Under the pieces are notes generated by a model. The model ran no database searches. It worked only from the letters and a program-made list of their open reading frames with translations, and was not told the origin of the DNA. From Candidatus Brocadia sp. WS118 (GTDB taxonomy: Bacteria; Planctomycetota; Brocadiia; Brocadiales; Brocadiaceae): DNA of 37,611 nt. The stretch covers positions 1-37,611 of the forward strand of contig PHFX01000167.1 of assembly GCA_007618135.1 (NCBI GenBank), in the 5' to 3' direction. Below, piece after piece: positions 1-37,611 of this stretch (positions within the stretch are counted from its first letter, which is position 1; every line of letters begins with the position of its first letter). A program made the position numbers and the translations under genes.

Positions 1-75
1 ACTTTAAATCTCCCCTCTAAAAAGAGGGGCCGGGGGTGTGTTACGACATCATGTACACACCCCTTAATCCCATAA

Positions 76-133
76 GGTAGGTCAACCGTCCCCGGTTGAC
101 ATCATAATGACAAGCGGGGACGCTTGTCCTACC
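76..133. repeat. BIME-like double hairpin, GTAGG...CCTAC, copy 1
   Basis: Two back-to-back hairpins (GTCAACCG/CGGTTGAC and GACAAGCG/CGCTTGTC) are enclosed by GGTAGG and CCTACC. The same element occurs in the opposite orientation at 26864-26919. Each half reads GTAG followed by a hairpin, the layout of REP sequences recognised by RAYT transposases. The surrounding 1-384 stretch contains no gene that I can support. Confidence 0.75.
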
Positions 134-174
134 GATAGAGGGAATTACAAAAGTTTAAAATTCCTGTACATTAA

Positions 175-254
175 ATTAGGCCTTCGGCTACCTTCCCCCC
201 TGTTTCCCCCCGTAAACGGGGGGATTATGGGGGGTAATTGAAATTCCTATACAT
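175..254. repeat. C-run palindromic repeat family A, copy 1
   Basis: The element begins AATTAGGCCTTCGGCTAC, runs through CCCCCC / GTAAAC / GGGGGG blocks and ends GTAATTGAAATTCCT. Related copies lie at 2629-2709 (inverted), 22112-22182 and 26748-26827 (inverted), with a partial one inside the Wza-like gene near 27246-27285. The central CCCCCCGTAAACGGGGGG can form a strong hairpin. No coding capacity is apparent. Confidence 0.75.
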
Positions 255-384
255 ATTGAATTAGATTCTTCGCTCCACACAGAATGACATTTCCGCATTA
301 TCTGTCATCTATGAGGGAATGAAACGACCGAAGAATCTCAACTTTGGAAATTCCTGAACATTAAATATTGAGCAGCTTGTGGCT

Positions 385-1533
385 TTATCGTGAGGTATCG
401 GAGATTGCTTCTCCAACAGCGTAAAGATTCCCATCGTTCGATCCAAGGTAAATGGTGCCATCGGCGTCGATTGCTGGTGATGATTCTATGGCATCACCGG
501 TTTCAAAGACCCACTTCAAACTGCCATCCGGACGAAATGCATACAATTTTTTATCCCTGGAGCCGGCATAAATAGTGCCGTCTGCCCCAATAGCAGGGGA
601 TGAATGAACAGAGGCGCCCGTTTCGAATTTCCACTTCAGTTTCCCATCGGCAGTGAAGGCGTAGAGGTTATTATCTCCGGAACCCACGTATACGTTTCCT
701 TCCGTATCAATTGCGGCTGAAGAATCGATATCATACCCGGTGTCAAACGTCCATACAGTCTTTCCGTCCGGACGAAAGACGTAAAACCTCGCATCCTCAG
801 AACCAATATAGATGTTTCCGTTTGGCGCAATTAAGGGAGATGCATCTAAGAGGTATCTGGTGCCAAAACTCCATATTGCCTTGCCTTCAGGCTTCATAGC
901 AAAGAGATAATAGTCTCCTGATCCAAAGTAGATCATGCCGTCTGGCGCAATGGCTGGGGACGATGCTATGTGGTCTGCGGTCTTTTGTGTCCATTGTAAT
1001 TTCCCATCGTGGGTAATGGCATGGAGTTTTTTATCCCATGATCCAACGTAAATCATGCCATCGGGCGCAATGGCAGGGGAAGAAATAATGCCCCCTTCGG
1101 ATTTGTACTTCCACCGTAAAGTGCCATCGGAATTTACCGCATAGAGATGGCCATCCCACGAACCAAAAAGAATTACGCCGTCTTTTCGGATGGCAGGCGA
1201 GGAATCAACCTCGTCCTGCGTTTCAAATGCCCATTTCAGTTTACCGCTCCTGGTAACGGCATAGAACTTCTTGTCTTTCGAACCAAAGTAAATGGTGCCG
1301 TCTTCCCCGATCGCCGGAGAAGAAGCAACAGGTCCCTGAGTTTGAAAAACCCACTTGAGTGCCGGTTTCTGAATGCCCGCAGATGGACTTCTGCCGGTAT
1401 GTTGCAAGTCATGCCTGAACATAGGCCATGGGGTTTCTGCGAGTTGAGCATAAAGTGCGGTTGGCAGCGAGGTAAAGAATAAAAAAAAGACGAATATTGG
1501 TAGAGTCAGAGCTTCGATATTTTTTTTTAACAT
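385..1533 (-). CDS. Secreted PQQ-type beta-propeller repeat protein
   Basis: The 382-residue product starts with a signal peptide (hydrophobic residues 10-28, probable cleavage after ALYA), so it is exported to the periplasm or beyond. The rest is about eight repeats of roughly 39 residues with the pattern W-x-F-x-T ... SSPAI-x-x-DGTIYFGS-x-D-x-x-LYA. This is the tryptophan-docking pattern of PQQ-like beta-propellers (PQQ_2, BamB-like folds). No catalytic PQQ or calcium site of an alcohol dehydrogenase is visible, so a binding or scaffold role is more likely than an enzyme. AAAGGACC lies upstream of the ATG. It stands alone, separated from hisB by a repeat element. The family call is secure and the function is unknown. 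Confidence 0.85.
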   Translation of the reverse strand: MLKKNIEALTLPIFVFFLFFTSLPTALYAQLAETPWPMFRHDLQHTGRSPSAGIQKPALKWVFQTQGPVASSPAIGEDGTIYFGSKDKKFYAVTRSGKLKWAFETQDEVDSSPAIRKDGVILFGSWDGHLYAVNSDGTLRWKYKSEGGIISSPAIAPDGMIYVGSWDKKLHAITHDGKLQWTQKTADHIASSPAIAPDGMIYFGSGDYYLFAMKPEGKAIWSFGTRYLLDASPLIAPNGNIYIGSEDARFYVFRPDGKTVWTFDTGYDIDSSAAIDTEGNVYVGSGDNNLYAFTADGKLKWKFETGASVHSSPAIGADGTIYAGSRDKKLYAFRPDGSLKWVFETGDAIESSPAIDADGTIYLGSNDGNLYAVGEAISDTSR

Positions 1534-1597
1534 ATAAAAAGGTCCTTTTTTAGGATGATTAGGATGATAGGGTAATGCTAAAGTAGTTACTCAAAAG

Positions 1598-1747
1598 GTA
1601 ACAATTTAGTTTTTTTAAAAAGTAGGGGCGAAGCATTTGCTGGCTTATGTATGAACGCATGTATACCAACGATAGCAAATGCTTCGCCCCTACACTGCGC
1701 GATAAACATCACCATTATTTGAATATTTCAAAAAACTAGGTTGTTAC
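1598..1747. repeat. Composite MITE-like element, type B, copy 1
   Basis: Outer inverted repeats (GTAACAATTTAGTTTTTT at the left; the complement AAAAACTAGGTTGTTAC at the right) enclose an inner inverted pair at 1622-1693 (GTAGGGGCGAAGCATTTGC ... GCAAATGCTTCGCCCCTAC). Copies of the same type lie at 6858-7005, 12453-12603 and 26460-26609. It occupies the hisB-to-beta-propeller gap and could act as a terminator because of its long stem and T-runs. Confidence 0.8.
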
Positions 1748-1818
1748 CTCAAAATCGGCTTGAACTCCCCGTGCTGGTTCACTCTTGTAACAATTATCTG
1801 GTGTTCCTGACGATGCCA

Positions 1819-2409
1819 TCAGAGTATCCCTTTCGTTGACGGAACATCTTTCACCCGTTCGTCTATCCGCACCGCATCATGCAAAGCCCTTGCGAGTCCC
1901 TTAAATATGGCCTCGGCTATGTGGTGCGTATTGCTGCCGTACGGCACGTTTACATGCAAATTTATCCCGGCATTGGTGCTGAATGCCTTGAGAAACTCTT
2001 CGACGAGTTCAGCATCAAAATTTCCGATCTTTCCGGCAGGGAAGGTGGCATGATATACCAATGCCGGCCTGCCGCTAATGTCTATAGCTATTGAGGCAAG
2101 GGTTTCTTGCATCGGAACGCTTGAATTTGAAAATCTCCGGATTCCCTTTTTGTCTCCTAATGCCTCTTTCAGTCCCTGTCCCAGACATATCCCCACATCT
2201 TCTACGGTGTGATGATCATCTACCATGCGGTCGCCAACGGCCTTGAGTTCCAGGTCGAGCAGGCTATGTTTGGTGAGGATATCAAGCATGTGATCCAGGA
2301 AGCCGATTCCGGTGGTAATATGGCTCTCCCCTTTTCCGTCGATATTGACGGTTAAAGCAATCTCCGTTTCTTTCGTTTTCCGATGAATGGTGGCGGTTCT
2401 TTTTGTCAT
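1819..2409 (-). CDS. hisB: Imidazoleglycerol-phosphate dehydratase HisB
   Basis: This enzyme dehydrates imidazole-glycerol phosphate to imidazole-acetol phosphate in histidine synthesis. From [10 protein letters not shown] the protein is 196 residues, the normal length of the monofunctional enzyme. Metal-binding motifs are intact: FLDHML near the start, DDHHTVED in the middle and SNTHHIAEA near the end. The reading frame stays open upstream to 2562, but those 51 residues have no family counterpart and read like dispersed-repeat translation, so I start at 2409. No clear ribosome binding site is visible there. It lies downstream of hisD-hisC on the same strand but is split from them by a family A repeat, so it may be transcribed separately. 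Confidence 0.92.
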
Positions 2410-2628
2410 TTGAATTGCACTGACATGAGCGCCGTGCCCTCTGTTAATGTTTTGGAATTTCAAAGTTGTTGCGGAGCGAAGAGCTTCTTCGTTCTCCATT
2501 GAAAATAGTACGCCGAATATCGAATATAGAACAAGAAATGTTGAATGACGAAGTAGGGACACTACTAAATTCCTTGTTCTGCGGTTCGATCTTTTCTTTA
2601 AATAAGCCTCCGAAGGCCTAATTCACTT

Positions 2629-2709
2629 TACAGGAATTTCAATTACCCCCCCATAATCCCCCCGTTTACGGGGGGAAACAGGGGGGAAAGTAGCCGAAGG
2701 CCTAATTCA
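2629..2709. repeat. C-run palindromic repeat family A, copy 2 (inverted)
   Basis: This is the reverse complement of the copy at 175-254: it starts GGAATTTCAATTACC nearby, passes CCCCCCGTTTACGGGGGG and ends GCCGAAGGCCTAATTC. It fills the hisC-hisB gap and overlaps the last codon area of hisC by a few bases. Confidence 0.75.
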
Positions 2710-3789
2710 ACGATAACAGGTATGCATTACCTTTGCATGTCTATCGCTCACAAGCTCTTTGAGATGTTTCAGTAAAATATCAATTTCTTCCCGTGTCCCT
2801 ATGGTAATGCGCAGGCAATCGTCCAGCCGCCTCAGATTAAAATATCGCACCAGGATCTTCCGCGATTTGAGCGTCTGATACAGCGTGTGGGCAGAAACTT
2901 CTTTCCTGCATCGTGCCAATACGAAGTTAGTTTGGGAAGGGTATACAAAAAATCCCATTTCCTGCAGCGATCTCGTAAGATGGAGTCTCGTTTCTTTTAT
3001 TTTTTCAACATGCGTTTTCATGCTTTTTTGATCATCCAGTGCTGCCACCACGGCTGCAATGCTGAGGCGGTCGACATTATACGAATCCTTTACCTTCATC
3101 ATTCCTTGAATGAGATGTTCCTGGGCAATACAAAAACCCAATCTGATGCCAGCCAAAGAATAGGATTTTGACAGTGTGCGGAGGATAAGGATATTGTCGT
3201 GCTTTCCGACAAGACGAAGACAGTTGTCCTCGGCGAAATCTGCGTATGCCTCGTCTACAACAAGCACACCATCTATCTTTGATGCTACCTTTGAAATATC
3301 ATCAGGCGGTATCATGGTACCCGAAGGTGAGTTTGGATTTGCAATAAAAGTGACCATAGCCCCCTTTACGATGAAGTCTTCGGGTAGCGTGTAATCTTCT
3401 GTAAAGTCTACGTCGCACGCAATTCCATCCTGGAGTTCTGCCAGGGTTTTATAAAGCATATACGAGGGATAAGGAAAAACGACCTTATCCCCTTGCCCTG
3501 CAAAACTCCGGATAATGATAGACAGCAAGTCGTCTGAGCCGTTTCCCGCCATGACATACTCTGGCTTTGTTCCTAATACCTCAGCAACCTTCTGCCTCGC
3601 TTGTGTTGCAACAGGGTCCGGATAAAGACGTAAGCTATCACTTACCGCATTTTTAATGGCATTCAGGACTTTTGGTGAAGGGGGATAAGGATTTTCGTTC
3701 GTATTGAGTTTTATATAGATACCGTCTTGTGGTTGTTCGCCAGGCGTATATCCCGACATCATTTCAATATTTTTCCGAAAATAACTCAA
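2707..3789 (-). CDS. hisC: Histidinol-phosphate aminotransferase HisC
   Basis: A fold-type I PLP aminotransferase of 360 residues that converts imidazole-acetol phosphate and glutamate to histidinol phosphate. The substrate region LNTNENPYPPSP (about 28-39), the NPNSPSGT loop (about 151-158), the VVDEAYADF aspartate motif and the PLP lysine K208 in TLSKSYSLAGIRLG are all present. Its start codon overlaps the hisD stop codon in an ATGA (3786-3789), so translation is coupled to hisD. The last few residues and the stop run into a family A repeat, which may have replaced the original 3' end. Confidence 0.93.
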   Translation of the reverse strand: MSYFRKNIEMMSGYTPGEQPQDGIYIKLNTNENPYPPSPKVLNAIKNAVSDSLRLYPDPVATQARQKVAEVLGTKPEYVMAGNGSDDLLSIIIRSFAGQGDKVVFPYPSYMLYKTLAELQDGIACDVDFTEDYTLPEDFIVKGAMVTFIANPNSPSGTMIPPDDISKVASKIDGVLVVDEAYADFAEDNCLRLVGKHDNILILRTLSKSYSLAGIRLGFCIAQEHLIQGMMKVKDSYNVDRLSIAAVVAALDDQKSMKTHVEKIKETRLHLTRSLQEMGFFVYPSQTNFVLARCRKEVSAHTLYQTLKSRKILVRYFNLRRLDDCLRITIGTREEIDILLKHLKELVSDRHAKVMHTCYR

Positions 3790-5126
3790 TCGTGTACTCC
3801 TTTTGGCTCACTTTGGGTTTTTTCTTTTAAAAGGTTTAGTCTGATTTGAACAGAACGGGAATGTGCGTCCAGACCCTCTGCCTCAGATATCTCAAGCACA
3901 TCCTGATACGTATCCTTTAGAGCAGACTTCGAATAGGCTATGACGCTTGTCCTTTTCAAGAAATCATTGACTGACAAACCGGACGAAAAACGGGCAGTTC
4001 CGCTTGTTGGTAATACATGGGATGGTCCAGCTACATAGTCGCCCAGCGCGACAGGGGTATATGGGCCTAAGAAGATTGCCCCGGCATGTTTTATACGTGT
4101 CTGGATATTTCTGGGATTTTCTGTAATAATCTGTAAATGTTCGGGGGCTAATGTATTCGCAATTTCTATGCATTCATCGATGTTTTTTGTCAAAAATATA
4201 ACTCCATATTTCGCAAGATACTTCTTTGTATCATCGCTGCGTTTAAGTTTGGATAACTGTTGTTTTAATTCTATTATTACTTTTTCCACCAGCGACTCTG
4301 AAAAAGTAACTAAAATTGAAATTCCAGGGGTATGCTCTGCCTGGGATAACAAATCAGATGCAACAAACGAAGGGTTAGCGAGGTTGTCAGCTATGATGAG
4401 CACTTCGCTGGGCCCTGCGAGCATATCAATACCGGCATATCCAAAAACTTCTTTTTTGGCTATCGTTACAAAAACATTTCCTGGCCCAACGATCTTATCA
4501 ACCTTTGGAACCGTTTCTGTTCCAAACGCAAGGGCCGCTATTGCCTGAGCTCCGCCTACTCTGTAAATTTCATGTACACCTGCTTCCCTGGCTGCTACCA
4601 ACCTTTCCGGGGGGATGGCTCCGTCCTTTGCGGGTGGAGTGGTCATCACGATTTTTCTTACCTCTGCTACCTGAGCAGGTATGGCATTCATCAATACCGT
4701 AGAGGGATAAGATGCACTGCCACCAGGGACATATATCCCAACACTGTCGATGGGAGTATAGAAGGTATCGAGCGAAACACCATTGGCCTTTAACGAACCG
4801 ACTTTACTGATTTTTATGTGTTCCTGGTATGCCTCTATATTTGTAATGGCTCGTTGAATAGCCTTTATAAAAGGAAGGGATATTCTCCTGTAAGCATCTT
4901 CAATTTCACTCTCTTTTACCCGGAATTTATCGGGCGAAAGAGAAACTTTGTCAAACTGTTTGCTATAACTTACAAGGGCTTTATCGCCGCGCTTTCTGAC
5001 ATCCTGGATAATTTTAAGTACGGTTGATCTACTGGTTGATAATCCATCCAAAATGCTTAATTGCTGTTTGAATTTTTCAATTTCCCTCTCAATATTACCT
5101 TCCCATGTCCTGAGTATCCGCATCAT
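3786..5126 (-). CDS. hisD: Histidinol dehydrogenase HisD
   Basis: A zinc-dependent, NAD-dependent enzyme that performs the last two steps of histidine synthesis (histidinol to histidine). The 446 residues match the family length. Recognisable blocks are YVPGGSASYPSTVLMNAIPA (about 130-149), GGAQAIAALAFGTE, KIVGPGNVFVT, DMLAGPSEVLI, the SQAEHTPG zinc-ligand motif and the SHVLPTSGTARF block near 375. It is the first gene of a hisD-hisC operon with an ATGA overlap. The likely promoter is at 5404-5432, leaving a leader of about 270 nt that contains dispersed repeats. Confidence 0.94.
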   Translation of the reverse strand: MMRILRTWEGNIEREIEKFKQQLSILDGLSTSRSTVLKIIQDVRKRGDKALVSYSKQFDKVSLSPDKFRVKESEIEDAYRRISLPFIKAIQRAITNIEAYQEHIKISKVGSLKANGVSLDTFYTPIDSVGIYVPGGSASYPSTVLMNAIPAQVAEVRKIVMTTPPAKDGAIPPERLVAAREAGVHEIYRVGGAQAIAALAFGTETVPKVDKIVGPGNVFVTIAKKEVFGYAGIDMLAGPSEVLIIADNLANPSFVASDLLSQAEHTPGISILVTFSESLVEKVIIELKQQLSKLKRSDDTKKYLAKYGVIFLTKNIDECIEIANTLAPEHLQIITENPRNIQTRIKHAGAIFLGPYTPVALGDYVAGPSHVLPTSGTARFSSGLSVNDFLKRTSVIAYSKSALKDTYQDVLEISEAEGLDAHSRSVQIRLNLLKEKTQSEPKGVHD

Positions 5127-5215
5127 GGCATTTTCAAAAATTAACGGGGTCTAAGCCTCGTTATTAGCGGGGTATTAGCCATTAGTGTTTTTTCATGAAA
5201 GTTTGACGTAAATTC

Positions 5216-5340
5216 ATCGTCATTGCGAGCTGCAGCGAAGCAATCCCTGCTATGACTGTCATTCCGAGCAAAGCGAGTAATCTCATGAGTTTGCTTCGCT
5301 TGGGCGCGCAACTTCGGCTTCGCTGTCGATCGCAATGACC
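5216..5340. repeat. Dispersed ATTGCGAG/GAAGCAATC repeats (family D)
   Basis: Several inverted motifs of the type TCATTGCGAG ... GAAGCAATC ... GATTGCTTCGCTC ... CGCAATGAC occur here, and again at 5586-5690, 15801-15915 and 16814-16905. Here they lie inside the untranslated leader of hisD. They are a generic dispersed palindromic repeat; I see no gene in them. Confidence 0.6.
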
Positions 5341-5395
5341 AATGCATATCAACGTATTTAATACGTTTCCTATAGTAATTTATTATCAATTGCTA

Positions 5396-5432
5396 AGTTA
5401 AAAATTATATTTTTAACTCAGAATATTGTCAA
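5396..5432 (-). promoter_or_regulatory. his promoter (TTGACA-17-TATAAT) with overlapping inverted repeat
   Basis: On the minus strand, TTGACA (5432-5427) is followed after exactly 17 nt by TATAAT (5409-5404), a perfect sigma-70 consensus pointing at hisD. A 9-bp perfect inverted repeat AGTTAAAAA / TTTTTAACT (5396-5404 and 5410-5418) brackets the -10 box, where a repressor would block RNA polymerase. The promoter is seen directly in sequence; operator function is an inference. Confidence 0.75.
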
Positions 5433-5585
5433 GGAAAATGGAGAGGGAAAAGGAAGGCATAGAATAATGAACGGTGCGTTATGGTATTACTGTGTCAAAA
5501 CTTCTTTCCCCATTTTCATGAGGACATGTTTTTGTAAGCTTTTTCACAACCCTATTTACCCCTTATCAGGAGGCACCGTTTGTTT

Positions 5586-5690
5586 ATGAGGGAAAGATTG
5601 CTTCGCTTCGCTCGCAATGACAACGCACCATAATGTCATCAAAGGCATTGCCAGTGTCATTGCGAGGGTCTTTTCTGAAGCAATCTCCCG
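5586..5690. repeat. Dispersed ATTGCGAG/GAAGCAATC repeats (family D)
   Basis: This holds GATTGCTTCGCTTCGCTCGCAATGAC and, further on, GTCATTGCGAGGGTC...GAAGCAATCTC, the same inverted motifs as at 5216-5340. Together with the his promoter they account for most of the 620-bp gene-free gap between hisD and ndk; the rest shows nothing recognisable. Confidence 0.6.
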
Positions 5691-5749
5691 CTTTCACAAC
5701 GGAGCATTGGGGACGGCTTCGCTGCGCCAGGAAAGATGATCGTGTAATT

Positions 5750-6220
5750 TCAGATAATATCTCCGGTGGAAAGATCGTATATCCATGAGAAGTCTGCCGG
5801 TTTGTATTCAAAGAGCTCTCCTTTCTGAAAAAAAGTGCTGATCTCCCTTTCGGCAGCGGCAGAGGAATCCGAGCCATGGATCAGATTAAACCGGTTGCTG
5901 ACGGCGTAATCGCCACGAATGGTGCCTGGTTCGGCCCTGAAACCAAAGGTTGCCCCCATCATCTTCCGTGCGATTTCTACAATATTTTTCCCTTTTAATA
6001 CCATAACGATTACCGGTGCAGACGTGGTATATCTGACCAGTGGTTCAAAAAAATCCTTACCCTCATGTTCGGCATAGTGTTTCCGTGCCATTGTTTCCGT
6101 GATGTGGATCATCTTCAGCCCTATCATGTGAAATCCCTTTTCCTCAAAGCGGGAAATGATCTTGCCCATGAGACGGCGCTGAAGGGCATCTGGTTTTAAG
6201 ATAATTAAGGTCTTTTCCAT
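5750..6220 (-). CDS. ndk: Nucleoside diphosphate kinase
   Basis: This cytoplasmic enzyme moves the gamma phosphate from ATP to nucleoside diphosphates through a phosphohistidine. From MEKTLIILKPDALQRR the protein has 156 residues. The KPDA motif, the G-x-TFGF-x-AEPGTIRGDY block and the active-site histidine H115 in NLIHGSDS are present. The frame is open for 21 more codons upstream, but the family begins at MEKT, and AAAGGAAAG lies just ahead. About 14 C-terminal residues extend past the usual end. It follows the DUF4416 gene by about 50 nt and is probably co-transcribed with it. Confidence 0.95.
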   Translation of the reverse strand: MEKTLIILKPDALQRRLMGKIISRFEEKGFHMIGLKMIHITETMARKHYAEHEGKDFFEPLVRYTTSAPVIVMVLKGKNIVEIARKMMGATFGFRAEPGTIRGDYAVSNRFNLIHGSDSSAAAEREISTFFQKGELFEYKPADFSWIYDLSTGDII

Positions 6221-6269
6221 TCCATGTCTTTCCTTTCTCTCTTTAACCTCGTACGGCGGTCTCTGTAGT

Positions 6270-6836
6270 TCATTTATAATCACCTTCTTTAAGCTTTTTG
6301 ACGTATAGTTCCCTCACCCGCAAGAAGAAATTTTGGTATTCGGGGCTCTTATAGTCCGGGAACGTCCATGGGAAGGATTCGTATCCTCCCCGACGATAAT
6401 TAAGGGTTACTTCGGCATAGATGCCATGTTGCATATAGATGCGATGGGAGAAATCCTTGGTGGAAGCCAGAATGAGTCTGCTTTCATTAAGGTAACCAGG
6501 GTCAATATTGACGGGACGTTTCACCGTATATTTCTTTGAAGCGGCAACGGCCTCTTCTATGGTATTGGTCTGTACTTTGATTGTGGCAATCTCATCAGGT
6601 GAAATGAGTTTTTCGAAGCTGTAAAATTGTCTCTGAATGTCTTTGCCCATCTCGTCATGATAATACTCGGTAAAGTGAAAGGGTAATATGTCGCTCTTCA
6701 GGTCAATGACGCCAAACGATGTTTCCAGGGTTTTCTCAATTTCCCTGAGAAGATCAGGAATATTTGTCAAAACGCCAATAATTAGATTTACCGGTTTTGG
6801 TTTGGTGATGCAGCCCAAGGTGGTTGCTGTTTGCAA
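6270..6836 (-). CDS. DUF4416 family protein
   Basis: A 188-residue protein with the hallmarks of DUF4416: KPKPVNLIIGVLT near the start, FHFTEYYHDEMG, IYMQHGIYAEVTLNYRRGGYE and FPWTFPDYKSPEYQNFF near the end. The function is unknown; the family is often found beside nucleotide or tRNA genes. The first codon would be TTG (6836); a start a few codons later is equally possible, and no ribosome binding site decides it. It sits directly upstream of ndk on the same strand. Confidence 0.8.
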   Translation of the reverse strand: MQTATTLGCITKPKPVNLIIGVLTNIPDLLREIEKTLETSFGVIDLKSDILPFHFTEYYHDEMGKDIQRQFYSFEKLISPDEIATIKVQTNTIEEAVAASKKYTVKRPVNIDPGYLNESRLILASTKDFSHRIYMQHGIYAEVTLNYRRGGYESFPWTFPDYKSPEYQNFFLRVRELYVKKLKEGDYK

Positions 6837-6857
6837 ATGTTAAAATTACAAAAGGTG

Positions 6858-7005
6858 TAATAATTTAGTTTTTTGAAAATTTCCAATAATTGCAATATTT
6901 GACGTACAGGGTAGGGGCGAAGCATTTGCCCGTTTTAGTATAAATGCGTTCAAGACAACTATAGCAAATGCTTCGCCCCTACTTTTAAAAAAACTAAATT
7001 GTTAC
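6858..7005. repeat. Composite MITE-like element, type B, copy 2
   Basis: The outer arms are GTAATAATTTAGTTTTTTGA and, at the right, AAAAACTAAATTGTTAC; the inner GTAGGGGCGAAGCATTTGC / GCAAATGCTTCGCCCCTAC pair is at 6911-6982. It fills the gap between proS and the DUF4416 gene and ends just past the proS stop codon. Confidence 0.8.
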
Positions 7006-7012
7006 CAAAAGG

Positions 7013-8728
7013 TTAAATTTTTAATAGCACTTCAAAAAGCTGTTTGATCTTTAGCCGAACTCCATCAGGGGTGGACAGGAATGTCTCGCCACCTTTCCTT
7101 AACTTTATTTCAAGCTCTTTCGTTTCGGTAAATTTCTTACCGATGATGATCTTTACAGGAATACCAATCAGGTCGGCATCTTTAAATTTAACACCGGGCC
7201 GCTGATCCCGGTCGTCCAGCAATACCTCAAAGCCGGCAAGGTTAGTGAGATCGTCATAAAGGTGATTTGCCGCCTGTATGACAGAAGGGTCGTTGACATT
7301 GACGGGAATGATAATAATCTTGTACGGCGCCAGTGAAAGCGGCCAGATTATTCCGTTTTCGTCATGCGACCTTTCAATAGCGGATGCAAGGATACGGTTA
7401 ACCCCGATACCGTAACAGCCCATGATCATGGATTTCCCCTTGCCATTGGTGTCCAGGAACTTTGCCTTCAGGGCGTCGCTGTATTTCGTGCCAAGTTTGA
7501 ATACGTGTCCGATTTCAATACCCTGTGAGATATCGATCTTGTGATTGCATTTTACGCACCTGTCATCCGTGGTTACATAGCGGATATCGGCAACACGGCT
7601 GATTTTAAAATCACGGTCAGCATTTACATTTTCCAGGTGAGTATCTGGTTTGTTCGCGCCCGTAACAAAATTGCGAAGTACGGATACGGCCTGGTCTGCT
7701 ATGATTTCTATATTCAATCCTACGGGACCAGCAAACCCAACCCGTGCGCCCGTGACCTGCTCAATGGTGGCATGGTCTGCCAGCGCAACCGTATCCTGGC
7801 CAAGCACCTTGCTTAATTTGGTTTCATTGACCTCATGGTCGCCCCTCAGGAGGACAGCAACCGGTTGCCCATTCGAGATATAAATCATGGTCTTGACCAT
7901 CTGACACGGCTTCACCTGTAAAAAGGCGCTGACTTCCTGGATGGTATGCTTGTTGGGTGTGGGCACTTCCTTAAGTGTTTGAAGGGTGGCATGGTTTTCC
8001 TGCAGAAGCGGGGCGGATTCTGCCCGCTCGCGATTGGCGCTGTAACCGCATTTCAGGCATCGGATGAGAACGTCCTCACCCACCGGACTCGGGACCATAA
8101 ACTCATGGGATACATCCCCGCCCATAGCGCCTGAGTCTGCTTCAACAACAAGATAGTCAAGGCCGCAGCGGTCAAAGATGCGGCAGTAGGCATCATACAT
8201 GGATTTATAACTCTTGTTGAGGCCCTCGTAATCCATGTCGAAGCTATAGGCATCTTTCATGATAAATTCCTTGCTGCGCAGGACTCCGAAGCGGGGCCTC
8301 GTTTCATCCCGGAATTTGGTTTGAATCTGATACAGGGTAATGGGGAGTTGACGGTATGAATTGACTTCGTTTCTCACAATATCCGTAATGATTTCTTCAT
8401 GGGTAGGGCCGAGCGCAGTGGTCTTGCCATGCCGGTCCTCAAAGGTAATTAAATCTTCTCCAAATATCTGTAAGCGGCCACTTTCTTCCAGAAGATCAAG
8501 CGGTTGCAGCGATGGGAGGAATACCTCAACGGCGCCCGCCCGGTTCATCTCTTCGCGCACAATGGCAATAACTTTATTCAGGACCAGCGTTCCCAGGGGT
8601 AGATATGCATAAGCGCCCGCAGTGACTCGCCGGATCAATCCGGCGCGAATCATCAGTTTATGGCTCTCAATTTCAGCCTCTGACGGGCTTTCCTTCAGGG
8701 TGGGAATGAGTGTTTGAGACCATTTCAT
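7013..8728 (-). CDS. proS: Prolyl-tRNA synthetase
   Basis: A class II aminoacyl-tRNA synthetase that charges tRNA-Pro. The 571 residues have the bacterial (ProS type 1) layout: the catalytic core with motif 2 (KFRDETRPRFGVLRSKEF), then a YbaK-like editing insertion (roughly residues 240-390, containing LLRGDHEVNETKL), then motif 3 (GCYGIGVNRILASAIE) and the anticodon-binding domain at the C-terminus. It starts at ATG with AAGGAA upstream. It is separated by only 15 nt from the remains of a Fic gene. Confidence 0.97.
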   Translation of the reverse strand: MKWSQTLIPTLKESPSEAEIESHKLMIRAGLIRRVTAGAYAYLPLGTLVLNKVIAIVREEMNRAGAVEVFLPSLQPLDLLEESGRLQIFGEDLITFEDRHGKTTALGPTHEEIITDIVRNEVNSYRQLPITLYQIQTKFRDETRPRFGVLRSKEFIMKDAYSFDMDYEGLNKSYKSMYDAYCRIFDRCGLDYLVVEADSGAMGGDVSHEFMVPSPVGEDVLIRCLKCGYSANRERAESAPLLQENHATLQTLKEVPTPNKHTIQEVSAFLQVKPCQMVKTMIYISNGQPVAVLLRGDHEVNETKLSKVLGQDTVALADHATIEQVTGARVGFAGPVGLNIEIIADQAVSVLRNFVTGANKPDTHLENVNADRDFKISRVADIRYVTTDDRCVKCNHKIDISQGIEIGHVFKLGTKYSDALKAKFLDTNGKGKSMIMGCYGIGVNRILASAIERSHDENGIIWPLSLAPYKIIIIPVNVNDPSVIQAANHLYDDLTNLAGFEVLLDDRDQRPGVKFKDADLIGIPVKIIIGKKFTETKELEIKLRKGGETFLSTPDGVRLKIKQLFEVLLKI

Positions 8729-8743
8729 CGATTTTTACGTTCC

Positions 8744-9118
8744 TTAAAAAATGTACGTGAGAAGTACTGGAGAAAGTTCATACGGTAAAATCGGAAACAT
8801 TATAATGCTTTCTCTGTGGCTTTCAAGGATTAAAATTGACAGTAAACGCGCTATCCTGCCGTTACCCTCCCGGAAAGGATGAATCAAAACCAATTCTGTA
8901 TGTACTACTGCAAGGGCTTCAACGATCTTATCCATAGAGTTAAAGCGGCAGGGAGTATATTCGTGAAGCTCTTTTTTCTCAAATTCTAGCATTAATTTTG
9001 GAACTTGTGTCGCAGCCGCAAAGGTGAAGTCTCCTTTACTAACATTGACCTGCCTACACTTTCCTGCCCATTCATAAATTCTTTGCCCTACGGTTTGCGT
9101 TGATTTATGTTTTCCGGA
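8744..9118 (-). pseudogene. Truncated Fic-domain gene (remnant 1)
   Basis: Translated on the minus strand, the open stretch reads RIYEWAGKCRQVNVSKGDF, then a dimer-interface helix, then the complete Fic motif HPFREGNGRIAR. Fic proteins transfer AMP or other nucleotides to target hydroxyls. The gene is broken: the open frame runs to 9118 with no start codon ahead of the WAGK segment (the first ATG, 8992, is far inside the domain). The C-terminus stops at YELSPVLLTYIF, well short of the usual length. The 5' side ends where the RAYT transposase gene lies. The remnant may still give an 82-residue product, but loss of function is likely. Confidence 0.75.
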
Positions 9119-9669
9119 TTATTTTCATCCTCTGCCCATCGGGTGGGATTGTTAATGATATATTCACGGATGCGATTCAATTCGTTTTCGTTGCGGATGA
9201 TGTGTTCATAATAATTCCTTTGCCAGATATTAAAACCGGTTGTGTTACGCATTTTATTGATTCGTTTGGTAACCATTGATTTGTACTGTCCCATGATTGC
9301 ACCGATGGAACCAGAAGCAGGACCAATTGGGCGTCCTGTAGGGGCGACCCGGCGGGTCGCCCCTACCACGGGTTGGATCGTTTGAGCGTCCTCGTTTAAT
9401 ATAATAATCCCGTGAATATGATTTGGCATTACGATAAATGTATCCAATTTTACATTGGGACGAACAACATCTGTTTGCAACCATTCAACATTAACAATCT
9501 GACCGTATTCATTCAGTTGAATTTTTCCATCTGAAATGCTGCCAAATAAAAATTCGTTATTCCATGAACATATTGTAATAAAATACGCCCCTGCACGTCG
9601 GTAATCATATTCTTTCAGACGAATAGAACGGCGATGGTGAATTTTTGGGTTGTATTTCAGCATATTCAT
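9088..9669 (-). CDS. REP-associated tyrosine transposase (RAYT, Y1/IS200-like)
   Basis: A single-strand-DNA transposase of the HUH Y1 superfamily that mobilises palindromic REP sequences. It shows the RAYT opening KYNPKIHHRRSIRLKEYDYR, FITICS, the HUH motif in FIVMPNHIHGI, the catalytic tyrosine region NYYEHIIRNENEL and the typical IREYIINNPTRW ending. The start is uncertain: the frame is open to 9729, but family members begin near MLKYNP, so I use the Met at 9669. A 29-nt perfect palindrome with GTAG/CTAC ends (9338-9366) lies inside the coding sequence and encodes a GATRRVAPTG linker before the GSIGAIMGQ-K block. It sits between two decayed Fic genes. The window holds many GTAG-ended palindromes that could be its substrates. 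Confidence 0.9.
   Translation of the reverse strand: MNMLKYNPKIHHRRSIRLKEYDYRRAGAYFITICSWNNEFLFGSISDGKIQLNEYGQIVNVEWLQTDVVRPNVKLDTFIVMPNHIHGIIILNEDAQTIQPVVGATRRVAPTGRPIGPASGSIGAIMGQYKSMVTKRINKMRNTTGFNIWQRNYYEHIIRNENELNRIREYIINNPTRWAEDENNPENINQRKP
9338..9366. repeat. GTAG-ended palindrome inside the RAYT gene
   Basis: The arms GTAGGGGCGACCC and GGGTCGCCCCTAC pair perfectly around GGC. Its outer ten bases GTAGGGGCGA/TCGCCCCTAC are the same as the ends of the inner pair of the type B elements elsewhere in the window. Confidence 0.85.
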
Positions 9670-9812
9670 TTTGATTTTACATTCTAAAGCTCGTTCGTAA
9701 GATATTGGATAATATCCCATAAATGGCAAATGAGGCTTTACAAATAATCAGGATGTCTCCCGGTCAGTAAAGGGTCTCCTTAAATGAAGACTTTTTACTT
9801 TTACGAACCTCT

Positions 9813-10387
9813 TCACACAACCTCTTTTCCCTCACAGAGATTAATGAGTTCTGCAAGCGCCAGTATCCGGGCGCGCCTGCCGCTACCTTCCTGTACGACC
9901 TTCAAAATACCAGTCTCCCTAAATGTCCGAAGTAAACCAGCGACCAACTGGCGGCTGGGTTTTTGGTCGGCTGGAAACATAAGATGTACACCCTGAAAAA
10001 AGGGATGTTCAAACATCTGATCAAGAAGGGGTGCGGCATGCTGTGAATGTGTGAGTTCAATAACGCGTGCCTTTAGATTCTCGTACAGATCCATCATAGC
10101 CCTTGCTTTAGCGGTGTTTTGCCTTGCCTGTTCATCAGGCGCTGTGAGGAAAACCCAATCCACTGATCCTACGCATCATCCGTATGTCCAGGAGCACGCA
10201 GCCTGGCAATATACTCGTCCCTGTGTTCTTCAAGATATGCAGAAAGATAGAGCATGGGGCGAGAAAGTAGCTTTTTCTCATAAAGGAATATGGGGATGAG
10301 TATGCGGCCAATCCTGTCATTTCCTTCAAGAAAGGGGTGTGTGACCTCAAACTGCACGTGAACTATTTCATGGATGTGCTGATTCAC
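9813..10387 (-). pseudogene. Decayed Fic family gene (remnant 2, frameshifted)
   Basis: Two frames together read as one Fic protein. From 10387 comes VHVQFEVTHPFLEGNDRIGR followed by LYEKKLLSRPMLYLSAYLEEH; from 10163 comes DEQARQNTAKARAMMDLYE followed by a winged-helix-like C-terminus ending at 9813. The Fic motif is damaged (GNDR instead of GNGR), the N-terminal part is missing, and the segment between the two frames carries a stop and at least one frameshift near 10160. It begins against the 3' end of gcvH. The YLSAYLE-type C-terminus differs from remnant 1, so these are two different Fic genes, both lost. Confidence 0.8.
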
Positions 10388-10763
10388 TGATGGCTTGATA
10401 CTGGGCCGGATTTAAAAGGGCATTGAATTCATTCGGGTTGGATATCTCGATGTGTAAAAACCATCCCTCACCGTAAGGGTCTTCATTTACCAGTTGAGGT
10501 TTTTCCTGAATCTTTTGATTGATTTTGACGATTTTCCCCGAGAGCGGGGCAAAAATATCATAAGCGGCCTTTACAGATTCTACCACTGCGCAAGCTGCAC
10601 CGGCCATTACTTCCTTTCCTACTGAAGGTAATTCGACAAAGACGATATCTCTGAGCTGTTCTTGCGCATGGGCGGTAATACCCATAATTACCACTTTTGG
10701 ATTTATTTTCTTTACCCATTCATGCGTTTTTGTATAAAGGAGTTCGTTTGGTATATTCGTCAT
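10368..10763 (-). CDS. gcvH: Glycine cleavage system H protein
   Basis: The lipoyl carrier of the glycine cleavage complex, which shuttles the aminomethyl group between P, T and L proteins. The 131-residue product has the lipoyl-lysine motif VESVKAAYDIFAP (K65) and the usual TKTHEW opening and NEDPYGEGWF block. I start at MTNIPNELL because AGGAT lies 6-7 nt ahead; that ATG overlaps the gcvT stop as ATGA (10760-10763). The gcvP genes are not in the window. Confidence 0.95.
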   Translation of the reverse strand: MTNIPNELLYTKTHEWVKKINPKVVIMGITAHAQEQLRDIVFVELPSVGKEVMAGAACAVVESVKAAYDIFAPLSGKIVKINQKIQEKPQLVNEDPYGEGWFLHIEISNPNEFNALLNPAQYQAISESAHP

Positions 10764-11866
10764 AAACAGCATCCTGTCACATTTTTACTTTTATAAAATG
10801 GAGTCTTTACCACACGTGCAAGATAATGTGCGTTCCTGATTTGGATTTGTAACTCTTCCCCAACGTTGGCATAGGAGGATTTTATCAGACATAAGCCGAT
10901 GTTTTTATTCATGGATGGACTAAATGACCCGCTGGTGACCTTGCCAATGATCTCGTTTCCTTTTAACACAGGGTAACCATGGCGGGGGATACCCCGGTCG
11001 ATCATCTCAAAGCCGGCCAATTTCCGGTCTATACCTTTTTCCTTCTGTTGTAACAGCGAGTCTTTGCCAAGGAAGGTATCCTTATCGAATTTTACCGTCC
11101 AGTCAATCGTTGTCTCAAGGGGGGTTATCGTTTCGTCCATATCATTTCCATAGAGTAAAAGACCTGCCTCCAATCGCAGGGTATCCCGCGCCCCGAGACC
11201 GGCCGGCCTCAAACCATCCTGACCATTTTTATCCATGAGCAGATTCCAGAATTTTACCAGGTGTTGTGCATTTACAAAGATCTCGAAACCATCCTCGCCG
11301 GTGTAACCTGTCCTGGAAATGATCGTTCGGATGCCGTCCCATGCGAAATCGCCGAAGGAAAACCTCTTCAGGCAATCAAATTTTCTGCTGAGGGTATTTT
11401 CAAGCATATGCAAGGACATCGGCCCTTGCAATGCGATGAGAGATATTGTATCCGTTACATCCCTCATTTCTAACTGATAGGGAGCGGCATGCCTTTGGAA
11501 CCAGAAGAAATCCTTTTCTTTATTAGCGCAGTTTACTACCAGCATGAAATGGTCTGTGTGCCATTTATAGACGAGGATATCGTCAAGGATTCCGCCTTGT
11601 TCGTTACAGACGGGGGTATATTGGACTTGCATGTCTTCAAGTTTGCCAGCGTCATTGGTGATCATGTGTTGAATAAACGGAAGAGCCTTATCTCCTGCAA
11701 TCTCGAATCTTCCCATGTGGGATATGTCGAAAAGCCCTGCATTTTTTCTTACACGGTGGTGTTCGTTGATGATGGTATCATAGTGGAGAGGCATGGCGTA
11801 GTCATGGAAAGATACCATTTTTGCATTCCCTTTGAGGTGGATATCATAAAGAGGCGTTTTCTTCAT
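10760..11866 (-). CDS. gcvT: Aminomethyltransferase (glycine cleavage T protein)
   Basis: This enzyme releases ammonia from the aminomethyl-lipoyl H protein and passes the one-carbon unit to tetrahydrofolate. The 368 residues match the family. Visible blocks are FHDYAMPLHYD, GLFDISHMGRFEI, NDAGKL, DDILVYK, SRTGYTGEDGFEIF (folate and aminomethyl site), LRPAGLGARDTLRLEAGL and GKVTSGSFSPS near the end. It forms an operon with gcvH (ATGA overlap) and, 15 nt upstream, the cysteine-cluster gene. Confidence 0.96.
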   Translation of the reverse strand: MKKTPLYDIHLKGNAKMVSFHDYAMPLHYDTIINEHHRVRKNAGLFDISHMGRFEIAGDKALPFIQHMITNDAGKLEDMQVQYTPVCNEQGGILDDILVYKWHTDHFMLVVNCANKEKDFFWFQRHAAPYQLEMRDVTDTISLIALQGPMSLHMLENTLSRKFDCLKRFSFGDFAWDGIRTIISRTGYTGEDGFEIFVNAQHLVKFWNLLMDKNGQDGLRPAGLGARDTLRLEAGLLLYGNDMDETITPLETTIDWTVKFDKDTFLGKDSLLQQKEKGIDRKLAGFEMIDRGIPRHGYPVLKGNEIIGKVTSGSFSPSMNKNIGLCLIKSSYANVGEELQIQIRNAHYLARVVKTPFYKSKNVTGCCL

Positions 11867-11881
11867 GATGAAGGGCGGACA

Positions 11882-12253
11882 TTATTTACCGTCATATTTA
11901 TACCCGCAGGTAGGTTTGAGATGGAAAAAATAGTCATTTTCATTATAAGGATAGAGTGAACACATGTGTGGTTTCCGATCATACACCTTGCAGAGAGAAA
12001 GACCGTTTTCATCGTATTCAAGATGCTGGCATTTAAAGGATGCATGGCAGCATCGTCCGCATCGCAGACAATTGCCCTGCCGTCTTTCTAGTGAAGAATG
12101 AATTTCCTTTTTATTGAAAACATAATTCATTCTCCTCCACGCCTGCAACAAGATTGCTGAGCAGAATATATCAATTTTTTGTGTTACTTGCTGCATCTTT
12201 TGCACAAGGTAATGAATCTTTTTTATTTCCAGCTTACTGATTAACTCGGTCAT
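11882..12253 (-). CDS. YkgJ family cysteine-cluster protein
   Basis: A 123-residue protein of the Zn/Fe-chelating CxxCxxCC family (YkgJ). The motif C-LRCGRCC, then C-Q, then C-KVYDRKP-x-MC-x-LYPY and a last cysteine in PTCGY are the metal ligands expected in this family. The substrate and role are not known. AAGGGT lies 9 nt before the ATG. It is the first gene of the gcvT-gcvH run, 15 nt ahead of gcvT, but the sequence gives no mechanistic link to glycine cleavage. Confidence 0.8.
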   Translation of the reverse strand: MTELISKLEIKKIHYLVQKMQQVTQKIDIFCSAILLQAWRRMNYVFNKKEIHSSLERRQGNCLRCGRCCHASFKCQHLEYDENGLSLCKVYDRKPHMCSLYPYNENDYFFHLKPTCGYKYDGK

Positions 12254-12452
12254 GGATATTTACCCTTTTTGATATTTTGTTAAAGAAAAGGCCAAAAATA
12301 ATAATCATAACTCATAACAAATTTATAGAGCTCAGTCAAGATAAATGCCAACAAAATCATCACTCTTGCAAAATAATCCGTGTTAAACTGACAGAGAGTT
12401 ACAAAACAATTTGCATTTGAGTTCAAAATACCCTAAGCTATTTACAAATTTG

Positions 12453-12603
12453 GTAACAATTTAGTTTTTTGAAAAATTCCAATAATGGCCGATGTTTGCC
12501 GCGCAGTGTAGGGGCGAAGCATTTGCTATAATTGGCATACATGCATTCATACCCAAACTGGCAAATGCTTCGCCCCTACTTTTTCAAAAAACTAAATTGT
12601 TAC
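12453..12603. repeat. Composite MITE-like element, type B, copy 3
   Basis: The outer arms GTAACAATTTAGTTTTTTGA / AAAAACTAAATTGTTAC are perfect here. The inner GTAGGGGCGAAGCATTTGC / GCAAATGCTTCGCCCCTAC pair is at 12508-12579. It lies in the divergent space between the YkgJ gene and the gene at 12728; the remainder of this gap (12254-12452) is AT-rich with nothing recognised. Confidence 0.85.
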
Positions 12604-12727
12604 ACAAATTTAAAGATTTGTTACAAAGATTTTAGATTCCTCCGACCCCGCATGAAGCGTAAGAGGAAAAACTGTCGTTTGTACATTGGTTTTCTATCGT
12701 TAGAGTAACAGGTGAGGACCGTCAATT

Positions 12728-13225
12728 ATGATGCATATCGGCGCTAAGGGATCGAGTTTCCTCAAAATAGGGGCCGTGTTATTCTGTTTCATGTGCCTCT
12801 TTTTTGCAACGTATATGGCTTCCAGGTACGAGCATGAGAAGACCAAAACGGAAATTCAAGCGCATAAAGTAAAAGAGCTTGAAGAAAAGTACGAGGAATT
12901 ATCGATGATACATCAGGAGGTATTGCAAACTCGCACGGATTTGATCCAGGAAAAGGAACAATTGGTTGGAGAAATCACTATGCTGCGGAAAAAAAATATT
13001 GGGTTTGAAGATTGGAATCACACTATGGAAAAGGAGACGCCAGGTAGCGCGGTATCTGCGAGCCAGCAACCGATAGCTGATGAAAAGAACATGATTTCCG
13101 ATGTCAAAGAGGATTTGGCGACGGATCCATTACCGCCATCTGTCTCTGCGGATCAAACCCAGGCTGAAAAAGTTTCCGCGGGAACGCAAACCGGGAAGGT
13201 TGTGCCTGCCCAGATTCCCAAATAA
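12728..13225 (+). CDS. Membrane-anchored coiled-coil protein, unknown function
   Basis: The 165-residue product has one N-terminal membrane segment (about 12-30), then a charged heptad-rich coiled coil (about 36-90), then a low-complexity tail rich in Ser, Ala, Pro, Gln and Lys. I recognise no family. Two adjacent ATGs (12728, 12731) follow a GTGAGGA ribosome binding site. It converges on the TPR gene at 13317, which has the same anchor-plus-coiled-coil layout on the other strand. Confidence 0.65.
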   Translation: MMHIGAKGSSFLKIGAVLFCFMCLFFATYMASRYEHEKTKTEIQAHKVKELEEKYEELSMIHQEVLQTRTDLIQEKEQLVGEITMLRKKNIGFEDWNHTMEKETPGSAVSASQQPIADEKNMISDVKEDLATDPLPPSVSADQTQAEKVSAGTQTGKVVPAQIPK

Positions 13226-13294
13226 AAGAGGTATTTAATGTCGAGAAAAAACAATTATTCTTCTCCCCTCCGGAAATCGGTAAGAGAAGTACAT

Positions 13295-13315
13295 CACGAT
13301 CGGTTTATAATCGTG
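13295..13315. terminator. Possible bidirectional terminator hairpin
   Basis: The arms CACGAT and ATCGTG are separated by 9 nt, between two convergent genes. AT-rich sequence follows on the right. The short stem makes this a weak call. Confidence 0.35.
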
Positions 13316-13316
13316 G

Positions 13317-14474
13317 TTATTTATTTGTCTCCTTTAATTTTTCATACTGGGCAAACGATTTCCTGGCCTCTTCTTTCATGCCCTTTTTTTCATAAAGAGT
13401 GCCGAGGGTGTTGTGAATGTCTATGGTTTCCGGATTGAGTTCCAATACCTGAGAGTATTCATAAATGGCGTCGTCCAGAGCTCCTTTTTGCTCATACACG
13501 CGGGCAAGTACAAGATGAAGCGTTGCATATTTCGGATTGATTTCAATCGCCCGTTTCAAAATTTTGACCGCATTGTCTGCCATGTTTTCTTCGGTATATA
13601 CGATTCCAAGGCAGAGGTATGTCTTAAAATTGTTTTTATTTAAAGAGAGTGCATTCTCCCATAGCTCTATTGCCTCACTCTGTTGTTTATTGTAGTAAGA
13701 GATGATACCCATCTCAAAATAGGTATCAGGCTTTAAAACAATATTCATTTCTTCGATGCGCCGCAATTTGTCTTTTATGGTAACGAGCTTTTTCAGTGCG
13801 TTGGCATCCAGCATCCGATTTTTGGTTTCTGAGAGGATCAGAGAAGGAATGAATGCCTTTTTTCTTTCCAATGAGAGCGTTTCCTCCAGCATTTCTTTCT
13901 CTTCCCGAATGAAATCGGTCGATTCCTTCAGCGTTGTCTTCAGGTCGAGATTTTTGTCTTCCAGAACAGATGCCTTCTGTTCCAGCGCTGAGATTTTTTG
14001 CTCGTAATCGTTTTTTACCTGATGTTCTTTGGATATATATTCATCCTTGAAGCGATTTTCTAAGTCCGCAACTTGTTTTGCGTGTTCCTCTTTATGCATA
14101 TAATCATTCCTGTAGGACGTTAGTTTTTGTTCATAGTCGTTTATCTTGTCATCGTAAATGGATTTTGGTACGTATTCAGAGGTTAATTTTTTTTCATAAG
14201 CATTCACGGCATTCTCATATATCTTTTTTTGTTTGTCGCGGGTAAATTTTAAAGATTTTATTAATTCGTCTTTCTCAGCCAGGAGGTTGTCGTAGTAAGG
14301 TTTTTCCTTAAAAAACCAATAGCAAAAGAGCGCTACTGCCGAAACAATAAAGGCCGTAATAAGGATAAACGAAAGTTGCTTATCCGTTTTGATGAAGGTG
14401 CTTTTTGAAGAGGCGGAAACGAGCTTTTTGACATCTTTGAGACGGTTCAATACGTTTTCGAAGGGCAATTTCAT
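13317..14474 (-). CDS. Membrane-anchored coiled-coil TPR protein
   Basis: The 385-residue product has one membrane span (about 35-54, LSFILITAFIVSAVALFCYW), a long coiled coil (about 60-215), and at least three tetratricopeptide repeats in the last 140 residues (TYFEMGIISYYNKQQSEAIE; TYLCLGIVYTEENMADNAV; TLHLVLARVYEQKGALDDAI; IHNTLGTLYEKKGMKEEA). TPR domains are protein-protein docking modules; the partner is unknown. GGAG lies 9 nt before the ATG. Confidence 0.8.
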   Translation of the reverse strand: MKLPFENVLNRLKDVKKLVSASSKSTFIKTDKQLSFILITAFIVSAVALFCYWFFKEKPYYDNLLAEKDELIKSLKFTRDKQKKIYENAVNAYEKKLTSEYVPKSIYDDKINDYEQKLTSYRNDYMHKEEHAKQVADLENRFKDEYISKEHQVKNDYEQKISALEQKASVLEDKNLDLKTTLKESTDFIREEKEMLEETLSLERKKAFIPSLILSETKNRMLDANALKKLVTIKDKLRRIEEMNIVLKPDTYFEMGIISYYNKQQSEAIELWENALSLNKNNFKTYLCLGIVYTEENMADNAVKILKRAIEINPKYATLHLVLARVYEQKGALDDAIYEYSQVLELNPETIDIHNTLGTLYEKKGMKEEARKSFAQYEKLKETNK

Positions 14475-14528
14475 GTGGCAATGCTCCTATGCCTGTGTTT
14501 GTTGGAAATTTTAAAAAATTACATTGTT

Positions 14529-14571
14529 ACGGGTTTTTGCCCGTTGCATTTTAGCCGGATTTTAAAATCCG
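14529..14571. terminator. Hairpins after the ThiI-like gene
   Basis: Two inverted repeats lie in the 107-bp gap: a perfect 16-nt palindrome CGGATTTTAAAATCCG (14556-14571) and ACGGG-TTTTTG-CCCGT (14529-14544). Downstream on the minus strand the sequence is AT-rich (TAATTTTTT). Either could end transcription of the ThiI-like gene. Confidence 0.45.
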
Positions 14572-14581
14572 TGAGATACGG

Positions 14582-15646
14582 TTATCCAACGTTGAATTCG
14601 GTTACCGGCGATGGCTCGTGTGATATGTTGCCGGCAGAAATTTTCCTGAGTATGAGCTTATCAGCCTCTTCCTGGCCCATTGGAGTAACCTCTACGAACC
14701 TTTGAGGAGTGTCATTTTTCGCCTGCTGTACGGAAACTTTCGAGGTCGGTAAAACGTGAGATTTTCCGTACCGCGCCGTGATGCGTGCTCCAAGGTGTAT
14801 CTTTTCTTCCGTAATCTCGCCACGCAAAAGGGTAAGAGGTCCCGGCATATCGACCAGACTTAACAGAAAGTCTCCCTCTTGTGAAAGGGATTCGATTCTG
14901 GCGTTGTCCTCTTCGTTTCTCCCGACAATGGCCTTTGTTTGCGCGTCTAGCCTGAAATGTCTTCCTACCTTTAAAAGGTTAACGTCATTTACATCAGCGT
15001 CGCTGGAGCTAATCAAATCTCTCATTCGATGCGCGAATTCCGGGTCGGTCAGCAGGCAACCTCCTGCCGAACAAGGATAGTCCTTGATTTGGAACACATC
15101 GGCAAGCTGTATCTGATCTTTCCGGGAACGACCGCGGATCTGAAGAAGTTGATCCCTGTCCACCATGCCTGATTTCTCAGGAATCGTGGGCTCCATATGT
15201 TTGGCGCATAAAGGCCTCAGGACAAGCCCGGTAAGGTTTGCCTCTTTGTCAATGATCTTCATGGCTTCTTTCCGTTGTGACATGGGCCGCTGTCCCAACA
15301 CCTCACCCGTGATAATAAAGTCCGCGCCAATTTCCCGCATGTATTCGCCGGCGATGCGGAAGATGTTAATCCGGCAGTCGATGCAGGGATTCATATTTTT
15401 CCCGTAGCCGAACTTCGGTTTCTTAACCAGTTCAAGAAATCGTTCTGTGGTGTTAATGACCTTGATGGGTATTCCAAATTTTTCTGACACCTTTACTGCC
15501 TCAAGTTTGCAGCTTCCATGTGACGTACAACGGCAAAATACCGTAACAAAATTGAGTGCGATCACCTCGATCCCTTGCTGCTGGATAACACGGATAGCCA
15601 GGGTGCTGTCCAGTCCACCCGATAATAATGCTAATGCCTTTGCCAA
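14582..15646 (-). CDS. ThiI-like PP-loop ATPase (probable tRNA thiolation enzyme)
   Basis: The 354-residue product begins with the PP-loop SGGLDS (about 9-14) that binds and adenylates with ATP, followed by a Cys-rich block (CRCTSHGSC) and NPCIDCR, then a second Cys block (PCSAGGCLLT). The C-terminal 120 residues resemble the NFACT-R/DUF814-like tail found on such proteins. Relatives are annotated as tRNA 4-thiouridine synthase or tRNA (5-methylaminomethyl-2-thiouridylate) enzymes; the exact tRNA position cannot be told from sequence. The start is TTG, chosen because AAAGGAG lies 7 nt ahead. Confidence 0.75.
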   Translation of the reverse strand: MAKALALLSGGLDSTLAIRVIQQQGIEVIALNFVTVFCRCTSHGSCKLEAVKVSEKFGIPIKVINTTERFLELVKKPKFGYGKNMNPCIDCRINIFRIAGEYMREIGADFIITGEVLGQRPMSQRKEAMKIIDKEANLTGLVLRPLCAKHMEPTIPEKSGMVDRDQLLQIRGRSRKDQIQLADVFQIKDYPCSAGGCLLTDPEFAHRMRDLISSSDADVNDVNLLKVGRHFRLDAQTKAIVGRNEEDNARIESLSQEGDFLLSLVDMPGPLTLLRGEITEEKIHLGARITARYGKSHVLPTSKVSVQQAKNDTPQRFVEVTPMGQEEADKLILRKISAGNISHEPSPVTEFNVG

Positions 15647-15800
15647 GAGTAAACTCCTTTAATGACCATGAATTTCTGTTCTTGAACATTGATGTAACAG
15701 GTGTTGAAATTCTAAACCATTCTATAGGCATCTTTCAAATAAAAAATGGAATTTGACTGTTTCATAACATCATGTTAGACTATTTTTTTGGTTTATATAT

Positions 15801-15915
15801 TGTGAACGACAAAAGAAAGTAGTCATTGCGAGGGTCCTTCGTTATTACTCAGGATAAACTTTAGCCCGAAGCAATCTCTGAGGTATGGATTGCTTCGCTC
15901 TGCTCGCAATGGTAA
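15801..15915. repeat. Family D repeat with 33-bp direct-repeat head, copy 1
   Basis: A 33-nt block starting GTGAACGACAAAAGAAAG (15802-15834) is repeated exactly at 16815-16847 on the same strand, each time followed by GAAGCAATCTC and an inverted GATTGCTTCGCTCTGCTCG. The two copies flank the MEMO-family gene. The rest of 15647-15965 holds nothing else that I recognise. Confidence 0.7.
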
Positions 15916-15965
15916 TTTTATGAATAATAACTTGCTAAGTTTTTCTTGCCTGTTTCAAGGGTGCG

Positions 15966-16772
15966 ATGATACTACGACAACCAGCGGTAGCAGGTAGTTT
16001 TTACAGTAACAACCCGGACCAGCTGAAGGGCGACATAGAAGGTTTTGTGATCAAGGATTGTGATAAACAGTCCGTTTTAGGCATAATCTCCCCGCATGCC
16101 GGCTATACGTATTCAGGACGTGTTGCAGGGAATCTTTACTCAAGGATTAAAATTCCCGATACCGTAGTTATCTTGGCGCCCAATCATACCGGTTACGGGG
16201 TACCGTATTCCATCTGGCCTGGCGGGCAATGGCGTACCCCTATGGGAGATGTGAAGATTGATGAAGAGGTCGTGGAAGAATTAATCCGGGTATGCAATCT
16301 GCTTGAAAAAGACCGGGAGGCGCATTTGTATGAGCATGCCGCTGAGGTGCAGATACCATTTATCCAATATTTTAATCCCCATAGTGAAATTGTTGTGGTA
16401 GTTATCTCTGCGAGGGATATCGCAGACCTTAAAAATTTAGGAAAAAAGTTGTCGCAGGTATTACAGAAATTACGTCCCGGCGCCCTTGTCGTGGCTTCTT
16501 CCGATATGACGCATCATGAGTCACAGGCATCGGCTAACCGAAAGGACACGATCGCTATCGGCGAGGTTTTAGCCCTTAATGAGGATACCTTATACAGCAA
16601 GGTGCATGAAATGCGCATTACGATGTGTGGCATTTATCCTGCGGTTACCATGCTGGTATGCTCGAAGGAACGGGGGGCGAAGAGGGCAGAACTCGTCCGG
16701 TATGAAACCAGCGGTGACATTACCGGTGATTATGACCATGTCGTGGGATATGCCGGAATTATGGTAAGTTAA
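15966..16772 (+). CDS. MEMO family protein (AmmeMemoRadiSam system protein B)
   Basis: The 268-residue product matches the MEMO family over its whole length: RQPAVAGSFYSNNPDQL at the start, SPHAGYTYSGRVAGNLYSRI, ILAPNHTGYG, EHAAEVQIPFIQYF, VASSDMTHHES and a CGIYPAVTML block. The fold resembles extradiol dioxygenases, with conserved histidines in HAGY, NHTG and THHE. In bacteria it often travels with an AMMECR1 protein and a radical SAM protein; neither is next to it here. AAGGGTG precedes the ATG closely. It stands alone between two direct-repeat copies. Confidence 0.9.
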   Translation: MILRQPAVAGSFYSNNPDQLKGDIEGFVIKDCDKQSVLGIISPHAGYTYSGRVAGNLYSRIKIPDTVVILAPNHTGYGVPYSIWPGGQWRTPMGDVKIDEEVVEELIRVCNLLEKDREAHLYEHAAEVQIPFIQYFNPHSEIVVVVISARDIADLKNLGKKLSQVLQKLRPGALVVASSDMTHHESQASANRKDTIAIGEVLALNEDTLYSKVHEMRITMCGIYPAVTMLVCSKERGAKRAELVRYETSGDITGDYDHVVGYAGIMVS

Positions 16773-16813
16773 AAGGGAGCAGGGTTTAATCTTTTGTTAA
16801 AATACGATTTTAT

Positions 16814-16907
16814 AGTGAACGACAAAAGAAAGTAGTCATTGCGAGGGCGCTAGCCCGAAGCAATCTCCAAGATGTCGATTGCTTCGCTCTGCTCGTAATG
16901 ACAGGTA
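16814..16907. repeat. Family D repeat with 33-bp direct-repeat head, copy 2
   Basis: This is the second copy of the block described at 15801-15915, on the other side of the MEMO gene, and it lies in the leader space before the formate dehydrogenase gene. Between it and that gene is a small hairpin, GATTGAA/TTCAATC (16938-16956). Confidence 0.7.
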
Positions 16908-17021
16908 CCTGTACACTTGTTTAAGACGTTCACGATAGATTGAAAAATCTTCAATCGTAAATCTAAATTTGCATATGGTTTTATTTCTTTCCGGTTTGTT
17001 TAAGCGAGGAGAAAATAACGT

Positions 17022-19718
17022 ATGGTAATGATTCCAAAAATCAAATTAAGTATTGACGGCAAGACCGTAGAGGTGAATAAAGGGAAAACCGTCTTGCAGG
17101 CGGCCAACTCTATTGGTATTCAAATTCCAACCCTGTGTCATGACCCGCGCCTTGAACCCTTTTCAGCATGCCGTGTCTGCATGGTAGAGGTTGAGAGGGG
17201 CAAGTCGAGCGCACTCATCACTTCATGCAGCACCGAGGCTGCCGATGGAATGGTGATCCGCACGGACTCAGAGAAGGTGTTGAAGACACGAAAGATGGTT
17301 TTGGAGTTAATCCTTTCCGACCATCCCAAGGATTGCATGACCTGTGATAAATGCGGCGCATGCACCTTGCAGGATCTTGCGTATGAGTACCAGGTAAGAG
17401 ACAGCAGATTCTTTGAAAAACCCGACGGTGGTGTTACCGAAGATGAAAACCCTTCCATTCAACAGGATACCAGCAAGTGCATCCTGTGTGGCCGTTGTGT
17501 CCGTATCTGCGCCGAAGTGCAGCAGGATTATGCGATTGATTTTAAGCATCGCGGATTTACGACGGAAACCGGTTTGCCCCTTGGAAAGGCGCGGCGCGAG
17601 ACGACCTGTGTCCTCTGCGGTCAGTGTGTATCTACCTGTCCCGTGGGCTCGTTGGTGGAAAAACAGGCCGTTGGAAAGGCCAGGGACTGGGAATTAAAGC
17701 AGGTAAAAACCACCTGCGCATATTGCGGGGTAGGTTGTACGATGTATTTAAACGTCAAGGGGAATGAGGTTGTTAAGGTGACCTCAAAGACAGGTTCTGT
17801 GCCGAATGACGGGAATTTGTGCGTGAAAGGCCGGTTTGGTTATGACTTTGTCCATCACCCCGACCGTCTGAAGCAACCGCTCATCAAGAAGAATGGAAGA
17901 TTTGAAGAAGCAACATGGGACGAGGCCCTTGATTTTATTGCCGGTAAACTGAATGACATAAAGGCCAGATACGGACCCGATACGATCGGGGTATTCAGTT
18001 CTTCGCGGTGCACCAATGAAGAAAACTATCTGGCAATGAAATTTGCGCGGGCTGCAATTGGCACCAACAACGTAGACCAGTGTGCCCGGACTTGACACGC
18101 ACCCTCCGTCGCCGGTCTGGCGATGTCATTCGGAAGCGGTTCAATGACCAATTCCATCAGTGAAATCAAGGATTGCAAACTCATCTTCCTCATCGGCGGC
18201 AATCCCACAGAGGCGCACCCGATTGTAGGGTTAGAGATGAAAAAGGCGCTCCGCAGGGGATGCACATTTATTGTTGCAGACCCGCGCCAGATCTGGTTTG
18301 CCCAGCATGCTAAGTTATATCTTCCGTTGAAGCCCGGCACGGACAACTGGCTCTTAAATGCAATGGCGCATGTCATCCTTGCGGAAGGTCTTGAAAACAA
18401 GGAATTCATAAAGACACGAACTGAGGGTTTTGAAGAATTAAAAGCGTTTATTAAGGACATCACACCTGAAAAGGCATCGGAATTTACCGGTGTTCCTGCG
18501 GAAGACATTCGTCAGGCCGCCAGGTTATATGCGAAATCAGAGAAGTCGGCTATATATTACACCTTAGGCATTACCGAGCATACCTGCGGAACGGATAATG
18601 TAAGATGCATTGCAAACCTTGCACTGCTAACCGGACACGTTGGGAAATCCAGCACCGGGGTCAACCCCATCCGAGGGCAGAACAATGTCCAGGGTGCAAC
18701 GGACATGTGCCTCCCGGATAAATTACCCGGATATCAGCTGTTTTCAGATGAGAAGGTGGTAGAAAAGTTTGAAAAGAACTGGGGTGTAACCCTGAACAAA
18801 AAACCGGGCAATACCGCGCCAACCATGTTTGAGCGGATGAGTAAAGGGGAATTCAAGGCGTTGTATGTCATCGGTGAAGACCCGATCATGAGTGAGCCGA
18901 ATCAGGATTATACCATCAAAGGACTGAAAAGTCTGGAGCTGCTGGTCGTACAGGACATCTTTATGTCGGAGACCGCTCAGTATGCACATGTCATCCTGCC
19001 GGCAGCAAGTTTTGTTGAAAAGGACGGTACGTTTACCAACACCGAACGCCGCGTACAGCGTGTGCGCAAAGGGATTAATCCGATTGGAAATGCAAAGCCT
19101 GACTGGCAGATTACCAGTGAGCTGTCCACCCGTATGGGTTATAAAATGGAGTATCCTTCTCCCAAAGAAGTCTGGGACGAGATTGCCAGCCTTGTGCCCA
19201 TGCTTGCAGGTATTAATTACGCGCGAATCGAGCGGAACGGCATTCAATGGCCATGCCCTGATGTAAAACATCCCGGCACGAAATTCATGCATGAGGGCAA
19301 ATTCCCGCGTGGTCTTGGCAAGTTTTTTGTATTGCCTTACCGTGCGCCTGCCGAGAGTCCTGACAAGGATTATCCGTTATTGTTAACAACGGGGCGCACC
19401 CTGTATCATTATGGCGCTGGCACGATGACCCGCCGGTCGGCTGGAATCATTCATAAAACAAACGATTGTTTCGTTGAAGTACATCAGACGGATGCCGGGG
19501 AATTGGGCATCTTTGATGGCGAGATGGTAAAGGTTGTTTCGCGGCGGGGTGAGATAACAGCCCGCGCAGAGGTTTCTGACAAGGTGAAACGGGGTGTCAT
19601 CTGGATACCCATGCATTTTGCGGAGGCGGCCGTGAATAAGCTTACCATGGATGCTTACGATAACATCACCCAGACGGCCGAATACAAGGTCTGCGGGGCA
19701 AAGATCGAAAAACTGTAA
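17022..19718 (+). CDS. fdhA: Selenocysteine-containing formate dehydrogenase, alpha subunit
   Basis: A molybdenum or tungsten bis-MGD enzyme that oxidises formate to CO2 (or runs in reverse). The 898 residues include a Sec encoded by the in-frame TGA at 18093-18095 (U358). The context CART-U-HAPSVAGL matches the Sec/His active-site pair of E. coli FdhF. Before it come a 2Fe-2S domain (C39, C50, C53, C69), a NuoG-type His/Cys cluster (H101, C105, C108, C114), two 4Fe-4S ferredoxin motifs (C153-C163, C196-C206) and the Mo-proximal 4Fe-4S cluster (C232, C235, C239, C267). NPIRGQNNVQGATDM carries the substrate-site arginine region, and a molydopterin dinucleotide-binding domain ends the protein. 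GAGGAG lies 10 nt before the ATG. Read naively it splits into two genes (17022-18095 and 18123-19718). No NADH- or quinone-linked partner subunit is adjacent. Confidence 0.93.
18093..18126 (+). other. Sec codon TGA and bacterial SECIS hairpin
   Basis: The TGA is followed after 11 nt by a 7-bp stem (18107-18113 with 18119-18125, one G-U pair) closed by the 5-nt loop GGTCT at 18114-18118. The distance from TGA to loop, 18 nt, and the GGTCT loop are those of the E. coli fdhF SECIS that SelB binds. The sequence between them keeps the open frame. tRNA-Sec, selA and selB are not in the window. Confidence 0.9.
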
Positions 19719-19744
19719 GGACTTTTAAGAGAAAGGTTACGAAG

Positions 19745-19782
19745 AGGCTAACAAGGGAATTAAACCCTTGGTAGCCTTTTCT
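19745..19782 (+). terminator. Intrinsic terminator after fdhA
   Basis: A 12-bp stem (AGGCTA-A-CAAGGG at 19745-19757 with CCCTTG-G-TAGCCT at 19765-19777, one A-G mismatch), a 7-nt loop and a TTTTCT tail lie 26 nt after the fdhA stop. It marks fdhA as a single-gene transcript at its 3' side. Confidence 0.9.
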
Positions 19783-19887
19783 ATGAATGACGATGTCACA
19801 ACAAGATTTACCGGAGCCGGTTAGTTTTTTGAAAAAATCAAATGGTATTTTCCTGCCCTCACTATTTCTTTCCTTGTAATCCCATAT

Positions 19888-19945
19888 AAAAGTGTGACAT
19901 GGCACACTTGTGTGACGTTACATATATGTGACATGACACACTTTT
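19888..19945. promoter_or_regulatory. 58-bp inverted-repeat operator candidate
   Basis: The outer arms AAAAGTGTGACATG (19888-19901) and CATGACACACTTTT (19932-19945) pair at 13 of 14 positions. Between them lie further TGTGAC, GTTACA and ATGTGACAT words, so TGTGAC-type half sites recur four times. The pattern suggests cooperative binding of a dimeric regulator, possibly CRP/FNR-like. It lies about 340 bp before the PocR-type activator gene. Nothing else is recognised in 19783-19887. Confidence 0.55.
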
Positions 19946-20164
19946 CTGAAGACATAAATTGTTAAATCAAATATTTCCTAGTTTCATAATATGAATACAT
20001 TCAATTATTTATAGAGAAGTATGGGAAAAAATGATTTTATTGTTACAGTATGGCTATATTTTTGCGGGATAACGACGCATGGTCTATACGTGTAATAGTC
20101 TCCCCCTGTTGTTATCCTCTCTGATGATGGTTTAAATTTATTATCTATACGATTATGAATATCC

Positions 20165-20194
20165 TTGACAATAGGAGATTTCCTGGAATAAAAT
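20165..20194 (+). promoter_or_regulatory. Promoter candidate for the PocR-type activator
   Basis: TTGACA (20165-20170) is followed after 18 nt by TAAAAT (20189-20194), giving a leader of about 80 nt to the start codon at 20283. A short inverted repeat CTGATA/TATCAG (20214-20219, 20227-20232) lies in the leader. Confidence 0.5.
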
Positions 20195-20282
20195 TTTCAA
20201 ACAGGAAACTCGTCTGATAACAGGGGTATCAGTATGGCCTTTAGGCGATGGCAAATTTCCTCAACACCATAGGGTTATAAAG

Positions 20283-21839
20283 ATGATCGATTGGACTAAA
20301 ATTGTAGAATCACACGTTATCAAGACATTCCGGAAAATAAGTTATAAGTGGTGGGGAATTGACATCCAGTTTTATGATGAATACAGCACGTACAAAAACA
20401 ATGGCGTATGTTTACAAAATCCTCTCTGCAATACAATACGGGTAAAACCAGCAGGGGCGAAGCTTTGCTCTCAAACGTATCGGAAAAAGCTTAAAGAACT
20501 CATCAAAAATCAAAGGTCTTTTTTCTACCAATGTTTTGCTGGTCTCCAGGGATTTGCAGTCCCCATCCTGGTGAAAAAAAAATATGTAGGAGCCATGATC
20601 GGGTCTGGTATCAGGGTATTTGAAAACAACGATCAGATGCAAAAGAGGTATAGAGAAGCGCTCATAGAGCTCGGTTTTAATCGCGAGGAGCTAGACCGGT
20701 GTTATGAGAACCTAAAAACAACAGACCTTCACAAAAAGGAATTTATATCCGATTTCATGAAACATATTGCCGAAGATGCCGTTGCTTTTTATGAACTCTT
20801 ACAGGAAAAGGAGGAGATTGCAAAAAAACAAGCATTTCTCCTGGACAGTATTTATAAAGAAAAGTATAAAGGAATCATCGGAACCAGTCCGGCAATGAAA
20901 AGGGTGTTTGATACCTTAGAACTCATCGAACGGAGTGAAAGCCCCGTCTTAATCGAAGGGGAAAGCGGGACGGGAAAAGAGCTTGTAGCAGCAGCCATAC
21001 ATTATAACAGTCCGCGCAAAGACAAAATATTTGTTATCCAGAATTGTTCTGCCTTTAGTGATACCCTGCTCAATTCTGAATTGTTTGGACACGAAAAAGG
21101 CGCTTTTACCGGCGCCTATGCAGAGAAGAAAGGTTTGTTTGAAGTTGCAGATAAGGGGACATTGTTCCTGGATGAGATTGGAGACATGAATATAGAAATC
21201 CAGGCAAGGCTCTTGCGTGTACTGGAAGATGGGTCATTTTACCGTGTGGGTGGTACAGAGCAAAAAAAGACAAATGTCAGGATTATTGCTGCAACAAATA
21301 AAGAATTAAAAGAAGTAGTTGAACGGCGTCTCTTCAGGAAAGACCTCTTGTACCGGATAAACACGATCCACGTAACACTGCCACCACTCAGAGAGAGAAA
21401 AGAGGATATCTCACTTCTGGTCAATCACTTTCTGGACTATTACGCCATCTCCTGCCATGGAGGCAGGAGGGAGATGGATAAAGAGGTAAGAGAACTTTTG
21501 CTGTCCTATCAATGGCCGGGCAATGTCCGTGAACTGAAAAACCTGATAGAACGTCTAGTCCTTTTGTCCGGTACTGGTAAAACCATTGAAGTCCGTCACA
21601 TCCCCGGTGAAATCCTGGCGGGCATGTATCCTGGACTCCATGCCCATAACCCTACAAAGCCAGTAAAACTTACCTATGCGATCAAGGGGCTTGAGAAAAA
21701 TATGGTCTGTGAGGCCTTAGTGCGAACGAAATGGAACAAGACTGTTGCATCAAAAGAACTTGGCATCAGCCGCGCAAGCCTGAATAACAAAATCGCGGAA
21801 TTCAATATCCAGCCCGACCCACATCTATGGGGGGCGTAA
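20283..21839 (+). CDS. PocR-domain sigma-54-dependent transcriptional activator
   Basis: The 518-residue product is a bacterial enhancer-binding protein. Residues about 5-165 form a PocR-type sensory domain (paired cysteines in CLQNPLCNT and KLCSQTY, then YQCFAGLQGFAVPI), a domain known to bind small hydrocarbon-type ligands in other proteins. The AAA+ domain (about 195-430) has Walker A GESGTGKE, an intact GAFTGA loop that contacts sigma-54, Walker B TLFLDEIGD and the arginine-finger region LLYRIN. A Fis-type helix-turn-helix (KTVASKELGISRASLNNKI) ends it. The target genes are not known; no sigma-54 promoter was recognised in the window. Confidence 0.92.
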   Translation: MIDWTKIVESHVIKTFRKISYKWWGIDIQFYDEYSTYKNNGVCLQNPLCNTIRVKPAGAKLCSQTYRKKLKELIKNQRSFFYQCFAGLQGFAVPILVKKKYVGAMIGSGIRVFENNDQMQKRYREALIELGFNREELDRCYENLKTTDLHKKEFISDFMKHIAEDAVAFYELLQEKEEIAKKQAFLLDSIYKEKYKGIIGTSPAMKRVFDTLELIERSESPVLIEGESGTGKELVAAAIHYNSPRKDKIFVIQNCSAFSDTLLNSELFGHEKGAFTGAYAEKKGLFEVADKGTLFLDEIGDMNIEIQARLLRVLEDGSFYRVGGTEQKKTNVRIIAATNKELKEVVERRLFRKDLLYRINTIHVTLPPLRERKEDISLLVNHFLDYYAISCHGGRREMDKEVRELLLSYQWPGNVRELKNLIERLVLLSGTGKTIEVRHIPGEILAGMYPGLHAHNPTKPVKLTYAIKGLEKNMVCEALVRTKWNKTVASKELGISRASLNNKIAEFNIQPDPHLWGA

Positions 21840-22111
21840 GAAAAGGCGCTTTACCCTGTTACCATTCTGACAGTTGGCATATCTAGTTAATTTATAAAAA
21901 CTTACTGTTTTGTTTTTGTTGATTTTGCAATGTCTGACTGTTAGAAACGTAACATCATATTTTGTATTTTTACATCACAGTCTCTTCCCATATTCTCTCT
22001 GAGATATTTCTAACTATAATGTTGTTTGTTGGTTATGATTTATTTTTATATAAAATGTATTTTTGGCTTTATTTTTGTTTAGTATTAAGTATCACTTTTT
22101 GATCATTATGA

Positions 22112-22182
22112 ATTAGGCCTTCGGCGACTTTCCCCCCTGTTTCCCCCCGTAAACGGGGGGATTAGGGGGGTGATTGAAATTC
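22112..22182. repeat. C-run palindromic repeat family A, copy 3
   Basis: AATTAGGCCTTCGGCGAC, then the CCCCCC-GTAAAC-GGGGGG core and GTGATTGAAATTCC, as in the first copy. The preceding 21840-22110 is AT-rich with nothing recognised. Confidence 0.75.
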
Positions 22183-22229
22183 CCAAACCTTAAATTAGGC
22201 CTTCGGGCTTGAAGGTCTAAATGTCCGTC

Positions 22230-22311
22230 GGTAGGAGCCGTCTCCCGGCGGCGATTGGCAATGCACAATGACGTGCATATATCCGGCCGCCATTAGGAGT
22301 TAGCTCCTACC
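22230..22311. repeat. GTAG-ended inverted pair (BIME-like)
   Basis: GGTAGGAGC at the left and GCTCCTACC at the right, with inner complementary GGCGGC/GCCGCC blocks, again follow the GTAG...CTAC plan. It ends about 30 bp before the STAS-PilZ gene. Confidence 0.65.
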
Positions 22312-22343
22312 ATTGAAATTCCTTAGCAAGGAAGGCTAAGATT

Positions 22344-23117
22344 GTGCCGAATATGAACCATATCTTTCAGACAGGTAATCCAAAGATAGAAGTTATCGAG
22401 GTCGTTGGTGGATTAATTGGTAACGGGGCATTGGAGATTCAAACCCAGTTGTACAGGCGTTTAGACAAAGATAGATGTTATCAGATCCTCGACCTCGAAC
22501 ACGTAAAGCAGATTGACGGGCTCGGGATTAGGGTACTTGAAAATTTTCTTTCCCGCGGTTTACAGATTCGGCTCATCAATGTAAATCCGGCGGTAAAATC
22601 GGTCATAAAGATGGCAAAAAAGGAGTCTTTCTTCCAGATAATGTATAACGAAAAAGACCGAGACAAGGCCGCTTCTTTATTTGAAAAAGACGTTTTAGAA
22701 AAGAGGCTTATACCTGGAGATGGTTTCCTTAAAAAAAGACATCATACCCGGGTTACTACCTCTTTCCCCGCCGAGTTTAAATTCCTGGGGAATCACGGAA
22801 TAACATCAGGTAAGGCAAATATTCTGAATCTAAGCGAAGGTGGCGTCCTGGCAGGTCGCATCGTTGTCATAAAGGCAAATACTGATGAAATGCTTCATTG
22901 CGGGGGAATGATTGAAAAAGAGGTACATGATTTGAAGTTTAAACTTAACGGCGATTCGACATCAATAACCACCCAGGGAAAATGTGTCAGGGAGTTTATG
23001 GACGGGGAATCGCTCTCTGCAGGGATATGCTTTAAGGATATAAGCCGCCATCAGAGAGAAAGTATTCGATCTTTTGTGGATGCCCATACAGAATATTCCA
23101 GAGAGACAGGACGGTAG
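22344..23117 (+). CDS. STAS-PilZ two-domain protein (probable c-di-GMP receptor)
   Basis: The 257-residue product joins an N-terminal STAS fold (about 15-110, ILDLEHVKQIDGLGIRVLENFL) to a C-terminal PilZ domain (about 130-250). The PilZ signature is complete: R132-HHT-R136 (RxxxR) and N162-LSEGG (D/NxSxxG), the residues that hold c-di-GMP. In the STAS domain the position usually carrying the phosphorylated serine (DSSG) is DGLG, so control by phosphorylation is unlikely. The start is GTG: AAGGAAGG lies 8 nt ahead, whereas the ATG at 22353 is too far. It precedes a c-di-GMP riboswitch and an exopolysaccharide cluster. Confidence 0.85.
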   Translation: MPNMNHIFQTGNPKIEVIEVVGGLIGNGALEIQTQLYRRLDKDRCYQILDLEHVKQIDGLGIRVLENFLSRGLQIRLINVNPAVKSVIKMAKKESFFQIMYNEKDRDKAASLFEKDVLEKRLIPGDGFLKKRHHTRVTTSFPAEFKFLGNHGITSGKANILNLSEGGVLAGRIVVIKANTDEMLHCGGMIEKEVHDLKFKLNGDSTSITTQGKCVREFMDGESLSAGICFKDISRHQRESIRSFVDAHTEYSRETGR

Positions 23118-23138
23118 TGGCAATTCATGAATTGCCAC
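23117..23138. repeat. 22-bp perfect palindrome at the STAS-PilZ stop codon
   Basis: GTGGCAATTCA and its exact complement TGAATTGCCAC meet without a loop. The first base is the last base of the stop codon. There is no T-run after it, so an intrinsic terminator is unlikely. Confidence 0.7.
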
Positions 23139-23171
23139 ACTACACGCTGTAACAAGGGCATTTTTAAACTA

Positions 23172-23199
23172 TTGATACTTTTACAAACTAACCTATTGC
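23172..23199 (+). promoter_or_regulatory. Weak promoter candidate for the riboswitch transcript
   Basis: TTGATA (23172-23177) and TATTGC (23194-23199) are 16 nt apart, just ahead of the aptamer. The -10 is poor, and read-through from the STAS-PilZ gene is an alternative. Confidence 0.3.
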
Positions 23200-23202
23200 C
23201 GT

Positions 23203-23313
23203 GTATCGTGACAAAGGTAAACTACGGGCGACCGTGGGGCGCAAAGTAACAGGGTCTTCAAAACATTTTCCTGCAAAAACAGGAAAAGAGAAAGACAGCC
23301 TTACTGCCGAAGA
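23203..23313 (+). promoter_or_regulatory. GEMM-I (c-di-GMP-I) riboswitch aptamer
   Basis: The string AAAGGTAAAC, a 6-bp stem CTACGG/CCGTGG closed by the GNRA tetraloop GCGA (23222-23237), then GGCGCAAAGTAACAGGGTCT matches the GEMM-I core (consensus GGCAAAC, GNRA hairpin, GGACGCAAAGC, then a second hairpin). The second hairpin is GTCTT ... CCTG-CAAAAA-CAGG ... AAGAC (23254-23295), and the ending ACAGCC-TTACT-GCCGAAG follows the consensus ACAGCCGGGTTGCCGAA. It lies in the leader of the dehydratase-kinase fusion gene. The aptamer is recognised by eye only; ligand preference (c-di-GMP or cGAMP) is undetermined. Confidence 0.85.
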
Positions 23314-23357
23314 TGTTTAGTAGTATAAATATCCTTGCAGTAAGGTTGTTTTATTTT
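23299..23357 (+). terminator. Riboswitch terminator stem (expression platform)
   Basis: CCTTACTGC (23299-23307), part of the aptamer's 3' side, is exactly complementary to GCAGTAAGG (23337-23345), which is followed by a T-rich run TTGTTTTATTTT. Folding of the aptamer and of the terminator therefore compete for the same bases. The simplest reading is an ON switch: ligand keeps CCTTACTGC in the aptamer and lets transcription continue to the gene 33 nt downstream. Confidence 0.8.
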
Positions 23358-23390
23358 CAGAAAAAAAGGAAATAACCGGACTTAAAATCT

Positions 23391-26300
23391 ATGAAAAGAC
23401 ATGACCACAAAGACATTTCGCGATTTTTTCCTCAGGGTTTTTATCATAACCTGATATATCCTACCCGTTTCAAACGTCTCCTTTTTTTCCTGCTCCTTGA
23501 TTTTGTAATCATTGTGTTTTCGCTCTATCTCTCTTTTTTCATGCGTTTCGAGTTTACCATTCCTTCTGAATATAGAGTGCTCGTATTGGATGTAATCCCA
23601 CTTTTTCTTTTGATAAAGCTAACTTCATTTTATTGCTTCAGGGTCTATAAAATCACCTGGAGATATGTGGGCATCAACGATCTTGTAAATATTGCCGTTG
23701 CACAAACAGCATCAACATCTGTCCTGATGATGCTTATTTTGATTCCCATGCCCTCATGGTTTCATGCTGTTATTCCGGGTTTCTTCTTTTTTGATGTGCA
23801 TATCAAAGGATTCCCAAGAAGCGTCTTTTTCATAGACGGTATGGTTTCCTTTGTTTTATTCTGTGGATCAAGGTTCTCGAAAAGGCTATTTTTGGAAATT
23901 ATCCATAAAGGGGCAACCAATCATGCCGGCAAGAAAACCCTTGTTATCGGAGCGGGGAATACAGGGGAAATGATCATGAGGGATATGAAAAGACAAGGGT
24001 ACGGAGACTATTATCCTGTGGGTTTTCTCGATGATAATGAAAATAAGGTCGGGACAAGGATGCATGGATTGAACGTGTTCGGCACAACGGACAAACTCAG
24101 TGATGTCGTCTTCAAATATGGAATTGAAGCGATCATTATTGCCATTCCGTCCCTCGATTATAAGGTTCTCAGGAGGATGTACACGGCAGCGAAAGGTCTG
24201 AAGATAGACACAATAAAGATTGTTCCACGGATATATGATCTTCGCAACCCCTCGGTAAATATAAAGAATCTTGAAGATATACAGGCAGGAGATCTTCTGG
24301 GAAGGCAGACAGTGGAAATTGATTGTCAGGAAATCGGCACATTTTTGAAACACAAGGTAATCCTCATAACAGGCGCAGGAGGGTCTATCGGGTCAGAATT
24401 AACGATACAAGTGTGTTCTTTTCATCCCGAAAAGATCGTTCTCTTTGATATCGATGAAACTGAACTGCACCAGGTAAAGCACAAATTAGAGAGGTTGTTT
24501 CCCAATTTATTTGACAGGATGTTGATAAATTCGAGGATACAGGAGAAGGTAATTTTAATAACCGGGGATATCAGGGATGTTGACGTAGTGAATGAAGTTT
24601 TTGAAAAATTTAAACCCCAGATTGTATTTCATGCGGCTGCTTATAAACACGTTTCCATCATGGAAATTAATTGTAAAGAGGCTGTAAAGGTGAACATGTT
24701 TGGGACTTATAATCTTGCAAGGGCCTCAGCAAATCATCACGTAGAAAAGTTTATCCTGATTTCTACGGACAAAGCAGTCAAACCTACGAGCATTATGGGC
24801 GCTACAAAAAGAATGGCTGAATATATTTGCACGGCATTTAATGAAAATTCAAAAACAAATTTTCTGGCAGTACGATTTGGGAATGTCCTGGGCAGTCGCG
24901 GAAGTGTTGTGCCCATATTTCTTGAGCAAATGAAACATGGTGGCCCTATTACGATAACCCACAAGGATATTCAAAGGTTTTTTATGACCATCCCGGAGGC
25001 AGTATCCCTGGTGCTACAGGCATCGGTTCTTGGAAAAGGAAGGGATATCCTTGTTCTTGATATGGGGGAGCCGGTCAAGATTTTGAGCCTGGCAGAAGAA
25101 TTGATAAAAATCCATGGGTTACAACCGTATCAGGACATAGATATACAATTTATCGGTTTAAGACCGGGAGAGAAACTCTTTGAAGAGACACTCTCGGCAG
25201 AGGAAGGCACAACTGCAAGCAAACACAAAAAAATATTTATTGCAAAGCAAGGAAAAACATATTCAAAAGATGAAATTGAAATGATCCTAAAGGGGTTTGA
25301 AAAGCTGTTGAAGGTGCTTCCGATAATGGATAATTATGAAATAATCAGGGATGTGTTCAGGAAATACGTAAAAACTTATGAAAGAAGGGGACATAACAGG
25401 CAAAACCAGCAGTTAGTAGGTATAGAGTCAGAATTGCCGCAGAACGACGAGGCTCATTTTCAACACAACAAAATGCAATTTGAGAAGCTTCTGGACGAAT
25501 TGCCGGCAATAGAAGATTATGAAATAATCAGAGATACATTGAGAAATTACATACAAAGTTTGGAGGAGAGGAGGCAGAGTCAAATAAGCCAGACATCAGA
25601 AAAAGCAGCCTCATCGCTTCAAAGAATAGAGCCTTCGCGCAGATACTTACAGTTGGTATTTGGCAAAAACCGATACGCTCTTTCATTCTTAGATAAAACC
25701 ATAGAAGATGAATTTAAGGAACACGTTTTCCTTTCCCATCCTTCGCAAAACCACGATTGTTTATTTACCGTTGGATATCAGGGCAATGAGAATACGAATG
25801 GAAATGGGAAGGCGTTTTATTTTAAAGGAGAGAAATGGCATTACTATGGTAATGGAACTGGGGAGATTAAGGTGTTTTTCCCGAGGAATCTGGCGTTTTC
25901 TAATACCATGCGCATTCTTGCTTTATTGTACAATGAATTTTACCGATGTGAAGATAATAGTTTTATATTGCATGCTGCAGGGTTACGTAAGTATGGAAAA
26001 GGATTTGTCTTTGCCGGTGAATCAGGGGCGGGAAAAACGATCATTTCGAAATTGTCATTGCCAGAGGCAAAGGTGCTTTCGGATGAATCAGTCATCGTAT
26101 CCAAAGATCATGAAGGATATTGGATTTCTCAAGGTCCGATAAAGACAGAGATAACGGAACCGAATGATACAAGAGTCAGTCTCTGCGCAATTTTTTTTCT
26201 GGTGAAGGATCATGTTAACGCGGTAAGGAGGTTACACAGATCAGAGACAGTGCAAAAACTCATGGATAATATATTTTACGTAAATCTTTCGGGAAGGCAG

Positions 26301-26435
26301 ACACTGGTAGATACACTGGAAAAAAGGTTAAAATTTATTCATGACGCTTACAATCATGTGGCGGTTTACGAATTACGATTCAAAAGCGACAATAGTTTTT
26401 GGCAGGAAATTGAACGTGTTATTTTGCACAGTTAA
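23391..26435 (+). CDS. Membrane NDP-sugar 4,6-dehydratase fused to HprK-like kinase domain
   Basis: The 1014-residue product begins with four membrane segments (about 25-175) and a nucleotide-binding region (LVIGAGNTGE, about 185), as in WbpM/PglF-type proteins. A CapD-type dehydratase follows (about 325-610): TGAGGSIGSE, then STDKAVKPTSIMGATKR, where the catalytic Tyr is Met as is normal in this subfamily, then RFGNVLGSRGSV. These make UDP-4-keto-6-deoxy sugars. Two copies of a 38-residue unit follow (about 634 and 694: FEKLL-x-x-LP-x-x-x-(D/N)YEIIRD). The last 270 residues resemble HprK-type kinases: a PEP-carboxykinase-like P-loop FAGESGAGKT near 874, then LSDESVIV. HprK-like domains on sugar dehydratases are not a layout I know. 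The gene is led by a c-di-GMP riboswitch. Confidence 0.88.
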   Translation: MKRHDHKDISRFFPQGFYHNLIYPTRFKRLLFFLLLDFVIIVFSLYLSFFMRFEFTIPSEYRVLVLDVIPLFLLIKLTSFYCFRVYKITWRYVGINDLVNIAVAQTASTSVLMMLILIPMPSWFHAVIPGFFFFDVHIKGFPRSVFFIDGMVSFVLFCGSRFSKRLFLEIIHKGATNHAGKKTLVIGAGNTGEMIMRDMKRQGYGDYYPVGFLDDNENKVGTRMHGLNVFGTTDKLSDVVFKYGIEAIIIAIPSLDYKVLRRMYTAAKGLKIDTIKIVPRIYDLRNPSVNIKNLEDIQAGDLLGRQTVEIDCQEIGTFLKHKVILITGAGGSIGSELTIQVCSFHPEKIVLFDIDETELHQVKHKLERLFPNLFDRMLINSRIQEKVILITGDIRDVDVVNEVFEKFKPQIVFHAAAYKHVSIMEINCKEAVKVNMFGTYNLARASANHHVEKFILISTDKAVKPTSIMGATKRMAEYICTAFNENSKTNFLAVRFGNVLGSRGSVVPIFLEQMKHGGPITITHKDIQRFFMTIPEAVSLVLQASVLGKGRDILVLDMGEPVKILSLAEELIKIHGLQPYQDIDIQFIGLRPGEKLFEETLSAEEGTTASKHKKIFIAKQGKTYSKDEIEMILKGFEKLLKVLPIMDNYEIIRDVFRKYVKTYERRGHNRQNQQLVGIESELPQNDEAHFQHNKMQFEKLLDELPAIEDYEIIRDTLRNYIQSLEERRQSQISQTSEKAASSLQRIEPSRRYLQLVFGKNRYALSFLDKTIEDEFKEHVFLSHPSQNHDCLFTVGYQGNENTNGNGKAFYFKGEKWHYYGNGTGEIKVFFPRNLAFSNTMRILALLYNEFYRCEDNSFILHAAGLRKYGKGFVFAGESGAGKTIISKLSLPEAKVLSDESVIVSKDHEGYWISQGPIKTEITEPNDTRVSLCAIFFLVKDHVNAVRRLHRSETVQKLMDNIFYVNLSGRQTLVDTLEKRLKFIHDAYNHVAVYELRFKSDNSFWQEIERVILHS

Positions 26436-26459
26436 TGGTATTGCTCATATAAAAACTTC

Positions 26460-26609
26460 GTAATAATTTAGTTTTTTGAAAAATTCCAATAATAGCGATG
26501 TTTGCCGTGCAGTGTAGGGGCGAAGCATTTGCTGTAATTTGGCATACATGCATTCATACCCAAACTAGCAAATGCTTCGCCCCTACTTTTCAAAAAACTA
26601 AATTATTAC
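26460..26609. repeat. Composite MITE-like element, type B, copy 4
   Basis: The outer arms are GTAATAATTTAGTTTTTTGA / AAAAACTAAATTATTAC; the inner GTAG...CTAC pair is at 26514-26586. It lies 25 bp after the stop of the dehydratase-kinase gene. Confidence 0.8.
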
Positions 26610-26747
26610 GAAAAAACATCTTTCAACTGCTTGCTCCCAAATTCCTGTTTGGGAGCGTAATGGACGAGAAACTCAGTTTCTCCGCAATGGTGTTCCCAAG
26701 CAGGAGTTTAGGAACAAGCAGTAGCGGTTTATTTAGGTTTAGGTTTA

Positions 26748-26827
26748 GGAATTTCAATTACCCCCCCCATAATCCCCCCGTTTACGGGGGGATTATGGGG
26801 GGGGGAAGTAGCCGAAGTCCTGATTTA
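26748..26827. repeat. C-run palindromic repeat family A, copy 4 (symmetric)
   Basis: Unlike other copies, the arms are the same on both sides: CCCCCCCATAATCCCCCC / GGGGGGATTATGGGGGGG around GTTTAC, giving an almost perfect palindrome. Confidence 0.75.
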
Positions 26828-26863
26828 ACGACGCAGCAGGCCGCAACCAAATCCCCCCTTGTC

Positions 26864-26919
26864 GGTAGGACAAGCGCCCCGCTTGTCATTATGATGTCAA
26901 CCGGGACGGTTGACCTACC
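26864..26919. repeat. BIME-like double hairpin, copy 2 (inverted)
   Basis: This is the reverse complement of the element at 76-133: GGTAGG, hairpin GACAAGCG/CGCTTGTC, ATTATGAT, hairpin GTCAACCG/CGGTTGAC, CCTACC. It follows directly after a family A repeat, as at the left end of the window. Confidence 0.75.
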
Positions 26920-26994
26920 TCAGTTGCGAAGGGTGGTGTAAAAAACTTGCAAAAAAAGAAAAATTTTATACGGTAATACTATAAACAAGGGTGT

Positions 26995-27038
26995 GCAGGT
27001 TCAACACGGACAAACGAAATTTGTCCGTGCCATCCTGC
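26995..27038 (+). promoter_or_regulatory. Leader hairpin before the Wza-like gene
   Basis: The perfect 10-bp arms CACGGACAAA / TTTGTCCGTG (27005-27014, 27020-27029) have a 5-nt loop CGAAA and an outer GCAGG/CCTGC extension. There is no T-run, so a structured leader or protein-binding site is more likely than a terminator. The rest of 26610-27164 is repeats and unassigned sequence. Confidence 0.5.
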
Positions 27039-27164
27039 TATCAAGTAAAATTCACATTTTATGAGCATCTTGGGTAAATAAGGTATGAGGTACGAAGTAA
27101 ATCGTGGTGATACTGTTGAGACCGTGATGTTATGAACCGGGAACTGTACAAGGAATGAAATTCT

Positions 27165-28184
27165 ATGGATAATATATCATATTACAGCAATGCCGCAACC
27201 AAGAGGGCCGTGAGTCGTGTCCGTTATCCGTGTCCGTTGCCTACATCAAATCCCTCCGTTTACGGGGGGACACAGGGGGGTAGGGTGAGGAATCATGGTG
27301 GTAATAAGTACTCCCCGCTCCTGGTGGGTGGGGGTGAACTGTTACATAAAAAGAAATTAAGGGCAATTTTCAGTTTCGTTATTTTTCTTTGTATGGGTTT
27401 TGGAAATCTTCTTGCCAAAGACCTGTCTGATAAGGAATACATTATCGGTCCTGAGGACGTCCTTGAGATTCAGGTGTGGGACAACGAGGATTTGGGCTGT
27501 GTCACTGAGGTCTCTTTAGAAGGAGCCTTTACCTTTCCCCTTATCGGGAGGGTTCGTGCGGGTGGTCTTTCCATTACAGGGCTTGAACGTCTTATCGAAG
27601 AGAAATTGGCTGACGGTTACCTCATTTCACCCCATGTAAATGTTAGTGTAAAAGAATATAAAAGCCAGAAAGTTTCTATTCTTGGGGCGGTGAAAAATCC
27701 GGGAAGTTATGCCTTAAAAAGGAAAACGGATATCCTGGAAGTAATATCCCAGGCTGGTGGCTTTACCGACAAGGCAGGGCAGATTATTACCATTGTACGG
27801 CCTAAGCCCACTCAGCAAAATGGACATATAACCCATTCTGGAAAAGAGAAAGAAAATGCAATTATTACGCTTGATTTAAGCGATTTCAAGGCCAGCAGTG
27901 CCTATGATAATTTTCCTGTAATGAACGGGGATTCCATTTACGTTAATCTGGCTCCGCGGATATTTGTCACAGGAGAGGTTAAAAAAGCAGGGGAATTCCC
28001 CTGGGAAAAGGGACTGACTGTCCGGCAGGCCATATCGCTTGCAGGGGGGCATACGGACAAGGCATCTCCCCGGCGCGTAATCATAAGCCGGATGGAAGAT
28101 GGGAAAGAGAAGGAATTAAAGCCCAAAATGGACGACCTGGTAATACCTGGTGATATTATTAAGATTCCCGGGCGTTATTTTTAA
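27165..28184 (+). CDS. Wza-type polysaccharide export protein (SLBB/Poly_export)
   Basis: The protein forms or lines the outer-membrane exit for exopolysaccharide. The Poly_export segment (YIIGPEDVLEIQVWDNEDL, about 88-170) is followed by two SLBB-type segments (VSILGAVKNPGSY..., IFVTGEVKKAGEF...). The first 60 residues are odd: residues 29-40 (NPSVYGGTQGG) are the translation of a family A repeat (27246-27285), and a normal signal peptide (KKKLRAIFSFVIFLCMGFGNLLA) begins only near residue 62. No ATG lies just before the signal peptide; a GTG near 27320 is one possibility. Either the repeat displaced the old start, or the ATG at 27165 gives an extended leader. No lipobox cysteine is visible. 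Confidence 0.82.
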   Translation: MDNISYYSNAATKRAVSRVRYPCPLPTSNPSVYGGTQGGRVRNHGGNKYSPLLVGGGELLHKKKLRAIFSFVIFLCMGFGNLLAKDLSDKEYIIGPEDVLEIQVWDNEDLGCVTEVSLEGAFTFPLIGRVRAGGLSITGLERLIEEKLADGYLISPHVNVSVKEYKSQKVSILGAVKNPGSYALKRKTDILEVISQAGGFTDKAGQIITIVRPKPTQQNGHITHSGKEKENAIITLDLSDFKASSAYDNFPVMNGDSIYVNLAPRIFVTGEVKKAGEFPWEKGLTVRQAISLAGGHTDKASPRRVIISRMEDGKEKELKPKMDDLVIPGDIIKIPGRYF

Positions 28185-28196
28185 AGATATTTTTGG

Positions 28197-28237
28197 AATT
28201 AACCCTGTCAGGGTTTTAAACCCTGACAGGGTTAATT
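28197..28237. repeat. 41-nt perfect palindrome
   Basis: The arms AATTAACCCTGTCAGGGTTT and its exact complement surround a single T, and each arm contains its own smaller palindrome CCCTGTCAGGG, so a cruciform with side arms is possible. It lies just after the Wza-like gene and may act as a terminator or be a mobile REP-like unit. Confidence 0.7.
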
Positions 28238-28351
28238 CACGAATTTGTGCTTCAGAATAGCCGTTATAGGGGAGAAATACCTTTATTAATTAGGTTGAGT
28301 TTTAAAAGACAAAAACCCAACGACTTTTTCTTTGAAGGCATCTTTTGAGAT

Positions 28352-28429
28352 GTAGCGCCGATCCCTTCCCCGATCACAGTCGAGGACAAGCGTGGTCGGC
28401 CAACGGCGGGGGATAAACCCCCGCACTAC
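28352..28429. repeat. GTAGCGC-type inverted pair without outer arms
   Basis: GTAGCGCCGATCCC ... CCCGCACTAC, with CGAGGACAAGCGTGGTCGGC inside: the same core as in the elements at 31013-31177, 32346-32487 and 36149-36254, but without the GTAAC outer arms. It ends just before the kinase gene. Confidence 0.7.
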
Positions 28430-28477
28430 GAGATCGGTTTGAAATTCCTGAACATGAACTTAGGGAGGAATGAATTC

Positions 28478-30997
28478 GTGAATCAACACGTGGGAACTGG
28501 ACTTGTGCCTGACCGTACACCATTTTCGCAAGAGGTACATTTAGCCGATTATTTCAATATCGTAAGAAAACGGAAATGGACGGTTATTGCAACCTTTTTT
28601 GCCATAGTATGCATTGTTACCGTTTGGTCGTTTTTTACCATACCGGTCTATAAGGCAACGACAAAAATCATGATTGAAAGTCAGTCATCCTTCATTAATA
28701 AAATAGCGGATGCGACCTATGTGGACCCAAAAGATGAGGCGTATTACCAGACGCAATACCGTTTGTTAATGAGCAGGAGTCTGGCAAAAAAAGTAATTGA
28801 AGACCTGGACCTCTGGAAGAATTTTAGGAGTGATCTTGATAAAAACCCTGACGCTTCCCCGTCTCCGGAAGCGGAGATACACCCTCGTATGGTAAATTGG
28901 TATCTCTCAAATCTACAGATTGCACCCATACGGACAACGAAACTTGTTGATATCAGTTTTTTAAGCCCTTCTCCCGAAATGTCCGCCCGCATGGCCAATG
29001 CACATGCACATGCCTTTATTGCAAGAAGTACAGAACTCCAGCACAAGGTATCAGAGCAGGCGCTGGAGTGGCTAAAGAAACAGGTTCGTGGACAGAAAAC
29101 CATGGTGGGAACATCTCAGCGGTCAGTGTATGAATATAAATTTGAACAATTAGGATCATTTTCTGTTGACGATGAAGGTGTTTTTTCAATACCAGAGATC
29201 AAGGAAAACCCCGTTATCAAAGACCTCCGGGGTAAATTGGCTGAGCTCAAGGCCAGGAAATCTGAGATGGTAACGAAATACGGCCCAAAGCACCCGAAGA
29301 TGATTGAGATTAATTCCAGTATCCAAAAACTGGAACAGGGGATTACTGATGAGGTCCAGGCGATCAGGAAGGTAATTAAGGCTGAATTGGATAAAATCAT
29401 TGCCTTTGAAAAAAGGGTGCGGCAAACCCAGGGGCATCAGACGGAGGATACCGATCCCTCTACGCAAAAGGCTATTACCTATGATATGGTGCGTCTGGAG
29501 GCGGAAAGCGATCAGGAGATTTACGATGTTTTGCTCAAGCATGCGAAAGAGATTGGCCTTACGGGGAGTATGGAGAAAAACAATATCCGTATTGTAGATG
29601 AGGCTGAATTGCCTTTGTTTCCAGTCAAACCCCGGATTTTTATGAACATCCTGTTGTCGGTAATTATTGGCGCCGTATTTGGAACAGGGCTTGCCTTTTT
29701 TCTTGAGTATATGGACAGAAAAATAAGGACGTCAGAGGATGTGCTGCGACGGCTGGGAATGCCGGTGATTGGAGTCATGCCATATGATAAATGCTTAAAA
29801 ACAAACAACATACTTTCTCTCGCACAGGATGACTCTTATCTAAAACAAGGGAGACGCAAGGGCGGGTATGCGCAATATTATGGTTATGATCTTTCGAACA
29901 GCCTGATTGCCAAACTGCCGTTTACACAATCGTCGCTGTCCGGTCAGTCATTTATGGTAGAAAGCGCAATCGCCGGTGAGGGAAAAACTACCGTTCTTGC
30001 GAAAATGGCGCTTAGTCTGTCACAGAGGGGATTCCGGGTAATTATGGTAGATGCGGATCTGCAGCAGCCATCGTTGCATGACATGTTCGGATTCAATAAC
30101 GGGAAAGGGAGCGGTTTGTTAAACGGTATGAATAGCATTCTCTCCCGGGAAATACGGGAAGGTACTTTAGATACCTGGAGCATAGACGATCTCTTCTGCC
30201 TTATTGCCCTGAAGAAACAGAGCGGAAGGCTTGTGGTGCGTTGTGATGATCAGACCATAACTGCCGTCTTTGAACACGGACGCCTCCTTCATTTACAAAA
30301 CAGGGATAATTCCTTTGCCAACCGTTTGGGGACTATGCTTCTCCGGGGAGGTTTTATTACGGAAGATCAATTAAACGATGCCCTGGAGAGAAACCAGCGG
30401 ACAGGACTGCCTCTGGGGTACATTCTTATCAATTCCGGATATATTAACAGGAATCAGTTGCAGGGTCCTTTAAAACTCCAGAAGGAGGAATATCTCCAAA
30501 AATTATTTAGCTGGAAGCATGGTGCCTTTACTTTTGAACCGGGCGGTGTGGAAACCTACGAAGACAAGAGGATCTATTTTGAAGACGACTGCACACCGGT
30601 AATCGACCGGTTGGGGCGAATGTCAGGCAGCCGCTTCATTGAGGGTGAAATGCTTTCTTATGTTAAGCCCGTTAACGGATCAAATTTATCCATCCTGCCG
30701 GCCGGAGAAGGAAAGGGAAACCTTAGTCATCCTGCCTGTTTTGCCCTTATGTCAAAGTTTCTAACCCTGCTGAAACAGCGTTTTGACGTAGTGCTTGTGG
30801 ACGCCCCGCCGGTGCTGGATGGTGGAAACAGCGCGACTCCGCTCCTTTCACTCGTAGATGGCGTAATCTTTGTAATTAAGGCCGGGCAGGTATCTGTTGA
30901 CCTTATCAACAAGACCGTTGAAACCATAAAAGAGTCAAAGGCAAATATTGTTGGCGCAGTGCTTAATCAGGCAAGGATAGAAAAAAGCTATTATTGA
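28478..30997 (+). CDS. Wzz/BY-kinase (Wzc-like) with DUF4388/MshEN-like insertion
   Basis: A polysaccharide co-polymerase and tyrosine autokinase that controls chain length. Two membrane spans bracket a periplasmic coiled-coil Wzz domain (about 35-410). The kinase has Walker A AGEGKTT near 500, Walker A' VIMVDADLQQPS near 521 and Walker B VVLVDAPP near 771. In E. coli Wzc A' and B lie about 80 residues apart; here they are about 250 apart. The extra piece (about 560-730) reads GTLDTWSIDDLFCLIALKKQ (DUF4388/PATAN opening), then tandem RLG-TMLLRGGFI and LGYILINSGYI motifs like the c-di-GMP-binding MshEN domain, then LFSWKHGAFTFEPG. The tyrosine tail is short (KSYY). I start at GTG 28478 because GGGAGG lies 9 nt ahead; the frame is open to 28439. 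Confidence 0.9.
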   Translation: MNQHVGTGLVPDRTPFSQEVHLADYFNIVRKRKWTVIATFFAIVCIVTVWSFFTIPVYKATTKIMIESQSSFINKIADATYVDPKDEAYYQTQYRLLMSRSLAKKVIEDLDLWKNFRSDLDKNPDASPSPEAEIHPRMVNWYLSNLQIAPIRTTKLVDISFLSPSPEMSARMANAHAHAFIARSTELQHKVSEQALEWLKKQVRGQKTMVGTSQRSVYEYKFEQLGSFSVDDEGVFSIPEIKENPVIKDLRGKLAELKARKSEMVTKYGPKHPKMIEINSSIQKLEQGITDEVQAIRKVIKAELDKIIAFEKRVRQTQGHQTEDTDPSTQKAITYDMVRLEAESDQEIYDVLLKHAKEIGLTGSMEKNNIRIVDEAELPLFPVKPRIFMNILLSVIIGAVFGTGLAFFLEYMDRKIRTSEDVLRRLGMPVIGVMPYDKCLKTNNILSLAQDDSYLKQGRRKGGYAQYYGYDLSNSLIAKLPFTQSSLSGQSFMVESAIAGEGKTTVLAKMALSLSQRGFRVIMVDADLQQPSLHDMFGFNNGKGSGLLNGMNSILSREIREGTLDTWSIDDLFCLIALKKQSGRLVVRCDDQTITAVFEHGRLLHLQNRDNSFANRLGTMLLRGGFITEDQLNDALERNQRTGLPLGYILINSGYINRNQLQGPLKLQKEEYLQKLFSWKHGAFTFEPGGVETYEDKRIYFEDDCTPVIDRLGRMSGSRFIEGEMLSYVKPVNGSNLSILPAGEGKGNLSHPACFALMSKFLTLLKQRFDVVLVDAPPVLDGGNSATPLLSLVDGVIFVIKAGQVSVDLINKTVETIKESKANIVGAVLNQARIEKSYY

Positions 30998-31012
30998 ATT
31001 GTAAGGAATTTC

Positions 31013-31177
31013 GTAACACTTTAGTATTTTGAAAAAGGTAGCGCCGATCCCTTCCCCGATCACAGTCGAGGACAAGCGTGGTCGGCTTGTGCGGGGGATA
31101 AACCACCCGCGCTACGTTTTCCGTTTCATGTGAATTACTTATAAATGTACGGATTTTTCAAAAAGCTAAAGTATTAC
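31013..31177. repeat. Composite MITE-like element, type C, copy 1
   Basis: The outer arms are GTAACACTTTAGTATTTTGA / AAAAGCTAAAGTATTAC; the inner GTAGCGCC...GGCGCGGG-type pair is at 31038-31115. The outer arms are those of type B; the core is different. Confidence 0.8.
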
Positions 31178-31280
31178 AGGAATTTCAAATTTTTGGCTGT
31201 GTGGGTATGTGATGGGGTGTATTCCCAATTATTTGCAAAAAAATGAATGAACGGTATGGCTGAGTACATCTTATAAAATT

Positions 31281-31385
31281 GTAGCGGCAAGGCTTGCCTT
31301 GCCATCGCAGTAGGGTGGGCATTGCCCACCAAAAATAGGTAATGTGAGCGAGTGTGTGATGTTTGGTGGGCGATGCCCACCCTAC
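31281..31385. repeat. GTAG-type REP hairpin and GTAGGGTGGGC inverted pair
   Basis: A single REP-like unit GTAGCGGCAAGGCTTGCC (31281-31303) is followed by a pair GTAGGGTGGGC (31310) ... GCCCACCCTAC (ending 31385). The right half underlies the false N-terminal extension of the ABC ATPase. Confidence 0.65.
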
Positions 31386-31415
31386 CCGGTTAACCCGATT
31401 TACAAAAAATGTAGA

Positions 31416-32186
31416 ATGAAATTGCCGTATAGCATAGAAACCTACGACCTCATGAAACGATACCCTGCAACACGGGGATATAAGGATCTGATTTTTCGCC
31501 CTTTTGCGAAGAAAGAGGTTACGGCCCTTAGAAATATCAATATACAAATTAAAAAAGGTGAGTTGGTGGGACTCCTTGGCCCAAACGGAGCGGGCAAAAC
31601 CACCCTGATCAAGATCCTTTGTACCCTGGTGCTTCCTTCCTCGGGAAAGGCATTTATTCATGGATATGAGGTTGAAAAGGACGAGAGAGAGATAAAAAAG
31701 ATCATTGGTTTGTGCATACATGACGAAAGAAGTTTTTACTGGAGGCTCACCGGCAGGCAAAATCTCAAATTCTTTGCAAGATTAAATAACATTTCCGGCA
31801 AAGAATCAGAGGAGAGGGTAAAGCATTTGTTGGAATTTGTAGACCTCGCCCATGAGGCGGACAGAATGTTTAAGGATTATTCTACCGGTATGCGGCAAAA
31901 ACTGGCAATAGCCAGAGGCCTTCTGACAAATCCTGAAATTATTTTTATGGATGAACCGACCAATGGTTTGGACCCTGTTACCGCGCATAAATTGATACAT
32001 TTTATCAGGGAAAAATTAGTAGAAGAAGGGCGCAAGACGGTGGTGTTTGCGTCGCATGACCTGCATGAGGTAGAGATCCTATGCGACCGGATTATCGTAG
32101 TAGATAAAGGTGTGGTACGGATAACCGGAAGCATCGGGGAAATAAAAAGGAATCCCAACCATTATCATCTCCTCTGCTCTGCATAA
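31416..32186 (+). CDS. ABC transporter ATP-binding protein (ABC-2 exporter type)
   Basis: The 256-residue ATPase has Walker A GPNGAGKT, the signature YSTGMRQKLAIARG, Walker B IIFMDEP and the H-loop ASHDLHE. It resembles the ATPases of ABC-2 exporters of polysaccharides, lipids or drugs. The frame is open to 31344, but the first 24 codons lie in a repeat, so I start at ATG 31416 (MKLPYSIETY). The partner permease should follow but does not: the next 990 bp are repeats and gene remnants. Its place in the cluster suggests export of a glycan or glycolipid, but the missing permease leaves this open. Confidence 0.88.
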   Translation: MKLPYSIETYDLMKRYPATRGYKDLIFRPFAKKEVTALRNINIQIKKGELVGLLGPNGAGKTTLIKILCTLVLPSSGKAFIHGYEVEKDEREIKKIIGLCIHDERSFYWRLTGRQNLKFFARLNNISGKESEERVKHLLEFVDLAHEADRMFKDYSTGMRQKLAIARGLLTNPEIIFMDEPTNGLDPVTAHKLIHFIREKLVEEGRKTVVFASHDLHEVEILCDRIIVVDKGVVRITGSIGEIKRNPNHYHLLCSA

Positions 32187-32345
32187 TTATGTATTGGCGT
32201 TTAAATATGCTGTTAGAAAGGCAAAGATAGATGGTACGCTGACACAGTATTAAGCTTAAAGTGTTAATTTGTATTAGTTCACCACAGAGACACAGAGGCA
32301 CGGAGAATGATTTTAGAAATTGAGATAGGCCTTATTGTCAATTAT

Positions 32346-32487
32346 GTAACAATTTAGCTTTTTGAAAAACCCGTACCTTTATGTGTAATCAATAAAAAAC
32401 GGAATACGTAGTGCGGGTGGTTTATCCCCCGCCCAATGCCGACCACAAGGGATCGGCGCTACATTTTTCAAAAAGCTAATTTGTTAC
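32346..32487. repeat. Composite MITE-like element, type C, copy 2
   Basis: The outer arms are GTAACAATTTAGCTTTTTGA / AAAAAGCTAATTTGTTAC; the shortened core GTAGTGCGGGTGG ... GATCGGCGCTAC is at 32408-32462. The next 300 bp (32488-32775) hold only low-complexity dispersed phrases (CACAGAGACACAGAGG, CTCTGAACTCTG) and no gene. Confidence 0.8.
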
Positions 32488-32776
32488 TAAATTATAATGT
32501 CCCTGTTTTGAAAGATGGAATTAAGAGACTCGTCCTCTGAATTTTCTCTGTGTCTTCATGTCTCTGTGGTGAATAGAATGTCTCACGCAGAGACGCAAAG
32601 ATCGCAAAGAGAAAAGAGATGTTTTGGATTTTGTAAATTGGAATTTGTTTATTATTTGAAATTTGTAATTTGAGTATTGGTATTTAACTATTTATTAGTG
32701 TTTCTGTGGTGAATCCTGTGGTTAGCGAAGTCGAACCATCTAAACTCTGAACGCTGGACTCTGAACTCTAAAACAC

Positions 32777-32887
32777 ATGAACTCTGAACTTTTGAATTTG
32801 ACCCCTGAAGAGCAATTCATCCTCGCTTGCCTCCGCTCGGAATTCAGCGGCGGAAGCGCATCAGAGTTATCGGGAGATGTCAAATAA
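32777..32887 (+). pseudogene. Possible N-terminal remnant of a nucleotidyltransferase-like gene
   Basis: ATGAACTCTG opens a 36-codon frame (MNSELLNLTPEEQFILACLR...), then a stop. The LTPEEQFILACLR opening resembles the first residues of NTP_transf_5-type nucleotidyltransferases found with HprK-like kinases, but the fragment is too short to be sure. It overlaps the next remnant in another frame. Confidence 0.25.
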
Positions 32888-32993
32888 TACCCTCAAAAGG
32901 CTTATGAATAATAACCCTGTTTTAGTTGATGTAAAAGGCATTTTCGATGCGAAATCTCTTAAAAGCACAGGTGTACGTTTATGGCGCTTGTAA
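32856..32993 (+). pseudogene. C-terminal remnant of a nucleotide-sugar dehydrogenase
   Basis: In one frame the sequence reads AHQSYREMSNNTLKRLMNNN, then PVLVDVKGIFDAKS and ends GVRLWRL with a stop. This is the end of the UDP-glucose/GDP-mannose dehydrogenase family (VipA/TviB type: HKEY...LVDVKGIFD...YWRL). The other 370 or so residues are absent. It lies just before a UDP-glucuronate 4-epimerase, the enzyme that would act next in the pathway. Confidence 0.65.
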
Positions 32994-33018
32994 TCATGAG
33001 ACAAAAGAATACGAGCCT

Positions 33019-33165
33019 CACGATTACTTCAAAATGGCCTGGCTTTGAGGCTTAAAAGTCTAATTATGAGTAATCGCGAGGTAATCGGGAAGCAAAAAAC
33101 CAAGTCATGAGTAATCGGGAGGTAATCGGGAGGCTAAAAAGATGGGTTGTCGTGAAGTAATCGTG
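33019..33165. repeat. GTAATCG iteron-like cluster
   Basis: Two 28-nt direct repeats (ATGAGTAATCGCGAGGTAAT..., 33066-33093 and 33107-33134) lie between a perfect 12-nt inverted pair CACGATTACTTC (33019-33030) / GAAGTAATCGTG (33154-33165). The word GTAATCG or its complement occurs six times in 150 bp, directly upstream of the epimerase start. Confidence 0.65.
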
Positions 33166-33175
33166 ATATTAAATT

Positions 33176-34181
33176 ATGAATAAAGTCTTAGTTACCGGCG
33201 CTGCAGGTTTCATTGGTTTTCACTTATCTAAAAGATTGATTGCACTTGGAAAGGATGTTATTGGATTAGACAACCTCAATGATTACTACGATGTTAACCT
33301 TAAACTTGCCAGACTAAAACAGATCGAAGGTTACAAAATTCAGTTTATAAAACTCGACATTGCAAATCGGGAGGAAATCGTGAGGCTATTTCACGACAAT
33401 AAATTTGATATTGTGGTGAACCTTGCAGCCCAGGCAGGGGTAAGGTATTCTTTGAAAAATCCGCATGTTTATATAGAAAGCAACATTAATGGATTTGTGA
33501 ACGTTCTCGAAGGATGCGCAGCATGCCGTGAAACATCTTGTCTATGCCTCCTCAAGCTCTGTGTATGGGGCAAATACCAGGATGCCCTTTTCTGTCCATC
33601 ATAATGTTGATCATCCGGTATCTCTTTATGCTGCTACCAAGAAGGCGAATGAGCTTATGGCTCATACCTATTCGAGTTTGTATAAAATTCCCTGCACAGG
33701 GCTCAGATTTTTTACCGTTTACGGTCCGTGGGGTCGTCCGGATATGGCGTTATTCATTTTTACAAAGGCCATATGGGAAGGTAAACCCATTGATGTATTT
33801 AATTATGGCAAGATGCAAAGGGATTTTACCTATATTGATGATATTATCGAAGGCATGGTCAGGGTAATGGATAAAATTCCAGAACCAAATCCAAAATGGA
33901 GTGGTGATAATCCAGATACTGCGACGAGCTATGCGCCATATAAGCTGTATAATATAGGGAATAACAACCCGGTTGAGCTTATGCATTTTATTGAAGTACT
34001 GGAATCTTGTCTTGGTAAAAAGTCAAAGAAAAATCTCTTGCCGATTCAAGAGGGCGATGTACCTGCGACCTATGCAGATGTTGAAGATTTGACAAGAGAT
34101 GTGGGTTTTAAACCGTCAACTCCAATTGAAGAAGGCATTAAGAAGTTTGTGGGATGGTACAGGGAATATCACAAAGTGTAA
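33176..34181 (+). pseudogene. UDP-glucuronate 4-epimerase-like gene, frameshifted
   Basis: A short-chain dehydrogenase-type NAD-dependent epimerase of about 335 residues in two frames. The first frame has GAAGFIGFHLSKRL (NAD site) and NDYYDVNLKLARL, typical of UDP-glucuronate epimerases (CapI-like). The second has [18 protein letters not shown] (catalytic Y-x3-K), [17 protein letters not shown] and a normal C-terminus. The frames join near 33515-33530 (EGCA|HAVKH), where one extra base or a two-base loss breaks the gene. Apart from that it is complete. The enzyme would make UDP-galacturonate for the exopolysaccharide. A sequencing error is possible. Confidence 0.85.
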
Positions 34182-34246
34182 CTTTGCTGACTTGCACCAA
34201 GTATTAAATATAGATGGGGAGAATAGTTTCCTGGCGTCCTTAGTTT

Positions 34247-36124
34247 GTGCCGTGAAGTTAAGGAATACCGAAGTTCTTTAACATGCTGCAATAAAGATGA
34301 CAGACCAATGGGGGTGCTACCCATTGCGAAGTATCGGCAACGCCGTACAGGCGGGGTTGTCAAACCGCTCTACGCTGCAAAAGCTGTAAAGCCGATGTAG
34401 TGAACGGATAGAGAAAAGGTGGGGATAACTCATCAGGTGTGACTTTAAGAGATGAATGCAAATGAATCGCTGAAGAAGTAACGAAAACGCAGAAGTTGTC
34501 GGGCAAAATCGCATTGTGCTAAGGATGCAGAAACAAGCATAGCGGAGACCTGTTAACTGGCTATGTGCCCACCGTTATACAGGCGACATGACTTAAAGTT
34601 TGGCTTTAGTGCGGAACACGGGATATCCGTTTCAGGGTAACGGCTGCAAAAGGCGTGAAACGGAAGTCGGACTAAGCCGTAAGAGTGAAGATATTCCGCG
34701 AAAGCGGAAAGGAGCGAAGGGCTTAGGTTATTCAGTGCAATGTTCACTACAACAACCTTGCAAAAAAAAAGCGGGGGAAGATTAACAAATGAATATCCAC
34801 GTATGCAAAACAGTACCAATTGAGTACAGCCAGGTGGTAAACGCATACCGCAAGGTAAAGAAAGGCGGAAAGGCAGCAGGGATAGACAACGAAAGCTGGG
34901 AGAAGTTTGACCAGAATGTCGAGGGCAATCTCTATGTAATTTGGAATCGGATGTCCTCAGGAAGCTACCATCCCCAAGCTGTACGAGAGGTAGAAATACC
35001 GAAGAGGGACGGCAAAATGCGTAAATTAGGCATTCCAACACTACGCGACAGGATAGCACAGCAAGTAGTGAAGGACTACATGGAAAAGAGAATAGATAGA
35101 CTTTTCCACGAGAACTCCTATGGGTACAGACCATTGAAGAACGCACACCAAGCCATAGAACAAGTCAGACAGAACTGCTACAAGCAGGACTGGGTGATAG
35201 ATATGGACATAAGCAAGTTCTTTGATGAAATAGACCATGAGCTGATGATAAAAGCGGTAGAGCATGTCAGAGAGGAGAAATGGGTGAAGATGTACGTGGA
35301 GAGATGGTTAGGGATGGCGGTGCAAAAGCAAGACGGTACATTGCAACCACGAGCAGGAAAAGGGACGCGTGCCAGGGCGGCGTAATAAGCCCTTTACTTG
35401 CAAACCTCTATCTGCATTTCACGCTTGATGTGTGGCTATCCAAGCACTACCCGCAGGTGAACTTTGTAAGATACGCAGATGACGTCGTGGTACACTGTAC
35501 AAGCAAAGCAGAGGCGGAGAAAGTGCTGGAAGCGATAAGGCAGAGACTGGCAGAAGTAAAGCTGCAAATCAAAGAGGAAAAGACACGCATAGCGTATTGC
35601 AAGGATTACCGACGTAAAGCAAGGCATGAAGTGGTCAAATTTGAATTTCTGGGATTCAGCTATCAGCCGAGAGCAAGAAAGAGTAACAGAGACGGTAAGA
35701 GTTTTACAGCATTTGCAGCCGAGATAAGCCAGTCCAACCAGAAGCGAATACGGAAAGTAATCAGAGAAGTAAAACTCTGGGGTAACACGCAGGTGGAAAT
35801 CCAGGAAATTGCAAAACTCCTCAACGCCAAACTTCGAGGATGGATAGCGTATTATGGTAAGTACAGCATAAGAAGCCTAAGAAACACCTTGATGATGATA
35901 GACGGGAGACTCATCAAGTGGCTCAGGAAAAAGCACAAGAGTGGCTATAGAAAATCAGTGGAAAAACTCAATTCGATAAAACAAGCCTTCCCGGCGTTGT
36001 TTTATCACTGGAAAATGGGATACTGTTGAAGCGTATCAAGAATAACACGAGCCGTATGACGGGAGACTGTCACGTACGGTTCTGTGAGAGGCTTGGGGGT
36101 GAAACTCCCCCTTGCCTACTCGGC
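34247..36124 (+). mobile_element. Group II intron
   Basis: The 5' end begins GTGCCGTGAAG (GUGYG-like). A reverse transcriptase-maturase lies in domain IV. Domain V is a textbook 34-nt hairpin at 36049-36082 (GAGCCGTATGAC..., AGC triad, GAGA tetraloop). Domain VI (36087-36121) pairs GAGAGGC with GCCT-A-CTC, leaving a bulged A at 36118 as branch point. The exact 3' end is unsure: it lies a few bases after domain VI, where the usual terminal AY is not seen. The intron sits between the broken epimerase and wecB and abuts a type C repeat that lacks its left arm. Confidence 0.85.
34789..36029 (+). pseudogene. ltrA: Group II intron reverse transcriptase/maturase, frameshifted
   Basis: Together the two frames give a protein of about 413 residues. 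The first frame carries the RT fingers (KKGGKAAGIDNESW, REVEIPKRDGKMRKLGIPTLRDRIAQ, ENSYGYRP, WVIDMDISKFFDEIDH). The second has QGGVISPLLANLYLH, the catalytic VRYADD and a maturase domain ending FPALFYHW. They join near 35373, where one base is missing inside the expected GTPxQGG motif (ACG CG- TGC CAG). There is no HNH endonuclease domain. As written, the product would lack YADD and the intron could not move by itself. A sequencing error is possible; an AAAAGGG just upstream is a poor slippery site. Confidence 0.85.
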
Positions 36125-36148
36125 GTGAGACATTTTGTTTATTACAGA

Positions 36149-36254
36149 GTAGCGCGGGTGGTTCATCCCCCGCTTATTTTACCGACCACGTTCGTCCTCG
36201 ACTGCGATCGGGGAAGAGATCGGTGCTACATTTTTCAAAAAGCTAAATTGTTAC
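36149..36254. repeat. Type C element lacking its left arm
   Basis: The core GTAGCGCGGGTGG ... GATCGGTGCTAC (36149-36229) is followed by the right arm TTTTTCAAAAAGCTAAATTGTTAC cut at 36254. In place of the left arm is the end of the group II intron plus about 20 bp. Confidence 0.75.
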
Positions 36255-36335
36255 GAATTATTAAGTTTTTATCCTTTGAAATTCGGTATTCCCTGTTCTG
36301 CCTTCGATATTTAAAATCGGTGGAGTGAAAAGTTA

Positions 36336-37430
36336 TTGAAGATTGTAACAATTGTCGGGGCACGTCCCCAGTTTATTAAGGCTGCGGCAGTCAGCAGGGA
36401 GATTGCTAGACATCCTGATGTTACCGAAATTATTGTTCATACCGGGCAGCACTTTGACAAAAACATGTCCGATGTGTTTTTCGAGGAGATGCAGATACCA
36501 ACGCCCCGGTATCATTTAAATATAAACTCAATGAATCACGGCGCGATGACAGGTAAGATGCTGGAAGGAATAGAGCCTATTCTCCTGAAGGAAAAGCCTG
36601 ACTTTGTCATGGTATATGGTGATACCAATTCGACTCTTGCAGGCGCATTGGCAGCCAAGAAGCTCCATATCAGGGTTGTACACGTTGAGGCAGGACTAAG
36701 AAGCTTTAATATGCAAATGCCGGAAGAAATTAATAGAATCCTTACGGACAGAATAAGCGACATCCTCTGTTGTCCAACGGATAAGGCAGTAGAGAATTTG
36801 AAACAAGAAGGTTTTGAACATTTCCCCTCTAAAGTGATAAAGACTGGAGATGTCATGCAGGACGCGTCTCTTTATTACAACACCTTTTCGGCAGACAAAA
36901 GCGCGATAATCAACGACTTGGGATTGGCGGGACAGGATTTTACCCTTTGCACCATTCATCGGGCAGAAAACACAGATGATCCTGAGAGGCTCTCTGGCAT
37001 CTTTGCTGCACTCCATGAGATCAGTCTGGAGATGAAGGTCGTGTTGCCGCTTCACCCCAGAACCAGGAAAATTGCCGTTACCTTGGGTTTGATACCAGAA
37101 CTTATCAACTCACAACTGCTTATTGTCCCCCCGGTGGGTTACTTTGACATGATCGAACTTCTGAAAAATACCAGGATTGTTCTGACGGATAGTGGTGGTG
37201 TGCAAAAAGAAGCATTTTTCTTTTTAAAACCGTGTGTAACACTGCGGGACGAAACCGAGTGGGTAGAACTCGTTGATAAGGGGTTCAACGCATTAGCCGG
37301 TGCAGGGAAGGATAAGATAACGAATGCCTGCAGTGAAATGAAAGGAAAGCAGTTTGATTTTAATGTTGATATGTACGGAAGTGGCCGGGCGAGTAAAAAT
37401 ATAATAGAGGCGATCACGGAACACAGATGA
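36336..37430 (+). CDS. wecB: UDP-N-acetylglucosamine 2-epimerase (non-hydrolysing)
   Basis: This enzyme interconverts UDP-GlcNAc and UDP-ManNAc for surface polysaccharide synthesis. The 364 residues show VGARPQFIKAA at the start, HTGQHFD, VMVYGDTNSTLAGALAA, HVEAGLRSFNMQMPEEINR (catalytic Asp/Glu region), TIHRAENTD, LPLHPRT and TDSGGVQKEAFF. The start is TTG at 36336, with GGAG 10 nt ahead. It is the last gene of the exopolysaccharide locus in the window. Confidence 0.94.
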   Translation: MKIVTIVGARPQFIKAAAVSREIARHPDVTEIIVHTGQHFDKNMSDVFFEEMQIPTPRYHLNINSMNHGAMTGKMLEGIEPILLKEKPDFVMVYGDTNSTLAGALAAKKLHIRVVHVEAGLRSFNMQMPEEINRILTDRISDILCCPTDKAVENLKQEGFEHFPSKVIKTGDVMQDASLYYNTFSADKSAIINDLGLAGQDFTLCTIHRAENTDDPERLSGIFAALHEISLEMKVVLPLHPRTRKIAVTLGLIPELINSQLLIVPPVGYFDMIELLKNTRIVLTDSGGVQKEAFFFLKPCVTLRDETEWVELVDKGFNALAGAGKDKITNACSEMKGKQFDFNVDMYGSGRASKNIIEAITEHR

Positions 37431-37484
37431 ACACTGATGGATACAAATAAAGACAGGGTTTCCCTATTTTAATGTTAAGGAATT

Positions 37485-37611
37485 TCAATCCCGGAAAAAA
37501 TGAGTGCCGAACATGCGTTTTGTGACGGTTTTTGGGTCAAGGTTTTTGATGTTTGGTTTTACCTCATGAAAAAGATACGTTTTTCCCTGTTTGTCAGTAT
37601 AACGTACCGGG
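37485..37611 (-). CDS. Partial unknown protein, C-terminal end
   Basis: Reading in from the window edge on the minus strand, 42 codons are open and end at TGA (37487-37485): RYTDKQGKTYLFHEVKPNIK, then LDPKTVTKRMFGTHFFRD. The composition is protein-like (charged and aromatic residues spaced as in a folded domain). I do not recognise the family. It converges on wecB. Confidence 0.4.
   Translation of the reverse strand, partial: PVRYTDKQGKTYLFHEVKPNIKNLDPKTVTKRMFGTHFFRD

Follow-up and report, generated by a model that had tools for sequence, protein, structure and literature searches.

A membrane UDP-GlcNAc 4,6-dehydratase fused to a putative peptide- or protein-serine kinase of RiPP-cassette type in Candidatus Brocadia sp. 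WS118

A single gene of Candidatus Brocadia sp. WS118, found in a stretch of 37,611 nucleotides (contig PHFX01000167.1; hereafter the window), encodes a sugar dehydratase and an HprK-like kinase in one frame. The reading favored here, with moderate confidence, is that a membrane UDP-GlcNAc 4,6-dehydratase of an exopolysaccharide locus has been joined to a whole peptide- or protein-serine kinase from a RiPP cassette. By sequence and structural model, the C-terminal half is a complete HprK/PEPCK-fold kinase domain with its catalytic signature intact; the cassettes around its relatives and analogy with published enzymes indicate that, most probably, such a cassette supplied it and that it phosphorylates Ser of a peptide or protein. 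The sugar enzyme and the kind of peptide kinase are both known; what is new is their joining, of which no report was found in the open-access PMC literature searched. The features that bear on this reading are as follows.

20283..21839, + strand: sigma-54 activator with a PocR sensor domain, also present in loci L030, L070 and L073
22344..23117, + strand: STAS-PilZ protein, with orthologues that adjoin the dehydratase in L030, L070 and L073
23206..23311, + strand: c-di-GMP-I riboswitch aptamer (RF01051) within the fused gene's leader, 48.8 bits against a gathering threshold of 35
23294..23350, + strand: terminator hairpin that uses the 3' strand of the aptamer and is followed by UUAUUUU; predicted expression platform
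23391..26435, + strand: fused dehydratase–kinase gene, ATG start, 1014 amino acids, no internal stop
23391..25310, + strand: residues 1–640, membrane N-terminus, CoA_binding_3 and PglF/WbpM-type UDP-GlcNAc 4,6-dehydratase
25296..25640, + strand: residues 636–750, helical linker of two similar segments
25641..26432, + strand: residues 751–1014, HprK/PEPCK-fold kinase domain
25971-25982, + strand: residues 861–864, HAAG
26016-26039, + strand: residues 876–883, P-loop GESGAGKT
26076-26090, + strand: residues 896–900, LSDES
27165..28184, + strand: EpsE-type polysaccharide export protein
28439..30997, + strand: Wzz/BY-kinase with DUF4388 and a c-di-GMP-binding (MshEN-like) motif inside its kinase domain

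Residues 1–640 are, as judged from their motifs and matches, a long-form PglF/WbpM-type UDP-GlcNAc 4,6-dehydratase. GAGGSIG occupies residues 328–334 and STDKAVKPTSIMGATK residues 458–473, the Polysacc_synt_2 match covers residues 324–619 (E 1.6e-111), and PglF/WlaL of known structure (5bju) aligns with residues 295–623 (E 5.2e-72). The protein shares with PglF/WbpM dehydratases the STDKAVxPT(S/N)IMGxTKR motif and a hydrophobic N-terminus (three hydrophobic stretches within residues 25–120 in a simple hydropathy scan), but differs from them by an extra helical tail and the whole C-terminal kinase domain. The NAD(P) motif and the PglF active-site stretch are kept in all five fused proteins described below, and this half would make a 4-keto-6-deoxy UDP-HexNAc intermediate. 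The linker is common to unfused orthologues, whose proteins stop after it: six of eight unfused dehydratases end just past the same double linker, and two have a single one.

The initial annotation, which proposed one frame that joins a sugar dehydratase to a domain with an HprK/PEPCK-type P-loop, is borne out by the intact frame, by the P-loop and by the predicted fold. It had placed the C-terminal domain at residues 730–1014; the domain stands, with a start slightly later, at about residue 751, and is equivalent to nearly the whole of a 270-aa stand-alone protein. The P-loop, the upstream His and the downstream acidic pair are all present, the pair being DE, not the DD of HprK. An AlphaFold model of the 264-aa domain, built on a seq-alignment of seven sequences (mean pLDDT 66.9; residues 1–87 below 50, P-loop core mostly above 70) in place of a useless single-sequence model (mean pLDDT 32), matches PEPCK with Z up to 12.6 over 165 aligned residues and HprK/P with a Foldseek E of 4e-4, and a profile built from the kinase relatives found PEPCK at E 8.3e-6. 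The domain thus resembles HPr kinase/phosphorylase and PEPCK in fold and in the arrangement of P-loop, His and acidic residues, but it has other partners and another context, and no Pfam kinase or HPr-kinase model matched the whole window protein up to E 0.1; by these models it would not count as a true HPr kinase/phosphorylase. The best NCBIfam match of the domain, ScmC (TIGR04249; E 3.4e-9), scores 36.5 bits against a cut-off of 125, too far below it for equivalog membership, and the HprK_rel_A match to the C-terminal part (E 2.4e-4) is also under the model cut-off. The SynChlorMet cassette to which ScmC belongs is nevertheless a useful comparison: models of its ScmD (PqqD) and ScmE/F (rSAM) match the partner proteins in sister loci, but the window kinase itself departs from ScmC.

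A kinase profile search of 33 genomes of the window's bacterial family gave nine close copies in eight genomes (E 4e-79 or better). Five are fused to the dehydratase (window, G010, G025, G020 and G018) and four are stand-alone proteins of 270 aa (G026, G022, G015 and G025) that are 47–56% identical to the window kinase; four further family genomes gave weak, distant matches only. A search of 22 of the 33 genomes for the dehydratase found 13 genes in 12 genomes, one split match being counted once, of which five carry the kinase and eight do not. The kinase is dispensable: five congeners have an unfused dehydratase and no close copy of the kinase. No further kinase match lay in a dehydratase-sized frame in any of 392 genomes of the phylum. 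Searches of a plasmid collection returned no kinase relatives except two weak Streptomyces matches in one search, and a first search of wider genome contigs gave 583 pattern matches, none of them a kinase relative. Two frames of 682–685 aa in the family are radical SAM–kinase fusions.

The initial annotation had called for a search for the same domain order elsewhere and had held that homologues always encoded as two genes would point to a local fusion or an artefact. The order recurs in four more genomes and is therefore neither a chance nor an assembly join, yet four kinases stand alone and eight of the 13 dehydratases have no kinase attached. An assembly or sequencing artefact that joined two genes might be suspected in a genome of 299 contigs with broken open reading frames elsewhere in the window (33176-34181, 34789-36029), but its probability is negligible and it was rejected, given the G010 fusion at 71% identity and the three further fusions, one of them in the single-contig genome G020.

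The fusion probably arose by two separate events, which is the simpler count on the sequence comparisons. In the trees of both the kinase and the dehydratase the fused proteins split into two groups, and in the kinase tree the window and G010 proteins group with stand-alone kinases, apart from the other fused proteins. AU tests that constrain all fused proteins to one clade reject it only marginally (p 0.031 for the kinase, 0.042 for the dehydratase). The joints differ as well, with a double linker in the window and G010 proteins and a single one in those of G025, G020 and G018. A single ancestral fusion with later fissions and losses is the less simple count but stays plausible.

The stand-alone relatives point to the probable source of the kinase. 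Downstream of the stand-alone kinase in G015 and G022 come PqqD, radical SAM/SPASM, a 54-aa YxxPxI peptide and an archaeal-type signal peptidase, and then the export and Wzz genes, which the window likewise has after its fused gene; in the G026 cassette the radical SAM frame is interrupted. YxxPxI precursors occur in all four stand-alone kinase loci, TIGR02228 scores above cut-off in both signal peptidases scanned, and in loci L027–L030 an RRE, an archaeal-type signal peptidase and a YxxP precursor adjoin the HprK-like kinase. By gene content, this set (kinase, PqqD-type RRE, radical SAM/SPASM, precursor and signal peptidase) is a RiPP cassette in polysaccharide-type loci. G025 has two modules in one locus: the fused dehydratase–kinase, PqqD, radical SAM and peptide form one, and, beyond an ABC permease and GlmS, the stand-alone kinase, radical SAM, peptide, signal peptidase, export protein and Wzz form the other. 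PqqD and a YxxP precursor lie downstream of the fused gene in G025, G020 and G018, the last two without a cassette-type radical SAM. Among the matches listed (593 pattern matches) are at least six distant kinase relatives, in Chloroflexi, Acidobacteria-type and Kiritimatiellia MAGs; near the six listed, a cassette-type rSAM was found in five cases, a YxxP peptide in five, a PqqD match in four and a signal peptidase match in three.

The window itself has no such partners. Neither it nor L026 contains a remnant of PqqD, rSAM, signal peptidase or precursor by tblastn (best E 0.064), nor a precursor motif in its strict form; RRE, precursor and signal peptidase are not adjacent to the fused gene, which sets the locus apart from LPP-type cassettes. 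PqqD is absent from the G010 genome, the only PqqD match of the window's genome is on an unrelated short contig, and a cassette-type rSAM was not found in G000 or G010, where matches reach about 30% identity only. A whole-genome precursor-pattern match in G000 (C47) was set aside as chance, the locus having no small open reading frame with a leader-like motif.

Published peptide kinases offer the closest parallels. LPP cassettes, as described in a 2026 report, comprise an HprK-like kinase, a discrete RRE, an archaeal-type signal peptidase, an NTP transferase, a transporter and a YxxPx leader; they were first noticed within capsular-polysaccharide loci, and LppK phosphorylates the core Ser of LPP peptides (PMC13381572). 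Two other sources describe lasso-peptide kinases that phosphorylate the C-terminal Ser (PMC8498205) and phosphorylation of a ring Ser in a peptide with a YxxPxL leader (PMC10368454). The sister loci share with LPP cassettes the HprK-like kinase, discrete RRE, archaeal-type signal peptidase, YxxPx[I/V] precursor and polysaccharide locus, and differ by the presence of radical SAM/SPASM and the absence of an NTP transferase among the neighbors scanned; this likeness is drawn from gene set and leader motif. The window differs further, its kinase being fused to a sugar enzyme and RRE, precursor and peptidase being missing. Paeninodin-type lasso-peptide clusters likewise contain an HprK-type kinase (a homologue of HPr kinase), and the precursors of 10 of the 13 cassettes here likewise end in Ser, but no lasso cyclase was identified in these cassettes, which are likened to them by gene content. 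For the wider group, the view that the substrates of HprK-related kinases are unknown thus no longer holds, though it does for the window protein.

In the main group, precursors that adjoin stand-alone kinases with an intact P-loop have a C-terminal Ser in 10 of 13 cases, against a background of 8 of 207 ORFs; the 13 were hand-picked from small motif-bearing ORFs, with the identical L027, L028 and L029 peptides counted once, and seven of the 10 Ser-ending precursors are one sequence family and hence not independent, so that the binomial value overstates the case. Four candidates that adjoin another kinase group were left out (L019, L077, L078 and L134, ending in P, P, E and D); with them the count is 10 of 17. 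Where a fusion is linked to a cassette (G025, G020 and G018), the neighboring precursors end in G, L and Q, none in Ser. The idea that the fused kinase acts on its own C-terminal Ser (the window protein ends in HS, that of G010 in NS) was dropped, because the unfused dehydratases of G003, G009 and G002, which have no close kinase, also end in NS and because the fused cases number just two, which are related.

In the lineage of the window and its congener G010, both halves are under the same purifying selection: the dehydratase has a dN/dS of 0.168, the kinase one of 0.161 and the P-loop region one of 0.099, rough values given that synonymous change is high, at about one per site. The fused copy of G025 also keeps the kinase signature. 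In the fused kinases of G020 and G018, Pro or Arg stands in place of the His, the P-loop has become EKSGDNKT or GIPGDVKN, and sequence change in the kinase far outpaces that in the dehydratase; on these motifs both domains are presumably catalytically dead. With His and P-loop destroyed in two of five fused proteins, catalysis is not needed everywhere.

These degraded copies, which keep the domain without the His and the P-loop glycines and belong to a clade with dN/dS of 0.13–0.25, lend some weight to a role without phosphotransfer. On that view the C-terminal domain, in some lineages a pseudokinase, would sense ATP/ADP or serve as a scaffold, and would control the dehydratase or bind partners. 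We consider this rather unlikely: the window and G010 proteins keep all signature residues, and the P-loop region is among their most constrained parts. Decay in G018 and G020, together with the lack of cassette partners around the window, would also fit a relic of an adjacent-gene fusion, the rest of the cassette deleted and the kinase left with no present function, but the window and G010 kinases are 73% identical and their dN/dS equals that of the dehydratase, which makes a relic very unlikely.

The initial annotation itself favored a kinase that acts on a sugar, a glycolipid or the polysaccharide machinery. The link to the machinery is supported, with five of 13 dehydratases fused, probably in two events; a sugar or glycolipid substrate is not. 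A kinase that acted on a component of the same pathway, whether sugar, nucleotide sugar, glycolipid or polyprenyl phosphate, would suit the covalent join to a nucleotide-sugar enzyme within an exopolysaccharide locus, and PEPCK, the best structural match, has a small-molecule substrate. Such an activity is nonetheless improbable: the nearest stand-alone relatives adjoin RRE, radical SAM/SPASM, signal peptidase and precursor, close and distant relatives alike lie beside RRE, precursor peptide and signal peptidase, and the published HprK-like kinases of such sets phosphorylate peptide Ser (PMC13381572, PMC8498205, PMC10368454).

On the preferred reading, that of a captured peptide- or protein-serine kinase, a whole HprK/PEPCK-fold kinase gene from a RiPP cassette would have been joined to the C-terminus of the dehydratase; sister genera still have this type of cassette at comparable loci. 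The kinase would use ATP on Ser/Thr of a peptide or protein, not on a sugar, probably near the C-terminus, and its tethering by the fusion would bring phosphorylation to the place on the membrane where the sugar is made. Because it lacks the remaining cassette genes as neighbors in the window lineage, it has probably been kept there for another target, either a protein of the polysaccharide machinery or a peptide encoded elsewhere.

Expression of the fused gene is probably under c-di-GMP control. The c-di-GMP-I aptamer ends 79 nt before the start codon, and the hairpin that follows (-28.2 kcal/mol, z -8.2) shares the 3' strand of the aptamer, so ligand binding should favor read-through; the riboswitch, with its mutually exclusive terminator, is predicted to be an ON switch, in which c-di-GMP would turn expression on by blocking the terminator. 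An aptamer of this type lies upstream of seven of the 13 dehydratase genes (window, L032, L069, L070, L071, L073 and L074) and was not found upstream in L026, L030 and L031 (relaxed thresholds too), or in L072, L075 and L076. A competing hairpin is present at six of the seven riboswitch-bearing loci, that of G018 being part of a composite fold. Domains for c-di-GMP, of PilZ and MshEN-like type, also flank the fused gene.

It might even be that exopolysaccharide synthesis forms one system with a phosphorylated RiPP-like peptide. The fused enzyme would then supply a rare UDP-sugar and phosphorylate a peptide acceptor at the same membrane site, the sugar or polysaccharide would be attached to the peptide via its phosphoserine, in the manner of phosphoglycosylated lasso peptides, and that peptide would anchor or prime the matrix under c-di-GMP control. 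This is a highly speculative proposal, to which we attach little probability.

HprK-like RiPP kinases have been noticed inside capsular-polysaccharide loci, and the fusion bears on why they occur there. The single soluble kinase domain, the precursor peptides of the cassettes and the catalytic Lys are testable handles, and the predicted ON logic of the riboswitch can be addressed with reporters. The host family carries anammox marker genes: hydrazine synthase alpha is present in 19 of 33 family genomes and in none of 14 controls, which indicates anammox bacteria, and for the window's genome, in whose own assembly hydrazine synthase alpha had no match, this assignment rests on kinship. Matrix formation matters for wastewater granules, and a fusion that probably occurred twice and is under full purifying selection in one lineage is genomic evidence that the exopolysaccharide and RiPP pathways work together.

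A kinase of the same kind as in the fused dehydratase-kinase gene is also joined to a radical SAM protein at one locus each, L112 and L113, in genomes G023 and G024:

L112:164-1972, radical SAM-kinase fusion
L113:1447-3255, radical SAM-kinase fusion

Both fusions match the kinase profile (E < 1e-17) and carry an atypical P-loop (GHSDAGKS in L112, GHSEAGKS in L113); the L112 protein also matches Pfam Radical_SAM (E 2.8e-7). Within the bacterial family of the window genome, a second group of HprK-like kinases, which differ from the fused type, adjoin radical SAM genes, with PqqD also present in L077 and L078:

L077:8036-12912, second-group HprK-like kinase with radical SAM gene
L078:8366-10999, second-group HprK-like kinase with radical SAM gene
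L114 and L115, second-group HprK-like kinases

YxxP precursor cassettes with an HprK-like kinase alongside are widespread (loci L010, L011, L117, L119, L152, L153, and L154), and their precursors contain a Cys pair and end in TS or NS; in L152-L154, signal peptidase, PqqD, and radical SAM genes surround most such cassettes.

Elsewhere in the window, the formate dehydrogenase alpha frame (17022-19718) is broken by an in-frame TGA at 18093 (context CART-TGA-HAPSVAGL), where the ORF caller cuts the gene in two; FdhF-type enzymes carry selenocysteine at this position. The nucleotide-sugar epimerase (33176-34181) lies in two overlapping frames (frameshift) and is whole in the dehydratase-gene locus L032 (8150-9160, 336 aa). 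A group II intron (34328-36124; two Rfam matches) has its reverse transcriptase frame split into 34789-35385 and 35280-36029.

A c-di-GMP-I riboswitch with a competing terminator (window 23206-23350) is conserved across many of the family's dehydratase genes. In the Wzz/BY-kinase, an inserted DUF4388 domain divides the ATPase domain:

Window 28439-30997, Wzz/BY-kinase with DUF4388 insertion
L026:1500-4034 (fused-gene locus of G010), the same
L029:17236-19812 (stand-alone kinase locus), the same
L069:1922-4447 (dehydratase-gene locus), the same

This insertion carries a c-di-GMP-binding (MshEN-related) motif, above the NCBIfam cut-off in the window protein, and, judging from that motif, the Wzc-type kinase may possibly be under direct c-di-GMP control.

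Follow-up and report, generated by a model that had tools for sequence, protein, structure and literature searches.

A PATAN/DUF4388 domain with a built-in MshEN-type bundle, nested in the P-loop domain of a diverged, putatively c-di-GMP-responsive Wzc-type co-polymerase of anammox Brocadiales

The window, i.e. the whole stretch of DNA analysed here, comprises 37,611 nt of contig PHFX01000167.1 from Candidatus Brocadia sp. WS118. Its forward strand holds an open frame of 852 aa, which lies in the following gene context:

22344-23117, forward strand: protein with STAS and PilZ domains, same locus (Pfam; STAS 2.3e-9, PilZ 1.7e-6)
23391-26435, forward strand: sugar-nucleotide enzyme of the Polysacc_synt_2 family, same locus (Pfam, E 1.6e-111)
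27165-28184, forward strand: outer-membrane polysaccharide export protein (OPX, Wza-like), the next gene upstream (Pfam Poly_export and SLBB)
28439-30997, forward strand: Wzc-like polysaccharide co-polymerase (PCP-2a) with a diverged BY-kinase domain and a PATAN-MshEN insert (Pfam, NCBIfam)

The last of these and its insert-bearing relatives are referred to below as fusion kinases; almost every locus compared has an OPX homologue close to its fusion kinase. A sigma-54 activator with a PocR sensory domain (20283-21839) is located beside the STAS-PilZ protein, upstream of the polysaccharide genes, and homologues of both also occur near the fusion kinases of loci L081 and L092. Three further genes of the window are divided between frames: a molybdopterin oxidoreductase (17022-19718) with an iron-sulphur region of the NADH-dehydrogenase-G type, in the adjacent frames 17022-18095 and 18123-19718; a NAD-dependent sugar epimerase (33176-34181), in two overlapping frames of 142 and 217 aa that probably reflect a frameshift; and a group II intron reverse transcriptase/maturase (34789-36029), in two overlapping frames and probably broken.

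The TTG start listed for the kinase gene falls within an 89-nt repeat, copies of which, 82% identical, flank the gene at 28352-28440 and 31038-31126, the upstream copy overlapping the TTG; the ABC-ATPase gene is likewise surrounded by related copies and inverted pairs, located at 31007-31178 / 32345-32493. GTG 28478 with its probable Shine-Dalgarno element appears the likelier start, and would yield a protein of 839 aa. Within the 852-aa frame, the following features were assigned:

28462-28469, forward strand: probable Shine-Dalgarno element AGGGAGGA ahead of GTG 28478 (inferred by direct reading of the sequence)
28532-28807, forward strand: Wzz domain, aa 32-123 (Pfam PF02706, E 2.5e-10)
29489-29701, forward strand: GNVR domain, aa 351-421 (Pfam PF13807, E 1.5e-14)
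29975-29989, forward strand: Walker A, GEGKT, aa 513-517 (G-E-G-K invariant in 16 relatives)
30041-30064, forward strand: Walker A', IMVDADLQ, with both Asp retained and the Arg of DxDxR replaced by Gln (alignment with relatives)
30134-30643, forward strand: inserted PATAN/DUF4388 domain, aa ~566-735, ~170 aa (A'-B spacing, Pfam, alignment to solved kinases)
30323-30394, forward strand: MshEN motif I, RLGTMLLRGGFITEDQLNDALERN, aa 629-652, with Gln24 replaced by Asn (NF053729, motif scan)
30395-30409, forward strand: 5-residue spacer QRTGL, aa 653-657 (motif scan)
30410-30481, forward strand: MshEN motif II, PLGYILINSGYINRNQLQGPLKLQ, aa 658-681, with Arg1 replaced by Pro (motif scan)
30482-30553, forward strand: second half of DUF4388, KEEYLQKLFSWKHGAFTFEPGGVE (the Pfam match extends to profile position 98; conserved in relatives)
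30800-30811, forward strand: Walker B, D-A-P-P, aa 788-791, with Ala for the usual kinase Ser/Thr (alignment with relatives)
30989-30994, forward strand: C-terminal Tyr-Tyr, a short Y tail (sequence, alignment with relatives)

Wzz, GNVR and a cytoplasmic P-loop domain are thus found on one chain with an OPX gene adjoining, and by this domain order the protein is classed as a PCP-2a co-polymerase. Its P-loop domain is matched in split form by the Pfam families CbiA/ParA/AAA_31; the best full-length NCBIfam matches are to EpsF, Wzc and polysaccharide tyrosine autokinases, all below cutoff, leaving NF053729 as the sole NCBIfam model above cutoff.

The first-pass annotation had lodged a module of about 165 extra residues between Walker A' and Walker B, and both its place and its size are borne out: the A'-to-B spacing is 242 residues in the window protein and in nearly all of its relatives (242-251 over the whole set), whereas ordinary BY-kinases of Brocadiales have 72 almost without exception, and the inserted segment measures ~170 residues, with boundaries accurate to ±8 aa. 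The box drawn earlier (30161-30700) has a start that falls inside the insert and an end that overruns ~60 nt into the kinase. In alignments to kinases of solved structure, residues 141-147 of CapA1B1 span profile positions 100 to 274, and residues 97-103 of VpsO positions 103 to 277, so that ~170 residues stand in for a BY-kinase loop of ~5 residues, past the A' helix and ahead of the next strand. All 18 aligned fusion relatives carry the insert at one identical point. The A'-B region tolerates growth, as two insert-free Brocadiales kinases (L022, L067) have ~16 extra residues in the same stretch. AlphaFold modelling of the whole cytoplasmic domain from five sequences gave a pLDDT of 40 and a pTM of 0.24, and the model was discarded; as whole-domain models were this poor, the position that the insert takes on the kinase was deduced from sequence alignment.

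The insert is one composite, a PATAN/DUF4388 fold whose built-in helical insertion is an MshEN-type bundle. DUF4388 (Pfam PF14332) was matched at aa 574-705 with an E-value of 2.5e-19 (70 bits against a gathering score of 25) and in 16 of 16 relatives, and NF053729, a c-di-GMP motif model related to MshE, at aa 629-676 with 54 bits (cutoff 38) and again in all 16 relatives (E<=0.001). This agrees with the two tandem MshEN-type motifs proposed earlier, whose 24+5+24 arrangement lies at aa 629-681 and did not arise once when the insert was shuffled 20,000 times; of the DUF4388/MshEN module as first described, both parts are present, but they do not stand side by side, the bundle being a built-in insertion of the PATAN domain. 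Database searches with the insert returned PDB sequence matches to PilF (2e-10) and MshE (9e-5). AlphaFold modelling of the insert alone gave a usable model for the bundle only (local pLDDT about 65-82), which superimposes on c-di-GMP-bound MshE (5htl) with 0.9 Å over 53 columns at 40% identity, and on PilF GSPII-B-c-di-GMP complexes with 0.7 Å. Foldseek searches with the bundle had a probability of 1.00 with weak E-values (about 0.05-0.3), the latter because the remainder of the insert model is poor.

Of the 392 Planctomycetota genomes sampled, 206 encode DUF4388, and in many of these proteins the order is strand, bundle, LFxWxxGxFEF, often towards the N-terminus of a long chain. The PATAN domain with an alpha-helical insertion, for which Makarova et al. 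(2006) are cited, likewise has strand-rich halves around a helical bundle and a typical LFSWKxGxFxFE segment. While the domain thus often lies near the protein start in the PATAN/DUF4388 hosts seen here, in the fusion kinase it interrupts the ATPase fold, and this kinase is the sole DUF4388 protein of its own genome. DUF4388 proteins with the same built-in bundle are encoded at Planctomycetota loci L093-L122; those of L105 and L094 retain the Gln that closes each motif, and would seem to bind c-di-GMP better than the kinase does.

The 53-aa MshEN segment is the best conserved stretch of the fusion protein, with a mean column identity of 0.79, compared with at most 0.66 in any 53-aa segment that does not overlap it and an average of 0.47. 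All 18 sequences share both Gly3, Arg1 of motif I, and Leu17 and Gln24 of motif II, and 17 of them have Leu17 of motif I. Only two of the twelve key contact positions depart consistently, namely the terminal Gln of motif I (Asn in 17 of 18, Cys in one, Gln in none), where the Asn pointed out earlier for the first half, as a change that may alter binding, proves to be fixed across the family, and the initial Arg of motif II (Pro in 18 of 18); the last helix of motif II also holds an unusual, invariant Pro. With these substitutions, the strict MshEN consensus RLG...Q matches neither motif, Gln being replaced by Asn in motif I and Arg by Pro in motif II, but the relaxed motif of Wang et al., which permits both P and N at the departing positions (PMC5013675), is found in tandem in the window protein and most relatives, with L028 and L019 failing in motif I. 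PilF GSPII-B Q190E, altered at the position of the motif I Asn, still binds c-di-GMP (Kd 950 nM), PilF GSPII-C, which carries Pro exactly where motif II departs, binds at about 500 nM (PMC11731258), and changes of Arg9, Asp12 or Gln32 in MshE shift the affinity by at most about fivefold (PMC5013675); PilF GSPII-A, a near-consensus domain, does not bind c-di-GMP (PMC12002112). Judged from sequence and local model, the insert is likely to bind c-di-GMP, which would be its likeliest ligand. As Gln never occurs at the end of motif I in this family, the Asn may be adjusted to a different binding strength or ligand. With 20 GGDEF matches in the genome and a PilZ protein encoded in the locus, the signal is available.

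The kinase motifs, described as intact in the first-pass annotation, are preserved in part. Walker A reads GEGK[ST] in all 18 fusion kinases, and both Asp residues of A' and the Walker B Asp are invariant. Lost in 18 of 18 are the A' Arg, replaced by Gln, Tyr, His or Leu in a D-x-D that is kept, the ExxRxxR octamer motif ahead of Walker A, and the PPNPSE(L/M) segment, and in 16 of 18 the Walker B Ser/Thr is replaced by Ala or Gly, L020 (DTPP) and L030 (DSPP) being the exceptions; insert-free Brocadiales kinases retain all of these, few exceptions aside. The C-terminal tail has at least one Tyr in every fusion kinase, often just 2-3, several in some, and one in L013. ExxRxxR forms half of the octamer interface, a contact area reported to be essential for trans-autophosphorylation and polymer synthesis (PMC3795738). 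Given the loss of ExxRxxR, A' Arg and PPNPSEL, ordinary trans-autophosphorylation cannot be assumed, and has probably been weakened or replaced, and because two defining motifs (A' DxDxR and ExxRxxR) are absent we do not class the protein as a proven BY-kinase. The persistence of GEGK[ST], D-x-D and Tyr residues suggests that selection probably still acts on ATP use, and ATP binding probably remains.

The fusion was found in 19 copies in 14 of 62 Brocadiales genomes, including its own and some single-contig assemblies. Its match in Candidatus Brocadia sapporoensis has 66% identity over the whole 320-aa kinase-plus-insert query, as obtained in a contig scan with exact window peptides, which detects close kin only. 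No fusion outside Brocadiales was found among 392 genomes drawn across Planctomycetota, nor did viral contigs yield one when queried with the fusion, with the insert and with ordinary kinases; plasmids yielded only partial relatives, none spanning 80% of the query. That two genes had been joined through a missing stop or a chimeric contig, the possibility for which the first-pass annotation had asked for a check, deserves practically no credence: the identical junction recurs in these 14 genomes, single-contig assemblies among them, as well as in Ca. Brocadia sapporoensis, and an assembly or annotation artefact was ruled out. In a tree of the kinase domain with the insert removed, the 18 fusion rows, one of them from the window, all fall on the same side of a single branch with a support of 100/100 and a long stem (1.31 changes per site), so that a single origin of the fusion is the simplest reading of the sequences. 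The clade that gained the insert is the same one that shed the standard contacts for kinase-ring assembly; as this correlation lies within one clade, gain and loss count as a single event. One Brocadiales genome (G044) has four fusion kinase copies (L014, L027, L030, L031), of which L031 has a degenerate motif I (RLGTTLLRADLITEEQLKDALERS).

Compared with known systems, the fusion kinases share Walker A, the A' and B Asp, the C-terminal Tyr and an adjoining OPX gene with the PCP-2 BY-kinases Wzc, VpsO and CapAB (3la6, 6u1q, 4jlv, 7nhr), and with the Wzc type also the Wzz-GNVR-P-loop order, but differ from them by the 170-aa A'-B insert and by the loss of ExxRxxR, A' Arg, PPNPSEL and mostly the Walker B Ser/Thr. 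With the MshEN receptors of MshE (5htl) and PilF GSPII-B (8pdk) they have in common the pair of 24-residue motifs, the 5-residue spacer, nearly all contact residues and, by the local model of the insert, the four-helix bundle; they differ in the Asn ending motif I and the Pro starting motif II, and whereas MshEN of MshE and PilF stands at a chain end, here it lies inside PATAN inside a P-loop domain. E. coli NfrB, a c-di-GMP-controlled glycosyltransferase whose NCBIfam model matches the insert weakly, likewise ties MshEN to exopolysaccharide output, but is a synthase with a C-terminal MshEN, not a co-polymerase with a nested one. The BY pseudokinases EcpK and HfsB have also lost BY-kinase residues within a PCP-2 system; EcpK, however, is devoid of Walker motifs and of a Tyr tail, with no comparable insert described, whereas the fusion kinases keep GEGK[ST], D-x-D and Tyr residues. 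In a literature search covering mostly open-access papers, no paper was found that describes a PATAN-MshEN domain nested in a Wzc-type kinase or links DUF4388 with tyrosine kinases, the only paper found to name DUF4388 being concerned with nitrite reductase; nor do the titles and abstract openings of papers naming c-di-GMP, Wzc and tyrosine autokinase report such a domain.

On balance, with slightly more confidence than doubt, we read the fusion protein as a c-di-GMP-responsive, diverged Wzc-type co-polymerase of anammox Brocadiales. The bundle would bind c-di-GMP, as its sequence, motif spacing and local model suggest; binding would then shift the ATP-binding core and the contacts with neighbouring subunits, since the insert is joined to the nucleotide fold at either end; and this may set the assembly state of the periplasmic Wzz/GNVR part, as knowledge of Wzc and the gene order suggest, with exopolysaccharide polymerisation and export, together with the adjacent OPX protein, as the predicted outcome. 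The insert may gate ATPase or autophosphorylation, as the first-pass annotation suggested, and it may have taken over part of bringing subunits together. A further step, which we advance only tentatively, is that the fusion kinases are a Wzc-type class that has discarded the octamer contacts, with assembly of the export machine driven by c-di-GMP on the nested PATAN-MshEN domain; if true, a second-messenger switch would replace, or be added to, the phosphotyrosine cycle.

These readings overlap with the alternatives considered here, and the weights given to them are not meant to sum to one. The P-loop domain could have ceased to phosphorylate and act as a pseudokinase-like scaffold, ligand-driven changes of the insert alone guiding co-polymerase assembly. 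The loss of the octamer motif, the A' Arg and the Walker B Ser/Thr points this way, as does the precedent of EcpK and HfsB, phosphorylation-independent PCP-2 proteins proposed to work without a ligand (PMC12004946), but EcpK has no Walker motif or Tyr tail at all, and the fusion kinases retain GEGK[ST], D-x-D and Tyr, which leaves this mode somewhat improbable. It is slightly favoured over its opposite, an active c-di-GMP-gated tyrosine kinase in which the insert switches autophosphorylation of the Tyr tail and so drives the octamer assembly/disassembly cycle. Such a kinase would account for the invariant Walker A lysine, A' Asp pair and Walker B Asp, and for C-terminal Tyr in all fusion kinases, several in some; we consider it unlikely, as ExxRxxR, reportedly essential for trans-autophosphorylation (PMC3795738), is gone in 18 of 18, together with the A' Arg and PPNPSEL that ordinary Brocadiales kinases keep, and the tails are short (YY in the window protein, one Tyr in L013).

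Doubtful to a similar degree is an insert that has ceased to bind a nucleotide and instead offers a partner, e.g. the OPX protein, a glycosyltransferase or the PilZ protein, a surface on which to dock. The motifs are degenerate in many Planctomycetota PATAN-bundle proteins, motif I Gln24 is found in no member of the kinase family, and the PATAN-CheY response regulator PixE is reported to contact the pilus motor PilB1, all of which would fit docking; against it, few positions in the protein are as well conserved as those that contact the ligand, and docking alone does not obviously demand the two RLG/PLG turns and Leu triads.

Little is understood about the sensing of cellular signals by BY-kinase co-polymerases, and direct action of c-di-GMP, the main biofilm signal, on them is not shown in the papers found. 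A receptor domain within the nucleotide fold would join the two on one chain, and the loss of the canonical octamer contacts in the fusion clade provides a natural experiment on the purpose of those contacts. Exopolysaccharide holds together the granules in which anammox bacteria live and are put to use, so that an effect of c-di-GMP on export would matter for granule formation, and the nested domain suggests direct c-di-GMP control of anammox slime.
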